This document shows positions 1 through 64,000 of a DNA stretch of 64,000 nt, one piece after another. The notes below the pieces were generated by a model. The model searched no databases. It worked only from the letters and a program-made list of their open reading frames with translations, and was not told the origin of the DNA. Made by a program: the position numbers and the translations under genes. Every line of letters begins with the position of its first letter. Positions within the stretch are counted from its first letter, which is position 1. This stretch comes from Leptotrichia buccalis C-1013-b. GTDB lineage: Bacteria; Fusobacteriota; Fusobacteriia; Fusobacteriales; Leptotrichiaceae. The stretch covers positions 1,984,001 to 2,048,000 of the forward strand of contig NC_013192.1 in NCBI RefSeq assembly GCF_000023905.1. The letters run 5' to 3'.

Positions 1-744
1 TTACTTAAACCTGCCAAAAAATTAAAAATTGGACAGAAACTTATATTTTCAGATGGAATTTTGAAAGCAGAACTTTTGGAAATTAAGGAAGATGGAAATA
101 GAATTATAAAATTTAATTTTGAAGGAAGATTTGAGGAAATTTTAGATAAACTGGGAGAAATGCCACTTCCACCGTACATTATGGAAAAATTGGAGGACAA
201 AAACAGATATCAGACTGTTTATGCAAAAGAAGGTGAATCTGTGGCAGCTCCAACTGCAGGGCTTCATTTTACAAATGAATTATTAGAAAAAATTCGTGAA
301 AAAGGAATAACTATTGCAGAAGTATTTTTGGATGTGGGACTTGGAACTTTTCGACCAGTACAGGTGGAAAATGTTTTAGATCATAAAATGCACAGTGAAA
401 AATACCGAATACCAGAAGAAACGGCTAAAATTATTAATGAAGCTAAAAAAAAGGGAAATCGTGTAATTGCAGTAGGAACAACATCAGTAAGAACATTGGA
501 ATCTTCAGTTGATGAAAATGGAAAATTAAAGGCATCAGAAGGTAATACAAATATTTTTATTTATGGAGATTATAAATTTAAAATTATTGATGCAATAATT
601 ACAAACTTTCACTTGCCGAAATCAACTTTAATTATGTTAATTTCAGCATTTGGAGGAAAAGAATTTATTTTTGAGGCTTATAAGAAAGCTGTTGAAGAAA
701 AATATAGGTTTTATAGTTTTGGAGATTCAATGTTTATTTATTAA
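1..744 (+). CDS. queA: QueA, S-adenosylmethionine:tRNA ribosyltransferase-isomerase (5' end outside window)
   Basis: QueA moves and isomerises the ribosyl part of AdoMet onto the 7-aminomethyl-7-deazaguanine of tRNA, giving epoxyqueuosine in the cytoplasmic queuosine pathway. The frame is open from base 1 ([14 protein letters not shown]...), so the true start lies upstream; about 247 codons are visible of the roughly 340 usual for the family. Recognisable stretches are [33 protein letters not shown] and the C-terminal [18 protein letters not shown]. It is followed by a hairpin that can end transcription from both sides. Identification is firm; only the N-terminus is missing. Confidence 0.95.
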
Positions 745-770
745 AATAGTAATTTTGATGAGAAGCATAA

Positions 771-820
771 AAAAACTGTTTCATAAAATTTACAGAACTA
801 AATCTATGAAACAGTTTCAT
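771..820. terminator. Bidirectional terminator between queA and the convergent gene
   Basis: A perfect 13-bp inverted repeat (AAACTGTTTCATA at 773-785, TATGAAACAGTTT at 805-817) has A-rich sequence on the left and T-rich sequence on the right. It lies between two converging genes, so it can serve both. The 19-nt loop is long. Confidence 0.65.
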
Positions 821-962
821 TTAATTAAAATTATCATTTGTGTAGGATTATTAAATTACTAAAATTATAAAATATTAAATGTTGTTTATATTAAAATATT
901 TAATAATTACAACTTGTAAATGAACTATTCCCTATAGAAAAGGGAAACCTTTTACTAGTATT

Positions 963-1328
963 CTAGAATCTAACAATATATATGTTATAACCATATCTAG
1001 ATTTTGCTTCTCTTACTATTTCATCTGATGAATTAGTTACATCATATGCTCCTGCTGCTTTTAATCTTTGGTACATTGAGTAATCTCTTACATATAATTT
1101 TTCACCGTATAAATTAGATCGTATAGACTTAATATCCTCAAGTATTCCTTCTGAGCTTGAGGCATTAGATTTATATTTAATAATGTTCCAATCATTATCT
1201 ATGTAAATTGCATTTTTTGCATCAGAATCATTAAGAAATCTATTATTTTCTATATATGTTCTAGACATACTTGCTAATCCAATAACTGCAGTAGCTAAAA
1301 ATATAACCAATAATTTAAATTTTTTCAT
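963..1328 (-). CDS. Small exported protein of unknown function
   Basis: A 121-residue protein I do not recognise. It starts with a typical signal peptide (MKKFKLLVIFLATAVIGLASM), so it is probably exported; there is no lipobox cysteine. The mature part is charged and mostly soluble in character, with a run near residues 75-105 (EKLYVRDYSMYQRLKAAGAYD) that looks helical, and ends in alternating aromatic and hydrophobic residues (YGYNIYIVRF). The ATG is preceded by GTAAGGAGG at good spacing, so the start is secure. It is a single gene with no functional neighbours. No function is proposed. Confidence 0.6.
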   Translation of the reverse strand: MKKFKLLVIFLATAVIGLASMSRTYIENNRFLNDSDAKNAIYIDNDWNIIKYKSNASSSEGILEDIKSIRSNLYGEKLYVRDYSMYQRLKAAGAYDVTNSSDEIVREAKSRYGYNIYIVRF

Positions 1329-1726
1329 AATAAAGGCCTCCTTACAATAAACATTTAATAAAATTAATTTTAGATAATTAAGTTATGTCAAAATCTTTAT
1401 TTAAATAAACTTATTTCTTTTCAACATAAGTATACCTTAAAGATTGATAAAAAGCAATGTAATCAATGTTTTTTATTAAATTTTGTTCATTTATTATTAA
1501 TTTTTGGAAAAATCATTAATATTTCTATAATAAATTTAAAATATTTGATGTTAAGTTTATAAAATCAAGTAATTTTGAGTTTTTTTATTTTAAAAAATTA
1601 TTTAATTATTTTATTTTTAAAATTAGAAAATTTATAAAATAATAAAAAAATATTAAGATTACTAAAAAATATTCTTGAAAAATTAAAAAAAGTGTTATAC
1701 TATAAATAAAAGGAGATGAGATTGTT
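1329..1726. other. AT-rich divergent intergenic region
   Basis: About 400 bp separating two divergent exported-protein genes. It is very AT-rich with many homopolymer runs. Apart from the promoter at its right end I see no open frame, RNA or clear repeat. Confidence 0.5.
1675..1701 (+). promoter_or_regulatory. Predicted sigma-70 promoter with extended -10
   Basis: A -10 box TATACT at 1696-1701 is preceded by TG one base upstream (extended -10). A TTGAAA at 1675-1680 sits 15 bp away as a suboptimal -35. The predicted leader before the gene at 1727 would be only about 20 nt, containing AAAGGAGATGAG as ribosome binding site. Confidence 0.5.
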
Positions 1727-2260
1727 ATGAAAAGTAAACTTTTTAATAGAATGACGTTATTTTTAATATTTCTTATGATAGTTTTTACTGTCAGAGCAGA
1801 TAAGGAACATTCTTCTGGAATAGGTGTTCATCTTATGTCACTTTATGAATATCCAGTTAAAGGATATGAAAAATATGGAAAAATCAATAGAATTCGTTAT
1901 AAGAATGATTTTTATGATCCTGTTAATTATCCTGATCATGGGATAAAGTTTGTGGTTCATCAAAATGGAGTGAAAGTGAAAGTTGAACAAGTAGAATACA
2001 TTGGGGGAGATAGCGATTCTAGATATGAAACTTTAGGTACCCTTTTTGAAATATCTCCTATAAAAGGAAAAGTTTACGCTTTTGATGGAGTATTGCCTGA
2101 AAGTGCAGCTACTCAAAGAATGACAGTGGAGTATAAAGGGAAAAAAATAAAATATTATTTAGATTATGGTTTGAGACTTATAATGACAGATGAAGAGGAA
2201 GGGCCAGAAGATACGGAAGTTGTGGAACTTTTTTCAGGAGATACAGGCGATAGAGATTAA
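1727..2260 (+). CDS. Exported protein of unknown function
   Basis: A 177-residue protein with an N-terminal signal peptide (hydrophobic residues 9-22, then TVRADKEH). I do not recognise the family. The mature part is polar, with many Tyr, Gly and Asp residues and short alternating hydrophobic segments (KFVVHQNGVKVKVEQVEYIG; MTVEYKGKKIKYYLDYGLRL) that suggest a small beta-rich periplasmic or surface domain. The C-terminus is strongly acidic (TDEEEGPEDTEVVELFSGDTGD). The ATG is chosen for its AAAGGAG site. It stands alone between a divergent gene and a terminator. Confidence 0.6.
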   Translation: MKSKLFNRMTLFLIFLMIVFTVRADKEHSSGIGVHLMSLYEYPVKGYEKYGKINRIRYKNDFYDPVNYPDHGIKFVVHQNGVKVKVEQVEYIGGDSDSRYETLGTLFEISPIKGKVYAFDGVLPESAATQRMTVEYKGKKIKYYLDYGLRLIMTDEEEGPEDTEVVELFSGDTGDRD

Positions 2261-2410
2261 ATCTAAAAAAATAGAAATAATATGAAGAATATTCAGAAAA
2301 AATCTTTTATAGAAAACAAAAAAATAATAGGTGAAGAAATATTTAAAAAGTAAATAAATTTTAGATATTTATATAGAAAACCTAACAAATTCGAATAATA
2401 CTTCTTCCTT

Positions 2411-2475
2411 AAAAAAAACATGATCTTCAAACTTACAATTTTTACTGTAGTTTTTAGATCATGCTATTTTTTTAT
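2411..2475. terminator. Bidirectional terminator
   Basis: Inverted repeat CATGATCT (2419-2426) / AGATCATG (2456-2463) with an A-run on the left and CTATTTTTTTATTTT on the right, placed between the + strand exported protein and the convergent thioredoxin gene. Confidence 0.65.
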
Positions 2476-2546
2476 TTTCTTTTTCAACAATTTGAATCTA
2501 ACTTTCAAAAAGCTAATTTTTAGTTTAAAAACTTATAAAATATTAA

Positions 2547-3062
2547 CTAATTAAGTATAATAGAACTATCATAATCATTGAAAAGTTCAACTAATTGGCT
2601 ATATTCTATTATTCCTTCGTGAATACCTTCAATTTTAGAATTTTGTATTTTCAAATTATATGGAACTCCCTTAACTTTGAATGCATTCATTATTGTTCTT
2701 TCCATATCATAATAAACTGGGAAAGTAAAATTATTTTCAGTTACATATTTTTTTGTATTTGCCAATGTTGTTTTTTTACTTGTAAATATAACCACTACAT
2801 TTACTCTATCTTTATTTTCTTCATAAAATTTTTGAACTTCAGGTAATTCAGTACGGCAATGTGGACACCATTCTGCAGCAAAAACTAATAATGTAGGTTT
2901 ACCATTATTAAAAATTTTTCTGCTTTTTGTACTGACCCTATTAAAATCTTTTAGCTCAAAATTAGGAATTTTAGCTCCTTTTTCCACATTTATTTGTAAA
3001 GGTTTCCCATAACCAATTAAAAATGTCATAAACATTGAAACAATAATTAGTAATTTTCTCAT
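2547..3062 (-). CDS. TlpA/ResA-like exported thioredoxin-fold protein
   Basis: A 171-residue protein with a signal peptide or membrane anchor (residues 1-18) and a thioredoxin fold. The redox motif is WCPHC with cysteines 66 and 69, and the usual cis-proline is P134 in KGVPYN. The start of the fold (AKIPNFELKDFN) and the segment TLLVFAAEWCPHCRTELP are typical of the TlpA/ResA group, which act outside the cytoplasmic membrane as thiol reductants, for example in cytochrome maturation or repair of exported proteins. No cytochrome genes are nearby, so the substrate is unknown. A GAAAGGAAAATG site supports the start. Confidence 0.8.
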   Translation of the reverse strand: MRKLLIIVSMFMTFLIGYGKPLQINVEKGAKIPNFELKDFNRVSTKSRKIFNNGKPTLLVFAAEWCPHCRTELPEVQKFYEENKDRVNVVVIFTSKKTTLANTKKYVTENNFTFPVYYDMERTIMNAFKVKGVPYNLKIQNSKIEGIHEGIIEYSQLVELFNDYDSSIILN

Positions 3063-3281
3063 TTCTTCATTTTCCTTTCTATATTTTTTTCAAAATCTAA
3101 ATTACAATTTTGAAATCTTTAAACATATTATATAACATTATTCAAGATATGTAAATTTTTTTTTGCTAAAAATATAATTTTTTCTCTACTAATATTTATT
3201 TTTTGTTCTATAAATATCTCCTAAACTCTTTAATTATAATGTATTTTCATATAAAAGATAACTTAAAAATATTTAGAATTA

Positions 3282-3905
3282 TTATTTTTGTATTCTCTTC
3301 AAGATTATTTTTATAGCTTCACTTATATTTTTTATTTTAATTAACTCATCATTTTTTATCCATTTTGATACATCTGTATCTGCATATCCTAAAGATTCCA
3401 AAGCTAGTTTTAAGTCTTCTTTCATTAATAAAATTTCAGAACTAGATATATTGTTTCCATTTAATGTATTACTATTTTCATTAATTATTTCAGAAAATTC
3501 TAGTTTTTTTACTTTATCTTTTAAATCTAAAATTATTTTTTGTGCTTTTTTTATTCCTAATCCAGGAACTTTTATAAAAATTTTGGGTTCATTTTCTAAA
3601 ATAATGTCAACAATTTCTTTTGTATTGAAAGTTGAAAGTATTGCTATCGCCAGTTTAGGTCCTACGCCGTTTACACTTATTAGAGCTTTGAAAAGCTCTC
3701 TTTCATTTTGAGTTTTAAATCCATAAAGAGAAATATTATCTTCTTTTACGTTTGTATGAATGTATAATTTTTCTGTACTTTCAATATTGGACATTTTTTC
3801 AAATGTTTTTAGTGATATGTAAATTTTGTATGCTAATCCATTTATATCAAGTGCTACATAATCAATTTTTTTTACAGATAATTTCCCACAAATATATTCA
3901 AACAT
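3282..3905 (-). CDS. ruvA: Holliday junction branch migration protein RuvA
   Basis: RuvA binds four-way DNA junctions as a tetramer and recruits the RuvB motor during recombinational repair. The 207 residues match the family size. The N-terminal OB-fold domain (MFEYICGKLSVKKIDYVALD...), the paired helix-hairpin-helix region (LISVNGVGPKLAIAILS and VPGLGIKKAQKIILDLKDK) and a C-terminal domain that would contact RuvB (residues 158-205) are in order. It follows murI after 18 bp on the same strand and has its own AAAGAAAGGA site. ruvB and ruvC are not in the window. Confidence 0.95.
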   Translation of the reverse strand: MFEYICGKLSVKKIDYVALDINGLAYKIYISLKTFEKMSNIESTEKLYIHTNVKEDNISLYGFKTQNERELFKALISVNGVGPKLAIAILSTFNTKEIVDIILENEPKIFIKVPGLGIKKAQKIILDLKDKVKKLEFSEIINENSNTLNGNNISSSEILLMKEDLKLALESLGYADTDVSKWIKNDELIKIKNISEAIKIILKRIQK

Positions 3906-3923
3906 TTTTTTCCTTTCTTTTAA

Positions 3924-4709
3924 TTATAATTTTATTAATTCTACTGTTGGGATATTTTCTTCCAAAAACATAATTCCTATTTCTTTAAATTTTTCTTTTC
4001 CATCCGTTACATAGTATTTTACTTCTTCATTTTTTTGAGCATCATTTTTTAAAAATTTATTTTCTTTCAATATTTCTTTTAAATCTAATGCAGTTTCTTT
4101 TGCAGGATCCACTATTTTTATATTCGGATAAATTTTACTGATTGCTTCTTTTAATAAAGGATAATGGGTGCAGCCTAATATTAATGTATCTATTTTTTCA
4201 TTAAAATCATCTAAATATGTTTTTATTATTTGATTTACAAGTTTACCGTTCAAAATTCCTTCTTCTACTGCTGGAACAAACAGTGGACAGGCTTTTTGAA
4301 AAACTTCTGCTTCTGCATTAAAAAGTTTTATTTCTTCTGTATATTTTTCCGAATTTATAGTTGCTTTTGTTCCTATAACTCCGATTTTGCCATTTTTAGT
4401 GGTATTTATTGCTGTTCTTGCACCTGCTTCAATTACTCCAATAATTGGAATTTTGAAAATCTCCTTTAACTCTTTTAAAGCAAGAGCTGTCGCTGTATTA
4501 CAAGCTACTACAATAGCACTTACATCCTTTTCTAATAAAAATTCTACTATTTCTTTTGAATATCGTATAATTAACTCTTTTGTTTTTTCTCCGTAGGGAA
4601 CTCTTGCCGTATCACCAAAATAATATATTTTTTCATTTGGCAATACTTTTCTAATCTCTTTTAAGACTGTAAGTCCACCGATTCCCGAATCGAATACACC
4701 AATTGACAT
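3924..4709 (-). CDS. murI: Glutamate racemase
   Basis: MurI interconverts L- and D-glutamate, supplying D-Glu for peptidoglycan in the cytoplasm. The 261 residues match the family. Both catalytic cysteines are present: C70 in VVACNTATA and C180 in LGCTHYPLL. The N-terminal GVFDSGIGGLTVLKE and FGDTARVPYG are hallmark segments. A good ribosome binding site (GGGAAAGGAAAT) supports the start. It is upstream of ruvA with 18 bp between, so the two are probably cotranscribed, and it is separated from the upstream carboxypeptidase gene by a terminator. Confidence 0.96.
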   Translation of the reverse strand: MSIGVFDSGIGGLTVLKEIRKVLPNEKIYYFGDTARVPYGEKTKELIIRYSKEIVEFLLEKDVSAIVVACNTATALALKELKEIFKIPIIGVIEAGARTAINTTKNGKIGVIGTKATINSEKYTEEIKLFNAEAEVFQKACPLFVPAVEEGILNGKLVNQIIKTYLDDFNEKIDTLILGCTHYPLLKEAISKIYPNIKIVDPAKETALDLKEILKENKFLKNDAQKNEEVKYYVTDGKEKFKEIGIMFLEENIPTVELIKL

Positions 4710-4752
4710 TTTATTTATTTCCTTTCCCGTATAAATTTATAAGTAGTTTAAA

Positions 4753-4790
4753 CAAAAAATTGAGCCGTTTAAAAAAACAGCTCTTTTTTA
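4753..4790 (-). terminator. Rho-independent terminator of the carboxypeptidase gene
   Basis: On the minus strand GAGCTGTTT (4783-4775) pairs with AAACGGCTC (4770-4762) in a 9-bp stem with one G-U pair and a 4-nt loop, followed by AATTTTTTG. A T-run on the other side means it could also work on the + strand. Confidence 0.8.
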
Positions 4791-4792
4791 TT

Positions 4793-6061
4793 TTATTTCA
4801 TAATTAGTTCTCCGCTGTAAGTCAAGGTTCCGTCTGTTGCAACATATGTTCCTACAATTTTACCTTTACTATTTTTAGATACTCCTGAATTTATATTTAC
4901 AGTGTATTTTAAATTTGGACGTTGAGTTGCCGTTATTTCCACATCTCTTGATGGATATAAGTTATATTTTTCATTTTCAATTGTGGCTATCGCTATTACG
5001 TCATTTTTATTTATAATTTTCATTTTTCTTGCAGAAGATTCAGAATCACTGTCATTTTTTTTCATAAATTTATTAAGGAACTTATTAATAAAATTATCTT
5101 TTTTAGGCTCTTTAGTTTCTTTTGAAGTGTTTGCGTTATATGTCTCAATATTATCATAACTGTCAACAGCATGAGTTGCACTAGCAACATTATTTGTGTT
5201 ATAATTTTTGTTTTTTCTTGCATAGCCGTTGGCATAATAATCGTTAATTTCTTTTGTTCCTATTGCATTTCTGTCTTTTGCCCTATTTGATCCTAAAATA
5301 ATTGCTATCATTCTTTCTCCGCCTCTGTCTGCTGTCAGAACAATATTTGAACCTGCTGCATTATGGTAGCCTGTCTTAATTCCGTCTACTCCTAATACAT
5401 TTCCTAGAAGTGAATTTGTTGATGTTACTTTTGTGTTTCCATTATCTACGTAATCTGTTTTATTTTTTGAAAAGTTTAAATATTCGCTGTAATCTTTTAC
5501 TGTAATTTGAGCTAATTTGTATAAGTCTTTTGCATTTCCCTGATCCATGCATGAACCTGTATAGCTAGGCGGAAGTCCGTGTGGTGAACAGTATCTGAGT
5601 GACTCCAGTCCATAACTTCTAGCTTTTTCATTCATTGATTGTACAAAGTTTGGCACATTTCCTCCAACATATTCAGCAAGTGCATATGCGGCATTGTTTG
5701 ATGATTTGATAATTGTTGCTTTTAATAAATCTCTTACTGTATATTGCTTTCCAGCCGTTAATTTTATTCCATAAGGAACTGATGCTGCTTTTGATGAAAC
5801 TGTAACCTTATCATCATAAGAAATCATTCCGCTTTTTATTTTATCCAGTGTCAATATTGATGTCATAATTTTTGTTACTGAAGCTAACGGTCTAACAGCT
5901 AAACTGTTGTCTTCTTTTATAATATTTCCATTGACATCTCCAATTAGCAATGCTTTATAATCTCGATAATCTGCACCATCAGCAAATGAAAGCGATGATA
6001 GTGCTAAAAATGCCATAGAAAATATTACTTTTTTACTATTGTTACTAATTTTCTTTTTCAT
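4793..6061 (-). CDS. dacA: D-alanyl-D-alanine carboxypeptidase (DacA/PBP5 type)
   Basis: A low-molecular-weight penicillin-binding protein that removes the terminal D-Ala from peptidoglycan stem peptides outside the cytoplasmic membrane. The 422 residues start with a signal peptide (about 1-27, ending ALSSLSFA). The three active-site motifs are S61-V-T-K64, S121-N-N123 and K229-T-G231. Residues 270-350 are a low-complexity, charged Asn/Lys/Ser linker; the last 70 residues (ENEKYNLYPSRDVEI...) resemble the beta-rich PBP5 C-terminal domain. I see no clear C-terminal amphipathic anchor helix. The start has a GAGGAAAG site. It is monocistronic, bounded by a terminator. Confidence 0.92.
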   Translation of the reverse strand: MKKKISNNSKKVIFSMAFLALSSLSFADGADYRDYKALLIGDVNGNIIKEDNSLAVRPLASVTKIMTSILTLDKIKSGMISYDDKVTVSSKAASVPYGIKLTAGKQYTVRDLLKATIIKSSNNAAYALAEYVGGNVPNFVQSMNEKARSYGLESLRYCSPHGLPPSYTGSCMDQGNAKDLYKLAQITVKDYSEYLNFSKNKTDYVDNGNTKVTSTNSLLGNVLGVDGIKTGYHNAAGSNIVLTADRGGERMIAIILGSNRAKDRNAIGTKEINDYYANGYARKNKNYNTNNVASATHAVDSYDNIETYNANTSKETKEPKKDNFINKFLNKFMKKNDSDSESSARKMKIINKNDVIAIATIENEKYNLYPSRDVEITATQRPNLKYTVNINSGVSKNSKGKIVGTYVATDGTLTYSGELIMK

Positions 6062-6293
6062 TCTATTTCTTTCCTCTTTCTATATCTAATAAATTTCAAG
6101 AAATAATATATCATTTTTATATTAGTTTTTCATTTGTAAATTTATTGATAAAACTGTTTATAATAATATCAAATTCAAAAGTTATGATTATCTTATTCAA
6201 AGTTTATATTTATTTCATTTTTATAATTTGATATTAAAATTTTAATTAATAATCTATATTTAAAGAGTAGTGAGAAAATTCTATTTTTTACTT

Positions 6294-6318
6294 AAAAAAA
6301 AATCGGGAATAATCCCGA
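6294..6318 (-). terminator. Rho-independent terminator of the Nramp-like gene
   Basis: Minus-strand stem TCGGGA/TCCCGA (6318-6313 and 6308-6303) with loop TTAT, followed by nine T residues. A textbook terminator just after the transporter stop codon. Confidence 0.88.
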
Positions 6319-6340
6319 CTTAAAAATATATTATTTTTAT

Positions 6341-7615
6341 TTATTTTAAAATTCCAGATAAATAAACAAGAAAAAATAGTGTAAATCCTGTTAAATAAAT
6401 AATTCCTGCAACTGATAAAAACCATAGCCAGACAGGCAGTCTACTGTTATCTTTAACCAGTGAAAAATTAAGATACGAGTATACTGGAGCTGAAACAAAT
6501 GAGAATATCATAGCAAAATTCATCATCGCAGCTACATTTCCAGCAAAGAAAAATACTATAATCATTGCTATAGCTACTGTTACTGTCATCCATATATTAA
6601 AGTGAGATGTCTTAACTTCTCCCTTTTTCATAATTAATCTAAGGCATTCAGCATTGGCACGTGAATAACCGTCTACAACTGTGATTGTCGTCCCAAAAAT
6701 ACACATGAACGCAATAAACGCAATAAGAAGTCCTGACCAGCTTCCAATTACACTTGAATACATCTTGATAAACTGAGCAATATAAGCTGCACTTGCCCCT
6801 TTAATCGCTGTACCTGTACCATATTGAATTAATGCCCCTAATGCTAGAAAAACAAAAGCTAGAATTGTTGTAACCCAGTAACCTACATTAAAATCAAGCA
6901 TGGCGATTTTATGAGGAACTTTCATATTCTGCTGTTTTTCAACTGTCCACATCGAATTAATTGCGGAAATTTCAATTGGGGCAGGCATCCATCCCATTAA
7001 TGATACGATAAATGGCAATGCCGCAAGTTTCCAAGGAGATGGGGCAACAAAGCCAGGTGCCATAGGATGTTGTTTGAACAATGCGATAACAACTGCAACA
7101 ATTGTAGCAACTGTCAATGAAATAACGATAAATTTTGAAGAGCTGTCTAAAAGTTTGTAACCTCCAAAAACCATCATTGCAAGCGAGCCTACAAGAACAA
7201 TTGTAGTAAGTATGTTAATCATTGAAGCCATTGCCGCAGGTGTAAGGCTGCTTAGAAATGTCAATTTCAGAATATTTGCCAAAATTGCCGCCGTCAAAAT
7301 ACCTATTGCCGCAACGTTAATAACTGCAGAAAATATATTCATAATAAAGAATACCCATAAGTAAATTTTTCCCTTTTCTTCATATCCTTCAATTAACGAA
7401 TGCTTACGTTCCAATGTATATTGAGTCCCAAAACGGAAAAATGGATATTTAAAAATATTGACTAAAATAACGATAATTGCTAATTGCCATCCATATAATG
7501 CTCCCGCTTGTGTAGAAGCCACGATATGAGAACCTCCAATAGCTGCTGAAGCCATAAGAATACCAGGACCGAAAGCTTTAAATTTGCTGTACCAGCTTGT
7601 GTGTCTTTTTTCCAT
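6341..7615 (-). CDS. Nramp-family-like transporter with altered metal-site motif
   Basis: A 424-residue polytopic membrane protein with about 11 hydrophobic segments in Nramp order. The first segment, FGPGILMASAAIGGSH followed by TQAGALYGWQL, aligns with the Nramp TM1 pattern, but the metal-binding D-P-G-N is replaced by G-G-S-H at residues 27-30. In the TM6 equivalent, the methionine is kept (WMPAPIEISAI, M210) while the usual His after Met-Pro is Ala. Family membership says ion or small-solute symport; the changed ligands mean Mn/Fe transport should not be assumed, and Mg2+ or another substrate is possible. It is monocistronic with its own terminator and a GAAGGAAAA site. Confidence 0.82.
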   Translation of the reverse strand: MEKRHTSWYSKFKAFGPGILMASAAIGGSHIVASTQAGALYGWQLAIIVILVNIFKYPFFRFGTQYTLERKHSLIEGYEEKGKIYLWVFFIMNIFSAVINVAAIGILTAAILANILKLTFLSSLTPAAMASMINILTTIVLVGSLAMMVFGGYKLLDSSSKFIVISLTVATIVAVVIALFKQHPMAPGFVAPSPWKLAALPFIVSLMGWMPAPIEISAINSMWTVEKQQNMKVPHKIAMLDFNVGYWVTTILAFVFLALGALIQYGTGTAIKGASAAYIAQFIKMYSSVIGSWSGLLIAFIAFMCIFGTTITVVDGYSRANAECLRLIMKKGEVKTSHFNIWMTVTVAIAMIIVFFFAGNVAAMMNFAMIFSFVSAPVYSYLNFSLVKDNSRLPVWLWFLSVAGIIYLTGFTLFFLVYLSGILK

Positions 7616-7791
7616 AAAGATTTTCCTTCTTTCTATAGTTTTTTACTTTTAAAATTTTGACTAAATTCGTTTGATAATCAAATTTTTAAAATTATATAAA
7701 CGTATTATAGCACTTTGTCCTAAATATTCAAAATTTTTTTAGCAATTTTAAGGATATTTTTATTTTTTATTCTTAGTTTTTCAAAGAAACA

Positions 7792-8604
7792 TTATCCTAA
7801 TTTAAATACTTCATCTTCAAAATGACATATCATTTCTCCATTAAAAAATTTTCTCATTTTCTGTTCCATCATATCTACAAATAGATATTCACTTTCTAAA
7901 TGACCAACATCTACAAGAATTCTTCCTTCTTCTAAAGCATCCAAAGATTCATGGTATCGCAAGTCTCCTGTCAAAAAAACATCAATTTTATCAGCAATAT
8001 CGTACATAAATGAACTTCCACCGCCTGTAACCAGCCCTATTTTTTTTACATAGGAATTTTTATCTCCAACATATCTCACATAGCTTATCCCAAGTGCGTC
8101 TTTTATTTTTTCAAGCAAATCTTCTAATTTCATTTTTTCATTTAATATTTTAATTCTGGCAAGTCCGCCATGTACGTGTTCCATTTTATTTTTTATTGAA
8201 TTATAATCTTCAAATTTATGTTCATTTACAATTATTTTTTCTCCTTCCAAATTAAATTTATCCATTATGAAGTCATTTAATCCATTAATTGCAAAATCTG
8301 CATTTGTATGAATTGAATAAACTGCTATTTTATTTTCTATTAATTTTAGTAGTTTTCTTCCATGTAAAGTTTCATTTGTAACTTTTTTAAATCCTGAAAA
8401 AATTACTGGATGATGTGAAATTATTAAGTCTACGTTATTCTTTATAGATTTCTCTATAACTTTTTCTGTAACATCCAGACAAAATAAAACTTTATTAACA
8501 TCTTTTGTATTATCTCCTATCAAAAGTCCAACATTATCCCACTCTTCAGCTATTTTTGGATTAAAGAGTGTATGTAATTCTCCCATTATTTCCCATAATT
8601 TCAT
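7792..8604 (-). CDS. Nif3-like dinuclear metal centre protein
   Basis: A 270-residue member of the Nif3/YqfO/YbgI family, widely conserved cytoplasmic proteins with a two-metal site; some are reported as GTP cyclohydrolase-like hydrolases but the role is not settled. Likely metal ligands are visible: H64 and H65 in IISHHPVIFSG, the HTNADFA segment near residue 97 and the C-terminal DVGHLESE. It lies 23 bp downstream of the sigma-like gene and is probably cotranscribed with it. In many bacteria this gene sits beside rpoD, as here. An AAAGGAAAT site supports the ATG. Confidence 0.88.
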   Translation of the reverse strand: MKLWEIMGELHTLFNPKIAEEWDNVGLLIGDNTKDVNKVLFCLDVTEKVIEKSIKNNVDLIISHHPVIFSGFKKVTNETLHGRKLLKLIENKIAVYSIHTNADFAINGLNDFIMDKFNLEGEKIIVNEHKFEDYNSIKNKMEHVHGGLARIKILNEKMKLEDLLEKIKDALGISYVRYVGDKNSYVKKIGLVTGGGSSFMYDIADKIDVFLTGDLRYHESLDALEEGRILVDVGHLESEYLFVDMMEQKMRKFFNGEMICHFEDEVFKLG

Positions 8605-8627
8605 AATTATTATTTCCTTTCATATGT

Positions 8628-9572
8628 CTAATTTACTATGTAATTTGTTTCTTCATTATTTTCCACAAAATCATTTCTCATCAAATCAATTGACAATTTA
8701 TTAAGTGCTTTTTCCTTTAAAATATTCACATTATGACTTGCGATATTTAAGGATTTGGCAATTTCCTTTTCTGTGTAAACTCTGTCATCAAGCCCATAAG
8801 CCATTACTAAAATTTGTTCATCCAGATAATTCAGTTTTTTTGGAATATTTTCCAGAATGTACATTTGTGTTATTTTATCAGCTTTTTCCAATATCTGTGT
8901 ATTTTCAATTAATTCTTCAGGATTAATATCATCAAATAATTTTTCCAGCTGTTCAATGTATTCTGTTGAAACATTCATTTGCTTGCTGATTTCATCCATT
9001 GAAAAGCCCATACTCTTATCAACTTTTACTTTTAAATATAAAATATACGATAATTCAGACGATTTAATGTCCTTTAGCAGTTCTTTCTGAAATTCCAAAA
9101 TATACTTTACAGCAAAATTTTTCACAAAAAATTCAGGTTCTTTAGTAATTCGACTAATTTCATCAAAATAACTTATTCCTGAAATAATTCCAAGCGTAGC
9201 TTCCTGAACTGTATCCAAAAACGAGAAACCATATTTTGAATAAAGCAGACTTTCCTTTACAGCTATTTTCAAGTATCTATCAATTAATTCTTCATTTTCA
9301 TTTCTATTTTTTTTCTCAAGTTCCTTGTATTTTTCCCTTATGTCTTCCAAATACGATTTTATTGTATCTTTTTCTTCAATAAATATATTTTCATCTTCTA
9401 AAACTATAAAATCACTTCCATCTGTAGAAGTCCTAACTTCTGGAATATTTTCCAAATAAACAAATTTCAGAAATTCAAAAAATTCATCATCACTTAAGCT
9501 ATAATTTTCAATTATCTTTTCAAAACTGAAATTTCCCTTTTTCTTAATATCTTCAAAAATATTTTCTAACAT
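8628..9572 (-). CDS. Degenerate sigma-70-like protein (RpoD paralogue)
   Basis: A 314-residue protein whose layout mirrors the RpoD encoded just upstream. Residues 1-48 resemble region 1.1; residues 96-136 (ELIDRYLKIAVKESLL..., FLDTVQEATLGIISGISYF) match regions 2.1-2.2, the core-binding helix; residues 173-218 resemble region 3; residues 240-297 (LDEQILVMAYGLDD then a helix-turn-helix) match region 4. The segment that in RpoD reads [13 protein letters not shown], which melts and reads the -10 element, is here FFVKNFAVKYILEFQ without the aromatic cluster. It may bind core polymerase or act as a specialised or regulatory sigma; this is inference. AAGGGGAT precedes the ATG. Confidence 0.75.
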   Translation of the reverse strand: MLENIFEDIKKKGNFSFEKIIENYSLSDDEFFEFLKFVYLENIPEVRTSTDGSDFIVLEDENIFIEEKDTIKSYLEDIREKYKELEKKNRNENEELIDRYLKIAVKESLLYSKYGFSFLDTVQEATLGIISGISYFDEISRITKEPEFFVKNFAVKYILEFQKELLKDIKSSELSYILYLKVKVDKSMGFSMDEISKQMNVSTEYIEQLEKLFDDINPEELIENTQILEKADKITQMYILENIPKKLNYLDEQILVMAYGLDDRVYTEKEIAKSLNIASHNVNILKEKALNKLSIDLMRNDFVENNEETNYIVN

Positions 9573-9603
9573 TTATTTATCCCCTTATTATAATAATATT
9601 TTA

Positions 9604-9643
9604 TTTTAAAACTAAACTCAAAAAATTACGACATTCTACTCAA
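9604..9643 (-). repeat. Dispersed ~40-bp repeat, copy A
   Basis: On the minus strand this begins TTGAGTAGAATGTCGTAA and ends near TTTTAAAAT. Related copies are at 13051-13090, 22117-22159, 26113-26153 and 33204-33239. It ends about 32 bp before the start of the sigma-like gene. Confidence 0.5.
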
Positions 9644-9696
9644 ATTTCACTTTCAATTATTTTCATTAGTTAATTTTAAAGAAATCTAAATATATA

Positions 9697-9726
9697 TCTA
9701 AAAGGAGCTAAAAAACTTTAGCTCCT
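9697..9726 (-). terminator. Hairpin overlapping the rpoD stop codon
   Basis: Minus-strand AGGAGCTAAA (9726-9717) pairs perfectly with TTTAGCTCCT (9712-9703), 10 bp with a 4-nt loop, followed by TTTAGAT. The stem contains the rpoD stop codon. The short T tract makes it a possible partial terminator between rpoD and the sigma-like gene. Confidence 0.6.
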
Positions 9727-10896
9727 GTAATCTTCCAATTTTTTTCTTCTGCTTGGATGTCTTAATTTTCTTAACGCTTTAACCTCAATCTGTCTGATAC
9801 GTTCTCTTGTCACATTAAAAATTTTTCCTACTTCTTCCAAAGTTTTTTGTGAGCCATCATCCAGTCCATATCTATATCTGAGTACCATCTCCTCACGCTC
9901 ATTCAATGTTTTTAATACTTCATCAAGCTGTTCTTTTAACAAAATCCTTGTTGTCGCGTCATAAGGATTTGCAAATTTGTCATCTTCAACAAAATCTCCC
10001 AGCTCACTGTCTTCTTCACTTCCAACTGGTGTTTCTAAAGAAATTGGATCCTGATTCATTTCAAGAATACTTTTTACCTTTTCTACTGGTAATTCCAGTT
10101 TTTCAGCCAACTCTTCCGCTGTCGGCTCTTTTCCAGTTTCCTGTAAAATAATTCGGCTTTCTTTTTTGATTTTGTTAATCGTTTCAATCATATGAACAGG
10201 TATTCTTATAGTTCTTCCCTGATCGGCAATCGCACGTGTTATCGCCTGTCTAATCCACCAAGTCGCATATGTGGAAAATTTAAATCCTTTTTCATATTCA
10301 AATTTTTCTACAGCTTTCATAAGCCCCATATTTCCCTCTTGAATTAAATCCAGCATTTTTAATCCACGATTTGTATGTTTTTTAGCAATACTTACAACAA
10401 GTCTTAAGTTTGATTCGATTAATTTTTGTTTTGCTTCTTCTTCACCGTCTAACACTCTTTGAGCATAATCAATTTCTTCTTCATAGCTAAGTAATGGAAT
10501 TTGTCCAATTTCACGTAAATACATTTTTATTGGCTCGTCTACATCCATACTTTCTGCCATTTTCAATAGATCCGTCTGCAATAATTTATCCACTTCCGAA
10601 TCGTCGATTTCACTTTCCACAAATTCGTCATGAGTATCTTCAAAATCTGATATTTCCATTTTCTCAATGTCCGCTAAAGTTTCGGGAACTTTTAACAAGT
10701 CCTCTTTTTCTTTTTTAGTATCTACAATTTGAACACCGTCATCAGTCAGTTTTTTTATTAACTGTTCAATTTTTTCAGTTGAAAATCCAATAGATAAAAC
10801 AGAATTTATTTCTTCGTAACTTACAACTTTTTGTTCTCGTGCCTGTTTTATAAAATTTGCCAGACTATTTTTTAAATTTTGTTTTTTATCAGACAT
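9718..10896 (-). CDS. rpoD: RNA polymerase primary sigma factor RpoD
   Basis: The housekeeping sigma factor that directs core polymerase to -35/-10 promoters. The 392 residues show region 1.1 (1-60), the [12 protein letters not shown]-type region 1.2 ([16 protein letters not shown]), regions 2.1-2.4 ([29 protein letters not shown]), region 3 and the region 4 helix-turn-helix ([20 protein letters not shown]). An acidic stretch (about 75-115) separates 1.1 from 1.2. The ATG overlaps the end of dnaG by 8 bp, showing translational coupling in the classic dnaG-rpoD operon. AAGGAGAT is the ribosome binding site. Confidence 0.97.
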
Positions 10897-12712
10897 AACC
10901 CAATCTCCTTATTAATATAAATTCATCGTATAATTTTTCAATTTCGTCAATTTTACTAATATTTTTTAATTTTAACAATATTTTTTTCAATTCAAGTTTT
11001 TTTATTTTATCATTCTCTTCATCACTTTTTTGTCTTTCTTCGTCTATTTCCCTTTTAATCCATCCAAAATAAATTTCCCTAAAATAAATATCCTTATCTT
11101 TAATATCTTTGTCTGCAGAAAACTGCAGTCCCATAATTATTTCCGATTCTTCTTTAGTAATATCTATTTTATCCAGCTTCCTTATATCGAAATTTATTGT
11201 TTTCATATCTTCTACTAACTTATTAAATATTGAAGAGCTAAACTTTTTATTTAATAATTTTTCACACTTTTGCTTTTCAGAATCATAACATTTTAAAAAA
11301 TATATAAATGTCTGTTTTTCCAGCTCAATATACAAATCTTCCTTTAGCTTTTTAAACTTGACTGTATTCTCGTCACTTGAAATTCTTGGTTTTTTTGGAG
11401 ATTTTTCTGGTGTTAAATTTCCTAATTCTTCTTTTAGAATAAATCCATCAATTCCAAATTCTGTTGATAATTTTTGTAAATAAAGATTTTTTCTAAGATT
11501 ATCTGTAACATTTGAAAAAAAAGGCTTAAATTTTCTGATAAATTTAGTTACATTGTCTACATCTTTCAAATCCATTTCCTTTGAAAATTCCAAAATTAAA
11601 AAATCAAATATTTCCTTTGACTCTTTTACAACTTCTATAAATGCTTTTTTCCCATTTTTTCGTAAAAATTCATCAGGATCCTTTTCTTCACCTTTTAGGA
11701 CAAGACATTTTATATCAAAATCATATTTTTTTAGAATGTAGCCAGCTTTTATTACGGCATTTCTCCCAGCTTCATCATTATCATAAGCAATCAAAATTTT
11801 ATCTGTATATTTTTTCAGAAGTTGTGCCTGTTCTTCAGTAAAGGCTGTTCCAAGGCTTGCTACCGCATTTTCAAATCCATTTTTTTGTGCCGTCAGTACA
11901 TCTAGATAACCTTCCATCAGTATAGCAAAACCTTTTTTCTTGACATTCCCTCCTTGATACTTTATTCCAAAAAGTTCTCTTCCCTTTTTGAAAATAGGTG
12001 AATCTGGAGAATTAAGGTATTTTGGCAAATTAGAATTTTTCTCAATTATCCGTCCCCCAAATGCCACTATTTTACCTTCAATATTGTAAATTGGAAAAAT
12101 TATTCTGTTTCTAAAACTGTCATAAATTTCTCCATTTTCATTTCTTTTAGCAAGTCCCAGCTTCATTATCTTATTTTCTGAAAAATTTTTTTCTATTAGA
12201 TATTGAAATAATCCATCTCGTATACTAGAAGCAAATCCAATTTTGAATTTTTTCATATCTTCTAGCGAAAAATCCCGATTTTTCATATACTCTAATGCTT
12301 CTTCATATTTTTCCACATTATTTTCAAAAAAAGTCTGTGCTTCATTCATTATTTCAAAATATTCTTTGTTTTCGGCTTGTTTCTCGCTTATTTTCTGACT
12401 AACTATTTGAGACTTTCCACTTTTCTTTAATGGAATATTGTATTTCTGTGATAATTCCTCTACCGCCTGAACAAAGCCAATGTCATTAATTTTCATATAA
12501 AATGAAATTACATTTCCGCCAATTTGTGTACTAAAGTCTTTAAAAATATTTTTTACTGGACTGACTGTAAAGGATGGAGTTTTTTCATCTTTAAAAGGAG
12601 ATAAGCCTTTATAATCTGAACCTGCTTTCTTTAAATTTACATATTCGCCGATTACTTCGACAATATCCAAATTATCAATTAATTTTTGTATCTCTTCTTC
12701 ACTATAAAACAT
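10889..12712 (-). CDS. dnaG: DNA primase DnaG
   Basis: DnaG makes the RNA primers for replication. The chosen start is the ATG at 12712 ([12 protein letters not shown]), with GGAGG at 12723-12727; a GTG nine codons further up lacks a site. About 607 residues: an N-terminal zinc-binding-type domain ([26 protein letters not shown]), where the usual Cys/His ligands look changed or absent ([10 protein letters not shown] rather than GxxYxGxCPFHxEKTPS), then the TOPRIM domain ([22 protein letters not shown]) and a C-terminal helicase-interaction region. It sits in gmk-rpoZ-dnaG-rpoD order and overlaps rpoD by 8 bp. The missing zinc ligands are worth noting. Confidence 0.95.
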
Positions 12713-12814
12713 ATTTTTTATTCCTCCATCAAAAAACACAGTTCCATAAAAAATACTTACACTATTAGTATAATTTATTTTTCTAAATAGTCAATACTTT
12801 GTACATAAATTTTT

Positions 12815-13021
12815 TTAATTTCCCATATTTTCTTCATTAATTTCACGAACAACTTCCACTTCATCATCCATTATGTCCTTAAAAACTTCATCCATTATTT
12901 CTGATTTCTGTTTTCCTTTAGCAAATTCCTTTTTTGCAATTTTTCCTGAAACGATTGCAAGTTCGTATTTATTAGGTATTTTAGTCAATAGTTCATCTAT
13001 TGTTATTTTTTCTTTTTTCAT
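12815..13021 (-). CDS. rpoZ: RNA polymerase omega subunit
   Basis: Omega helps beta-prime fold and join the core enzyme. I take the ATG at 13021 (MKKEKITIDELLTKIPNKYE), which has AGGAG seven bases upstream, giving 68 residues, normal for omega. The segment LLTKIPNKYELAIVSGKIAKKE is the conserved core (family pattern: NRYELVxxxAxRARQ). It lies between gmk and dnaG, the usual neighbourhood (gmk-rpoZ). A longer upstream start is possible but has no ribosome binding site. Confidence 0.88.
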   Translation of the reverse strand: MKKEKITIDELLTKIPNKYELAIVSGKIAKKEFAKGKQKSEIMDEVFKDIMDDEVEVVREINEENMGN

Positions 13022-13050
13022 TTTTATTCTCCTCTTAATTAGTAAAATCA

Positions 13051-13090
13051 TCTTAAAATCAAACTCAAGAATTATAAGTATTCTACTTAA
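13051..13090 (-). repeat. Dispersed ~40-bp repeat, copy B
   Basis: On the minus strand starts TTAAGTAGAATACTTATAA and contains CTTGAGTTTGATTTTAAGA. It matches copy A at about 30 of 42 positions and likewise ends about 30 bp before a start codon, here that of rpoZ. Confidence 0.5.
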
Positions 13091-13140
13091 ACTTTAAAAT
13101 TATCTCATTATTAGTCCGATTTTAAAAGGATTCAAGTGTA

Positions 13141-13686
13141 TTATGAATTAATAATATCTATCAATTCTTGGCAAGAATGCTTAATGTCATTATTTATTAT
13201 AGTGTAATCATATTTTGGTTCATATTCCAGCTCTTTTGCTGCATTTTTCAAACGTAGCTGAATAACTTCTTCCGTATCAGTTTTCCTGTTACGAAGCCTA
13301 TTTTCCAGCGTTTCCATATCCTTTGTTCTAAAAAACACAAGAATAGCATCCTTTTTCTTTTCTTTCGCAATTAATGCACCTTGTACATCAATTTCCAGAA
13401 TTACATTTAATCCTTTGCTTAAGTTGTTTTCCACAACCTCTTTCAATGTTCCATAATAATTTCCGTGAACATTTGCATATTCATAAAATTCATCGTTTTT
13501 TATTTTTTGTTCAAATATTTCCTTAGTTAAAAAAAAGTAATCTTTTCCGTTGATTTCTCCGGTTCTTGGCTGTCGAGTTGTTGCTGATATCGATAATGGG
13601 ATATTTAATCTATCTTTTACTAATTTTGTGACTGTTGATTTTCCTGAACCTGATGGTCCTGAAACAATAATCAATTTTCCTTTCAT
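13141..13686 (-). CDS. gmk: Guanylate kinase
   Basis: Gmk phosphorylates GMP to GDP with ATP, in the cytosol. The P-loop GPSGSGKS (residues 10-17) opens the protein; the GMP-binding segment follows (SISATTRQPRTGEINGKDYFFL) and then EIDVQGAL. 181 residues is slightly short of the usual ~205, mostly at the C-terminus. AAAGGTGG precedes the ATG. It is the first gene of the gmk-rpoZ-dnaG-rpoD group. Confidence 0.95.
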   Translation of the reverse strand: MKGKLIIVSGPSGSGKSTVTKLVKDRLNIPLSISATTRQPRTGEINGKDYFFLTKEIFEQKIKNDEFYEYANVHGNYYGTLKEVVENNLSKGLNVILEIDVQGALIAKEKKKDAILVFFRTKDMETLENRLRNRKTDTEEVIQLRLKNAAKELEYEPKYDYTIINNDIKHSCQELIDIINS

Positions 13687-13810
13687 TAAAAAACCACCTT
13701 TATTTTACGTGAATAAGGGAAATTCATATTCATAAATCTCCCCATTCACAATATTTTATTCTTTATTTCCAAAAATTGACTTAACAGAAATATATTTTCA
13801 AAATTGAATT

Positions 13811-16800
13811 TTATTCTGTTTCTACTGTTTCTTCAATTTTATTTGAGTTGTCTTTAACAGTTTGTAAAGTTTCATCTATTTCAATTTTTCCTTCACTTGC
13901 TTCAGCTTCTATTTTTGCATTTTCTTCTTCCAGTACATCATTTTTTAAAACTGCATCCAAATATCTATAATCTTTAAATCCAGTTCCTCCAGGTATTTTC
14001 TTACCGATAATTACATTTTCTTTAAGCCCTTCAAGTCTGTCTGTTTTACCTTCAACAGCGGCATTTGCAAGAACTTTTGTTGTTTCCTGGAATGATGATG
14101 CTGAAATGAAACTTTCCGTATTTACTGCGGCTTTTGTAATACCTTGAATTACTGGCTCATATGTTGCTGGACGTTTTCCTTTTGAAATTAATATTTCATT
14201 TTCACGTTCCACAATTTTCTTGTCAATTAATTCATCTTCTAGGAATAATGTATCTCCAGCTTCCTTAACTTTAATTTTTTGGAACATTTGTTTTACAATT
14301 ATTTCAATATGTTTGTCGTTAACTGCAACTCCTTGTTCTCTATACACTTGCTGTACTGATTCAAGAATAAATTGCTGTGCTTCTACAAGCCCTTTTATTT
14401 TCAGAATATCATGTGGCGAAACAGGTCCGTCAGTAATTTTGGCACCTTTTTCAATTAACATTTCATTAGTTACAACTAAGTGTTCTCCCACTGGAACTGT
14501 ATATTCCTGAATTAATTCTCCACTTTCAGGATCTTCAATCAAGATTAATCTCATACCTTTTTTCTTTTTGTCTGAGAATACTACACGTCCTGCAAATTCT
14601 GACAGAATAGCTTTTCCTTTAGGATTTCTTGCCTCAAATAATTCCTGCACACGAGGAAGACCTCCAGTAATATCCTTATTTCCTTCTCCAGTTTTCAAAA
14701 TTTTAGTAATAACTTGCCCTTTCTTAACCGTATCCCCTTCATTTACCATCAAATATGCTCCATATGGAACTGCATATTCAACTCTTCTGTTATCTTTTGT
14801 ATAAATGATAATTCTAGGGTTTACATCATTACTCTCCACAGGTTTTATCGCAACTTTTTCAGTAACTCCATATTTTACGTCAATATTTTCTCTTACGTAA
14901 ATATCCCTAAATTCCACTTTTCCTTCTTCAGATGTAATAATCGGTATTTGGTAAGGATCAAATTCTACAAGAACTTGCCCTTTCTCAACTGTATCTCCGT
15001 CTTTTACGTGTAAAGCCGAACCTGATGGCACTTCATATCTATGCTTTCCTATTATTACACGTCCATTTTGTGATACAACAATTTCTTTTCCTTCCTCATT
15101 TACAAGTGTAGTAATATCTCTAAATTTAACTTTTCCAGAAACATCAGCTTTAGCATCTGACTGAACAGAAGCTGCCGTTGCTACCCCTCCAGTATGGAAA
15201 GTACGCATTGTAAGCTGTGTACCAGGCTCTCCAATTGACTGTGCCGCAATAACTCCAACTGCTTCCCCTTTAAGAATTTCCTTATGGTTAGAAAGGTCTA
15301 GTCCGTAACATTTTTTACAAACTCCTTTTTCCAATTTACAAGTCAAAGGCGTTCTTATTTCCACTTCACGAATATCCAGTTCTTCGATTTTCTTAATCAA
15401 GTCATCAGTTATTAAAGTATTTCTCTTGGCAATAAGCTCTCCATTGTGAATCAAGTCAGTTGCTAAGTTTCTTCCGTAAATTCTTTCACTTAATTTTTCA
15501 ATAACTTCCCCTGCATCCATCAAGTCTGATACTACAATTCCATGCTCACATCCACAGTCATCATGATTTACAATAACTTCGTGTGAAATATCAACAAGCC
15601 TTCTTGTCAAATATCCTGAATCCGCCGTTCTTAATGCTGTATCGGCAAGTCCTTTTCTCGCTCCATGTGATGACATAAAGAATTCAAGAATATTAAGTCC
15701 TTCTCTAAAGTTGGCTTTAATTGGCATTTCGATAATACGTCCTTGCGTATCTGCCATAAGTCCACGCATTCCACCAAGTTGACGCATTTGTGCAATTGAC
15801 CCTCTGGCTCCAGAGTTCGCCATCATGTAAACTGGATTAAATTCATCCAAGTTGTCCATCATATCCTTAGTTACTTTTGAAACTGCCTCATCCCAAATCG
15901 CAACTGTTCTTCTGTATCTTTCTGCATCAATGATTTCTCCAGCCTTATATTGCTCTTCAATTTCAGCCACTTCATTTTCAGCTTTTTCCAAAATAGTCTT
16001 CTTGCTTTCTGGAATTTCCAGATCTTCAATTCCAACAGTAATTCCAGCAAGTGTTCCATAATGGAAACCAAATTCTTTAATTTTATCCAATAATGCTGAT
16101 GTTTTCTCAAATCCAAATTTCTTATATAATCCAGCAATTAATTTCCCTAATTCACCTTTACCAAAGGTTTTAGTATAATCTCTCACTTCTTTTGGAAGCA
16201 TTGTGTTAAACATAAGACGCCCAGGTGTAGTTTGAATAGTTTGTCCGTCAATTCTCACATTTACAAGTGCATGAACTGCAACTTGCCCATTTTGGTAAGC
16301 TGTAATTAACTGATTTTTGTTAGAAAAAGATTTTCCTTCTCCTTTTACACCTTTTCTTTCCTTTGTCATATAATAACATCCCATTACCATATCTTGTGAT
16401 GGAACTGCTATCGGTCTACCACTTGACGGTGCAATAATGTTATTTGTTGCAAGCATTAATAATTTTGCTTCCATTTGTGCTTCTTGTGACAATACCAAAT
16501 GTACTGCCATTTGGTCACCATCAAAATCAGCATTAAATGCAGAACATACAAGCGGATGAAGTCTTATTGCCTTTCCTTCTATCAAGATTGGCTCAAATGC
16601 CTGAATTGAAAGTCTATGCAATGTTGGAGCACGGTTTAAAAGAACAGGATGATTTTTAATAATTTCTTCAATCAATTCCCATACATTTTCATCTTCTTCT
16701 TCCACCATTTTCTTAGCCACTTTAATATTTGAAGCTAATTCCCTTTTTACAAGCTCTCTCATCAAAAATGGCTTATACAGCTCAAGTGCCATTTTTTTAG

Positions 16801-17872
16801 GAAGACCACATTGATTCATTTTTAAACTTGGTCCAACGACAATAACCGATCTTCCTGAATAATCCACACGTTTTCCCAAAAGATTTTGTCTAAAACGACC
16901 TTGTTTACCTTTTAACATATCAGAAAGTGATTTTAATTCCCTGTTGTTTTGTGTAACAACTGGTTTTCCACGTCTACCATTGTCAATTAATGCATCCACA
17001 GCTTCCTGAAGCATTCTTTTTTCATTTTTAATCACAATTTCAGGAGCTTTTATTGACATCAATTTTTTAAGTCTTATATTTCTGTTAATTACTCTTCTGT
17101 ACAAGTCATTCAAGTCAGAAGTGGCAAATCTTCCACCATCTAATTGAACCATCGGACGTAAATCAGCAGGGATTACTGGTAACACAGTCATAATCATCCA
17201 TTCTGGTCTATTTCCAGCTTCTATCAAATCTCTTACTATTTTTAATCTTTTTATAACTTTTCTTCTTTTTTGAGTAGAGTGTTCTGTGTCCATTTCATTT
17301 TGAAGTTTTTTCTCTAATTCAAGCAAATCAATTTCCTCAAGTAAGGCTAAAACTCCTTCAGCTCCCATTTTTGCCGTAAATTCGTTTTTAAATTGACTTT
17401 CTTGCAGTTTATATTCCCGCTCTGTCAGGATTTCTCCTTTTTGAAGCCCAGTTTCTCCTGGATCAGTCACAATATATCTTGAAAAATACAGAACTGATTC
17501 CAATTCCTTCGTACTGATTCCCAATAAAAGGCTCATTTTATTAGGCGTACCTTTAGAATACCAGATATGTGCAATCGGTGTAGCAAGTTTAATATGTCCC
17601 ATTCTTTCACGTCTAACTTTTGAAGTTGTCACTTCAACACCACATTTTTCACACACCATGCCTTTGTATCGCATTCTCTTATACTTCCCGCAGGCACACT
17701 CATAATCCTTAGACGGCCCAAATATTCTCTCACAGAATAATCCGTCCATTTCAGGTTTTAAAGTTCTATAATTTATTGTTTCGGCTTTTGTTATTTCACC
17801 ATACGACCATTCCAAAATCTTTTCTGGCGATGCCAATTTTATTTGAATACTGTCAAAATCTCTTATACTCAT
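13811..17872 (-). CDS. rpoC: RNA polymerase beta-prime subunit
   Basis: The catalytic beta-prime subunit. 1353 residues, close to the family norm. The N-terminal zinc ribbon has C59, C61, C74 and C77; the active-site Mg-binding loop NADFDGDQM lies near residue 455; the second zinc site (CGCEHG, then [13 protein letters not shown]) and the trigger-loop/bridge region ([16 protein letters not shown]) follow. The C-terminus has an extra acidic, Lys/Glu-rich tail of about 35 residues. It is not directly next to rpoB: a small exported-protein gene of 155 codons lies between. AGAGGAGG precedes the ATG. Confidence 0.98.
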
Positions 17873-17963
17873 TCGTTAAGAGCCTCCTCTATTCTTTAAT
17901 TCCACTTTTTTTAAAAGTAAAGTGGGAAAATCTTTATAATTTATTCAATATATTTATATATTT

Positions 17964-18431
17964 TTAATCCATATTAAGCACTCCTGATCCATCTACAAGC
18001 CACTTACCATTTATTTTTTTTACTTTTAATTTTATTTGTCTTTTCCAATCTATTCCTTGAACTACTACTCCTTGAACTACTACTAAACCAGTTTTTGAAT
18101 TATAAGAAATGACTTTATATTTTGATGGAGCATCTTGACCAGCTATAATACTATCAGCATCCACTATATCATCATTCAAATAAGCATCTGCAAAAATTTG
18201 GAAATATTCACTTCTTAATTTTTCAGTAATAAGTTTTGTATTTCTCATATATTCTGTATTATCTGTCATTGATGAATATTCTGTTATAAACTTTAATGCA
18301 ACTTGTGCTGCCTCTGAATTTATTTGACTAGATGAACTTTTTTTACTCGAACTTGATTTTTTAGTTGCAGAAAATATATTAACATTCACAAAAACTGCTA
18401 AAACAATCGCTAAACAAAATATTTTTTTCAT
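17964..18431 (-). CDS. Small exported protein inserted between rpoB and rpoC
   Basis: 155 residues from the ATG at 18431, which has GGGAGAG upstream; a TTG four codons earlier is less likely. Residues 1-22 are a signal peptide (ending VNIFSA), then a Ser/Lys linker (KKSSSSKKSSSS). The remainder has a helix-rich part and a C-terminal beta part (KRQIKLKVKKINGKWLVDGSG) that resembles NTF2-like or DUF4878-type domains, where a strand ending in G-x-W-x-V is common. Residues near 128-137 contain the pentapeptide VVVQG twice. The location inside the polymerase operon is unusual; no transcription role is claimed. Confidence 0.65.
   Translation of the reverse strand: MKKIFCLAIVLAVFVNVNIFSATKKSSSSKKSSSSQINSEAAQVALKFITEYSSMTDNTEYMRNTKLITEKLRSEYFQIFADAYLNDDIVDADSIIAGQDAPSKYKVISYNSKTGLVVVQGVVVQGIDWKRQIKLKVKKINGKWLVDGSGVLNMD
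18055..18084. repeat. In-frame 15-bp tandem duplication
   Basis: CCTTGAACTACTACT occurs twice in a row (18055-18069 and 18070-18084). It encodes a doubled VVVQG in the exported protein and keeps the frame, so it is a recent, tolerated duplication. Confidence 0.9.
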
Positions 18432-18480
18432 ATTCTCTCCCAAAATTATTCTTATTTTTATTAATTTTCATAATTTTTTG

Positions 18481-18505
18481 ACAAGGGGTCAAGACCCCTT
18501 GCTAG
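18481..18505 (+). repeat. Palindromic intergenic repeat, copy 1
   Basis: GACAAGGGGTCAAGACCCC followed by TTGCTA; arms CAAGGGGTC (18483-18491) and GACCCCTTG (18494-18502) pair perfectly with only two bases between. It lies after the rpoB stop codon. On the minus strand it is followed by TCC then A residues, not a T run, so it is not a normal terminator. A degenerate copy is at 30879-30902. Confidence 0.7.
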
Positions 18506-18521
18506 TTTATATCCATTTTCA

Positions 18522-21500
18522 TTAAGCATCTACATTCTTATCTAATTCAATTTGTTCCCCATCTTTATCATAAAGAGCAACATCTAGCCCAAGTGACTGG
18601 AATTCCTTAATTAATACTCTAAATGATTCTGGAGCGTCTGCTTCTGGCATTGCCTGTCCTTTTACGATAGCTTCATAAGTTTTTGTTCTTCCGCTGATGT
18701 CGTCTGATTTAACTGTAAGCATTTCTTGAAGGATATTTGATGCACCGTAGGCTTCCAATGCCCAAACTTCCATTTCCCCAAGTCTTTGTCCACCAAATTG
18801 AGCTTTTCCTCCAAGTGGCTGCTGAGTGACAAGTGAGTACGGTCCGATTGCTCTGGCGTGCATTTTGTCCTCTACCAAGTGGTGAAGTTTTAACATATAC
18901 ATACGTCCAACTGTTACTGGGTTGTCAAATGGCTGTCCAGTTCTTCCGTCAATCAGTTTTACTTTACCAGTTCTGCTGTATCCAGCTTCTTCCAAGTAAT
19001 TTTTAACATCCTCTTCACTTGCTCCATCAAATACTGGTGTTGCAATATATTTGTCAATATCTCCGATTGCAAGTCCCAAATGTACTTCCAAAACCTGTCC
19101 GATATTCATACGTGATGGCACTCCAAGTGGGTTAAGACAAACATCTATCGGTGTTCCATTTTCTAAATGCGGCATATCTTCGACTGGCAATACTCTTGAA
19201 ATTACCCCTTTGTTTCCATGACGTCCAGACATTTTATCCCCAACCATTATTTTTCTTTTTTCTGCAATATAAATTCTGATTAGTTTGTTTACTCCAGCTT
19301 TTAGGTCATCTCCATTTTCCTTAGATAATTCAAGCACATCCACAACAGTACCTTTTACTCCATGTGGAAGTCTTAATGAAGTATCTCTTACATCTTTTGC
19401 CTTTTCCCCAAAGATTGCACGCAGTAATTTTTCTTCTGCTGGTGGTTCAGTTTCTCCTTTAGGAGTTACTTTTCCAACAAGAATATCATCAGGAGTTACG
19501 TGAGCCCCTATTCTTATAATTCCATTTTCATCAAGATTTCTCAAGGCTTCTTCAGAAACATTAGGAATTTCCCTTGTAATTTCCTCATCACCTAATTTTG
19601 TAGTTCTTGCCTCAATGTCAAATTCCTCAATATGAATTGATGTGAACACATCATCTTTTCTAAGTCTTTCAGAAATAAGGATACCATCCTCAAAGTTATA
19701 CCCTTCCCAAGGCATAAATGCCAGCAGGATATTTTTACCTAACGCCAAATCTCCACCTGCAGTAGACGGTCCATCTGCAATAATATCACCTTTTTTAACT
19801 TTATCTCCCAAATCAATGATTGGCTTTTGATGTAAGCACATTGATTGGTTAGATTTTTCAAAGTTTAATAATCTATGATAATAATCTTTTCCATCCTCAT
19901 CTGTTACAATAATTTTTCTTGCGTCTACAAAAGTTACAGTTCCAGTTGCTTTTGAAGTAATAACTGCCCCTGAATCCACAGCAACTTTTCTTTCAAGCCC
20001 AGTTCCTACATAAGGAGCCTGAGTTTTTAATAATGGTACAGCTTGACGCTGCATATTTGACCCCATTAACGCACGATTGGCATCATCATGTTCCAAGAAT
20101 GGAATTAATCCTGCTGAAACAGATACTAGCTGTTTAGGCGACACATCCAGAATGTCAACTTTTGACTTATCAATATGCACAATTTCATCTCCGTAACGGC
20201 ACACAACTTCATCAGTCAAGAAGTTCCCATCTTTGTCAATAGGAGTATCAGCCTGTGCGATAAACAGTCCTTCCTCTTCATCAGCCGCTAAATATCTAAT
20301 ATCATTAAAATCAGCTTTTCCATCGTTTATTTTTACAAACGGAGTTTCAATAAATCCGTATTTATTAACTTTTCCATAAGTCGAAAGAGAAGCGATAAGT
20401 CCGATATTTGGTCCCTCTGGAGTTTCTATTGGACAAATTCTTCCGTAATGTGAATTATGAACGTCACGCACCTCAAATCCTGCTCTATCTCTAGAAAGTC
20501 CCCCTGGTCCTAATGCTGAAATTCTTCTCTTATGAGTCAATTCTGATAACGGATTAGACTGATCCATAAATTGTGATAGCTGTCCACTTCCAAAAAACTC
20601 AAGAATTAAAGCATTTAATGGTTTTGTATTTAATAAACTTTGTGGTGTCAATGTTGTGATATCTTGAATTGTCATTTTTTCTCTGACCATTTTAGACATT
20701 TTAAGCATCCCACCTTTTATTTGGATGGAAAGCAGCTCTCCAACACCTCTTACACGTCTATTTGACAAGTTGTCAATATCATCTGTAAATCCTTCCCCAC
20801 TTACAAGATTTTTTACATATTCAATAGTCTGTAAAACATCCTCTTTTGTCAATACGATTACATCCGCTGGCACATCCAGTTTCAATCTTTTGTTGACTTT
20901 ATATCTTCCGACATCTGCCAAATCATATCTTTGTGGATTAAAGAACATCTGCTTAACAAGCGATCTGGCACTGTCCACAGTTACCAAGTCTCCTGGACGC
21001 AATTTTCTAAACACTTCTATAACAGCCTCATCACTGTTTTTTGTACTATCATGAACCAAAGCATTAGCAATAATTCTATCTTCAGGTTTTACTTCCCAGA
21101 TACTAAGTACAGGCACTTTTGCATCAATTATTCTCTGGATAACTGGCATATCAATAATTTCTTCAGCTTCCGCCACAAATTCCCCAGTTTCTTCATCTAA
21201 AATATCTTCTTTTACAAAACTTCCTTCTAATCTTGAACGTAAAACTTCTTCCAGCTCAGTATCTCTATATTTTTCATAAAGTTCTGACACTTCAACTTCT
21301 TTTTCTTCAAAAAAGTGATTCATAATTTCTGCATTATTTGGAAAAAAATCCACTGCTTTTAAAAATACAGGTAATAAAACTTTCTTTCTTCTATCAATTT
21401 TTACATTTAAAATATCATTTTTATCAGTTTCAAATTCAAGCCATGTTCCTTTATAAGGGATGATTTTCCCAATGAACACATCTTTTCCTGTCTGAATATT

Positions 21501-21968
21501 CAATTCCTTGTTAAAAGTAATTCCTGGTGATCTGTGCAATTGAGAAATAACGACTCTTTCAGCACCATTTATAATAAACGTCGCTTTATCGGTCATAAGT
21601 GGTATATCTCCGAAATGAACTAATGTTTCCTGAATTTCTCCTGTCCTTTTGTTAGTTAATTTTAGTCTAACTTTTAATTGACCAGAATATGTTTTACCTC
21701 TTTTTTTACACTCTAATTCATCATTTAAAGGCTCATCATTATCGTGAATTTCATACCATAAATATTCTAATTTTAATAATCCATTACTGGATTCGATTGG
21801 AAAAATTTCATTAAAGATTGCTTCAAAACCTTTATTTTCTCTTTTTTGAGGCGGCACTTTTGTCTGCAAAAAATCTTCATATGAATTTAACTGAAATTCC
21901 AAAAAATGCGGCATTTCCCCTCTATCTACTATTTTTCCGAAACTATATCTTTCAATAAGTTTGTTCAT
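18522..21968 (-). CDS. rpoB: RNA polymerase beta subunit
   Basis: The beta subunit, 1148 residues. Recognisable parts include the rifampicin-pocket region ([31 protein letters not shown] written in parts: [44 protein letters not shown]), the catalytic-face segment [14 protein letters not shown], and the C-terminal [27 protein letters not shown] precedes the ATG. The order rplJ-rplL-rpoB is standard; a hairpin terminator and 537 bp separate it from rplL. The codons of the rifampicin pocket look wild type ([14 protein letters not shown]). Confidence 0.98.
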
Positions 21969-22116
21969 TTAAAAAATTCCTCCCTATAAAGAACATATTC
22001 TTTATTTATTCAATTTCAAATTAAATTTGTAATAAAAAATGTTCTCATAATTTCGATTTGTTATTATACTCAAACTGCTTTAAATCAAACTATTAAAAAT
22101 CAAACAGTTTTGCTGC

Positions 22117-22159
22117 TTGAGTAAAATAGTCGCAACTTTCGAGTCGGCTTTAAAATTGG
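22117..22159 (+). repeat. Dispersed ~40-bp repeat, copy D
   Basis: Begins TTGAGTAAAATAGTCGCAAC and continues through CGAGTCGGCTTTAAAAT. It matches copy A (which is on the minus strand) almost throughout, with small gaps, so this copy is inverted relative to the flanking genes. It looks like the least decayed copy. Confidence 0.55.
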
Positions 22160-22444
22160 TTAATTAATATGTGAACTTAAACAGTGTCATCAACTATTTA
22201 AGAAAATAATTTAAAATTTATCCATAATTTTATATACAAACTATATTTCTATTATTCCATAACTTAAAAAATAGACTAAAATAGTGTTATTTTGGATATT
22301 TAAACCCTGTATTTAGCCTTAAATTTTAATTATACTAATCACCTCTTTAAAATATAAGTTCAATTTTATTACTATGACTATGAATAATTTTAACTTATAA
22401 AAATTAATACAAAAAAGAATAATCCTTTTTCTAAATTTTATAGT

Positions 22445-22482
22445 GGAAAAAGACACTCTCTACGAAATTTAAGAGTGTCTTT
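22445..22482 (-). terminator. Terminator/attenuator after rplL
   Basis: Minus-strand AAAGACACTCT (22482-22472) pairs perfectly with AGAGTGTCTTT (22459-22449), 12-nt loop, followed by TTCC. An attenuator between rplL and rpoB is common in bacteria and sets the ratio of ribosomal protein to polymerase. Confidence 0.75.
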
Positions 22483-22505
22483 ACTATTGATTTGTTGTTT
22501 TTTTA

Positions 22506-22877
22506 CTATTTTAATTCTACAGTTGCTCCTGCACCTTCTAATTGAGCTTTAACAGCTTCAGCTTCTTCTTTAGAAACTCCTTCTTTAACTGCTTTTCCAC
22601 CAGCTTCAACTAATTCTTTAGCTTCTTTAAGTCCTAATCCTGTAATTCCTCTTACTTCTTTAATTACTGCTAATTTAGCTCCTCCTGGAGATACTAAGAT
22701 TACGTCGAATTCAGTTTTTTCTTCAGCTGCTGCACCTCCTGCTGCTGCACCTCCTGCAACTGCCACTGGTTGAGCTGATACTCCAAATGTTTCTTCAATA
22801 GCTTCAACTACTTCTTTTAATTCTAATACAGACATAGCTTTTAAATCTTCTATAAATTGTTCTTTATTAAATGCCAT
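22506..22877 (-). CDS. rplL: Ribosomal protein bL12 (L7/L12)
   Basis: The stalk protein that recruits translation GTPases. 123 residues: N-terminal dimerisation domain ([22 protein letters not shown]), an Ala/Gly-rich hinge ([15 protein letters not shown]) and the conserved C-terminal domain ([32 protein letters not shown]). TTAGGAGGAAAT is the ribosome binding site. It follows rplJ by 83 bp. Confidence 0.98.
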
Positions 22878-22960
22878 TATTTTATTTCCTCCTAATTTTC
22901 TTAAATTTATTTTTATTATTTTAGTTTATTTTTTATTTTTAAATAGTTTATTTCAAACGA

Positions 22961-23476
22961 TTACTCTGCAGCTACTGCTGGTTCTCCAGTTTCTTTTTGT
23001 TCTGCAACATTTGTCAATGCAACAGCCAACATTCTAACTGGCGACAACAATCCGTAAGCAATTTGACCAAGTAATTCGTCTCTTGATGGTAATTTAGCCA
23101 ATGCTTCCACAGTTGACACGTCAACTCTTTCAGATTCTAATAATCCACCTTTAATTGTCAATTTATCTTTTAATTTTTTTCCAAAATCAAAGATTAATTT
23201 AGATGGTGCAACTCCATCTTCATATCCTAATGCAAACGATGTAGTTCCTTCTAATAAATCATCAACATTTGTATCAAATCCTGCTTCCTTCAACGCTATC
23301 TTAAACAATCTGTTTTTAGCAACGAAATATTCTACTCCTGCTTCTCTAGCATTTTTACGAAGTTCAGTATCTTCATTAACGCTGATTCCTTTATAATCAA
23401 CAAATACTACTGCTTTAGCCTCTTTTAATTTTTCAACTAAACCTTTTACCGCTTCTAATTTTGCTTGTGCTGGCAA
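22961..23476 (-). CDS. rplJ: Ribosomal protein uL10
   Basis: L10 anchors L7/L12 dimers to the ribosome and represses its own operon by binding the mRNA leader. 171 residues, starting PAQAKLEAVKGLVEKLKEAKAVVFVDYKG. The start codon is TTG at 23476, seven bases after a perfect AGGAGGTG, which compensates for the weak codon. A recognisable L10 leader lies immediately upstream. The C-terminal helix that carries L12 dimers (SPVRMLAVALTNVAEQ) is present. Confidence 0.96.
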   Translation of the reverse strand: MPAQAKLEAVKGLVEKLKEAKAVVFVDYKGISVNEDTELRKNAREAGVEYFVAKNRLFKIALKEAGFDTNVDDLLEGTTSFALGYEDGVAPSKLIFDFGKKLKDKLTIKGGLLESERVDVSTVEALAKLPSRDELLGQIAYGLLSPVRMLAVALTNVAEQKETGEPAVAAE

Positions 23477-23499
23477 TTTGTTTCACCTCCTCATAATAA

Positions 23500-23640
23500 A
23501 AACCTCTGAAACAAAAACAATAAGCCCAGAGGTATCATACTATTATAAAATATCTATTATTTAATTTTAATATCTATTTGCAATAATATTTCACCTCGGT
23601 AGGGTTTAAAGAATTTATATTCTACCTACTGTCTTTGGTT
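23500..23640 (-). ncRNA. Ribosomal protein L10 leader (autoregulatory mRNA element)
   Basis: On the minus strand the leader reads AACCAAAGACAGTAGGTAGA (from 23640), then CTACCGAGGTGAAAT, then a stem CCTCTG (23532-23527) / CAGAGG (23508-23503) followed by TTTTTATTATG just before the rplJ site. The sequence order, with the GACAGUAGGU...CUACCGAGGU pairing and terminal hairpin, matches the L10 leader family, where L10 or the L10-L12 complex binds to limit rplJL expression. The last hairpin has a short T tract and may act as an attenuator. Confidence 0.85.
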
Positions 23641-23786
23641 ATTTATTTAGTTTATATAAACTAATATGTATTATTATACAATAACTTTTTAAAAATTGCA
23701 AGTACCTTTTAAAAAATTTGTATTTTTATTATAAATTACCGAATAGAAAATCTACTCGGCAAAATATAATTTACTAGATTATTTTA

Positions 23787-24494
23787 TTATTTAGCTACAA
23801 ATGCTCCAGCCAATAATGGATCAACTTTGATTCCAGGTCCCATAGTTAATGAGATTGCAACTGTTCTTAAATATTGTCCTTTTGAAGCAGCTGGTTTTAA
23901 TTTGATAATTTGGTCTAATGCAACTTTGAAGTTTTCTACGATAGCTTCTTTTGTGAAATCAACTTTACCGATTGGTAAGTGAATTGATCCTAATTTATCA
24001 ACTTTAAACGCAACTTTTCCTTTTTTAAATTCTTGAATTGTTTGTTCAATATTTGTTGTAACTGTTCCTGATTTAGGGTTAGGCATTAATCCTTTAGTTC
24101 CTAAAATTCTTCCTAATCTTCCTAATTTAGGCATCATATCAGGCGTAGCGATTACTAAATCAAAATCTAGCCATCCATTTTGAATTTTGTTGATGTATTC
24201 GTCGTCTCCCGCAAAATCTGCTCCTGCAGCTAATGCTTTATCAATATTTTCTCCACTTGTAATAGCTAATATTCTTACAGTTTTTCCTGTTCCATTTGGT
24301 AATGAAACTGTACCTCTTACTTGTTGATCAGCGTGTCTTGGATCTACTCCTAATCTTACTGCTAATTCTACTGTTTCAACAAATTTAGCACTTTTAGTAT
24401 CGAAAACTAATTCTAATGCTTCTTCTGGTGTATAAACTTTCATTTTATCTACTTTTTGAGAAATGTCGTTATATCTTTTTCCTCTTTTTGCCAT
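23787..24494 (-). CDS. rplA: Ribosomal protein uL1
   Basis: L1 forms the mobile stalk that moves deacylated tRNA out of the E site, and it represses translation of its own operon by binding mRNA that imitates its 23S rRNA site. 235 residues, with the signature MPKLGRLGRILGTKGLMPNPKSGTV and the KKGKVAFKVDKLGSIHLPIGK segment. A second uL1-site mimic lies between rplK and rplA, right at the AGGAGG of this gene. Confidence 0.98.
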   Translation of the reverse strand: MAKRGKRYNDISQKVDKMKVYTPEEALELVFDTKSAKFVETVELAVRLGVDPRHADQQVRGTVSLPNGTGKTVRILAITSGENIDKALAAGADFAGDDEYINKIQNGWLDFDLVIATPDMMPKLGRLGRILGTKGLMPNPKSGTVTTNIEQTIQEFKKGKVAFKVDKLGSIHLPIGKVDFTKEAIVENFKVALDQIIKLKPAASKGQYLRTVAISLTMGPGIKVDPLLAGAFVAK

Positions 24495-24503
24495 TTATTA
24501 TTT

Positions 24504-24542
24504 CCTCCTCTGTGGTAATTGAATTTACTAAATCTCCCACTT
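24504..24542 (-). promoter_or_regulatory. uL1-binding-site mimic before rplA
   Basis: On the minus strand GTGGGAGATTT (from 24540) and CAATTACCAC (to 24512) frame a small hairpin, followed by AGAGGAGG. The pair GTGGGAG...ATACCAC is the core of the L1 site in 23S rRNA (helices 76-77). The Shine-Dalgarno sequence lies 2-3 bases after the stem, so bound L1 could block initiation. It agrees with the element before rplK at all but two of 39 positions. Confidence 0.75.
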
Positions 24543-24604
24543 ATTCTAAATCATTTAAATTTTATTTTTTATTTATTCAACTTTTAAAATTTGAATAACT
24601 TTAA

Positions 24605-25030
24605 TTATTCAGAAATTTTAATTCCCATACTTCTTGCAGTTCCTGCAATAATGTTCATAGCTGCTTCAACTGTTCCAGCGTTTAAATCTGGCATTTTAGT
24701 TTCTGCAATTTCTTGTAATTGAGCTTTAGTTATAGTTCCAGCAACTTCTTTTATAGAGTTTCCAGCACCTTTTTGAACTTTAGCTGCTTTTTTTAATAAA
24801 TCTGATGCAGGTGGTGTTTTTAAAACGAATGTAAAACTTCTATCTGCATAAACAGTAATTTCTACTGGAATCACAAATCCCATCTTATCTTGTGTTTGTG
24901 CGTTAAATGATTTACAGAATTCTGCAATATTTACTCCATGTTGCCCCAATGCAGGCCCTACTGGTGGTGCAGGATTCGCTTTCCCTGCTTCTAATTGTAA
25001 TTTAATCTTTCCGATTACTTCTTTAGCCAT
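24605..25030 (-). CDS. rplK: Ribosomal protein uL11
   Basis: L11 binds the GTPase-associated region of 23S rRNA. 141 residues with the signature [21 protein letters not shown] at the N-terminus (cited in part: [19 protein letters not shown]) and the RNA-binding C-terminal domain ending [13 protein letters not shown]. It sits between nusG and rplA as usual and has a uL1-site mimic directly before its AGGAGG. Confidence 0.98.
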
Positions 25031-25034
25031 TTTT

Positions 25035-25073
25035 CCTCCTCTGTGGTAATTGAATTTGTTAAATCTCCCACTT
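25035..25073 (-). promoter_or_regulatory. uL1-binding-site mimic before rplK
   Basis: GTGGGAGATTT (minus strand, from 25071) and CAATTACCAC (to 25043) with an inner ATTT/AAAT stem, followed by AGAGGAGG. This is the expected location for L1 repression of the L11-L1 operon. It differs from the element before rplA only in the apical loop (AAC versus AGT), which keeps the stem. Confidence 0.8.
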
Positions 25074-25160
25074 TTTCTTCAAATTAAAATTTCGCTAATT
25101 ATTATTCTTTAATAATACTTCTTGTTTATTTTTTATCTTTATTTATCCTTTTTTAGACTC

Positions 25161-25784
25161 TTAATAGTCTATTTTTGCTATTTCAGTATGTTCAACTTCT
25201 ACTGGAGTCAAACGTCCTAAAACTTCAAGCATTACTTTTACTTTTCCATGTTCATAGTCGATTTCTGCGATTTCACCTTGTTGTCCATCAAAAGATCCAC
25301 CTTTTACTTCAACAACTTCACCAACTTTAAAATCAATATCAATTCTCGGAGAAGTTTCCCCTTCAACATCAATTCCAATTTTAGCTAGTAAATTTGAAGC
25401 TTCTTCATCAGATAACGGTATTGGATCACTTCCAACTCCAACAAATCCAGTTACTCCGTTTGTATTTCTAATTACATACCAAGCATCACTATCAACACGG
25501 TATCCCAATCCTAACTCATTTTCTTCCTTAACAGAAAGCATTTCTATCATTACATAACTTGGAAAAAGCTTTCTTGAAACTTTTACTTGTTTTCCACGTT
25601 TTTCTTCCAGAACTTCTTCTTCTGGAACTAAAATTCTAAAAACTTTATCTGTCAAATCTAGCGACTCTATTCTTTTTTCCAAATCAGCCGCAACTTTTTT
25701 TTCATAGCCAGAATAAGTATGAATTATATACCATTTTTTTTCATATATAATTTCATTTTCTACTTTTTCCTTTGTTTCAGTCAC
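25161..25784 (-). CDS. nusG: Transcription termination/antitermination factor NusG
   Basis: NusG binds the polymerase clamp and links it to Rho or ribosomes. 207 residues: an NGN domain (KKWYIIHTYSGYEKKVAADLEKRIE; LFPSYVMIEM; WYVIRNTNGVTGFVG) and a C-terminal KOW domain (FKVGEVVEVKGGSFDGQQGEI). A 15-residue acidic/Lys N-terminal extension precedes the NGN domain. It is one base past the secE stop codon, so the two are coupled. Confidence 0.97.
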   Translation of the reverse strand: MTETKEKVENEIIYEKKWYIIHTYSGYEKKVAADLEKRIESLDLTDKVFRILVPEEEVLEEKRGKQVKVSRKLFPSYVMIEMLSVKEENELGLGYRVDSDAWYVIRNTNGVTGFVGVGSDPIPLSDEEASNLLAKIGIDVEGETSPRIDIDFKVGEVVEVKGGSFDGQQGEIAEIDYEHGKVKVMLEVLGRLTPVEVEHTEIAKIDY

Positions 25785-25785
25785 T

Positions 25786-26001
25786 TTACGCGCCTCCTAT
25801 AAGATTTTTTAAAACTTCACTTATTTTTGCTAACACAAAATTAAATGCCGTATCAAAAAGAAGTGTATATATAGCTATAAAAGCTGTCATCAAAATTACA
25901 ATTACGGTAACATGATAAACTTCAATTTTATCCGGCCAGTATATTTTTTTATATTCTTCACGTAAATTTCCAAAAGCTTCTTTTAAATTAAATTTACTCA
26001 T
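25786..26001 (-). CDS. secE: Preprotein translocase subunit SecE
   Basis: A single-span subunit of the SecYEG channel. 71 residues: an amphipathic helix (LREEYKKIYWPDKIE, with the conserved W-P) followed by one membrane segment (VTVIVILMTAFIAIYTLLFD). It precedes nusG in the usual secE-nusG pair and follows tRNA-Trp. Confidence 0.95.
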   Translation of the reverse strand: MSKFNLKEAFGNLREEYKKIYWPDKIEVYHVTVIVILMTAFIAIYTLLFDTAFNFVLAKISEVLKNLIGGA

Positions 26002-26112
26002 AATTTTCTCCTAGAATCATTCAAGAATTTTCTGAATCCTTAAACTTCTACTTATTTTTAAACCATACTCAAAATCAATTTTTTATTACAAACACGTTAT
26101 TTCCAACATTAG

Positions 26113-26153
26113 CTTTATTTTCTCACAACTTAAGGTTATAAATATTCTAATGC
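26113..26153 (-). repeat. Dispersed ~40-bp repeat, copy C
   Basis: Minus strand begins GCATTAGAATATTTATAACC and continues TTAAGTTGTGAGAAAATAAAG. It keeps the TAGAAT...TATAAC...AGTTNTGA pattern of the other copies but is more diverged. It lies between tRNA-Trp and secE. Confidence 0.4.
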
Positions 26154-26208
26154 AATGTAGAAAAATTAAAATTGATTTCTTTTTAAAAAAAATTCTCATA
26201 AAATAAAA

Positions 26209-26284
26209 TGGCAGGCCAGGCAGGAATCGAACCCGCAACTTTCGGTTTTGGAGACCGACGCTCTACCAATTGAACTACTGACCT
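26209..26284 (-). tRNA. tRNA-Trp (anticodon CCA)
   Basis: A 76-nt cloverleaf with encoded CCA end. Acceptor strands AGGTCAG and CTGGCCT pair with one G-U; the anticodon loop is CTCCAAA with CCA at 26251-26249; the T loop is TTCGATT. It lies between rpmG and secE, an arrangement in which the tRNA is cotranscribed with ribosomal protein genes. Confidence 0.96.
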
Positions 26285-26300
26285 ATCTATTTTTATGAGA

Positions 26301-26450
26301 TTATTTAACTTCTCTGTAAAGAGAATGTCTTTTAAGCACTGGATTGTATTTTCTCATTTCTAATCTTTCAGGATGAGTTTTTTTATTTTTAGTTGTAACA
26401 TAATGTCTCAACTTAGTTTCAGTGCATTCTAAAATAACTTGTACTCTCAT
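26301..26450 (-). CDS. rpmG: Ribosomal protein bL33
   Basis: A 49-codon gene: [20 protein letters not shown], then [20 protein letters not shown], then RHSLYREVK. This is bL33 of the zinc-independent type: only one cysteine (C9) remains and the C-x-x-C pairs of the zinc form are absent. GGGAGGG precedes the ATG. It is the first gene of the rpmG-tRNA-Trp-secE-nusG-rplKA... group. Confidence 0.93.
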
Positions 26451-26506
26451 TGTTTTCTATCCCTCCCAATAAAATATTGGTATTACCAGAATAAACTAGC
26501 TTATTA

Positions 26507-26535
26507 ATAATATCATATTCCTCTTTTTTTGTCAA
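26507..26535 (-). promoter_or_regulatory. Strong sigma-70 promoter of the rpmG-secE-nusG-rpl cluster
   Basis: Consensus -35 TTGACA (26535-26530), 17-bp spacer ending TGA, and -10 TATTAT (26512-26507), so it also has an extended -10. It would give a leader of about 50 nt before rpmG. Confidence 0.8.
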
Positions 26536-26794
26536 TACTATTTTCTTTACTTTTTTTTTAAGTTTTTTTACGGTGTATTGTATAATCAAGTGCAACACTC
26601 AAAGAACCATCGTTTTTCCTTCTAGATTCTGTTATTTTGACAAATCAAACTTTTTTTGGCATTAATGATATTGTAAAAAAATGTAAATATACTTTCCTTA
26701 TGTATAAAAAAAGAAAAACTAATAAAAATAGTAAAAATCGATATTAAATAAAATAATCTAATACTAAATCCCATTTAACTTATCTTTTAAAATA
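26536..26794. other. Intergenic region upstream of the rpmG promoter
   Basis: About 260 bp of mostly featureless AT-rich DNA. The only higher-complexity stretch is 26571-26630, containing AATCAAGTGCAACACTC, which recalls terminal repeats of IS30-type elements but is too short to support a call. Confidence 0.3.
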
Positions 26795-26820
26795 TAAAAA
26801 CGAGGACATTAAATCCCCGT
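26795..26820 (-). terminator. Rho-independent terminator of glgP
   Basis: Minus-strand ACGGGGA (26820-26814) pairs with TCCTCGT (26806-26800), one G-U pair, 7-nt loop, followed by TTTTATA. It lies 11 bp after the glgP stop codon. Confidence 0.8.
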
Positions 26821-26830
26821 CTTATAAAAT

Positions 26831-29095
26831 TTATTTAGTTTTCCAGATTTCATTTTCATATTGTGCGATTGTTCTGTCTGATGAGAAGAATCCTGCTTTT
26901 GCTATGTTGTTTATTACTTTTTTGTACCACAAGTCTTTATTTTCGTAGTCTTTAAACATTCTTTCTTTTGTGTTGTAGTAATCTTCAAAGTCTATTAATG
27001 TCATAAACCAGTCTTTATTTATAAGTTCATTTTGAAGTCTTTCCAATCTTTCTTTGTTTCCTACTTTTATTAATTCATCAGAAGTTATGAAATCAACTAC
27101 TTCTTTTATTCCATCTTGAGTGTAGTAATCTTTTGAAACATAACCTGAAGTTTCGTATAATTCTATTATATCATCACTGTTTTTTCCGAAAATATAGATA
27201 TTATCGTCACCTACAAGTTCGTGAATCTCCACATTTGCTCCATCCATTGTTCCAAGAGTCAATGCTCCATTTAGCATAAATTTCATATTTCCAGTTCCAC
27301 TGGCTTCTTTTGAGGCAAGTGAGATTTGCTCAGAAATATCTGTTGCTGGAATAATTTTTTCAGCTAATCCTACATTGTAGTTTTCAACTAGGTAAACATT
27401 TAAGTATTTGTTTACTTCTGGGTCATTGTTTATTATTTCCGATAGACAAAGTATTAAGTGGATTATGTCTTGAGCAATGATGTAGGCTGGCGCAGCTTTT
27501 CCACCAAATAATACTGTTATCTTTCTTTCTGGTAATTTTCCATTTTTAATGTCTAAATATTTTTTAATTACATACAAAGCGTTCATTTGTTGACGTTTAT
27601 ATTCGTGGAATCTCTTAATTTGAGTATCAATGATACTGTTTTCATCAATAACGATTCCTTGTGTATGCTGTAAGTATTTTTTCAATTTAATTTTATTTTC
27701 GTGTTTGATTTGTGATAATTTTTCATAAACATTTTTATCATCAACATATTTTAAAAGTTCTTTTAGATTTTCAGCATCTGTCAAGTATCCTGTACCAATT
27801 AATTCTTTCAAGTAATCTGCCAAGTCTTCGTTACAACTTTCAAGCCATCTTCTGAATGTAATACCATTTGTTTTATTATTAAATTTGTTTGGATAAATTT
27901 CATAAAATTCTTTAAGTTCACTATTTTTCAAGATTTCAGTATGCAAATAAGCAACTCCGTTTACACTTGAAGAAAAATGAATATCCATATTTGCCATGTG
28001 AACTCTGTTTTGTCCATCAATAATTTGTACTTTTTCATCTGAATATTTAGCTTTTATAACTTTATCCAATTTTTTTATAATTTCAACAATGTTCGGCACA
28101 ACTTCTTCAAGATAGTCTAGAGGCCATTTTTCCAATGCTTCTGCCAAAATTGTATGATTTGTATATCCTGTCATTTTTGTTACAATTTCTGTTGCTTCTT
28201 CAAAAGAAATATTATGCTCTTCTGTCATAATACGGATTAATTCAGGAATTACCATACTTGGGTGTGTATCGTTAATTTGAACAAATGCATAATCTGCTAA
28301 ATCGTGAATATTGCTTCCTTTTTCAGTTGCTTCAGCAATAATCAATCTTGCCGCATTTGATACCATGAAATATTGTTGGTAGATACGTAACAATTCCCCT
28401 TTTTTTGTACTGTCGTCAGGATATAGGAATAATGTTAAATTTTTTTCAACATTTTCTTCATCGAATGATATTCCATTTTCTATTAAATTGTAGTCAATAC
28501 TTTCAATATCGAATAAATTCAAGTAATTTTTTGTATCTTTTTCATACCCTAAAATATCAATTCTTTTTAATTTTGAATGTAAACTGAAGTTTTTGAATTT
28601 CACTTCATATCCAATATTTGTATCTCTTAGCCAGCTTTGGTCTTCTATCCAGTAGTTTGCCTCAGCTTTTTGCTCATTGTTTTTGAAAACTTGTTTGAAC
28701 AGTCCGCAGTGATAGTTAAGTCCAACTCCTTCTCCATTGATTCCTAAAGTTGACATTGAATCAATAAAGCATGAAGCAAGTCTTCCAAGTCCACCGTTTC
28801 CTAATGAAGGTTCAGTTTCCACTTCTTCAACGTGGCTTAAGTTTTTCCCTGCCGCCTTTAATTCTTCCCTAACTTCTTTATAAATTCCTAAATTAATCAA
28901 ATTATTTGACAATAATTTCCCAATTAAAAATTCTGCAGAAATGTAGTATATTTTCTTTTTAGAATTATTTGCAGTTTTTTCATCTGCTCTTTCTTTAACA
29001 TATTCAAGTAATTTATAGTAAATTTCTTGATTTGTCATTTCACTTATTTTTTTTTCATTTCTTTTTTGTAAAAAATCTGTAAAATTGTAGTTCAC
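26831..29095 (-). CDS. glgP: Glycogen/maltodextrin phosphorylase
   Basis: Releases glucose-1-phosphate from alpha-1,4-glucans using pyridoxal phosphate. 754 residues, typical of the short bacterial form lacking the long regulatory N-terminal extension. Seen in order: [19 protein letters not shown], the glycogen/catalytic core ([30 protein letters not shown]), and the PLP-lysine region [20 protein letters not shown]. No other glycogen genes are adjacent, so whether the substrate is glycogen or maltodextrin is open. Strong promoter, palindrome and structured leader lie upstream. Confidence 0.95.
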
Positions 29096-29146
29096 TATTT
29101 TAATTGTTTCCTTTCAAATTTGTTTTATAATTTTTGTTATTAAACT

Positions 29147-29229
29147 ACTTCAAAATTGGAATACTAAAAGCATTAAACTTAATAACTCAAATAGAATAGT
29201 TTTAATTTTTTGTATCCAATTTTAAAGTT
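29147..29229 (-). other. Long hairpin in the glgP leader
   Basis: Arms ACTTCAAAATTGGAATAC (29147-29164) and GTATCCAATTTTAAAGTT (29212-29229) are complementary over about 17 bp with one G-U and one bulged base; the loop is 47 nt. It lies between the predicted transcription start (about 29241) and the glgP ATG. Confidence 0.6.
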
Positions 29230-29247
29230 GTTTTACTATGCGGGCAT

Positions 29248-29276
29248 ATTATATAACTATTTTTTTAATTTGTCAA
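29248..29276 (-). promoter_or_regulatory. glgP promoter
   Basis: Consensus -35 TTGACA (29276-29271), 17-bp spacer and consensus -10 TATAAT (29253-29248). The leader would be about 145 nt. Confidence 0.82.
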
Positions 29277-29278
29277 GA

Positions 29279-29292
29279 CATTTACGTAAATG
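29279..29292. promoter_or_regulatory. Candidate operator upstream of the glgP promoter
   Basis: A perfect 14-bp palindrome CATTTACGTAAATG, centred on CG and ending two bases before the -35 box. Operators of LacI-family regulators are often CG-centred palindromes; the regulator is not identified and activation or repression cannot be told apart. Confidence 0.5.
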
Positions 29293-29435
29293 CTTTCAAA
29301 ACCTAGAAAAAATATAATTAACATCTACTTCCTTTGACTTTTGTATTCAATAAAATTTAAACTCATTAGAACAATTGTAAAAAACTGTAAATAAGATTTT
29401 CTTAAAATAAAAATAGAACTTTTTCAAAATAAATA

Positions 29436-29462
29436 AAAAAACTCAGAAAATTTTCTGAGTTT
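29436..29462 (-). terminator. Terminator of RNase P RNA
   Basis: A perfect 20-bp palindrome (29441-29460; half-site ACTCAGAAAA) followed on the minus strand by TTTTTTATTTATT, placed right after the RNA 3' end. Confidence 0.85.
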
Positions 29463-29464
29463 CA

Positions 29465-29808
29465 TAGGCTTTGGTATAAGCCGGATTCTGTATTCATTAA
29501 TCATTTATCTAAATCAATAATTACTTACGGATTTTAGCGAGCTACCAATCAAGCCAAGACGGGCCGCCTCTTAACAGCTTTCTGCTTGCCCTTGCTTTGA
29601 GAGGGGTTTACCTAGCTAATTTAATTCCTTAAATTACTGGTAGTCTCTTACACTACCTTTTCACCCTTACCTGAAAGAACAGGCGGTTTATTTTCTGTGG
29701 CACTTTCCTTAAGATTTCTCCCAGCAGCCGTTAGCTGCCTCCCTTGCCCTGCAAAGTCCAGACTTTCCTCTTAAAAATAAATTTTCAAGCGATTAACTCC
29801 AAAACCTG
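29465..29808 (-). ncRNA. rnpB: RNase P RNA
   Basis: The catalytic RNA that trims tRNA 5' leaders. Minus-strand landmarks: GAGGAAAGTCTGGACTTTGC near the 5' end, GGGAGGCAGCTAACGGCTGC, the CR IV segment AGGGTGAAAAGGTAGTGTAA, GGTAAACCCCTC, and the universal 3' part GGCTTATACCAAAGCC. The ends are set by helix P1: AGGTTTTGG (29807-29799) pairs with CCAAAGCCT (29474-29466). Length about 344 nt. A strong promoter and a terminator frame it exactly. Confidence 0.96.
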
Positions 29809-29813
29809 AATTT

Positions 29814-29843
29814 ATAGTATCATTTTTTCTCTATTTTTGTCAA
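29814..29843 (-). promoter_or_regulatory. rnpB promoter
   Basis: TTGACA (29843-29838), 18-bp spacer ending TGA, and TACTAT (29819-29814). The predicted start, about seven bases on, coincides with the 5' strand of helix P1. It begins six bases beyond the preceding gene's stop codon. Confidence 0.82.
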
Positions 29844-29849
29844 TTTAAT

Positions 29850-30782
29850 TTATAGATTTTTCAAAACTGTTTCTGCAATATCCTTCGCTCTAAGCCCGTA
29901 ATTCGTAAGCATAGTTTCTCCGTCCGCACTTTGTCCAAAAATATCCTGTATTCCGTGTTTTATCACTTTTGTTGGGTGAACTTCTGACAAATATTCTGAA
30001 ACCGCGCTTCCAAGCCCTCCAATTACAGAATGTTCTTCACTTGTTACAATAAACTTACATTCTTTTGCAGCTTTCAAAACAGTTTCTTTATCTAAAGGTT
30101 TTATTGTAGAAACATTGATTACTCTTGCCTTTACACCTTTTTCTTCCAATAATTTTGTAGCCTCAAGGGCTTCTAAAACCATAAGTCCTGTTGCTAAAAT
30201 TGCCACATCATTTCCTTCTCTCAAAGTCACTGCTTTTCCTATTTCAAACTTATAATTTTCATCAAATAATACTGGAATATTCAATCTTCCCAATCTTACA
30301 TAAACAGGTCCTTCATATTCAGCTACAGCAAAAATCATTTTTTCCGTTTCAACCGCATCTGCTGGAGATAATACGACCATTCCCGGAATTGCACGCATTA
30401 AAGCCACATCTTCAACTGACTGGTGTGAGCCTCCATCTTCTCCCAGCGAAATTCCTGCGTGAGTTGGGCAAATTTTTACATTTAATTGTGGATATGCTAC
30501 TGAATTTCTGATTTGATCAAAAGCACGACCTGCGGCAAAATGAGCAAAAGTTGATGCAAAAGCTATTTTCCCTGTTGTTGCAAATCCTGCAGCTGTAACA
30601 ATCATATCAGCTTCCGCAATTCCTAAATTTATATGTCTTTCTGGAAATTCCTTTTGAAAATATGCAGTCATTGTTGATTTTGACAAATCTGCTTCTAATA
30701 CTACTATGTCCTCATTCATTTTTCCCAATTTAACTAACGCTTCTCCGTAAGCCACTCTAGTTGATTTTTTTTCCATTCTCAT
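29850..30782 (-). CDS. Transketolase, C-terminal subunit
   Basis: Second half of a split transketolase: pyrimidine-binding and C-terminal domains. 310 residues. It starts KSTRVAYGEALVKLGKMNEDIVVLEADLSKST and contains LGIAEADMIVTAAGFATTGK, HAGISLGEDGGSHQSVEDVALMR (in parts) and the C-terminal VTSEEHSVIGGLGSAVSEYL. With the N-terminal subunit it transfers two-carbon units in the pentose phosphate pathway. It follows the N-terminal subunit gene by about 190 bp that carry a palindromic repeat. Confidence 0.94.
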   Translation of the reverse strand: MRMEKKSTRVAYGEALVKLGKMNEDIVVLEADLSKSTMTAYFQKEFPERHINLGIAEADMIVTAAGFATTGKIAFASTFAHFAAGRAFDQIRNSVAYPQLNVKICPTHAGISLGEDGGSHQSVEDVALMRAIPGMVVLSPADAVETEKMIFAVAEYEGPVYVRLGRLNIPVLFDENYKFEIGKAVTLREGNDVAILATGLMVLEALEATKLLEEKGVKARVINVSTIKPLDKETVLKAAKECKFIVTSEEHSVIGGLGSAVSEYLSEVHPTKVIKHGIQDIFGQSADGETMLTNYGLRAKDIAETVLKNL

Positions 30783-30878
30783 ATTCTCCTATTTTTATAT
30801 TGATATTCAGTCATTTATAAAAGTTTATAAATAATACAGCATTTTTCAATTTTGATTTTTCTTGTTTTTTTACTTTCT

Positions 30879-30902
30879 GACGAGGAATCAAACCCCTTAC
30901 TA
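30879..30902 (+). repeat. Palindromic intergenic repeat, copy 2 (degenerate)
   Basis: GACGAGGAATCAAACCCCTT then ACTA aligns with copy 1 at 18481-18505 at about 19 of 25 positions, including the flanking GAC and CTA. The palindrome is partly decayed. Like copy 1 it lies between two genes of a minus-strand operon, in the same orientation. Confidence 0.5.
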
Positions 30903-30974
30903 CATAAATACTGTTTCTATACTTTTTACTTTTACAACTGTTCTTTTTTATTTTGTTTAACTTATCTCTAAATT

Positions 30975-31799
30975 CTAATCTTCCTTCAATTCTTCCATTG
31001 CCTTCTTGTATTCTTCCTCATTCGGAGCCATTCCATGAAATCCAGGATTATTCTCCATAAATGAAACACCTTTACCTTTTGCAGTATTTGCAACAATAAC
31101 TGTTGGTTTTCCTTTTACAGTTTTTGCTGTATCAAGAGCATTTATAATCTCTTCATAATTATGACCGTCAATTTCAATTACACTCCAGTTAAATGCCTTA
31201 AATTTTTCTCCAATCGGAGCGACATCCATTACATCCGAAACTTTCCCGTCAATCTGTAAGTTGTTATAATCAACTATTGCTACAAGATTGTCAAGTTTGT
31301 AATGTGCCGCGGTCATAACCGCTTCCCAAACTTGACCTTCCTGCAATTCTCCATCTCCTAAAATTATATAAACTCTGAAATCGTTATTGTAAATTTTTGC
31401 ACTCAAAGCCATTCCATTTGCCGCAGATAATCCTTGACCAAGTGAACCTGTTGACATTTCAACTCCAGCCAGTTTTTTCATGTCAGGATGCCCTTGAAGC
31501 GGAGAATGCCATTTTCTAAGTGTTGGAATAAGATTTTTCCCTTCATCTCCTAAAAATCCTTTTTCTATCAAAGCCGCATACAGTGCAGGAGCAGCATGAC
31601 CTTTACTAAGAACTAATCTATCTCTGTTTTCCATTTTTGGATTTTTTGGGTCAACATTCATTTCTTTCCAGTAAAGTACAGCCAGAATATCAGCAATCGA
31701 AAGTGATCCTCCCGGATGTCCTGATTTTGCCCTGTAAATCATTTCAATAATATCTTTTCTCAATGTTTTTGCCTCTTTTTGCAAATCTTCAATTTTCAT
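30975..31799 (-). CDS. Transketolase, N-terminal subunit
   Basis: Thiamine-diphosphate-binding half of a split transketolase, 274 residues from the ATG at 31799, which has TGGAGG upstream; a start four codons earlier is not needed. Landmarks: [33 protein letters not shown], the ThDP motif [13 protein letters not shown] through NNLQIDG, and [15 protein letters not shown]. Split transketolases are common in Firmicutes and fusobacteria. The upstream neighbour is a sugar symporter, suggesting pentose or hexuronide use. Confidence 0.94.
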
Positions 31800-31844
31800 A
31801 AAAACCTCCATTTTTTATTTATAAATATCAATAATTAACTAAAA

Positions 31845-33173
31845 TTAATCCTCTTTTTTCAAATTATAGAAAAACAGTGAAACGCCAAACAGAACTAACG
31901 CCACGACAAGTGTCACTTTAACTCCAACTTCAGTTGCACCTTTCACGCCATTCTGAACATTCTGATTCCCCACAACAAGTAAAGTTGACTGAACAACTTG
32001 CTGCACTAGAAATGCCAATTTTAGAAACATTCCCTGTATTCCAAACATAAAGCCTTCCAAACTTACTTTTTTAGTTTCTGACAGTTTTGCAGAAATTTCA
32101 CTAAGCATTGCCTGTGGGAAAATAAACGCTGCACCACTTAATCCTGTTCCACAAATTACAAAAAGTAAATATGCAAAAATTGAATTATTTTTATTAATAA
32201 ACAATAGACCAAAAGTACCGATTATTAAAAGCAGCATATCCACAATCAATATTTTCTTATACGAATACTTTTTCCCAAACTTGTTTGTAATTGGAAAAAA
32301 TAGCCCCGCCATTCCAAATAGCACAACTGATATCACAGTCAAATATTTAATATCCTTTTGCATTACAGCGCTCAAATAATATGTCAAATCTCCACGAAGT
32401 ATGTTAAATCCGCAAAAGAAAAAGAAGTATCCTAAAAAATACAAAATAATTTCCTTATCCTTCAAATGTGAAATTGATTTCATAAACCCAAGCGATTCAG
32501 TCTTAGGACGATTTTGTGTAAGCTGCTTTTCCTTTAGGAAAAATATACACGCATAAATCCCTAAAACTGACAATATTGTAATCAAAATTACTGTTTTACG
32601 TATTCCAACTTCTGTATTCAGCACTCCATTTACTACCCCCAATTTTGAAATCAAAATACCCGGCAGAACCATCGCAACCCCAGTAAATATGAGCCTAAAA
32701 GTTGACTGCATTGTAGAAAGGTTAAGCCTTTCTTCCTTATTTGAAGCCAAATCTGGAATTAGAGCGTTATACGGTGCTGCAACTAAAGTGTATGCCGTAA
32801 AGTATAGCCCTCCAACAATTGACAAATAAATAAGTGTCGCCATCTGCGAACTTTTAATTGGATAAAAATACATAATTGTAAGAAGTCCAAGCGGCAATCC
32901 TCCAATTAGCATAAATATTGACCTTTTTCCAAAACGTGATTTGGAATTGTCTGATAAAAATCCTACAACAGGATCTGATATTGCATCAATAATCCTCGCA
33001 AAAATAAATGCTAGAACTAAATACTGCGGCTTTAACAACGGAACTAAATTTTTCTCCGTTTCAGGCGGTAAATAGTAATACGACAGCCATTGATTATAAA
33101 TCTGGTCAATCATAAAATATGAAACCCCAAGCCCGTAAATTATGTAACTTTTTTTTGTTAATCTTGAACTCAT
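31845..33173 (-). CDS. GPH-family sugar:cation symporter (MFS)
   Basis: A 442-residue membrane protein with about 12 spans. I take the ATG at 33173 (MSSRLTKKSYIIYGLGVSYFM), since family members start in this way; only a weak site (AAAGG) precedes it. The cytoplasmic loop DPVVGFLSDNSKSRFGKRSIF matches the glycoside-pentoside-hexuronide:cation family (D-x-x-x-G-x-x-x-D...R-x-G-(K/R)-R). The substrate cannot be read from sequence, but the downstream split transketolase hints at pentoses, pentosides or uronates. The gene ends 45 bp before the transketolase. Confidence 0.85.
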   Translation of the reverse strand: MSSRLTKKSYIIYGLGVSYFMIDQIYNQWLSYYYLPPETEKNLVPLLKPQYLVLAFIFARIIDAISDPVVGFLSDNSKSRFGKRSIFMLIGGLPLGLLTIMYFYPIKSSQMATLIYLSIVGGLYFTAYTLVAAPYNALIPDLASNKEERLNLSTMQSTFRLIFTGVAMVLPGILISKLGVVNGVLNTEVGIRKTVILITILSVLGIYACIFFLKEKQLTQNRPKTESLGFMKSISHLKDKEIILYFLGYFFFFCGFNILRGDLTYYLSAVMQKDIKYLTVISVVLFGMAGLFFPITNKFGKKYSYKKILIVDMLLLIIGTFGLLFINKNNSIFAYLLFVICGTGLSGAAFIFPQAMLSEISAKLSETKKVSLEGFMFGIQGMFLKLAFLVQQVVQSTLLVVGNQNVQNGVKGATEVGVKVTLVVALVLFGVSLFFYNLKKED

Positions 33174-33203
33174 TAAATTTTCTACCTTTCTGTTTTTTAT
33201 ATT

Positions 33204-33239
33204 GCTTAAAACAAACCTAAAAGTTATAACTTGTATCTT
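33204..33239 (-). repeat. Dispersed ~40-bp repeat, copy F
   Basis: Minus strand contains AGTTATAACTTTTAGGTTTG followed by TTTTAAGC, matching copy B closely. It ends about 31 bp before the start chosen for the symporter, the same spacing as copies A and B. Confidence 0.45.
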
Positions 33240-33270
33240 CAAACTTTATAGTTATTCAGTTTTTATCACT

Positions 33271-34230
33271 TTAATTTGTTAAAAACTCTTTTACTGCCTC
33301 AGCATATTCATCTTTACATTCAGGATCAGCATAAATTCTAGTGTGCGAACCTTTTTCAAAAACTTTTAATTTAATATTATCATTTTGTGCAAGTTCATTA
33401 TACTCTTCCATTAGCATTCCATAGGTCGTAGCTTTATCACTTTTAGACTGAATAATCAATGTTGGTATTCTTTTTAATAAATATGACAATCTTAATTTAT
33501 CAAGATGGCTTCCGACTCTTAAATTAAAAATTCTTACAATAACACTTACGATAAATTTAGGAACTCGACGTTTTTTTGCATCTTCCTTAATCCTTTTTCT
33601 TATATTTGAAATCGAACTGTCCAAAATCAGTTTATCGACAACAATCCCTTTTTTCCTAAGTGCCTTCACATACATTTTAGAAGCAATCGCAGAACCTATT
33701 CCCCCTTGCGAAAATCCATACAACGTAAAATTATTTTTCCCAAACTTTTCATTCAGCATTTCCATCGTATGAAAAATATCCTGACCAAAGCAGTATCCCA
33801 TTTTAGTCCTAGCTACATCAGACTTTCCAGAATTTCTCAAATCTGGAATAAAAAAACTATATTCCTTGTCAAGTCCAATATCCTTAAACATTTCCAAATA
33901 TTGCAACGACGACAATCTATTCACGCCACGTCCATGTGAAATAATCATAGTCTTTTCCGCTTCCTTATTCTCAATAAGCCATCCATAAAGCTGAATTTTC
34001 CCAGATTTATAAGCCACTTCCTTAAAATTATACCCGTAATCATAAGGATTTGCCTTATTATCTTCAATATTATATTTCTGTCTTAATTTTTTACTATTGT
34101 ACACCTCTTCAAATGTAACTCTCGGATATTTCTCAATCTGATTAATAAAATACCGTATCGACATATATGCTATCACAAAGAAAAATATCATAAACAGCAC
34201 ATTAATCGCTATCAACAACTCCATTCCCAT
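33271..34230 (-). CDS. Membrane-anchored alpha/beta hydrolase
   Basis: 319 residues. An N-terminal membrane segment (about 4-24) is followed by an alpha/beta-hydrolase fold. The likely triad is S174 in GFSQGG, D265 in IIQSKSDKATT and H296 in KGSHTRIY; the oxyanion region is ISHGRGVNR (98-106). The layout resembles extracytoplasmic or membrane-associated hydrolases of the YqkD/FrsA-like kind. The substrate is unknown. It is 37 bp downstream of tmcAL and upstream of the symporter; GGAGAGGATT is the ribosome binding site. Confidence 0.78.
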   Translation of the reverse strand: MGMELLIAINVLFMIFFFVIAYMSIRYFINQIEKYPRVTFEEVYNSKKLRQKYNIEDNKANPYDYGYNFKEVAYKSGKIQLYGWLIENKEAEKTMIISHGRGVNRLSSLQYLEMFKDIGLDKEYSFFIPDLRNSGKSDVARTKMGYCFGQDIFHTMEMLNEKFGKNNFTLYGFSQGGIGSAIASKMYVKALRKKGIVVDKLILDSSISNIRKRIKEDAKKRRVPKFIVSVIVRIFNLRVGSHLDKLRLSYLLKRIPTLIIQSKSDKATTYGMLMEEYNELAQNDNIKLKVFEKGSHTRIYADPECKDEYAEAVKEFLTN

Positions 34231-34267
34231 AATCCTCTCCTGTTCTATTTATTTTTTATTAAATTTT

Positions 34268-35851
34268 TTAATTCACATACACTATCGGATTTAATTTCTC
34301 TTTTTTCCCCAAAAGCAATTCTTTGATTAAAAATCCATTTTTCTCAACTTGTATTTTTTCCAAAAAATTTTTCTGAATTTCCAATTCTTCTGAATTTTCA
34401 CAAATTTTTTCAAATATTCCAACTTTTTCAATATCCTTCCAATTTACAAAAATATTTTTTTTCTGAAACTTATTTTCTGTACCAAAGTTTTCTATTTTAT
34501 TATTTTCACGAATTTTTTTCAAATATTCCTGACCCTTTTTATTAAAGCCTAAAATTCTTACATAATTTATTTCAAAATCCATCATTTTAGCTTTTATATT
34601 TAGTAAAATATTTAAAATAATCCGTTCTACACGTTTATTCGATAAATTTCTAGATTTTGTATTTTTCAAAAATTCTATATATTTTTGCGAATTCAACATT
34701 GTTCCGTATATTCTAGCATAAATTTCTTCAGTTATATCATATATTTCCATTATTTCTTCTTTTTTTTCTGTTAAAATTTTATATTTCACAATTTTAAATA
34801 TTTCTTCCTTTATTTTATTTCCATCAATTTGATTATTTGTTTTCCATTCCAAATTTTTAAAAATAATTTCAAATGACTTTTCTGGCACAAATTTCTGAAT
34901 TTCTTCTAGTTTCCAAAAGATTTTTTCTTCTGTTTTTATATTTTTCAAACTTTCTAAATTTATTTTTTCTCCAATATTTTGCTTTTTCTCAAAATTATAA
35001 CTTTTTTTAACAATTTTTTTTGAATTTTCTACTCCTCTATCTTTTAAAGAACTACATTTTTTTTCAGCAATAGAATTTTTTACTTTCTCAATTGTTTCAT
35101 TTTCTCTAAAGTCAAAATTTTTATTCCAATCTATTTTATTTTCACAAAAAATTTCCTTACTCCCAATAAAAAATTTTTTTATTTTTTCAAACTTCTTTTG
35201 TGAAAACTCATCCAAAATCTTCTCCAATTCATTTCTCAAAAATGAAGCACTAGCAAATTCTTCCCTATCCTCAGACACTTTTTCTTCATTATATTCTGAA
35301 ATTTCTCTTTTTATAGTATACGGCTTTATTTTAAGATTGCCATTTTCTATCTCACGCATATATTCCAGAGCCAGAATATTATTCGACTTCACAATACCAT
35401 CCAAATCATATTCCTTTAACGCCAGTCTTTGAGAAGTGCTATAACTGTTGCCTTTTTTCATATATTCCATAAGCTTATCCTTATAATCCTGCCTTTTCTG
35501 TAAATCAAGCACCTTTTGCAAAACTACAATATTTGCCTCTTCCGCTCCAAAAACCTGAATATTCATCCCCAGATAATCCAAAATCCGTGTCGCCATTTTT
35601 GAAAAAATCTCCGCATTTTGAATAGAATAATAAAGTGGCAATTCCACAACCAAATCCACTCCACATTCTAAATTAACCTGTGTTTTCTCCCACTTATCCA
35701 AAAACGAAATTTCTCCCCGCTGAACAAAATCCCCACTTATCACTACCACAACCAAAATATTTTCACCAAATATCTCCTTAACTTTCCTAATTTGATACAA
35801 ATGTCCATTATGAAACGGATTATATTCAGCCACAATTCCTATTTTCAACAA
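34268..35851 (-). CDS. tmcAL: tRNA(Met) cytidine acetate ligase TmcAL
   Basis: TmcAL activates acetate with ATP to make N4-acetylcytidine at the wobble base of elongator tRNA-Met. The nucleotidyltransferase domain opens GIVAEYNPFHNGHLYQI with the H14-x-x-H17 motif, then SGDFVQRGEISFLDKWEK and VDLVVELPLYYS. At 527 residues it is longer than the usual ~400-430; the extra length is a Lys/Asn/Phe-rich region around 230-340 with low complexity. It shares its upstream region with the divergent sucrose operon. The ATG has an AGGAGAG site. Confidence 0.88.
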   Translation of the reverse strand: MLKIGIVAEYNPFHNGHLYQIRKVKEIFGENILVVVVISGDFVQRGEISFLDKWEKTQVNLECGVDLVVELPLYYSIQNAEIFSKMATRILDYLGMNIQVFGAEEANIVVLQKVLDLQKRQDYKDKLMEYMKKGNSYSTSQRLALKEYDLDGIVKSNNILALEYMREIENGNLKIKPYTIKREISEYNEEKVSEDREEFASASFLRNELEKILDEFSQKKFEKIKKFFIGSKEIFCENKIDWNKNFDFRENETIEKVKNSIAEKKCSSLKDRGVENSKKIVKKSYNFEKKQNIGEKINLESLKNIKTEEKIFWKLEEIQKFVPEKSFEIIFKNLEWKTNNQIDGNKIKEEIFKIVKYKILTEKKEEIMEIYDITEEIYARIYGTMLNSQKYIEFLKNTKSRNLSNKRVERIILNILLNIKAKMMDFEINYVRILGFNKKGQEYLKKIRENNKIENFGTENKFQKKNIFVNWKDIEKVGIFEKICENSEELEIQKNFLEKIQVEKNGFLIKELLLGKKEKLNPIVYVN

Positions 35852-35951
35852 TTTTCTCTCCTAAAAACTTTTCTTACATTATACATATTATACCACATAA
35901 CAATCTAATTTTTATTATTTTTTTTAATTTATTTATTTTTGTAAAAATGTA

Positions 35952-35979
35952 TTGACTTTTTAAAAAAATATGCTATACT
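35952..35979 (+). promoter_or_regulatory. Promoter of the sucrose operon
   Basis: -35 TTGACT (35952-35957), 16-bp spacer, -10 TATACT (35974-35979). The operator palindrome begins directly after the -10, over the predicted transcription start, so a bound repressor would block initiation. Confidence 0.8.
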
Positions 35980-35982
35980 ATA

Positions 35983-36004
35983 AAAAATGAAACGTTTCAT
36001 TTTT
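35983..36004. promoter_or_regulatory. LacI-family operator (probable ScrR site)
   Basis: A perfect 22-bp palindrome with core ATGAAACGTTTCAT (35987-36000) extended by four A/T pairs on each side. CG-centred palindromes with AAACGTTT are typical of LacI/GalR repressors, and a LacI-family gene (scrR) is third in the operon it controls. Confidence 0.82.
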
Positions 36005-36033
36005 GTTAAAATAAATTTTTAGGAGGATTTTTT

Positions 36034-37488
36034 ATGGCAAATAAAAATTATGAAAAAGCCGCAAAAGAAATTTTAGAAGCTGTCGGCGGAAAAGAAAATG
36101 TTGTAAGCGGTGCACATTGTGCGACAAGACTTAGACTTGTATTAAAAGATGATTCAAAAATAAATAAGGATAAACTTGATAATATTGAACTGGTAAAAGG
36201 TTCTTTTAATAATGCGGGACAATTTCAGATAATACTTGGAACTGGAATTGTAAACGAAGTATTTAAATTTTTTAGTCAAGCTGCTGAATTATCTGAAGTT
36301 GGGAAAGAAGAGCTTAAAGAAATTGCAGCTAAAAAAGCTAATGTGTTTCAACGTATTTTAAAATCTCTTGCTGATGTATTTGTTCCAATTTTACCAGCTC
36401 TAGTCGCTTCAGGGTTATTAATGGGAATCAATAACGTACTGACATCAAAAGGACTTTTCGTTGCTGGAAAAACATTGATCGAAGTATTTCCTCAATTTAC
36501 AGATTTAGCAAATATGATTAATTTGTTTTCAAATGCAGCTTTTGTTTTCTTACCTGTATTAATAGGATTTCATGCAGCTAAAAATTTTGGTGGTACACCT
36601 GTATTAGGTGCTGTAATAGGAGCTATAATGATTCACCCTGATTTGTTAAATGGTTATGGCTATGGTGAAGCTCTTGCAAAACATACAATTCCTTATTGGA
36701 ATATTTTTGGATTAAATATTGCACAAGTTGGATATCAAGGAACAGTTTTACCAATAATAGCCTCTTCGTTTATTTTAGCAAAAATTGAAACTTTTACAAG
36801 AAAATATGTTCCAGCAATACTTGATATGATAATAACTCCTTTAGTGTCAGTTCTTTTAACTTCATTTATCACTTTTACTGTAATTGGACCAATTATGAGA
36901 GTAATCGGGGATGGAATGACTAATGGAGTATTATGGCTGTTTTTTGACTTAGGTCCTCTTGGAGGTGCAATTTACGGAGTAGTCTATCCATTGCTTGTAA
37001 TAACAGGAATGCATCACAGTATGGCTGCTGCTGAAATGCAGATACTTGCTAATATTTCAAAACTTGGAGGTTCACCTACGTTTGCAGTTGTATCAGCTTC
37101 CAATGTTGCTCAAGGTGCCGCTGCTTTAGCTTGTTTCTTCTTTATGAAAAAAGATAAAAAAATCCAAAGTGTTGCTTCAGCTGCTGGAATATCTGCACTT
37201 CTAGGTATTACAGAGCCTGCTGTATTTGGGGTAAATTTAAATCTTAAATTTCCATTTTTAGCAGCATTAATCGGTTCAGCAGTAGGCTCAGGATATGCAG
37301 TATGGATGAAAGTGCTTTCAGTTTCTCAAGGTCCTGCCGGAATTCCCGGAGTAATCGTTATGCGTCCTCAGTCAATGATACAATTTTTAGTATCAATTAC
37401 AATTTCATTTGTTGTAACATTTATTGTAACCTATTTATTCGTAAAAATTTTTAATAGAAAAGGAGGAAAAAACAATGGAGTGGCCTAG
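36034..37488 (+). CDS. scrA: Sucrose-specific PTS transporter, EIIBC
   Basis: Imports sucrose while phosphorylating it. 484 residues: an EIIB domain (1-85) with the phosphorylated cysteine C29 in GAHCATRLRL, then an EIIC membrane domain (about 105-475) with the conserved GITEPAVFGVNL. There is no EIIA domain, so phosphate must come from a separate glucose-type EIIA. The assignment to sucrose rests on the neighbouring sucrose-6-phosphate hydrolase; trehalose is the close alternative in this EII family. The end overlaps scrB by 14 bp. Confidence 0.9.
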   Translation: MANKNYEKAAKEILEAVGGKENVVSGAHCATRLRLVLKDDSKINKDKLDNIELVKGSFNNAGQFQIILGTGIVNEVFKFFSQAAELSEVGKEELKEIAAKKANVFQRILKSLADVFVPILPALVASGLLMGINNVLTSKGLFVAGKTLIEVFPQFTDLANMINLFSNAAFVFLPVLIGFHAAKNFGGTPVLGAVIGAIMIHPDLLNGYGYGEALAKHTIPYWNIFGLNIAQVGYQGTVLPIIASSFILAKIETFTRKYVPAILDMIITPLVSVLLTSFITFTVIGPIMRVIGDGMTNGVLWLFFDLGPLGGAIYGVVYPLLVITGMHHSMAAAEMQILANISKLGGSPTFAVVSASNVAQGAAALACFFFMKKDKKIQSVASAAGISALLGITEPAVFGVNLNLKFPFLAALIGSAVGSGYAVWMKVLSVSQGPAGIPGVIVMRPQSMIQFLVSITISFVVTFIVTYLFVKIFNRKGGKNNGVA

Positions 37489-38944
37489 AGAAAAAAGATA
37501 CGAACGTTTAGAAAATTTACCGGAAGAAGAGTACAATAAATTAAAGGAAAAAGTAAAAAATTCACCATACAGACAAAAATTTCATATCCAGCCCAACACT
37601 GGATTATTAAATGATCCAAATGGATTTAGTTACTTCAATGGGAAATATCATATATTTTATCAATGGTTTCCATTAGGTCCAGTACATGGTGTTAAATATT
37701 GGTATCATCTCTCTTCAACAGATTTAGTGACATTTACAGATGAAGGAATTGCAATGAAACCAGATACTGTTTATGATAGCCATGGTGTTTTTTCAGGAAC
37801 TGGCCTTACGTCAAAAGATAAACTGTTTTTATTCTACACAGGAAATACAAGAGATGAAAACTGGATTAGAAATCCGTATCAATGTATTGCAGTAATGGAT
37901 AAGGAAGGAAAAATCACAAAAAATGATAAACCGTTTATAAATAAAGTTCCAGATGGATATACAGACAACTTCAGGGATCCAAAAGTTTTTATAAAAAATG
38001 GAAAATATTATTGCTTAGTAGGAGCTGAAACAGATGACAATAAGGGAGCTATAGTTTATTACAGTTCAAATGATTTGAAGGAATGGGAGTTTCGTGGAAA
38101 TTTAAAGACTGATTTCAGTGAAAATAGTGGATTTATGTGGGAATGTCCTGATTATTTTGAATTTGAGGATAAAGCTGTTTTAATGTTTTCTCCACAAGGA
38201 ATGGAAGCTGTAGGAGAAAAATATAATAATATTTTTCAGTCAGGATATTTAATTGGAGAAAAAATTGATTTTGAAAAAGGTGAATTTAAACATCAGGAAT
38301 TTAAAGAATTTGACAGAGGATTTGAATTTTATGCACCTCAAACGATGGAAGATAATAAAGGTAGAAGAATATTAATTGGCTGGTTTGGACTTCCAGGAAC
38401 TGACAGTGTAACTGATAAATATGACTGGGCTCATTGTCTGACAATTCCTAGAGTGCTTGAACTGAAAAATAATATTTTATATCAGAAACCTTTACCTGAA
38501 CTTGTTAAACTTAGAAAATCAGAAGAGGAATTCTCTTTTAAACTGAATAACAATTCTGTCAATTTAAAAAATGAGAAAAGAACTTATGAACTGGATGTAA
38601 ATTTTGAAAATATAAAAGCTGAGAAAGTTGGAATGAAATTTAGAGTTGGAAATAACGAAGAAACTGTCTTCTTCTACGATTTGAAAAATAATGAACTTGT
38701 ATTTGATAGAACTCATTCCGGTGAATTAACAGAAAATTTTGAAGGAGGAGACATCAGAAAATGTAAATTTAAAGAAAAAAATCTGAAATTACATTTATTC
38801 TTAGACGAGTCCTCAGCTGAAATTTTCGTAAACGATGGACTTGAAGTTTTTAGTTCAAGATTATATAATAAAATGAAAAATAATGAAATTTCATTTTTTA
38901 CAGACGGAGAAATCGAAATCAAAGGTAAATTATGGGAAATTTAG
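37475..38944 (+). CDS. scrB: Sucrose-6-phosphate hydrolase (GH32)
   Basis: Cleaves sucrose-6-phosphate to glucose-6-phosphate and fructose in the cytoplasm. 489 residues, GH32 five-bladed propeller plus C-terminal beta-sandwich. Catalytic residues: D47 in LLNDPNG (nucleophile), D168 in FRDPKV (transition-state stabiliser) and E223 in WECPD (acid/base). No signal peptide, as expected for the intracellular enzyme. The ATG lies inside the end of scrA with AAAGGAGG upstream, so it is coupled to the transporter. Confidence 0.95.
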   Translation: MEWPREKRYERLENLPEEEYNKLKEKVKNSPYRQKFHIQPNTGLLNDPNGFSYFNGKYHIFYQWFPLGPVHGVKYWYHLSSTDLVTFTDEGIAMKPDTVYDSHGVFSGTGLTSKDKLFLFYTGNTRDENWIRNPYQCIAVMDKEGKITKNDKPFINKVPDGYTDNFRDPKVFIKNGKYYCLVGAETDDNKGAIVYYSSNDLKEWEFRGNLKTDFSENSGFMWECPDYFEFEDKAVLMFSPQGMEAVGEKYNNIFQSGYLIGEKIDFEKGEFKHQEFKEFDRGFEFYAPQTMEDNKGRRILIGWFGLPGTDSVTDKYDWAHCLTIPRVLELKNNILYQKPLPELVKLRKSEEEFSFKLNNNSVNLKNEKRTYELDVNFENIKAEKVGMKFRVGNNEETVFFYDLKNNELVFDRTHSGELTENFEGGDIRKCKFKEKNLKLHLFLDESSAEIFVNDGLEVFSSRLYNKMKNNEISFFTDGEIEIKGKLWEI

Positions 38945-38962
38945 TGATTTAGAGGTGAAAAA

Positions 38963-39955
38963 ATGCCTACTATGAAAGACGTAGCAAAATTAGCAAAAGT
39001 TTCTGTTGGAAGTGTATCAAAATATTTCAATGGTATTGCTTTAAAGGAAAAAACTAAACTTGCAATTGAAAAAGCAGTAAAGGAATTAAATTATGAACCA
39101 AATATATATGCTAAAGGACTAAAAATTAACAGGACCAATACTGTTGTCCTTATAATTCCCAGCATTTGGAATCCCTTTTTTAGTGAATTAACTTTTCATA
39201 TTGAAAAAGAACTACGAAAACATGAGATAAAATTGATTCTATATAATTCAGAAAATAATATAGAAAATGAAATTCAGTTTATAACAATGTCAAGGCAGAA
39301 CAAAGTAGATGGAATAATAGCAGTGACATATAGTAATATAGATGAATATGTATCAGAGACTCTTCCATTTGTTAGCATAGATAGATTTTTTTCACATAAA
39401 ACAAATTTTGTAAGTAGTGATAATTATTCAGGTGGAAGATTAGCTACAGAAATGTTAATAAAACATGGGAGTAAAAATTTAGCCTATATTGGTCATGGCT
39501 CAAAATATTCAAATGACACTATTTCAAGATTAAACGGTTTCAAAGACTATTGTAGTGAGCATAATATTTTCAATCAAATATGCTACAATACTGGAACAAG
39601 AGAAGAATTTGAAATGGAAGTAGATAATTTTATAAAAAAATTTATTATAACCAAAAAAATTGATGGTATTTTTTCTTCAACAGATGCACATGCTTTCTAC
39701 ATTTTAGAAAAACTAGAAGATTTAAATATTTCTGTACCTGAAGATGTCCAAATAATAGGCTTTGACGGGGCAAAGTCTTCAAAAAGAGAAAAAAATTATT
39801 TATCTACAATTAGACAGGACATTGAAGAAATTGCTGTACAATCTGTTAAAATACTAGTTGATACAATAGAAAATAAAGAAAATATGGAAAATAAAACAAA
39901 TGTAAAAATTCCTGTAACATTTTTATCTGGGAAAACAACTAAACCTATATTATAA
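38963..39955 (+). CDS. scrR: LacI-family repressor of the sucrose operon
   Basis: 330 residues: a LacI helix-turn-helix at the start (MKDVAKLAKVSVGSVSKYFNG), a hinge helix, and a periplasmic-binding-protein-like sensor domain (TVVLIIPSIWNPFFSEL; FVSSDNYSGGRLATEMLI; DVQIIGFDGAKSS). It lies 18 bp after scrB and so regulates its own operon, most likely through the palindrome at 35983-36004. The ligand in such systems is usually fructose or sucrose-6-phosphate; not visible here. Confidence 0.9.
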   Translation: MPTMKDVAKLAKVSVGSVSKYFNGIALKEKTKLAIEKAVKELNYEPNIYAKGLKINRTNTVVLIIPSIWNPFFSELTFHIEKELRKHEIKLILYNSENNIENEIQFITMSRQNKVDGIIAVTYSNIDEYVSETLPFVSIDRFFSHKTNFVSSDNYSGGRLATEMLIKHGSKNLAYIGHGSKYSNDTISRLNGFKDYCSEHNIFNQICYNTGTREEFEMEVDNFIKKFIITKKIDGIFSSTDAHAFYILEKLEDLNISVPEDVQIIGFDGAKSSKREKNYLSTIRQDIEEIAVQSVKILVDTIENKENMENKTNVKIPVTFLSGKTTKPIL

Positions 39956-40011
39956 TTTCTACGTTTAATTTTAAATTTTACTATAAATCCAAAAACTAAA
40001 GGAGAACAACA

Positions 40012-40719
40012 ATGAAAATACAATTCATATTACACGAAACATTTGAAGCACCAGGAGCTTATCTTGCTTGGGCAGCACTTTCTGGACACGATGTTTCCAT
40101 AACAAAAGTATATCAATATGAAAACTTGCCTGAAAATGCAGATTCATTTGATTTTCTGATTGTAATGGGAGGACCGCAGAGTCCTATTGGAGATAATAGT
40201 GAATTTCCCTATTTTGACGCAAAATCTGAAATTAAATTGATTAAAAAGGCTATAAAGGCTGATAAATTCGTAGTTGGAGTTTGTCTTGGAGCTCAGTTGC
40301 TGGGAGAAGCATTTGGTGGAAAAACAGAAAAAAGCCCTTTCCGTGAAATAGGAAATTTTCCAATTGAACTGACAAAAGATGGACTGAAAGACGATAAAAT
40401 AAAGCATTTTGGAAAACAGGCTATTGTAGGGCATTGGCATAGTGATATGCCAGGATTAACAGATACTGCAAAAGTCTTGGCAACAAGTAAAGGGTGTCCA
40501 CGCCAGATTATAAAATACAGCGAAAAACATTATGGCTTTCAATGCCATCTCGAATTTACCAAAGCACTAACTGAGTTATTAATATATTCAGATAAAACTC
40601 TTGAGCAGGATAGCCAAACTTTACCTTTTGTTCAATCTTCTCAAACAATACGTAACAATAGCTATGATGAAATGAATAATCTTCTCTATAAGTTTTTAGA
40701 CAAACTTACAAAAGAATAA
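40012..40719 (+). CDS. Class I glutamine amidotransferase-like protein
   Basis: 235 residues. The triad of class I glutamine amidotransferases is present: nucleophile C91 in GVCLGAQLLGEAFGG and H179/E181 in CHLEFT. FLIVMGGPQSPIGD forms the oxyanion region. It is a stand-alone domain similar to the GMP-synthase-like amidotransferases found in many bacteria; some such proteins act as gamma-glutamyl hydrolases. No synthase partner is next to it, so the ammonia acceptor or substrate is unknown. It lies 56 bp after scrR; AAAGGAGAAC precedes the ATG. Confidence 0.82.
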   Translation: MKIQFILHETFEAPGAYLAWAALSGHDVSITKVYQYENLPENADSFDFLIVMGGPQSPIGDNSEFPYFDAKSEIKLIKKAIKADKFVVGVCLGAQLLGEAFGGKTEKSPFREIGNFPIELTKDGLKDDKIKHFGKQAIVGHWHSDMPGLTDTAKVLATSKGCPRQIIKYSEKHYGFQCHLEFTKALTELLIYSDKTLEQDSQTLPFVQSSQTIRNNSYDEMNNLLYKFLDKLTKE

Positions 40720-40769
40720 AATAAATATGTAGAAAATAGCTAAATTCAATTTAAAATACTTTCTAAATC

Positions 40770-40797
40770 TTGTTTTTAAAATATTTTAAGGTATAAT
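40770..40797 (+). promoter_or_regulatory. Predicted promoter of the 2H phosphoesterase-like gene
   Basis: -10 TATAAT at 40792-40797 with TTGTTT at 40770-40775, spacer 16 bp. It gives a leader of about 38 nt before the ATG at 40841. Confidence 0.55.
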
Positions 40798-40840
40798 GTA
40801 ATAAAAGTAATCTAAAATAAAAAAATTTAGGAGGTTTATT

Positions 40841-41494
40841 ATGAAAAAATTATTTTTTTCAATTTTTTTAATGTTTTGTCTAAACATTTTTTCCAATGTA
40901 AATTACAATGTTTTTGTAATTATGGATAACAACGCAACTAGAAATGTGGAAAATATTTCAAAAGGGCTTAAAGATGTAGGAATTGAAAGCTTTTATTCCA
41001 AAGGATATGCAGTCCATCTGACTTTGTACCTTACAGAATATAAGCCTGAAGCACTAAAAACAATAAAGGATACTGTCAACAAAATTGCAAATCAGACAAA
41101 ATCCTTTGATATAGAATTTTACAGATTAAGAAAAACTGGCGGAAACTGGTTTATGCTAGATGCTCAAAATAATGAAACTATACAGCAACTTGCAGATGAA
41201 ATAACAGTCAGCCTGAACAAATATCGTGCAAAGGACGCACAAGTTCCTGACTGGGCAAAATCTATTCCTGAAAAAGTAAAATCATTCAATTTGTACGGCT
41301 CTCCAAACGTATTTACAAGCTTTGATCCCCACATAACTTTACTTACTCCAGAAGATTCAGCAAAAATAGATACATTTACTTCAAAATATGATTTTAAACC
41401 TTTCAAATCTAAAGTTATTGGTATCGGAATCGCTCAAGTTGACGATTTGGGGCAAGCAAAAAATATAATTTATTCGGTAAAATTTAAAAAATAA
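40841..41494 (+). CDS. Exported 2H phosphoesterase-like protein
   Basis: 217 residues with a signal peptide (MKKLFFSIFLMFCLNIFS). The mature part has the paired H-x-T motifs of the 2H phosphoesterase (2'-5' RNA ligase-like) superfamily: H59-L-T61 in AVHLTLYLTE and H164-I-T166 in FDPHITLLTP, at the usual separation of about 105 residues. Known members act inside cells on RNA or cyclic phosphate ends; export to the periplasm is unusual and the substrate is unknown. AGGAGG precedes the ATG. A thioredoxin-like gene follows 15 bp later, probably in one transcript. Confidence 0.72.
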   Translation: MKKLFFSIFLMFCLNIFSNVNYNVFVIMDNNATRNVENISKGLKDVGIESFYSKGYAVHLTLYLTEYKPEALKTIKDTVNKIANQTKSFDIEFYRLRKTGGNWFMLDAQNNETIQQLADEITVSLNKYRAKDAQVPDWAKSIPEKVKSFNLYGSPNVFTSFDPHITLLTPEDSAKIDTFTSKYDFKPFKSKVIGIGIAQVDDLGQAKNIIYSVKFKK

Positions 41495-41509
41495 AAAAGG
41501 AGAAATCGT

Positions 41510-41827
41510 ATGAAAAAACTTGAAAATTATGAACAAATACTTAATAAAATAAAAGAAGAAGAATATTTTTTATTATACGTTTCAATGAATAATTGCAGCG
41601 TTTGTCAGGTTGATATGCCAAAAGTTGAGAAAATTGTTAATGAACAAAATTTTCCCGCTTATCATATCGAAGCATCTGAAATTCCTGAAGCTGTTGGGCA
41701 ATTAAATCTATTTTCAGTCCCAGTAGTTATTCTATTTTATGAAGGCAAAGAGATACATAGACAAGCTAAAATCATTGATTTTGAAGAATTAAATTATAGA
41801 ATTGAACAAATAAGTGAAAATAAATAA
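41510..41827 (+). CDS. Thioredoxin-like protein
   Basis: 105 residues, no signal peptide, one thioredoxin fold. Redox motif C29-S-V-C32 in MNNCSVCQVDMPKVE and cis-proline P71 in LFSVPVVILF. The C-S-V-C motif differs from thioredoxin's C-G-P-C, so the redox potential is probably different. Likely a cytoplasmic thiol reductase or a helper of unknown target. It directly follows the 2H-like gene; AAAAAGGAG precedes the ATG. Confidence 0.8.
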   Translation: MKKLENYEQILNKIKEEEYFLLYVSMNNCSVCQVDMPKVEKIVNEQNFPAYHIEASEIPEAVGQLNLFSVPVVILFYEGKEIHRQAKIIDFEELNYRIEQISENK

Positions 41828-41830
41828 ATA

Positions 41831-41877
41831 CCAAAAGGGAACCAATTCTAATAAAACTAGAACTAATTCCCTTAATT
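41831..41877. terminator. Bidirectional terminator
   Basis: Arms AAGGGAACCAATTCTA (41835-41850) and TAGAACTAATTCCCTT (41858-41873) pair over 16 positions with two mismatches, with A/T tracts on both sides, between the convergent thioredoxin and pflA genes. Confidence 0.78.
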
Positions 41878-42612
41878 TTATTTATCTAACATTTTTAAAC
41901 CATAAGATCTAAAAATTCCTTCTGCCTTATCAATCAATTCTCGTGTCGGAGTTGGTGTATCCTTTAATTTATATTCTTTCCCAACTTTTTCCCATTTATA
42001 CTGACCCATCTGATGAAATGGTAAAACATCCACTCTTTCCACATTCTTTAACTGCGAAGTAAATTTTGCCCACTCGTGCAAGTCATTTTCATCATCAGAA
42101 TATCCTGGAACTAACACATATCTCAGCCAAGTTGGCTTATTAATTTCATTCAAATATTTTGCAAATTTTAATGTATTATCAAGCTCCACTGAAGTTAATA
42201 TTTTATATTTTTCAGGATTTATGTGCTTAATATCAAGAAGCACCATGTCAACAAGCTCAAGCACTTGTTTTGCCTTATCAGAAAAAATATAGCCAGATGT
42301 ATCAAGTGCTGTCTGAATCCCATTTTCACGACAAAGTTTAAACAGTTCCATCAAAAATTCAGGCTGCATCAAAGGCTCTCCCCCAGAAACCGTAACTCCT
42401 CCAGTCTTTATAAATCCTCTTACCTTCAAAATTTCCTTCATAACTTCAGATGCAGTCATAATCATTTTTTTATCTTTAATTTCCCAAGTATCTACATTAT
42501 GGCAATACAGACATCTAAGAGGACATCCCTGCAAAAACAGCACAAATCTGATTCCAGGTCCATCTTTAGTCCCAAACGATTCAAATGAATGTATATATCC
42601 TTTCACTTCCAT
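41878..42612 (-). CDS. pflA: Pyruvate formate-lyase activating enzyme
   Basis: Radical SAM enzyme that places the glycyl radical on PflB. I start at the ATG at 42612 (MEVKGYIHSFESFGTKDGPG), which matches known PflA starts; an upstream ATG ten codons earlier has no ribosome binding site. 244 residues. The cluster motif is C30-x3-C34-x2-C37 (FLQGCPLRCLYCHN), then TVSGGEPLMQ and LDIKH. It follows pflB on the same strand but about 500 bp of repeat-bearing DNA and a terminator lie between, so it probably has its own promoter. Confidence 0.95.
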   Translation of the reverse strand: MEVKGYIHSFESFGTKDGPGIRFVLFLQGCPLRCLYCHNVDTWEIKDKKMIMTASEVMKEILKVRGFIKTGGVTVSGGEPLMQPEFLMELFKLCRENGIQTALDTSGYIFSDKAKQVLELVDMVLLDIKHINPEKYKILTSVELDNTLKFAKYLNEINKPTWLRYVLVPGYSDDENDLHEWAKFTSQLKNVERVDVLPFHQMGQYKWEKVGKEYKLKDTPTPTRELIDKAEGIFRSYGLKMLDK

Positions 42613-42686
42613 ATTAATTTTCTCTCTTTCTTTTTTATTCATAAATTATTTGATAACTTAAATTTTATTTAATGCTATATTATTTT

Positions 42687-42719
42687 CATTTTTTAAACAT
42701 AGTCTAGTATAAACTAATC
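42687..42719 (+). repeat. Direct repeat, left copy
   Basis: Starts CATTTTTTAAACATAGTCTA and ends GTATAAACTAATC. It matches 42973-43003, which has GGG for TAG and one base less in the T run, at roughly 25 of 31 positions. Confidence 0.55.
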
Positions 42720-42799
42720 TGTCGGAGCATTTTTCTGTGCTGACAAAATTGTTTGAGCATAGCGAGTTTTTTGTCAGTGCAGAAAAATGTCGTAGACTA
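42701..42799. other. Large imperfect hairpin
   Basis: Left arm CATTTTTCTGTGCTGACAAAA (from 42728, 20 bases shown or fewer are perfect) pairs with the right arm ending TGCAGAAAAATG (to 42789), about 21 bp with two G-U pairs; outer AGTCTA (42701-42706) pairs with TAGACT (42794-42799). The loop carries GAGCATAGCGAG. Followed closely by the second hairpin at 42810-42838. Confidence 0.65.
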
Positions 42800-42972
42800 G
42801 CCATAGGTTGTAGGATTTGCGGCAATGAGCAATCCTACGAAAATAAAAATGAAAAAACACAGTAATATGAAAAAATATTTATTAATCAAAATATCTAAAA
42901 AATAATAAAAAACAATTTAGTTGAATGATTATGAATTAACTATCAAACAACCCTATTATAAAAATTTATTTC

Positions 42973-43003
42973 CATTTTTAAACAGGGTTTAGTATAAATT
43001 ATC
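42973..43003 (+). repeat. Direct repeat, right copy
   Basis: CATTTTTAAACAGGGTTTAG followed by TATAAATTATC; counterpart of 42687-42719. The two copies bracket the hairpin elements. Confidence 0.5.
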
Positions 43004-43017
43004 ATACAATAGAAAAG

Positions 43018-43060
43018 AATGCCGCATAATTCATATTTTTATGAAACTATGCGACATTTT
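43018..43060 (-). terminator. Terminator of pflB
   Basis: Minus-strand TGTCGCATAG... (43056 down to 43040) pairs with ...TTATGCGGCA (43035-43020) over about 16 bp with G-U pairs and one bulge; loop of four. Followed by TTCTTTTC. A tract of T residues is short, but the stem is strong. Confidence 0.7.
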
Positions 43061-43131
43061 TCATATTTTTAGAAAATCGTTACAAAATTTACTTCAGATT
43101 TTCATACTTAAATTTCTAAATTTTTCAAATA

Positions 43132-45363
43132 CTACATTTTATTTGAAATTGTTCTGTTAATTACATCTAATTGTTGTTCTCTAGTCAATTTAACAAAGTT
43201 TACTGCATATCCAGAAACTCTTATTGTCAATTGAGGATAATTTTCAGGATGTTCCATCGCATCTTCCAACAAATCTCTTCCAAATACGTTTACATTCAAG
43301 TGATGTCCTGTTTGATTGAAGTATCCATCCATTAATCCAACTAAGTTAGTTTGTTTTTCATTTGAATTTTTACCTAATGTTTCTGGTGTAATTGCGAATG
43401 TGTAAGAAATTCCATCATTTGCATCTTCAAATGGGATTTTAGCTACTGAGGCAAGTGAAGCAACAGCTCCTCTTGTATCTCTTCCATGCATAGGGTTTGC
43501 TCCTGGACCAAATGGTGCTCCAGCTCTTCTTCCATCAGGAGTATTTCCTGTTTTCTTACCGTATACTACGTTTGAAGTAATTGTCAATACAGATTGTGTA
43601 GGAGTTGCATTTCTGTACATTTTGTGAGTTCTTAATTTGTTCATAAATCTTCTTGTAATGTCTACTGCAAACTGATCTGTCGCATCGTCATTATTTCCGA
43701 ATGGAACATAATCTTTTTCATTGATGTAGTCAACTGCGTCCCCTTCTTCATCTCTTACAACTTTTACTTTACCATATTTAATAGCTGCCAATGAATCTGC
43801 AATAATTGATAATCCTGCAATTCCAAATGCTTCTGTTCTTCTAATGTTAACATCATGCAATGCCATTTCCAATGCTTCATAAGAATATTTATCGTGCATA
43901 TAGTGAATGATATTCAATGCTTTAACATAAGTTGAAGCTAACCAGTCTAACACTTTGTCTAATTTTTCCCATACTTCGTCAAATTCCAAGTATTCACCTT
44001 TAATTGGTTCAAATTGTCCTTCTGGAGTAACTTGAATTTTTGATTTTTCATCTTTTCCACCGTTAATTGCATATAGTAATGCTTTTGGCAAGTTTACTCT
44101 TGCTCCAAAGAATTGCATTTGATGCCCAATAGTCATTGGAGATACACAACAAGCGATTCCATAGTCATTACCAAATTGTGGACGCATAATGTCATCATTT
44201 TCATATTGCACTGATGATGTATCAATTGATACTTTAGCACAGAATTTTTTCCAAGTTTCAGGTAATTGTTCACTCCATAAAACTGTCAAGTTTGGTTCAG
44301 GCGAAGTTCCCATATTGTACAATGTATGTAAAATTCTGAATGAGTTTTTAGTAACTAATGATCTTCCATCTTCTCCAATACCACCAATTGATTCAGTTAC
44401 CCAAACTGGATCTCCTGAGAATAACGCATCATATTCAGGTGTTCTTAAGAATCTGATTATTCTTAATTTCATAACAAAGTGATCCATTATTTCCTGAGCT
44501 TCTTTTTCAGTTAAAGTTCCTTCCTGCAAATCTCTTTCCAAGTAAATATCTAGGAATGTAGAAGTTCTTCCAATACTCATTGCAGCTCCATTTTGATCTT
44601 TTGTAGCAGCTAAGTATGCAAAATATAACCATTGTACTGCTTCTTTACCATTAGTCGCAGGCTGTGAAATGTCAAATCCATAAGCTTCAGCCATTCTCTT
44701 TAATGCTTGTAATGCTTTGATTTGTTCAAAAATTTCTTCTCTTAATCTGATAACATCTTCTGTCATTTCAACAGGATCTAAATTTAATAATTCTTTTTGT
44801 CTGTCAGAAATTAATCTGTCCACCCCATAAAGGACAACTCTTCTGTAATCTCCGATGATTCTTCCACGTCCGTAAGCATCTGGAAGTCCAGTTATAATTC
44901 CTGTTCTTCTAGCTTTTCTGATTTGTTCAGTATAAGCCGAGAAAACTCCATCATTATGAGTTTTTCTATATTTAGTAAAAATTTCTTCTGTTTCAGGATC
45001 CAATTTATATCCAAACGCTTCCAAGCTGTTTTTTACCATTCTCAATCCACCGTTAGGGAAAATCGCTCTTTTTAAAGGCGCATCAGTTTGCAGTCCTACG
45101 ATTTTTTCCAAGTCTTTGTTGATATATCCTGCTCCGTAAGCATCAATTTGAGATGGTATTTTAGTTTCAGCATCATAAATACCTTTTTCTCTTTCTACTT
45201 TAAATTTTTCTGAAAGACTTTTCCATAATTCAGTAGTAGCTTCTGTTGGACCTTCTAAAAAGCTGTCATCTCCTAAATATTCAGTATAATTTAATCTGAT
45301 AAATTCTGTAACATCGATGTTGTTTGTCCAATTTCCTTCTTTAAATCCTCTCCATGCGTTCAT
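43132..45363 (-). CDS. pflB: Pyruvate formate-lyase
   Basis: Converts pyruvate and CoA to acetyl-CoA and formate in anaerobic fermentation. 743 residues. The catalytic pair is C405-C406 in [10 protein letters not shown]; the glycyl radical site is G718 in RVSGYAVNF. Substrate-loop segments such as [16 protein letters not shown] and the N-terminal WRGFKEGNW are conserved. Needs PflA, encoded downstream. A good promoter lies upstream. Confidence 0.97.
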
Positions 45364-45435
45364 TATTTAACAACACATCCTTTCAAACATTTTATTTATT
45401 TGTAATCATTGTAATATTGATTTCACTCTACTAGT

Positions 45436-45464
45436 ATTATACCCCAAAAATTTCATAAAAGCAA
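45436..45464 (-). promoter_or_regulatory. pflB promoter
   Basis: -10 TATAAT (45441-45436), 17-bp spacer, -35 TTGCTT (45464-45459). The leader is about 65 nt and ends with GAAAGGATG before the ATG. Confidence 0.65.
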
Positions 45465-45617
45465 ATATATTTTTACATTTTTTTTAAACTTTTTTCAGTA
45501 GAAAAATATGCTATAATCCTTTATTTATAGTGAAAAAAGTAACTTGTGTTTTCTATTAACCATTTCTATTTTTTGCAAGTTTTATTAATTTTAAAATAAT
45601 TTCTATCTAATGTTTTT

Positions 45618-47018
45618 TTATTGTCTTTTTATTCTTTTAGGAAATATTCTTCTTTCTTTTTTAAATTCTAAATATTGTATCATCATAGTCCGTAAATGTA
45701 TCATTTGTTTTAAAAAATTATTTTTATTTTTCAAAGCTCCTTTTTCGTTCTCAATTTCAAAATGATATATCGGAATTTCTGAATAATTTTTTATTATACT
45801 TATAAACTTGGAACTTGAAATTAATAGTATTTGTTCAAATTCATCATTATTTTTAGTAATAATCTTTTTAAATTTATCTAACCGTTCTACTTTTACTATA
45901 TTTATGAAATTAAAAATTTTACTTACTTTATTATATACTTTTAAGATTTCCTTTTCCTCTAAGTCAACTAATATTAATGTTGAAATTTTTTGAACTTTAT
46001 CTAAATCTACGTATTTTTTTATAATTTGTTTACTAGGGAAATTTTTATTTTCAAAATTTATTGACGATTCTGCAATATCATAAAATTCTATCTTATCTTG
46101 CTCTGCTGATTTTTTAATTTTCAGATTTTCATCATTTTGCAAAGATAATTCTCTATTAATTTTATTTATTACATTTTCCGCATTATTTCTTTTCCTGTGT
46201 AATTTTTTATAAAACGTTAAAATAAATTTTGGATTCATTTCTAACTTTTCTCTTTTAAAAATTTTTTCCATAATTACAAGAAAGTTTTCATTTTTAAGAG
46301 TTTTTGAAATAGTATGATTGTAGTTTGTATCTTCATTCTTAAAATTCAAGAGAAAATAAACTAACATTTTATATTTTTCATCTATTGAAATTATATTTGT
46401 GTATTCTTTAATATAAGAAAAAATTAACTTGTGAATGTATTTAACATTCTTTATTTTTAGGATTTCCTGCATAATCTTAAAATAAAAATTTTCTTGATAC
46501 GTACTTTTACCAATATAAATTTTTTCTAATCTTCTACATAAAATTTCCTTTAAATAATTTTCCTTGAACTCTTTAAAATTAGAATTTTTCTCTTCAAATA
46601 ATTTTTCTATGTTTTCAGATTTTACATATTCTGAATATTTAATATTAAAAATCTCCAGTATTTGTTTTAAATCATTTTGAATATTTCTTTTATTTTCTTG
46701 AGGTTTCTTAATTTGTTTATTAAAGTTATAAATGTTTAATTTTTCTTTTCCGAATAGTAAAATGAATGAAATGAGGTCTCGTCGAAATGTCTTTTTTATA
46801 TCTTTACTTTCTATCTTAAATATATTTTCATCATATTTTCCAAAATAATATAAATAATTTTTACTTGCATGTATTATCCCAGTGTTACGCTCCTGCAAAA
46901 ACTTATTTATATTTTTAATATTCTTAAATCCATATTTTTCTAGCAAATCTTTTTTATTAACTATCTTAAAATTCAAAATCTCCTTTAACAAGTCACTTTC
47001 ATTAAAATCAATTTTCAC
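45618..47018 (-). CDS. Putative transcriptional regulator, weakly Mga/BglG-like
   Basis: 466 residues, very rich in Lys, Ile and Asn. I do not recognise it with certainty. Residues 8-45 look like a winged helix (LLKEILNFKIVNKKDLLEKYG), a second helical segment follows at 75-125, and a helix-rich middle (180-300) could be a PRD-like domain. Residues 345-425 (ISTLILVDLEEKEI..., EFEQILLISSSKF) alternate strands and helices like an EIIB domain, the layout of Mga/BglG regulators. No conserved PRD histidines are obvious. The GTG at 47018 is the best start seen, without a clear site. It stands alone between two large AT-rich gaps. Confidence 0.4.
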   Translation of the reverse strand: MKIDFNESDLLKEILNFKIVNKKDLLEKYGFKNIKNINKFLQERNTGIIHASKNYLYYFGKYDENIFKIESKDIKKTFRRDLISFILLFGKEKLNIYNFNKQIKKPQENKRNIQNDLKQILEIFNIKYSEYVKSENIEKLFEEKNSNFKEFKENYLKEILCRRLEKIYIGKSTYQENFYFKIMQEILKIKNVKYIHKLIFSYIKEYTNIISIDEKYKMLVYFLLNFKNEDTNYNHTISKTLKNENFLVIMEKIFKREKLEMNPKFILTFYKKLHRKRNNAENVINKINRELSLQNDENLKIKKSAEQDKIEFYDIAESSINFENKNFPSKQIIKKYVDLDKVQKISTLILVDLEEKEILKVYNKVSKIFNFINIVKVERLDKFKKIITKNNDEFEQILLISSSKFISIIKNYSEIPIYHFEIENEKGALKNKNNFLKQMIHLRTMMIQYLEFKKERRIFPKRIKRQ

Positions 47019-47516
47019 TACCCATTTTCACCCCATAATTATTATTTCTCCTGTAATACTGATGTTTACAGGCATTTTCATAATAACAATTATGAATTTA
47101 TTTTTTTAGATGACGTTTTTAATTTTTTTATTTATTGAAAATACCCTATAAATATTGACTTATCTTTATTTGTTAAAATTAATTTTAAATTAAACAAACA
47201 GTTTATAATTTTCAAAAAAATATCTTGAAATATATATTTTTATTATAGAAATAACATTATAATATTTTTCAAATTTTTATGAAAAAAATTTTATTATTAA
47301 GTATAGTTAATTTGCTTTAAATTTTAAAGTTTCTTCAATTTTGTTATTTTAAAATTGTAGTGTCTATGTTATTTTAAAGAATTGATTTATTAGATTTTTT
47401 AATAATTTTTGTTTAAATTAAATTGATATGAAAAAAGAGAATGCTAAATTATCTAAACAATAAAATTCATTATTGATTATTTTTTTACACTCTCTCATTA
47501 AATAAAGTTTCTACAT
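47019..47516. other. AT-rich intergenic region
   Basis: 498 bp between the putative regulator and the hemZ-like gene. It contains the hemZ-proximal terminator (47431-47496) and a small perfect inverted repeat CCTGTAA (47050-47056) / TTACAGG (47066-47072) about 30 bp before the regulator's start. The remainder is homopolymer-rich with nothing recognisable. Confidence 0.5.
47431..47496 (-). terminator. Terminator of the hemZ-like gene
   Basis: Minus-strand GAGAGTGTAAA pairs with TTTAGCATTCTC at the base, with an inner CAATAA/TTATTG stem, followed by TTTTTTCA. Confidence 0.65.
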
Positions 47517-49040
47517 TTATTTATTAAACAGTTTTTGAATTTCAATCTTTTTTTGCACTAATCGTTCTGGCAATTCGTTCATCCACACCAGCGGATCTTT
47601 GGGATTTACAAGCCTTTTTATATTATCCTTATTTTTTTCTTCGTCAAACCATATAAGTTTCGTAATTGCTCCCGCCCCAATTCCAATAATCGTCTTATTT
47701 TCCTCGATCATTTCGATGTTGTAAATTGATTCACTTCCATTTAAAGAATACCCTAGATTTTCTCCCCATTGAAAGCTATTTTTCTGGCGATACATATAAT
47801 ATGGAAAAAGCCCTTTATTTTCAGTTACATTTTGGATTTTTTCGTAAATTTTTTCATAATCCAGTACGTCTTCATGAACATAATTTTCTTTGTTAAGACG
47901 GCTTGCATTTTTTATCGCCAAATTGTGAATTGTCAGATTTTCCATGTTGTATTTGGAAATCTCGTCCATTGTGTACAAAATATCTTCTGTAGTTTCACGT
48001 GGCAAGCCTAAAATTAAGTCCATGTTTATTTCTAATCCCAGATTTTTAGCAAGCTTGTAAACATTATCAAATTGCTCCCTGTTGTGATAACGATTTACAA
48101 GTTTTAGAGTTTTTTCATTAAAAGATTGTGGATTTATACTGATTTTATTTATTCCATAGCTTTTAATAATAGTCAATTTCTCTTCATTTAACGTGTCAAT
48201 TCTTCCTGCTTCAAATGTAAATTCCTTTAAATAATCCAAATTATAGTTTTCTTTTACAGTTTCTAGCAATTCGTCAATTTCTTCTGCCGTTAAGATTGAA
48301 GGTGTTCCTCCACCAATATAAATTGTGTTGATTTTTAAATCAAGTTCCTGCGTTAATTGTCCGATTTCACGGATTTCGTGGTAAATTGACTCTATGTATT
48401 CATCATATTGCTCTGCATATTTCCCACGTAGCAGATAGGCTGGGAATGAACAGTATGAGCATTTTGTAGGGCAAAAGGCAATTCCGATATAAATTCCGAT
48501 TGTTTCTTTATCCAGATATGGCTCCTGACGTTTTACAATGTCTAGCAGAAGTTTTCTTTTTTCATTACTTACAAAGTATATTTTTTCCAATATTTCGTTA
48601 ATTTCATTATAAGATAATCCCATCTTTAAAAAACGCCCCACAATCTTTGTAGGACGTACTCCTATTAAAATACCCCATTTATATTCATTTTTTTTATCAA
48701 AAAGTTTCATTAAGGAACTTTTAGCCATAACTTCTGCCTGATCAAAATATTCTTCATTGACTTTCTTATGTGAAAATGTAACTTCTTTTAAAATTTTTCC
48801 ATTTTTATTATCAATTAATATCGTATTTACAGTAATTTTTTCTGTATTATCACTTTCTGAATCTTTTAGTTTTCCACAGTTATTCTCAAAGTTTTCCACA
48901 TCTTGATTTTTTCTAAAATTAACACTAATTTCCACATCATTTTCACTATTTTCCAAAAGAATATCATAATGCTCAGGTAAAAGCACACGAATAAATTCCT
49001 CAAGTTTATTCTGATTAATCTCAATATTCGCTCTTATCAT
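47517..49040 (-). CDS. HemZ-like radical SAM protein (coproporphyrinogen dehydrogenase-related)
   Basis: 507 residues. A long N-terminal region (1-170) precedes a radical SAM domain with C190-x3-C194-x2-C197 (AFCPTKCSYCSFP), YIGGGTPSIL and INMDLILGLPRET. The size and N-terminal extension (SLMKLFDKKNEYKWGILIGVRPTKI) fit the HemZ group from Firmicutes. HemZ has been linked to coproporphyrinogen III oxidation, but no other haem genes are here and related proteins can be haem chaperones, so the function is uncertain. Its ATG directly abuts the uppP stop codon. Confidence 0.85.
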   Translation of the reverse strand: MIRANIEINQNKLEEFIRVLLPEHYDILLENSENDVEISVNFRKNQDVENFENNCGKLKDSESDNTEKITVNTILIDNKNGKILKEVTFSHKKVNEEYFDQAEVMAKSSLMKLFDKKNEYKWGILIGVRPTKIVGRFLKMGLSYNEINEILEKIYFVSNEKRKLLLDIVKRQEPYLDKETIGIYIGIAFCPTKCSYCSFPAYLLRGKYAEQYDEYIESIYHEIREIGQLTQELDLKINTIYIGGGTPSILTAEEIDELLETVKENYNLDYLKEFTFEAGRIDTLNEEKLTIIKSYGINKISINPQSFNEKTLKLVNRYHNREQFDNVYKLAKNLGLEINMDLILGLPRETTEDILYTMDEISKYNMENLTIHNLAIKNASRLNKENYVHEDVLDYEKIYEKIQNVTENKGLFPYYMYRQKNSFQWGENLGYSLNGSESIYNIEMIEENKTIIGIGAGAITKLIWFDEEKNKDNIKRLVNPKDPLVWMNELPERLVQKKIEIQKLFNK

Positions 49041-49865
49041 CTATTTTATAGCTCCCATAAAGTATAGCACCAGCACAACTATCCCAAGAACAATCCGATA
49101 ATATCCAAATATCTTGAAATCGTGCTTTTTAATGTAATTCATAAAGACTTTTATCACAGCATACGCAAATACAAATGATAAAACAAATCCTAAAGCAATC
49201 AAAAACCATTCATACCCACTTAAAGCCGTACCAAGTTTTACCAGTTTCAAAAGTGTCGCCCCAAGCATTGTCGGAATCGCAAGAAAAAATGAAAATTCCG
49301 TTGCTAAAACTCTGTTTAATCCGAGTAAAACTCCACCAATAATCGTAGCAGCTGATCTCGAAGTTCCCGGAATCATAGCAAGACATTGAAACAGCCCTAC
49401 TCCAATTGCAGTTTTTACTGACATCTGAGTGATTGAAGTAATTCCTCCTTCCTTTTTCTCCCTAGACTCAAGCCAAATAAGTATAACTCCATAAATAACC
49501 AGCATTACTGCCACAACTACCGAATTAAACAGCACTTTATCAATAATATCATCAAACAAAAGTCCCAGAACAACCGCAGGAAGCACTGCAATCACTATTT
49601 TTATCCACATTTGAATAATATCCATCCGCTGACTTTGGCTAAGCCCTTTTGCAAACGGAAAAATTCTTTTCCAATAATATACAACTACCGATAAAATTGC
49701 CCCTAACTGTATAATTATCTTAAATGCATTGGCAAACTCCTCATTTTGTGAAAGCTGCAAAAACTGATCCACAATAATCATATGCCCTGTACTACTGACA
49801 GGTATAAACTCTGTAAGCCCTTCCACAAGGCTTAAAATAAATACTTTAATAATATCTGCAAACAT
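49041..49865 (-). CDS. uppP: Undecaprenyl-diphosphatase UppP (BacA)
   Basis: Dephosphorylates undecaprenyl pyrophosphate, recycling the lipid carrier for peptidoglycan; gives bacitracin resistance when abundant. I start at the ATG at 49865 (MFADIIKVFILSLVEGLTEF) with AAAGGAAAATATT upstream; 274 residues. The catalytic motifs EGLTEFIPVSSTGH and PGTSRSAATIIGGVLLG are both intact. About eight membrane segments. The hemZ-like gene follows with no gap, so the two are cotranscribed. Confidence 0.95.
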   Translation of the reverse strand: MFADIIKVFILSLVEGLTEFIPVSSTGHMIIVDQFLQLSQNEEFANAFKIIIQLGAILSVVVYYWKRIFPFAKGLSQSQRMDIIQMWIKIVIAVLPAVVLGLLFDDIIDKVLFNSVVVAVMLVIYGVILIWLESREKKEGGITSITQMSVKTAIGVGLFQCLAMIPGTSRSAATIIGGVLLGLNRVLATEFSFFLAIPTMLGATLLKLVKLGTALSGYEWFLIALGFVLSFVFAYAVIKVFMNYIKKHDFKIFGYYRIVLGIVVLVLYFMGAIK

Positions 49866-49948
49866 AATATTTTCCTTTCTATAATAATTTTTATTTCTTA
49901 ACATTATATCATATATTTTTAACTTTATTAATAGTTAGATACATTTCT

Positions 49949-49972
49949 GACAGAGTAAAAAATATAGGGGCA
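49949..49972 (+). repeat. Left terminal inverted repeat of the IS
   Basis: 24 bp, GACAGAG...TATAGGGGCA, the exact reverse complement of 51017-51040. Confidence 0.95.
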
Positions 49973-50005
49973 AATAAATTTAATTAAATTTCGAATTAAC
50001 AAAAA

Positions 50006-50060
50006 AGAGGAAACCAGTTACAATATAATCGCTAAATCCTATTGAAAGGTGGTTTCCTCT
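50006..50060 (+). promoter_or_regulatory. Hairpin over the transposase start region
   Basis: AGAGGAAACCA (50006-50016) and TGGTTTCCTCT (50050-50060) are perfect 11-bp complements. The right arm covers the end of the Shine-Dalgarno AAAGGTGG and runs up to the ATG at 50061, so folding would restrain translation, especially of transcripts reading in from outside. Confidence 0.65.
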
Positions 50061-50976
50061 ATGATTAGAATATCAAATTTTTCTTCACTTGTAAAGACTT
50101 TTTTTAAAAATATTTTTTCCTTCAGACTTCCGTTTGAGCAGCAGTTTAAGCTGTTTGTCACAAAAGCTTTTGAAACGCTGTTTAGAGTTTATGTCAAAAG
50201 AGTTGATGATTACTTCTTTCATTCCAACGAAAGAAAAGATAAGTTTAAAAGCAAAGGATTTGTTAAAAGAACTGTTACCACTGCCTTCGGGGATGTAACT
50301 TTTGAACGTCGAAAATATGTAGACAAAAAAACAGGCATTCACTACTATATTGATGAAAAAATTGGACTTAAGCGGTATAGACAGCTTTGTAAGAGAGCTT
50401 GGAATTTACAAGCCAATACACATTTATGACAAGTTCCATTTAGTAAAAGCCATAGCTGAAATTTCTAAAAGGGACAAGGAAATATCAAAAAATCTTTACA
50501 GGTGGCTTGAGAAAGATAACTTTGCAGAACTTGAAAACTTTTATGAAAATTTCAAGGAAAAGGAGAATGTAAGCCAGAGAAGAAAAGACCAGACGAAGAT
50601 GCTGTTTAACCAGTATGAGAAGATAAGAAGAATATATACGGAGGAGGACTACATAGGCTCAAGGACGGAAGCCCTAGTATCCCACGAATGCTCAAGATTT
50701 CTATCAAGCAGGCCAAAAGCATTTTCAAGAAGAAAGATAAAGGCAAGAGCATTATACCACACTTTCTTTGCAAACTATGGAAAAAACAGGTAAAAGGCGT
50801 ATGAATTGTACTTTAGCGGCAAAAGAACGAGTTCACTAGAAAAGGTAATAGAAATGGAATGCTTGCCAGAAATTGTTAATGAAGCAGAGAAAAGCACAAA
50901 CATTCCATATTTGAGAGGAGGAGAATGTCCTATTAGGGAAGTTTTAAAAGAAATATCACAAAGTAAAATATTTTAA
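50061..50976 (+). pseudogene. Transposase pseudogene (ISLre2 family), internally deleted
   Basis: The ATG at 50061 opens the N-terminal part (MIRISNFSSLVKTFFKNIF...) to about YYIDEKIGL near 50370. The frame then shifts: the C-terminal part (SGIDSFVRELGIYKPIHIYDKFHL...) continues in another frame, so DNA whose length is not a multiple of three was lost at about 50365-50375. A central block that in relatives includes D-G-D-G-type catalytic residues is missing. A TAA at 50791-50793 interrupts the second frame, and the tail (KAYELYFSGKRTSSLEKVIE ... SQSKIF) goes on to 50976. It cannot make an active enzyme. Confidence 0.85.
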
Positions 50977-51016
50977 AAAAAGCAGTCAAAAAAGATTTGT
51001 TGTGGTATTTAATGAC

Positions 51017-51040
51017 TGCCCCTATATTTTTTACTCTGTC
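51017..51040 (-). repeat. Right terminal inverted repeat of the IS
   Basis: 24 bp, TGCCCCTATA...ACTCTGTC, exact reverse complement of 49949-49972. Confidence 0.95.
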
Positions 51041-51057
51041 CTGAATATTTTACTTAC

Positions 51058-51086
51058 TTGCATTTCTAATTTAAATATGTTATAAT
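51058..51086 (+). promoter_or_regulatory. tuf promoter
   Basis: -35 TTGCAT (51058-51063), 17-bp spacer ending TGT, consensus -10 TATAAT (51081-51086) with extended TG. It lies outside the IS, 17 bp past its right end, so the insertion left the core promoter whole. Confidence 0.8.
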
Positions 51087-51148
51087 TAGAGCGATAAAAA
51101 CCAAATAAAAAACAAAAAAAATCTAAAATAAATGGAGGAAAATTTAAA

Positions 51149-52333
51149 ATGGCAAAAGCTAAATTTGAAAGAAGCAAACCACACGTAAACGTAGGAACAA
51201 TCGGTCACGTTGACCATGGAAAAACAACAACAACAGCAGCAATATCAAAAGTATTGGCTGAAAAAGGGCTAGCTGAAAAAGTTGATTTTGAAAACATCGA
51301 CCAAGCCCCTGAAGAAAGAGAAAGAGGGATTACAATCAACACAGCTCATATCGAATACGAAACAGAAAAAAGACACTATGCTCACGTTGACTGTCCAGGC
51401 CATGCCGATTACGTAAAAAATATGATTACAGGAGCAGCTCAAATGGATGGTGCTATCCTAGTAGTATCAGCAGCTGATGGTCCTATGCCTCAAACAAGAG
51501 AACATATCCTACTTGCAAGACAAGTTGGAGTTCCTTATATCGTAGTTTACTTAAACAAAGTAGATATGGTAGATGACGAAGAATTATTAGAATTAGTAGA
51601 AATGGAAGTAAGAGAATTACTAACAGAATATGGATTCCCTGGAGACGATGTACCAGTAATCAAAGGGTCTTCATTAGGAGCACTAAATGGAGAACAAAAA
51701 TGGATAGATGCAATTGTTGAACTTATGGACGCAGTTGACGAATATATCCCAACACCAGAAAGACCAGTTGACCAATCATTCTTGATGCCAATTGAAGACG
51801 TGTTCACAATTACAGGAAGAGGAACAGTTGTAACAGGAAGAGTAGAAAGAGGAGTAATCAAGGTTGGTGAAGAAGTGGAAATCGTAGGAATCAAACCAAC
51901 AACAAAAACAACTGTAACAGGAGTAGAAATGTTCAGAAAATTATTAGATTCAGGACAAGCTGGAGATAATATAGGAGCATTATTAAGAGGAACTAAGAAA
52001 GAAGAAGTGGAAAGAGGACAAGTACTTGCTAAACCAGGAACAATCAATCCACATACAGGATTTAAATCAGAAGTATATGTATTGACGAAAGATGAAGGAG
52101 GAAGACATACACCATTCTTCACAGGATACAAACCACAATTCTACTTCAGAACGACTGATATTACAGGAGAAGTAAACTTACCAGAAGGAGTAGAAATGGT
52201 AATGCCTGGAGATAACATTGAAATGACAGTAGAATTAATTCACCCAATCGCGATGGAAGAAGGATTAAGATTTGCGATAAGAGAAGGTGGAAGAACAGTA
52301 GCTTCAGGAGTAGTTGCAACTATTACTAAATAG
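51149..52333 (+). CDS. tuf: Elongation factor Tu
   Basis: Carries aminoacyl-tRNA to the ribosome. 394 residues. GTPase motifs: GHVDHGKT (19-26), DCPGH, and NKVDM; the effector loop reads [17 protein letters not shown]. Domains 2 and 3 follow ([35 protein letters not shown]). It is a lone gene here with no rpsL, rpsG or fusA beside it. AATGGAGG precedes the ATG. Confidence 0.98.
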
Positions 52334-52699
52334 TTTTCTTTATCAATAAATTATGTAATATTAAAATAATTATTATATTTGGATTTTAAAACATACCAAA
52401 TACATCTTTATAAAATCTTGAGGAAATTTAGTTAATTATTAAATATAAATTTTGATGTGTTTAATATGAATTAGATAGTACTCAAGACCTTTATAATTTA
52501 AGATATAAATATAAAGTTTTAGAAAAAATTATTTTTGTATCTTAAATAAATTTAAATTATGATTCTATTAAGGTTTCTTAAAAAAGAATATTATTTATTC
52601 TTTTAAAAAAAAACTTTACAAATTCATATTATTGTGTTAGAATTAGAATTGAATTATTAAGATATATATTTGTTAAAATTATTTTTAGGAGGAAGAACA
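52334..52699. other. tuf-porin intergenic region
   Basis: 366 bp, AT-rich. It contains an inverted repeat ATTTAAGATA (52496-52505) / TATCTTAAAT (52538-52547) without a T run, an A/T-only hairpin near 52580-52605, and the porin promoter. No convincing tuf terminator is seen. Confidence 0.45.
52615..52643 (+). promoter_or_regulatory. Predicted promoter of the porin-like gene
   Basis: -35 TTTACA (52615-52620), 17-bp spacer ending TGT, -10 TAGAAT (52638-52643) with extended TG. The leader of about 50 nt ends with AGGAGGAAGAACA before the ATG. Confidence 0.62.
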
Positions 52700-53812
52700 A
52701 TGAAAAAATTATTAGGATTATTAGCATTAGCAGTAGTATCAGCTTCTGCATTCGCTGATCAAGACACATTAAAAGAAATTCATTTTTCAAGTGAATTAAG
52801 ACAAACTTATACAGATAAAAATAGACAAACTTCAAATGGATTAGGTGCTTCTGGATTCAAAAAAGATAACCAAGAAAATACTAAAGTAAGAACTATCTTG
52901 GGTGGAGACTTAAATTTAGTTGATGAAGGAAACTTAGGATTAAGATTTGAATTTCAAAATGATCAAGATAGAGCAAGAAACCCTTATGATGCTTACAAAG
53001 CGGATAACAGAATTGGTTCTTATGGTGCGTATGACAAATCTAGAACTTGGGAAAATGATATTGCATTATACAAAGATGTCACATTAGGTTCTTGGACTTC
53101 TAAATGGGAATTAGGATGGAAGTATAAAGCTACTAACGGTAAGAGCAGATATGCAGGACATAGAGGAACATCAAATGAAATTTATGTAGGACCTACATTT
53201 GACATTAATTTCTTAGGACAAAATTTCAATGCAAAAACTCAATTAGTTTACTTTGACGAAACAGGTAATAAAAGTGCAGATAATGCATGGAGCGGTAATG
53301 ATTTTGATAGAAAGAAAGTATCCGGTATAGGAGCTAATATTGACTTATCTACTAGCGGTAAAATTTTTGATAATAAATTTGGAAACTTAGGATATTATGC
53401 TAATGCAAATCAACGTGTAAGAGATGCAAGAGGTACTTTATCTGAAACTCAAAAAGATGCAAAACCTAGTGTATACTTAGACTATGTTGTAGGAGCAACT
53501 TATAATACACCTTCAGTTGTAGGATTCTACGGATTAGTTAATACTGAAAATGAATGGGAAAAACATACTGCTAAACATGGATTCCAAAATAACTTCTCAG
53601 TATGGACTGGATTAGGATATAAAGTAGGATTTGATTTACCAGTTGGAACATTAACAGTAAATCCAGTAGTTAAATATAAAGTAGTTAACAAAGAAACTGT
53701 TAAAGGTTCTTTCTATGATAAGCGTTTTTATATGAGTCCAGATAAAGAAAAATACACAAGAGAAACTAACGAAGTAAGAGCTGGAGTAAGTGTTGGTTTA
53801 GAAGTTAAATAA
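52700..53812 (+). CDS. Outer-membrane porin-like protein
   Basis: 370 residues from the ATG at 52700, which has AGGAGG. The signal peptide MKKLLGLLALAVVSASAFA is of the kind seen on fusobacterial outer-membrane proteins. The mature protein is made of alternating polar/hydrophobic stretches with many Gly, Tyr, Trp and Asn residues and regularly spaced strands (LGLRFEFQND; WKWELGWKYKAT; VGATYNTPSVVGFYGLVNT; EVRAGVSVGLEVK), as in a beta-barrel of 14-16 strands. It lacks the usual terminal aromatic residue. Porin is the best guess; a specific name would be unsupported. A terminator follows. Confidence 0.72.
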   Translation: MKKLLGLLALAVVSASAFADQDTLKEIHFSSELRQTYTDKNRQTSNGLGASGFKKDNQENTKVRTILGGDLNLVDEGNLGLRFEFQNDQDRARNPYDAYKADNRIGSYGAYDKSRTWENDIALYKDVTLGSWTSKWELGWKYKATNGKSRYAGHRGTSNEIYVGPTFDINFLGQNFNAKTQLVYFDETGNKSADNAWSGNDFDRKKVSGIGANIDLSTSGKIFDNKFGNLGYYANANQRVRDARGTLSETQKDAKPSVYLDYVVGATYNTPSVVGFYGLVNTENEWEKHTAKHGFQNNFSVWTGLGYKVGFDLPVGTLTVNPVVKYKVVNKETVKGSFYDKRFYMSPDKEKYTRETNEVRAGVSVGLEVK

Positions 53813-53818
53813 TTTTAT

Positions 53819-53856
53819 AAAAAGAGATGAGAGATTTTTTTCATCTCTTTTTTTGT
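53819..53856 (+). terminator. Terminator of the porin-like gene
   Basis: AAAGAGATGA (53821-53830) pairs perfectly with TCATCTCTTT (53841-53850), followed by a T run. Confidence 0.85.
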
Positions 53857-53968
53857 ATTCAAAATTATGAAACTCCCTAAAACTACACTATTTTTTAAGT
53901 ATTCAGATTAATAATTTTTCTAAGAATAAAATAGAATAAATAAAAACGTAAAATTTTTTAAAAATGAG

Positions 53969-53997
53969 TTGACAAATTTGTAAAAATATATTATACT
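53969..53997 (+). promoter_or_regulatory. tRNA-Leu promoter
   Basis: Consensus -35 TTGACA (53969-53974), 17-bp spacer, -10 TATACT (53992-53997), about 15 bp before the mature tRNA 5' end. Confidence 0.82.
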
Positions 53998-54018
53998 AAT
54001 TAAGTGATTTGAATATTT

Positions 54019-54104
54019 GCCCGAGTGGTGAAATTGGTAGACGCAACGGACTCAAAATCCGTCGATTTTATATCGTGCCGGTTCGACTCCGGCCTCGGGC
54101 ACCA
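54019..54104 (+). tRNA. tRNA-Leu (anticodon CAA)
   Basis: An 86-nt class II tRNA with encoded CCA. Acceptor strands GCCCGAG / CTCGGGC, anticodon arm ACGGA-CTCAAAA-TCCGT with CAA at 54053-54055, a long variable arm (CGATTTTATATCG) and T loop TTCGACT. It reads UUG codons. Confidence 0.96.
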
Positions 54105-54136
54105 ATAATATAATTAAATTTTTTCATAATAAATTT

Positions 54137-54165
54137 CACTCTATATTCTAGAGTGTTTTTTATTT
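54137..54165 (+). terminator. Terminator of tRNA-Leu
   Basis: CACTCTA (54137-54143) pairs with TAGAGTG (54149-54155), 5-nt loop, followed by TTTTTTATTTTTT. Confidence 0.85.
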
Positions 54166-54596
54166 TTTATAAAAATAGATATTTAGAGTTATAACATACT
54201 GGCATCTCTTTAAAATTAAACAAATACAAGGTTTAACTACACAGTCATAACCTTTAAGTCTCTTTTTTAAGAGGATTTGCTATAAACTACCTTAAAAATA
54301 AATTGAATAATTCTGTTCTTAACTTAAACCATTTAGTTTTTTTAGCTTGATTCTAAATGTGTGTGATAAGAAATTTCTTGAAATTCTAAAATAAAAATGA
54401 TAACATTATAGTGTTTCAAATTACAAAAAGAAAAAATTTTGATATTTAACAAATGTTTTCGACTTTTATAGTTGGTAATAAAATTTACGTAATAAAGGAC
54501 ATATGATAATTTTTATAAACAATTCGAAAGCTATTCAGTAAAATAAAATTGGAACTTTTTTACAAAATATAAAATAAAAAAATTGGAGGGAATACA
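54166..54596. other. Intergenic region before miaB
   Basis: About 430 bp, AT-rich. At 54240-54275 the stretch CAGTCATAACCTTTAAGTCT followed by CTTTTTTAAGA resembles the dispersed 40-bp repeat (GTCGTAACTTTTGAGTC...TTTTAAA), as a weaker copy. No gene or RNA is seen. Confidence 0.35.
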
Positions 54597-55922
54597 GTGG
54601 AAAAAAGAGCAACAATTATAACTTACGGTTGCCAAATGAACGTAAACGAAAGTGCAAAAATGAAACAAATGCTACAAACTATGGGATACAATATGACGGA
54701 AGATATTGAAAATACAGACTTGGTATTTTTAAATACGTGTACAGTTAGAGAAGGTGCAGCTGTTAAAGTTTATGGAAAATTAGGAGATTTGAAAAGAATT
54801 AAGGAAGAAAAAGATGGTAAAATGATTATCGGAGTTACTGGATGTCTTGCTCAGGAAGTAAGAGACGAATTTATAAAGAAAACTCCTTATGTAGATTTAG
54901 TGCTTGGAAATCAGAATATTGGAAGAATTCCTGATATTTTGGAAAGAATTGAATCTGGAGAAGATACACATATTGTTATGGTGGATGATGAGGATGAATT
55001 GCCGACTAGAGTAGATGCTGACTTTGGAGATGATATTGTTGCTTCAATTTCCATAACTTATGGATGTAACAATTACTGTACGTTTTGCATTGTTCCATAT
55101 GTACGTGGAATGGAGCGTTCTGTACCGCTTAACGAAATTATTAGGGATGTTGAGCAATATACAAAGAAAGGATACAAAGAAATATTATTTTTAGGGCAAA
55201 ATGTAAATTCATATGGAAGTGATTTTGCAAATGGACAGGATAATTTTGCTGAATTATTGGAGCAAAGTGCAAATGTAGAAGGGGATTTCTGGATAAAATA
55301 TGTGTCTCCACATCCAAAGGACTTTAGTGATGAAGTAATAGATGTAATCGCAAGAAATCCTAAAATCGCAAGAATGCTACATTTACCGCTACAATCAGGT
55401 TCTACAAAAATTTTGGACTCAATGAATAGAGGTTACACAAAAGAAGAATTTATTGCACTTGCTAAAAAAATTAAAGAAAAAATACCTGATATCGGGCTTA
55501 CAACTGATATTATTGTAGGGTTTCCAGGAGAAACTGATGAGGATTTTCAAGACACAATGGATGTTGTGAATGAAGTTGGATTTGAAAACGCATTTATGTT
55601 TATGTATTCAAAAAGAACAGGAACTCCTGCAGCTACAATGGAAGAACAAGTTGACGAACAGACTAAAAATGAAAGATTACAACAGCTTATGAGATTACAA
55701 AATATGAAAGCAAAGGAAGAAAGTCAAAAATATTTGGGACAAACTGTAAAAGTGTTAGTAGAAGGACCGAGCAGAAAAAATCCTGAAATGTTGACTGGAA
55801 GAAGTTCTACACATAAAATAATTTTATTTAAAAGTGATAGAAAAGACTTAAAAGGACAATTTGTAAATGTAAAAATTTATGATGCGAAAACTTGGACATT
55901 ATATGGAGAGATGGTGGAATAA
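54597..55922 (+). CDS. miaB: tRNA-2-methylthio-N6-isopentenyladenosine synthase MiaB
   Basis: Adds the methylthio group to i6A37 of tRNAs. 441 residues. It starts at GTG (54597) with TTGGAGGG upstream; no ATG in frame fits. The N-terminal auxiliary-cluster cysteines are C12, C48 and C83; the radical SAM cysteines are C157, C161 and C164 (GCNNYCTFC); a C-terminal TRAM domain ends the protein. MYSKRTGTPAATM and PLQSGSTKILDSMNRGYT are typical. Its stop overlaps the rho start (TAATG). Confidence 0.95.
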   Translation: MEKRATIITYGCQMNVNESAKMKQMLQTMGYNMTEDIENTDLVFLNTCTVREGAAVKVYGKLGDLKRIKEEKDGKMIIGVTGCLAQEVRDEFIKKTPYVDLVLGNQNIGRIPDILERIESGEDTHIVMVDDEDELPTRVDADFGDDIVASISITYGCNNYCTFCIVPYVRGMERSVPLNEIIRDVEQYTKKGYKEILFLGQNVNSYGSDFANGQDNFAELLEQSANVEGDFWIKYVSPHPKDFSDEVIDVIARNPKIARMLHLPLQSGSTKILDSMNRGYTKEEFIALAKKIKEKIPDIGLTTDIIVGFPGETDEDFQDTMDVVNEVGFENAFMFMYSKRTGTPAATMEEQVDEQTKNERLQQLMRLQNMKAKEESQKYLGQTVKVLVEGPSRKNPEMLTGRSSTHKIILFKSDRKDLKGQFVNVKIYDAKTWTLYGEMVE

Positions 55923-57358
55923 TGGGAAAAATTGAAGATGAAAAAAAGTTGGAAGAGCAGGCTGAGCCAATTAAGAAAAAAAGAGGTAGACCAAAAGCTG
56001 CAGAAAAAATAGTTGAAGAAAGTGATAAAAAATTGGAAACTTTAGAAGAAAATAAAGAAAATAAAACAGAAGAAAAAAAAGTTACATTGGAACAAGGAAA
56101 TGAAGAAGAGGAAATGATAAAAAATATATTGGAACAAAATGTAACTAATTTAAAAAAAATAGCTAAAGAATACAAAATTGAAGGATTTTCAGGAATGTCA
56201 AAACTTGAGTTAATTAATGCTATTCTTATTGAAAAAGGGAAAGAAAATGGAAAAACTTATGGTTTTGGAAAATTAGATATAATGAGTGAAGGAACTTATG
56301 GATTTTTGCGAAAAACTTCAATTGGTCCTGATATTTATATGTCAGTTTCACAAATAAAAAGATTTTTTCTGCGAAATGAAGATATTGTATTTGGAGAATT
56401 AAGAATTCCGATTGGAACAGAAAAAAACTATGGAGTTCTAAAAGTGCTATTAGTAAATGGAGATTTGCCAGAAAAATCGTTAAAACGTCCATATTTTGAC
56501 GATTTGATTCCTTCTTATCCAGATGAAAAATTAAACTTGGGAAATGGTGAGATATCTTCAAGAATTATCGACTTAATTTCACCAATTGGAAAAGGGCAGA
56601 GAGGACTTATCGTTGCACCGCCAAAAGCTGGAAAAACGGTGTTACTGTCAACTCTTGCAAATGATATTATAAAATATAATCCAGAAATTGATGTATGGAT
56701 ATTATTAATTGACGAGAGACCTGAAGAAGTTACTGATATTAAGGAAAATGTAAAAGAAGCGGAAGTTTATTCAGCTACATTTGATGAAGATCCGAGAATG
56801 CACACACAAGTTACTGAAAACGTTCTGGAAATGGCAAAAAGAGAAGTTGAGCGTGGAAAAGATATTTTAATCTTAATGGACAGCCTTACAAGGCTTGCAC
56901 GGTCGTATAACATCACAATTCCTTCAAGCGGAAAATTGATTTCTGGTGGAATTGACCCAAATGCACTTTATTATCCAAAAAGATTTTTAGGAGCTGCAAG
57001 AAATATTAAAAAAGGTGGAAGCTTGACAATTATAGCAACGGCTTTGATTGAAACAGGAAGTAGAATGGATGAAGTTATTTTTGAAGAGTTTAAAGGAACC
57101 GGGAATATGGAAATTCTTTTAAGTAGGACACTTGAACAGTTGAGAATATTTCCCGCGATAGATGTTTTAAAAAGTGGAACAAGACGTGAGGAATTATTAA
57201 TTCCGAGAAAAAATTTGGAAAAAATATGGAGATTACGAAGAGAGCTTAGTGAAATGTCAGAAGTTGAAGGAATGAAAAATTTAATTGAACTTATAAAGCA
57301 ATACAAAAATAATGATGAATTACTAGATGATTTATACAAACATAAAAAAGTTAAATAA
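55922..57358 (+). CDS. rho: Transcription termination factor Rho
   Basis: Hexameric RNA helicase that ends untranslated transcripts. I start at the ATG at 55922, which overlaps the miaB stop by one base. 478 residues: a charged, low-complexity N-terminal extension of about 70 residues, the Rho N domain (LKKIAKEYKIEGFSGMSKLELI), the RNA-binding cold-shock-like domain, then the ATPase with P-loop APPKAGKT, LLIDERPEEVTD and MDSLTRLARSYN. The N-terminal insert is common in fusobacterial and Gram-positive Rho. It is followed by a strong terminator. Confidence 0.96.
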   Translation: MGKIEDEKKLEEQAEPIKKKRGRPKAAEKIVEESDKKLETLEENKENKTEEKKVTLEQGNEEEEMIKNILEQNVTNLKKIAKEYKIEGFSGMSKLELINAILIEKGKENGKTYGFGKLDIMSEGTYGFLRKTSIGPDIYMSVSQIKRFFLRNEDIVFGELRIPIGTEKNYGVLKVLLVNGDLPEKSLKRPYFDDLIPSYPDEKLNLGNGEISSRIIDLISPIGKGQRGLIVAPPKAGKTVLLSTLANDIIKYNPEIDVWILLIDERPEEVTDIKENVKEAEVYSATFDEDPRMHTQVTENVLEMAKREVERGKDILILMDSLTRLARSYNITIPSSGKLISGGIDPNALYYPKRFLGAARNIKKGGSLTIIATALIETGSRMDEVIFEEFKGTGNMEILLSRTLEQLRIFPAIDVLKSGTRREELLIPRKNLEKIWRLRRELSEMSEVEGMKNLIELIKQYKNNDELLDDLYKHKKVK

Positions 57359-57359
57359 A

Positions 57360-57410
57360 AAACTATACTGCACCCTTGTCTTTAATACAGGATAGAGTGC
57401 AGTTTTTTAT
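57360..57410. terminator. Terminator after rho
   Basis: ACTGCAC (57367-57373) pairs with GTGCAGT (57397-57403), with partial inner pairing of CCTTGT and ACAGG, followed by TTTTTTAT. An A-run on the left means it can also end the convergent DUF6320 operon. Confidence 0.82.
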
Positions 57411-57423
57411 ATTTTTAATAAAC

Positions 57424-58107
57424 TTATCTATGTAACCTTCTTTTAAATTCTTCTTTATAAGATTTATAGGCATATCTTAACATTATACTTAAAATAAAAA
57501 GAGGGATGGAAGAAAATATTGACCACGTCATTTTTTTACTTATAATCAATTCTAAAATTAACAAAAAAATTCCAACAAAAAAAATAAAAAAATTCAACAT
57601 TTTTAACCTGTCACTTTTATGTTTATCCCATATAAATGAAAAGATTAACCCAACAAAATAAAATGCTACAACAATTGGAATCCCACGATTTACACTCCAA
57701 GTCAATTTTTTATCTCCCAAATCTAGCAAATACAAATATCCTGATACTCCAATCAGAATTAAAAATAAATTTGTTCTCATTCGATAGGAATCTAAAAATA
57801 TAAATAATCCTAAATCAAAAACTAAAATTGAAAGAATTGCATAATATCCCCATTCTATTTTTCCATACATTATTAAATTTTGAAATAGGACTTCTAGTAT
57901 TGAAATTATTGAAATTGTAAAAAATGAGAGAAATACAGCTTTTTTTACTTTTTTCATTTTCATTTCATATAAATTTATATTGATAATTGGATATTCCTTT
58001 TCATATTCCTTTTCTTCAAGTCCATCTATTCTCGGAACAACTGTTTCACATAATGGACATCTTTTTGTGCCTTCTTCCAGTTCTACTCCACATTTTATAC
58101 AATACAT
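57424..58107 (-). CDS. DUF6320-type zinc-ribbon membrane protein
   Basis: 227 residues. The N-terminal zinc ribbon has C3, C6, C17 and C20 (MYCIKCGVELEEG, RCPLCETV). After a short acidic linker there are about six membrane segments (residues 53-215). This layout matches the DUF6320 family, whose function is unknown. It is the last gene of a three-gene minus-strand operon after the acyltransferase-like gene (20 bp gap) and the patatin gene. Family and neighbourhood suggest a membrane partner of the acyltransferase; that is inference. Confidence 0.72.
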   Translation of the reverse strand: MYCIKCGVELEEGTKRCPLCETVVPRIDGLEEKEYEKEYPIININLYEMKMKKVKKAVFLSFFTISIISILEVLFQNLIMYGKIEWGYYAILSILVFDLGLFIFLDSYRMRTNLFLILIGVSGYLYLLDLGDKKLTWSVNRGIPIVVAFYFVGLIFSFIWDKHKSDRLKMLNFFIFFVGIFLLILELIISKKMTWSIFSSIPLFILSIMLRYAYKSYKEEFKRRLHR

Positions 58108-58127
58108 CTTAATTTTCCCCCTTATAT

Positions 58128-59393
58128 TTATGAATAATTTGTAATTATTTTAGATTTTATTCCCCTTTTTCGCAAATAAATAAAAAAATCTCTCTCAATA
58201 TCATAATTTGCAGTTAAATTTCCAAAATTTACGTAAATTTTCTGATTATCACTAATAACTCCCATTTTTATTTTACATCGTTTACTTGGTGGCGGCAAAA
58301 ATCTCAAGCCTTTTAAAAATTTTTCATATTTTTTATCAATTTTGAAAATTCCTAAATTTGAAAATCCAGTTGTATAGCCACGTTCACCATAATAATCAAA
58401 AATAAATGGAAAAAATAGCCGCTTTATCAAATATGGAACTGACTTTATTATCATATTTCCAATCGGATTCATAGCTTTATAAATACTTTTATAAAATTCC
58501 TTTTTAGTAATTTTTAATGCAAAATAATTATCCAGATACGTTATAATTTCTGAAAGGGAATAGGCTCCAAGACTGGCATCCACACTAGGAGTTATATTTA
58601 TGAAAAAATTTCTGTAAGTCGTTTCTTCAAAAATTTTTCGTAAATCAACTGGAACTCCAATAACAATTGGATTTTTTGCCTGCGAGTATCTGTCCAGCAA
58701 AATTTTAAAATACACTGCAAGCAAATATTTTCCAATGGTTGTTCCATATTTTTTACTTTCCGCTTTTAAATCGTTTATGGAAATTTCTCCTGTCGTAACG
58801 TGATACTGCCCTTTTTCCAATATTTTTATTGGTAAATGAAATGCTGATTTTATTGTGGTTTCTTTACTCACTTTTTTTAAATATTTTTCATATAAATCGA
58901 CATATTCATTTTTTTTTATTTTTTCTGTTTCACCAGAGCTTTCTAATATTTCTTCTATTTTTTGGAAATTTGTTTTTTCACAGAAATATTTTTCTTCTAA
59001 ATATTTTTCAATTAAATCCTGAAAAAATAATAATGCTCCTTTTCCATCTGTTAAAAAATGTGCTATTTCTATCGAGATTTTATTATTAAAATAGATTATT
59101 CTCAGCGGATTATCTTTTCTTATGTCTGTACAAGGGTATGTTACTTCTTTTCTAATCATAAAATGTGTTTTCTTTTGCTGCAAATAATTCCAGAAAATCC
59201 CTTTTTTTAGTTCTGAATTGTAAAATGGATATTTTTTTTCAAGAAAATTAGACACTTCTTTTAATATTTTTATATCAATATTTTCTGTAAACAATGCAGA
59301 AAGCCGAAAGCACGTTGTCCGCCCTTCGCTGATTATTGATGAATAGGTTTTTGCAAAAGCATCTAGCTCATACCAGATTTTTTCATTTTTCAC
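58128..59393 (-). CDS. Condensation-domain-like acyltransferase (alcohol acetyltransferase-type)
   Basis: 421 residues. The catalytic H-x-x-x-D-G motif of CoA-dependent acyltransferases is H112-F-L-T-D116-G117 (IEIAHFLTDGKGALLFF). The N-terminal start (WYELDAFAKTYSSIIS) and VIGVPVDLRKIF match alcohol acetyltransferase/condensation-like families. These join acyl groups from CoA to an alcohol or amine; the substrate here is unknown. No carrier-protein or peptide-synthetase domains are nearby. It lies between a patatin and a DUF6320 gene. The ATG follows AAAAGGGGAAAA. Confidence 0.78.
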   Translation of the reverse strand: MKNEKIWYELDAFAKTYSSIISEGRTTCFRLSALFTENIDIKILKEVSNFLEKKYPFYNSELKKGIFWNYLQQKKTHFMIRKEVTYPCTDIRKDNPLRIIYFNNKISIEIAHFLTDGKGALLFFQDLIEKYLEEKYFCEKTNFQKIEEILESSGETEKIKKNEYVDLYEKYLKKVSKETTIKSAFHLPIKILEKGQYHVTTGEISINDLKAESKKYGTTIGKYLLAVYFKILLDRYSQAKNPIVIGVPVDLRKIFEETTYRNFFINITPSVDASLGAYSLSEIITYLDNYFALKITKKEFYKSIYKAMNPIGNMIIKSVPYLIKRLFFPFIFDYYGERGYTTGFSNLGIFKIDKKYEKFLKGLRFLPPPSKRCKIKMGVISDNQKIYVNFGNLTANYDIERDFFIYLRKRGIKSKIITNYS

Positions 59394-59443
59394 ATTTTTC
59401 CCCTTTTATTCAAATTTTTTAATTTAATTTTTTAAATAAATTT

Positions 59444-60295
59444 TTATTTTTCCAGATATTCTTTCAATTTTTCATAATTTTTTTTTGCTGTTTCATATCC
59501 AATTTTATAAACTTCAAAAAGTTTTTTACGATTTTTTTCAATTCTTCCCAAAGTCAACTCCACTTCTGGACGTATCACAAAAATTTCTCCCTTTTCCTCA
59601 AGTTTATCAATATAATCCAGTATTTCATTATATCGACTAAAACGTGTATTCATTAGTTCCACAAACTTAGGAAACTTTTTGTATCTTATTTTAATAATTT
59701 TCCCCAACTGGCTCTGTTTTTTTCTATAATCTTTATTACGTGTCAAAACTACAATATTTTTAGTATTTCCATTTTCAATAGACTTTTTAATTGGTATTGG
59801 ATCAGAAACTCCTCCATCCAGATACACATTTCCGTTAATTTCCACTAGTCTAGAAAGAAGTGGCAATGAACTTGATGCTCTCACATAAATTGTATCTGTG
59901 TCAAAATCTTTAACTTCAGGATATTCGGCTTCTCCTGTTTCACAATTTGTAATTACTGCCTGAAATTTTGTCTTATTTTTTTTAAATGTTTCATTATCAA
60001 TCGGATTAAGTTTATTTGGAATTTCATTGTAAACTAGATTCACATCAAATAAATCCCCTGTTTTAATCAAACTATAAAGAGTGCAATATCTTTTATCATT
60101 TAAATAATCCACTGACACATTAAATGCTCTTTTATGCTGCTTTGCCAAATAACTGCATGCGTGACAAGCTCCAGCAGACACTCCTATACAGTTATCAAAT
60201 TCAATATTTTTTCCCAGAAAAAAATCTAGCACTCCCGCTGTAAAAATTCCTCTAAGCCCTCCGCCTTCCAGCACTAATCCTGTTCTGTCATTCAT
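59444..60295 (-). CDS. Patatin-like phospholipase (RssA/YjjU type)
   Basis: 283 residues. Patatin hallmarks: the glycine loop LEGGGLRG (9-16), nucleophile S40 in GVSAG and aspartate D160 in YLDGGVSDPIP. No signal peptide, so it is probably cytoplasmic or peripheral on the membrane. Members hydrolyse acyl esters of lipids; the size is that of the YjjU/YlbK subgroup. It is the first gene of the operon with the acyltransferase (50 bp gap) and DUF6320 genes, suggesting lipid or acyl-ester remodelling. Start supported by AGAAGGGATGAAGTTGAA. Confidence 0.85.
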   Translation of the reverse strand: MNDRTGLVLEGGGLRGIFTAGVLDFFLGKNIEFDNCIGVSAGACHACSYLAKQHKRAFNVSVDYLNDKRYCTLYSLIKTGDLFDVNLVYNEIPNKLNPIDNETFKKNKTKFQAVITNCETGEAEYPEVKDFDTDTIYVRASSSLPLLSRLVEINGNVYLDGGVSDPIPIKKSIENGNTKNIVVLTRNKDYRKKQSQLGKIIKIRYKKFPKFVELMNTRFSRYNEILDYIDKLEEKGEIFVIRPEVELTLGRIEKNRKKLFEVYKIGYETAKKNYEKLKEYLEK

Positions 60296-60410
60296 TTCAA
60301 CTTCATCCCTTCTCAGTTTTATTTAATTTTTATCAATTAATATTTTACATTATTATACACCTAACAATCATATTTTTCCACTATTTTTACTTTTAAAGAA
60401 GAAAAAATTG

Positions 60411-60439
60411 TTGACATTTCTTTGTATATTTGGTATAAT
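60411..60439 (+). promoter_or_regulatory. dps promoter
   Basis: Consensus -35 TTGACA (60411-60416), 17-bp spacer ending TGG and consensus -10 TATAAT (60434-60439) with extended TG. A very strong promoter. Confidence 0.85.
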
Positions 60440-60462
60440 AAAATTGTAATAGATACAATTTT
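60440..60462. promoter_or_regulatory. Candidate operator at the dps transcription start
   Basis: Perfect inverted repeat AAAATTGTA (60440-60448) / TACAATTTT (60454-60462), 5-bp spacer, starting right after the -10. The position suits a repressor site. It does not fit the usual PerR or Fur boxes well, so the regulator is unknown. Confidence 0.6.
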
Positions 60463-60495
60463 AAATAAATCATAATTTTTAAAGGAGTGATAAAA

Positions 60496-60933
60496 ATGTC
60501 AAAAACAGTTGAAAAATTAAATCTTTACTTAGCTAACTTAAACGTACTTTATAGAAAAGTTCAAAATTACCACTGGAATATTGTTGGTGCTGGATTCTTT
60601 TCTGTTCATGCAAAATTGGAAGAATATTATGATGCAATAAATACACAAATTGATGATGTTGCAGAAAGAATTTTGTCAATAGGAGGACGACCTTTAGGAA
60701 CTCTAAAAGATTACTTGGAAGTTACAACTATTAAGGAAGCTGAAAATAAGGAAATTTCTATTCCAGAAGCAGTAGCTGATGTAAAAAAAGAATTTGAAGC
60801 AATGTTAAAATTAGTAAAAGAAATAAAAGTTGTGGCTGACGAAGAAAATGATTATGGAACTTCTGCATTAGTTGACGAATATATCAGCACATACGAAAAA
60901 GATTTGTGGATGTTAAATGCATATTTAAAATAA
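60496..60933 (+). CDS. dps: Dps-family ferritin-like DNA-binding protein
   Basis: Forms 12-subunit shells that oxidise and store iron and guard against peroxide. I start at the ATG at 60496, eight bases after AAAGGAG; an earlier GTG overlaps that site. 145 residues. Ferroxidase residues at the subunit interface are H26 (NYHWNI), H38 (SVHAKL), D53 and E57 (IDDVAERI). No N-terminal Lys-rich DNA-binding tail is seen, so DNA binding is uncertain. Monocistronic, with a strong promoter, a palindrome over the start and a terminator. Confidence 0.94.
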   Translation: MSKTVEKLNLYLANLNVLYRKVQNYHWNIVGAGFFSVHAKLEEYYDAINTQIDDVAERILSIGGRPLGTLKDYLEVTTIKEAENKEISIPEAVADVKKEFEAMLKLVKEIKVVADEENDYGTSALVDEYISTYEKDLWMLNAYLK

Positions 60934-60987
60934 TACTTTACAATTAAAAACTTTTACAAAGTCATAAAATCACCTACCATATATATT

Positions 60988-61026
60988 TAGAGAGAAAGTC
61001 TTTATTACAAGATTTTCTCTTTTTTA
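60988..61026 (+). terminator. Terminator of dps
   Basis: AGAGAAAGTCTT (60991-61002) pairs with AAGATTTTCTCT (61009-61020), 12 bp with one G-U, 6-nt loop, followed by TTTTTATTTA. Confidence 0.87.
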
Positions 61027-61088
61027 TTTACAAAATATATAAAAAATGTTATAATTAATTATTAATAAAAAATTAAAAGGGTGAGGTT

Positions 61089-62609
61089 ATGGCAATAAGT
61101 TTATTTAGTTGCAGTTATATGGGAGTTGATACTTATGTTGTGGAAGTCGAAGTTGACCTATCCAGAGGACTGCCTGTTTTTAATATAGTTGGAATGGGGG
61201 ATCAGGCGATTTCCGAAAGTAAGGAACGGATTAGGAGCTGCTTTAAAAATATGGGATTTGAATTCCCAGTTAGGCGTGTATTAGTGAATTTGTCACCTGC
61301 AAATATTCGGAAAAAAGGAAGTCATTTTGATTTAAGTATTTTTTTGGGAATACTTGCCAATATTGGACACATTTCAAATATAGAAATATTAAAAAAATAT
61401 CTAATTCTAGGAGAAATTTCACTAAATGGAAAAATAAAATCTATAAATGGAGCAATAAATGCCACAATTTTGGCAAAGGAAACGGATTTTGAAGGAGTTA
61501 TTGTTCCAATGGAAAATTATAATGAGGCAAAATTGATTTCAGGTGTGGAAATCATTCCTGTTGATGAAATAACAGAATTGCTGGATTTTCTGGATGGAAA
61601 AACTGATGTAGAAATTTTACGAAAAAAAGCAGACAAGATAGATAATTTTAAAATTGAAAAAGATGTAAATGTTGAAGAAACTATTGATTTTTCCGATGTG
61701 AAAGGTCAGTTTTTAGCAAAAAGAGCGTTGGAAATAGCGGCAGCTGGCGGACATAATGTATTTTTAATAGGAGACCCCGGCTCAGGAAAATCAATGCTTG
61801 CCAAACGTTTTAACACAATTCTGCCTGAAATGCCAGAAGAAGAAATAATCGAAACAACCAAAATTTACAGTATTTCAGGAATGCTAAGCCAAAATGAGCC
61901 AATAATTCGCAAACGTCCATTTAGAGCTCCGCATTATTCAGCAACACAGGTAGCTCTAGTAGGTGGTGCAAACAGAGTTGGTGAAATTACATTGGCATTA
62001 AATGGAGTATTCTTTCTAGATGAAATTGGGGAATTTGAAGGAAAAACGCTGGAAACATTGAGACAGCCGCTGGAAGATGGAAAAATTGTCATTTCAAGAG
62101 CAAACTTTAGTGTAACTTATCCAGTAAAAAACATAACAATAACAGCTTCAAATCCTACTCCAAGCGGATATTTTCCTGATAATCCGCTATGCAACGACAG
62201 TTTACATGAAATAAAACGTTATCAGAAAAAATTTTCAGGTCCGTTTCTCGACAGAATGGATTTGTACGTGGAAATGCACCAGCTGAAAAAAGATGAAATT
62301 TTTGACGAAACTTTATCAGAAAAATCAAAAGACATTCAAGCGAGAGTTATAAAAGCTCGCGAAATTCAAAAACAACGTTTTAATTCAAATACATTAAACA
62401 GAGATATGAATAAAAAGCAGTTAAACAAATATTGTAAAATAGATGAAGAAAGTCAGGAAATTATGAAATCGGCGATTGACAATTTAAAATTATCAGTTAG
62501 AATGTTTGACAAACTGCTGAAAGTTTCACGAACAATAGCAGATTTGGATGGAGAAGAAAATATAAAAAAGGAACATCTTTTGGAAGCGCTTAATTATAGA
62601 AAAAAATAA
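61089..62609 (+). CDS. comM: ComM/YifB-family Mg-chelatase-like AAA+ ATPase
   Basis: 506 residues. An N-terminal Lon-protease-like fold (ISLFSCSYMGVDTYVVEVEVD; SPANIRKKGSHFDLSI) leads to an AAA+ domain with Walker A GDPGSGKS (228-235), Walker B FLDEIGEF and sensor segments, and a C-terminal Mg-chelatase-type region (FSGPFLDRMDLYVEM; RTIADLDGEENI). In Vibrio and Haemophilus, ComM is a branch-migration helicase used in natural transformation. No competence genes are nearby. GGGTGAGG precedes the ATG. Confidence 0.92.
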   Translation: MAISLFSCSYMGVDTYVVEVEVDLSRGLPVFNIVGMGDQAISESKERIRSCFKNMGFEFPVRRVLVNLSPANIRKKGSHFDLSIFLGILANIGHISNIEILKKYLILGEISLNGKIKSINGAINATILAKETDFEGVIVPMENYNEAKLISGVEIIPVDEITELLDFLDGKTDVEILRKKADKIDNFKIEKDVNVEETIDFSDVKGQFLAKRALEIAAAGGHNVFLIGDPGSGKSMLAKRFNTILPEMPEEEIIETTKIYSISGMLSQNEPIIRKRPFRAPHYSATQVALVGGANRVGEITLALNGVFFLDEIGEFEGKTLETLRQPLEDGKIVISRANFSVTYPVKNITITASNPTPSGYFPDNPLCNDSLHEIKRYQKKFSGPFLDRMDLYVEMHQLKKDEIFDETLSEKSKDIQARVIKAREIQKQRFNSNTLNRDMNKKQLNKYCKIDEESQEIMKSAIDNLKLSVRMFDKLLKVSRTIADLDGEENIKKEHLLEALNYRKK

Positions 62610-62729
62610 TAGAGATTGTTTCCATAACATAGTTTTTTTATTTTAACAAGAGGGGACTATACTGGATAATATTTACTTTAGTGTAATTCTAAATTCATAT
62701 AATTATCAACCAAGTCTATTATTCAAAAT

Positions 62730-62780
62730 AATAAAAATGTGTAATCAGTCAATTTAATTTGATTAACTACACATTTTTTT
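62730..62780. terminator. Bidirectional terminator between comM and engB
   Basis: AAAAATGTGTAATCA (from 62734) pairs with TGATTAACTACACATTTTT (to about 62777) with a short bulge, flanked by A and T runs, between two convergent genes. Confidence 0.78.
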
Positions 62781-62790
62781 ACATAAATTA

Positions 62791-63378
62791 TTATTTTTCA
62801 ATAATTCTTTTTCCTATAAAATTCAATAATTCTTCTCTTCCTGTATTTTTCAATGAAGAATAAAAAAACACATCTTCGTTTTTAAACACTAATTTTTTCC
62901 TAATTTCCTTTAACTGCTTGAATTTTTCATTATTTGACAATTTATCTGCCTTTGTAAAAATTATATAATATTCAATTCCAAAATGTTCCAGCCACTTTAA
63001 CATTTCCATATCTTCGTTTGACGGAACTCTACGTAAATCAAGCAATAAAAATACAACTTTTTCACGATTTGAAATTAAATAGCTTTCAATAGTTTTTCCC
63101 CAGTTTTTCTTAACGGCATCAGGTACTTTTGCAAATCCGTATCCGGGTAAATCAACAAAATGAATTTTGTCATTTATTAAAAAATAATTGATTAATTGCG
63201 TTCTTCCTGGAGTTTTACTCGTTCTAGCTAAACTTTTTCTCTTTGTTAAAGAATTTATTAATGATGATTTTCCTACATTTGACCTTCCAATAAATGAAAA
63301 TTCTACAATATTGTTAAAATCTGGATAATCTTTTTCTACAACTGCAGATTTTACAAATTCAGATTTATTTATTTCCAT
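62791..63378 (-). CDS. engB: Ribosome biogenesis GTP-binding protein EngB (YsxC)
   Basis: A small GTPase needed for 50S assembly. 195 residues. G1 GRSNVGKSS (31-39), G2 in KTPGRTQLINYF, G3 DLPGYG, G4 TKADK, G5 SSLK. It follows an LCP-family gene by about 40 bp on the same strand. AAGAGGTGAAAA precedes the ATG. Confidence 0.96.
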   Translation of the reverse strand: MEINKSEFVKSAVVEKDYPDFNNIVEFSFIGRSNVGKSSLINSLTKRKSLARTSKTPGRTQLINYFLINDKIHFVDLPGYGFAKVPDAVKKNWGKTIESYLISNREKVVFLLLDLRRVPSNEDMEMLKWLEHFGIEYYIIFTKADKLSNNEKFKQLKEIRKKLVFKNEDVFFYSSLKNTGREELLNFIGKRIIEK

Positions 63379-63419
63379 TTTTCACCTCTTTTTCTTAAAT
63401 TTTTCACTATTAAATATTT

Positions 63420-64000
63420 CTAATCTTTAAATTCTTCTCTTGCATTTTCCAATGAAGCTTCGTCTGGCATAAAATACCAAACTCCGTTAATCATTCTTCC
63501 ATCTCCAGTAATCTCATGCTGCTCAATATCCGAATGGTGAATCAAAACCGCTGGCAATACTGACAAACTTTTAATAGGATTTACTGCTATTTCCATATGT
63601 TCCTTTGTATAGCCATAAACTTGAGGAATATATTTCCATCCTGACGGTGCAGCTATTTTTTTGACAATTCCTTGAATAACTTGTCTTTGTCGTTCATCAC
63701 GCTTGAATGCCGTATCACTTTTTCTATGTCTTGTATATGCAAGTGCCATTCTTCCTCTCAAATTATAAACTTGCCCTTTATCAAAATGATATACTTCCTG
63801 ATCAAAATAATCCTGATTAAAAGTATGATTTGCAACAACATCGACTCCGTCTATTAAATTTGTTATATTCATCACATCTTCAAATCTGAAACGTACATGA
63901 TAATTAATTTTTGTATCAAGCAAGTTTTCAACTGCATCAATTGTACATTGTGTTCCACCAAAATGATGTGAATGTGTAATTTTGTCCTGTTTATAATTTT
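63420..64000 (-). CDS. LytR-CpsA-Psr (LCP) family protein, N-terminal part outside window
   Basis: The frame runs to the window edge (KIINRTKITHSHHFGGTQCTI...), so the 5' end is missing; about 193 codons are visible. LCP proteins attach teichoic acids, capsule or other glycopolymers to peptidoglycan from undecaprenyl carriers, outside the membrane. Signature pieces: KITHSHHFGG, AVENLLDTKINYHV, IDGVDVVA and the Arg-rich catalytic segment AYTRHRKSDTAFKRDERQRQ. In a Gram-negative-type fusobacterium the acceptor polymer is not obvious. The visible part includes the core and C-terminus (WYFMPDEASLENAREEFKD). Confidence 0.9.
   Translation of the reverse strand, partial: NYKQDKITHSHHFGGTQCTIDAVENLLDTKINYHVRFRFEDVMNITNLIDGVDVVANHTFNQDYFDQEVYHFDKGQVYNLRGRMALAYTRHRKSDTAFKRDERQRQVIQGIVKKIAAPSGWKYIPQVYGYTKEHMEIAVNPIKSLSVLPAVLIHHSDIEQHEITGDGRMINGVWYFMPDEASLENAREEFKD

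Follow-up and report, generated by a model that had tools for sequence, protein, structure and literature searches.

The X locus in Leptotrichia

What does a sigma factor relative do when the segment that reads and opens the −10 element has been altered? This question is raised by a gene of Leptotrichia buccalis C-1013-b, here called X, which lies in the 64,000-nt stretch of DNA that we analysed (the window) and which a first-pass annotation had described as a degenerate sigma-70 paralogue placed directly after rpoD. X is a real ORF with an ATG start (8628..9572, minus strand) that begins 145 nt past rpoD, encodes a sigma-70-derived protein of 314 aa and has orthologues; a homologue about 88% identical is present on a Leptotrichia hongkongensis contig. 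No paper on gene X was found in the literature searched, which covered few subscription papers.

We observed that the gene order in the window is dnaG–rpoD–X–nif3, with all genes on the minus strand. The dnaG primase gene (10889..12739) and rpoD, which encodes a complete primary sigma factor (9718..10896), precede X, and nif3 (DUF34/NIF3, TIGR00486; 7792..8604), its constant downstream neighbour, follows after a gap of 23 nt. A 10-bp hairpin lies across the rpoD stop codon (9703..9726, minus strand) and might act as a weak terminator separating rpoD from X, so the tie of X to the dnaG–rpoD transcript may be loose. This hairpin fell below the criterion of the terminator scan, having too few T residues, and the promoter scan returned sites no commoner than in shuffled sequences.

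We also searched the genome of the window (G000) with Sigma70_r2. The sole other gene obtained encodes an intact sigma factor of 273 aa, 42% identical to RpoD (1351270-1351926; L032, L112). Two short ORFs having region 4 only, of 116 and 96 aa (L113, L115), are present elsewhere in this genome.

The relationship of X to sigma-70 was seen in several comparisons. Pfam Sigma70_r4 matched X over its cut-off (E=9.3e-9), and Sigma70_r2 gave a sub-threshold match to residues 96-139 (E=0.15). The local alignment of X with the neighbouring RpoD scored 135, versus 56±9 (maximum 100) for 1000 shuffles. Regions 2, 3 and 4 are present in sigma order. The region 2.1-2.2 equivalent (residues 95-137; 9162..9290, minus strand) is plainly retained, with GFSFLDTVQEATLG aligned to a 14-residue RpoD counterpart; it contains the core-binding motif LDTVQEATLG, in which the codons of Q123-E124 (9201..9206, minus strand) correspond to Q406-E407 of sigma70, the core-binding pair. 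In the region 2.3-2.4 equivalent (residues 138-170; 9063..9161, minus strand) the promoter melting and −10 residues are replaced, a 16-residue RpoD stretch having become RITKEPEFFVKNFAVKYI. The region 3 equivalent, a helix-turn-helix (residues 171-214; 8931..9062, minus strand), was recognised from the alignment and from a fragment model, and region 4 (residues 241-295; 8688..8852, minus strand) retains its family match with changed −35 contacts. On these alignments, X is a descendant of sigma-70.

The N-terminal part (residues 1-64; 9381..9572, minus strand) is region 1.1-like by profile alone. It gave no Pfam hit for region 1.1; it aligns with the complete homologues described below, whose own N-terminus aligns with region 1.1 of SigA, and region 1.1 is thus supported only indirectly in X. 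Among the regions said to be kept in the initial description, 2.1-2.2 and 4 are borne out and region 1.1 is indirect, while region 3, which had not been listed, is also there. The AlphaFold models were of low confidence, both for the whole protein with a four-sequence alignment (pLDDT 47) and for a fragment covering regions 1.2-3 (pLDDT 62), within which most of the region 3 equivalent reached pLDDT 74-87. Searches with this fragment model by Foldseek and VIA-align gave weak matches only, sigma chains appearing amid unrelated ones.

Neighbours of X across the Fusobacteriota

A search of the phylum gave matches at E≤0.001 in 81 of 98 genomes, some of them to other sigma factors. For the remaining genomes, the gene upstream of nif3 was fetched using nif3 as the anchor. 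X was recovered in 89 of the 98 Fusobacteriota genomes (89 genes, 89 genomes). It lies directly before nif3, abutting or overlapping it, in 87 of these 89 loci; the two genes overlap in 64 loci, and the overlap is exactly 4 nt in 41. The rpoD gene is found upstream within 400 nt in 66 of the 89. The constant neighbour of X is therefore nif3 more than rpoD. An argument from operon position accordingly leads to nif3 more than to rpoD. The natural loss or disruption of X in a few genomes weakens the general role that had been proposed from this position.

Several loci depart from the common arrangement. In two of them (L117 and L118, in G052 and G051, respectively), nif3 is cleanly gone and X is kept beside rpoD; X is there followed by the gene for a secreted TPM-like protein, which at other loci comes after nif3. 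PF01784 had no match in the rest of either genome. G065 also has X and lacks nif3. In L101 (G016) and L015 (G075), nif3 is split by a frameshift or contains stops, and the adjacent X is intact. Conversely, X is absent from L044 (G018), where nif3 begins 65 nt after rpoD. In one Leptotrichia genome (G077, L019), the TnpB-like ORF of an IS605-type element interrupts X, of which residues 53-314 are still in frame downstream of the insertion, and X is frameshifted in G057. In reduced-genome Leptotrichiaceae (g2, g7 and g10; L094, L095, L099, L100 and L103), X is without the core-binding motif, and the gene before it is one of ~150 aa, not rpoD; the ORF of X is still there.

As X is absent or disrupted in some genomes, it is not essential in every strain. 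The separate losses indicate that X and nif3 are not obligate partners, and the idea that X works only with NIF3 is weakened by them. X might still be a working partner of NIF3 in a protein–protein pair, with the sigma fold as a mere scaffold, and the close and often overlapping placement of the two genes would suit such a pair. Against it, X persists without nif3 (G051, G052, G065) or with a broken nif3 (G016), nif3 persists without X (G018), and the association of NIF3 with sigma-70 and dnaG (primase) genes is broad and general (PMC8469502). We consider this partnership quite unlikely.

Origin of X and the residues kept and lost

We found a complete sigma-70 having a region 2.3-2.4 of the FSTYATWWI type at the X locus in 11 genomes, which belong to the genera g18-21 and g24 (family f2) and to families f3 and f4. 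Four of the 11 proteins were analysed with Pfam; each had regions 2 and 4 over the cut-offs, and three of them region 3 as well. The Leptotrichiaceae X matched the profile of the complete X with E=1.3e-24 over 275 columns that took in the N-terminus, and matched the RpoD profile more weakly (E=5.9e-10); the Fusobacterium-type X matched the complete X at 9e-39. As complete orthologues exist in other genera and families, the loss of promoter-reading residues is derived and does not characterise the family. Orthologues with an intact region 2.3-2.4 had been named in the first-pass annotation as refuting its reading, and at the level of the family this objection applies.

In a tree with RpoD and the E. 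coli sigma factors, X formed a single clade (99/97) apart from RpoD. When X was forced together with fusobacterial RpoD, the AU test gave p=0.016 for all X and p=0.079 for the complete X alone. A recent duplication of rpoD is disfavoured by the separate clade and by the first of these values, the second being less decisive. Judged from these trees, X seems to represent an old sigma lineage of its own and apparently did not arise by a recent copying of the rpoD next to it; its exact origin is uncertain owing to long branches.

Eroded forms are seen in f1, in some of f2 and in f6, a family placed outside the order; the complete forms occur in f2, f3 and f4. Judged from these ranks, and if the complete form is ancestral, there were at least three separate losses; the RpoD and NIF3 trees need 2 and 3 changes, respectively. 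The parts lost differ by lineage: the Fusobacterium-type X is without region 3 and the −35 reader and often keeps an aromatic-Trp pair, whereas in the Leptotrichia X regions 3 and 4 remain and the −10 reader is changed.

Next, we counted residues in a MAFFT alignment of 78 eroded X homologues, Leptotrichia included. The pair Q406-E/D407 is retained in 73 of the 78, and D/E403 as well as D/E407 taken alone in all 78. With clades weighted equally, the Q and the E rank second and third in conservation among 254 columns, beside the region 4.1 glycine. Two polar residues thus exceed the bulk of the hydrophobic core in conservation, which suggests that an interface has been preserved. In sigma-70, mutations at the Q406 and E407 positions weaken core binding. 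A free pairwise alignment with RpoD placed a Q on Q406 in 74 of the 78 sequences, and the HMM of the complete form found the core-binding motif in every X sequence that it matched; as judged from these comparisons, the motif match is independent of any one alignment. In the window, X has the region 2.2 motif (D403, Q406, E407) as LDTVQE, and its D, Q and E are invariant in 16 Leptotrichiaceae X.

The promoter-facing surfaces presented a different picture. W433 is found in none of the 78 eroded sequences, and their −35 contact residues are mostly changed. The window X lacks the region 2.3-2.4 melting and −10 set (Y425, F427, T429, Y430, W433, W434, Q437), and the −11 pocket (Y425, F427, T429, Y430) is replaced in either alignment. 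The Trp-Trp dyad has become Phe-Phe in the profile alignment or Asn-Phe by MAFFT, and the equation of W434 with F153, made by MAFFT alone, is alignment-dependent. Some aromatic residues persist among the eroded X as FF, FW or YW. The earlier statement that the aromatic cluster is replaced thus holds for the −11 pocket, with certain aromatic residues left in place. In region 4 of the window X, none of the four residues R584, E585, R588 and Q589 is kept despite the Pfam match. The net charge of the DNA-facing segments drops from about +4 to +6 in RpoD and the complete X to between −3.5 and +2.7 among the eroded groups.

For ECF sigma factors, no Trp dyad is needed to melt DNA, so the loss of W433 is no proof that melting is lost. 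This leaves room for the main rival explanation, a still working alternative sigma factor; such a factor would use unusual promoters through a remodelled −10 reader (FF or FW for WW) and a changed region 4. Regions 2, 3 and 4 in sigma order in the Leptotrichia X, an aromatic pair kept by the profile alignment, the resemblance of the complete relatives to working sigmas and a region 4 with 26 of 55 positions invariant (16 Leptotrichiaceae sequences) are all consistent with it. The replaced −11 pocket and the lower DNA-facing charge argue against it, and the Fusobacterium-type X is wholly without region 3 and the −35 reader. We judge this explanation to be rather unlikely.

We then compared eight Leptotrichia genomes for selection on the gene. 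For the whole of X, dN was 0.051 and dS 0.91, giving a dN/dS of ~0.06, by which a pseudogene is ruled out for the Leptotrichia X. By part, dN was lowest in region 4 (0.022), followed by region 2.1-2.2 (0.031), the most constrained part besides region 4, and it was 0.065 in the altered −10 segment; the values for RpoD and NIF3 were 0.013 and 0.068, respectively. Some positions of the altered −10 segment are invariant across the Leptotrichiaceae family, which suggests that the segment was probably re-purposed and not abandoned. X could alternatively be a decaying gene that has no function of its own and is heading to loss, as the progressive erosion over the phylum, the split gene in G077, the frameshift in G057 and the absence from G018 might indicate. 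The frame is open in 89 genomes, and purifying selection with the invariant positions of the altered segment largely refutes decay for Leptotrichia; we regard it as most improbable.

Possible function of X and comparison with known systems

In Leptotrichia and in most of the other lineages, the core-gripping residues are kept and many promoter-reading and promoter-opening residues are lost, which makes X probably a regulator of the polymerase and not an initiator. We infer, with about an even chance of being right, that X is a sigma factor turned into a regulator that binds core RNA polymerase and no longer opens normal promoters. Occupation of core without normal promoter opening was also among the first proposals for X, and of these it fits best with the retention of core residues and the erosion of promoter surfaces in many lineages. 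The ancestor of the Fusobacteriota would have encoded a complete alternative sigma-70 beside nif3, and X would have shifted from an initiating sigma to a core-docking protein in Leptotrichia and, independently, in further lineages. Region 2.2 may dock on the β′ clamp helices and region 4 perhaps on the β flap; a normal −35 element would no longer be read and a normal −10 element no longer opened. X would then occupy or shape the sigma site, modulating the use of core by RpoD or by the second sigma factor, and most likely would not direct transcription at promoters of its own. The broader proposal, that a phylum-wide sigma family switched at least three times independently to such an RNA polymerase regulatory subunit beside nif3, is plausible, with the balance tilting slightly against it. 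The loss of the core-binding motif in g2, g7 and g10, where the ORF remains, counts against core docking, and the conservation of the Q and the E could serve another partner.

Another reading takes X for a sigma decoy, which would bind an anti-sigma or another sigma-binding protein and so free the real sigma, as in the PhyR-NepR pair. PhyR likewise has a sigma-like domain in which the promoter contacts have degenerated (PMC8103513), and a kept sigma-binding surface could look alike in both cases. However, the core-binding regions of PhyR are described as degenerate too, whereas the core-binding pair of X is kept; X is also without a receiver domain, and no anti-sigma gene was recognised at the locus. 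We find a decoy unlikely.

The reading of X now rests on a family series and not on one sequence. Because a single locus within a single phylum carries a series from complete to eroded sigma factors, the passage of an initiator into something different can be followed in the sequences. If X indeed binds core and does not open promoters, the Fusobacteriota of the mouth and gut, including tumour-associated Fusobacterium, would hold an undescribed polymerase regulator, and there would be a lead on why nif3, the function of which is unsettled, accompanies transcription genes.

Among known systems, the group 1-3 sigma-70 factors (RpoD, RpoS, SigB/SigF/SigG, RpoH) share with X the order of regions 1.2, 2, 3 and 4 and the region 2.2 core-binding motif, and complete X proteins score over the Pfam cut-offs for regions 2 and 4 and, in most cases, for region 3. 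The window X differs from them in lacking the −11 pocket and the Trp dyad and in its altered −35 contacts, and X stands outside RpoD as a separate clade. PhyR, the alphaproteobacterial anti-anti-sigma factor, is alike in having a sigma-derived domain that no longer initiates, as may be the case for X. However, PhyR is ECF-type and has a receiver domain and a degenerate core-binding surface; X keeps this surface and gave no Pfam hit for a receiver domain. SigO-RsoA of Bacillus subtilis resembles X as an unusual sigma in which promoter-reading and core-binding parts are rearranged; there sigma-2 and sigma-4 reside on separate proteins that jointly initiate, whereas X has both in one 314-aa ORF. 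Finally, in Firmicutes the gene for TrmK lies between rpoD and nif3. According to the DUF34 survey, this tRNA methylase is a common operon partner of nif3 in the same nif3-rpoD-dnaG set (PMC8469502). TrmK is unrelated to X, and in the Fusobacteriota it is the sigma-derived X that takes the place between rpoD and nif3.
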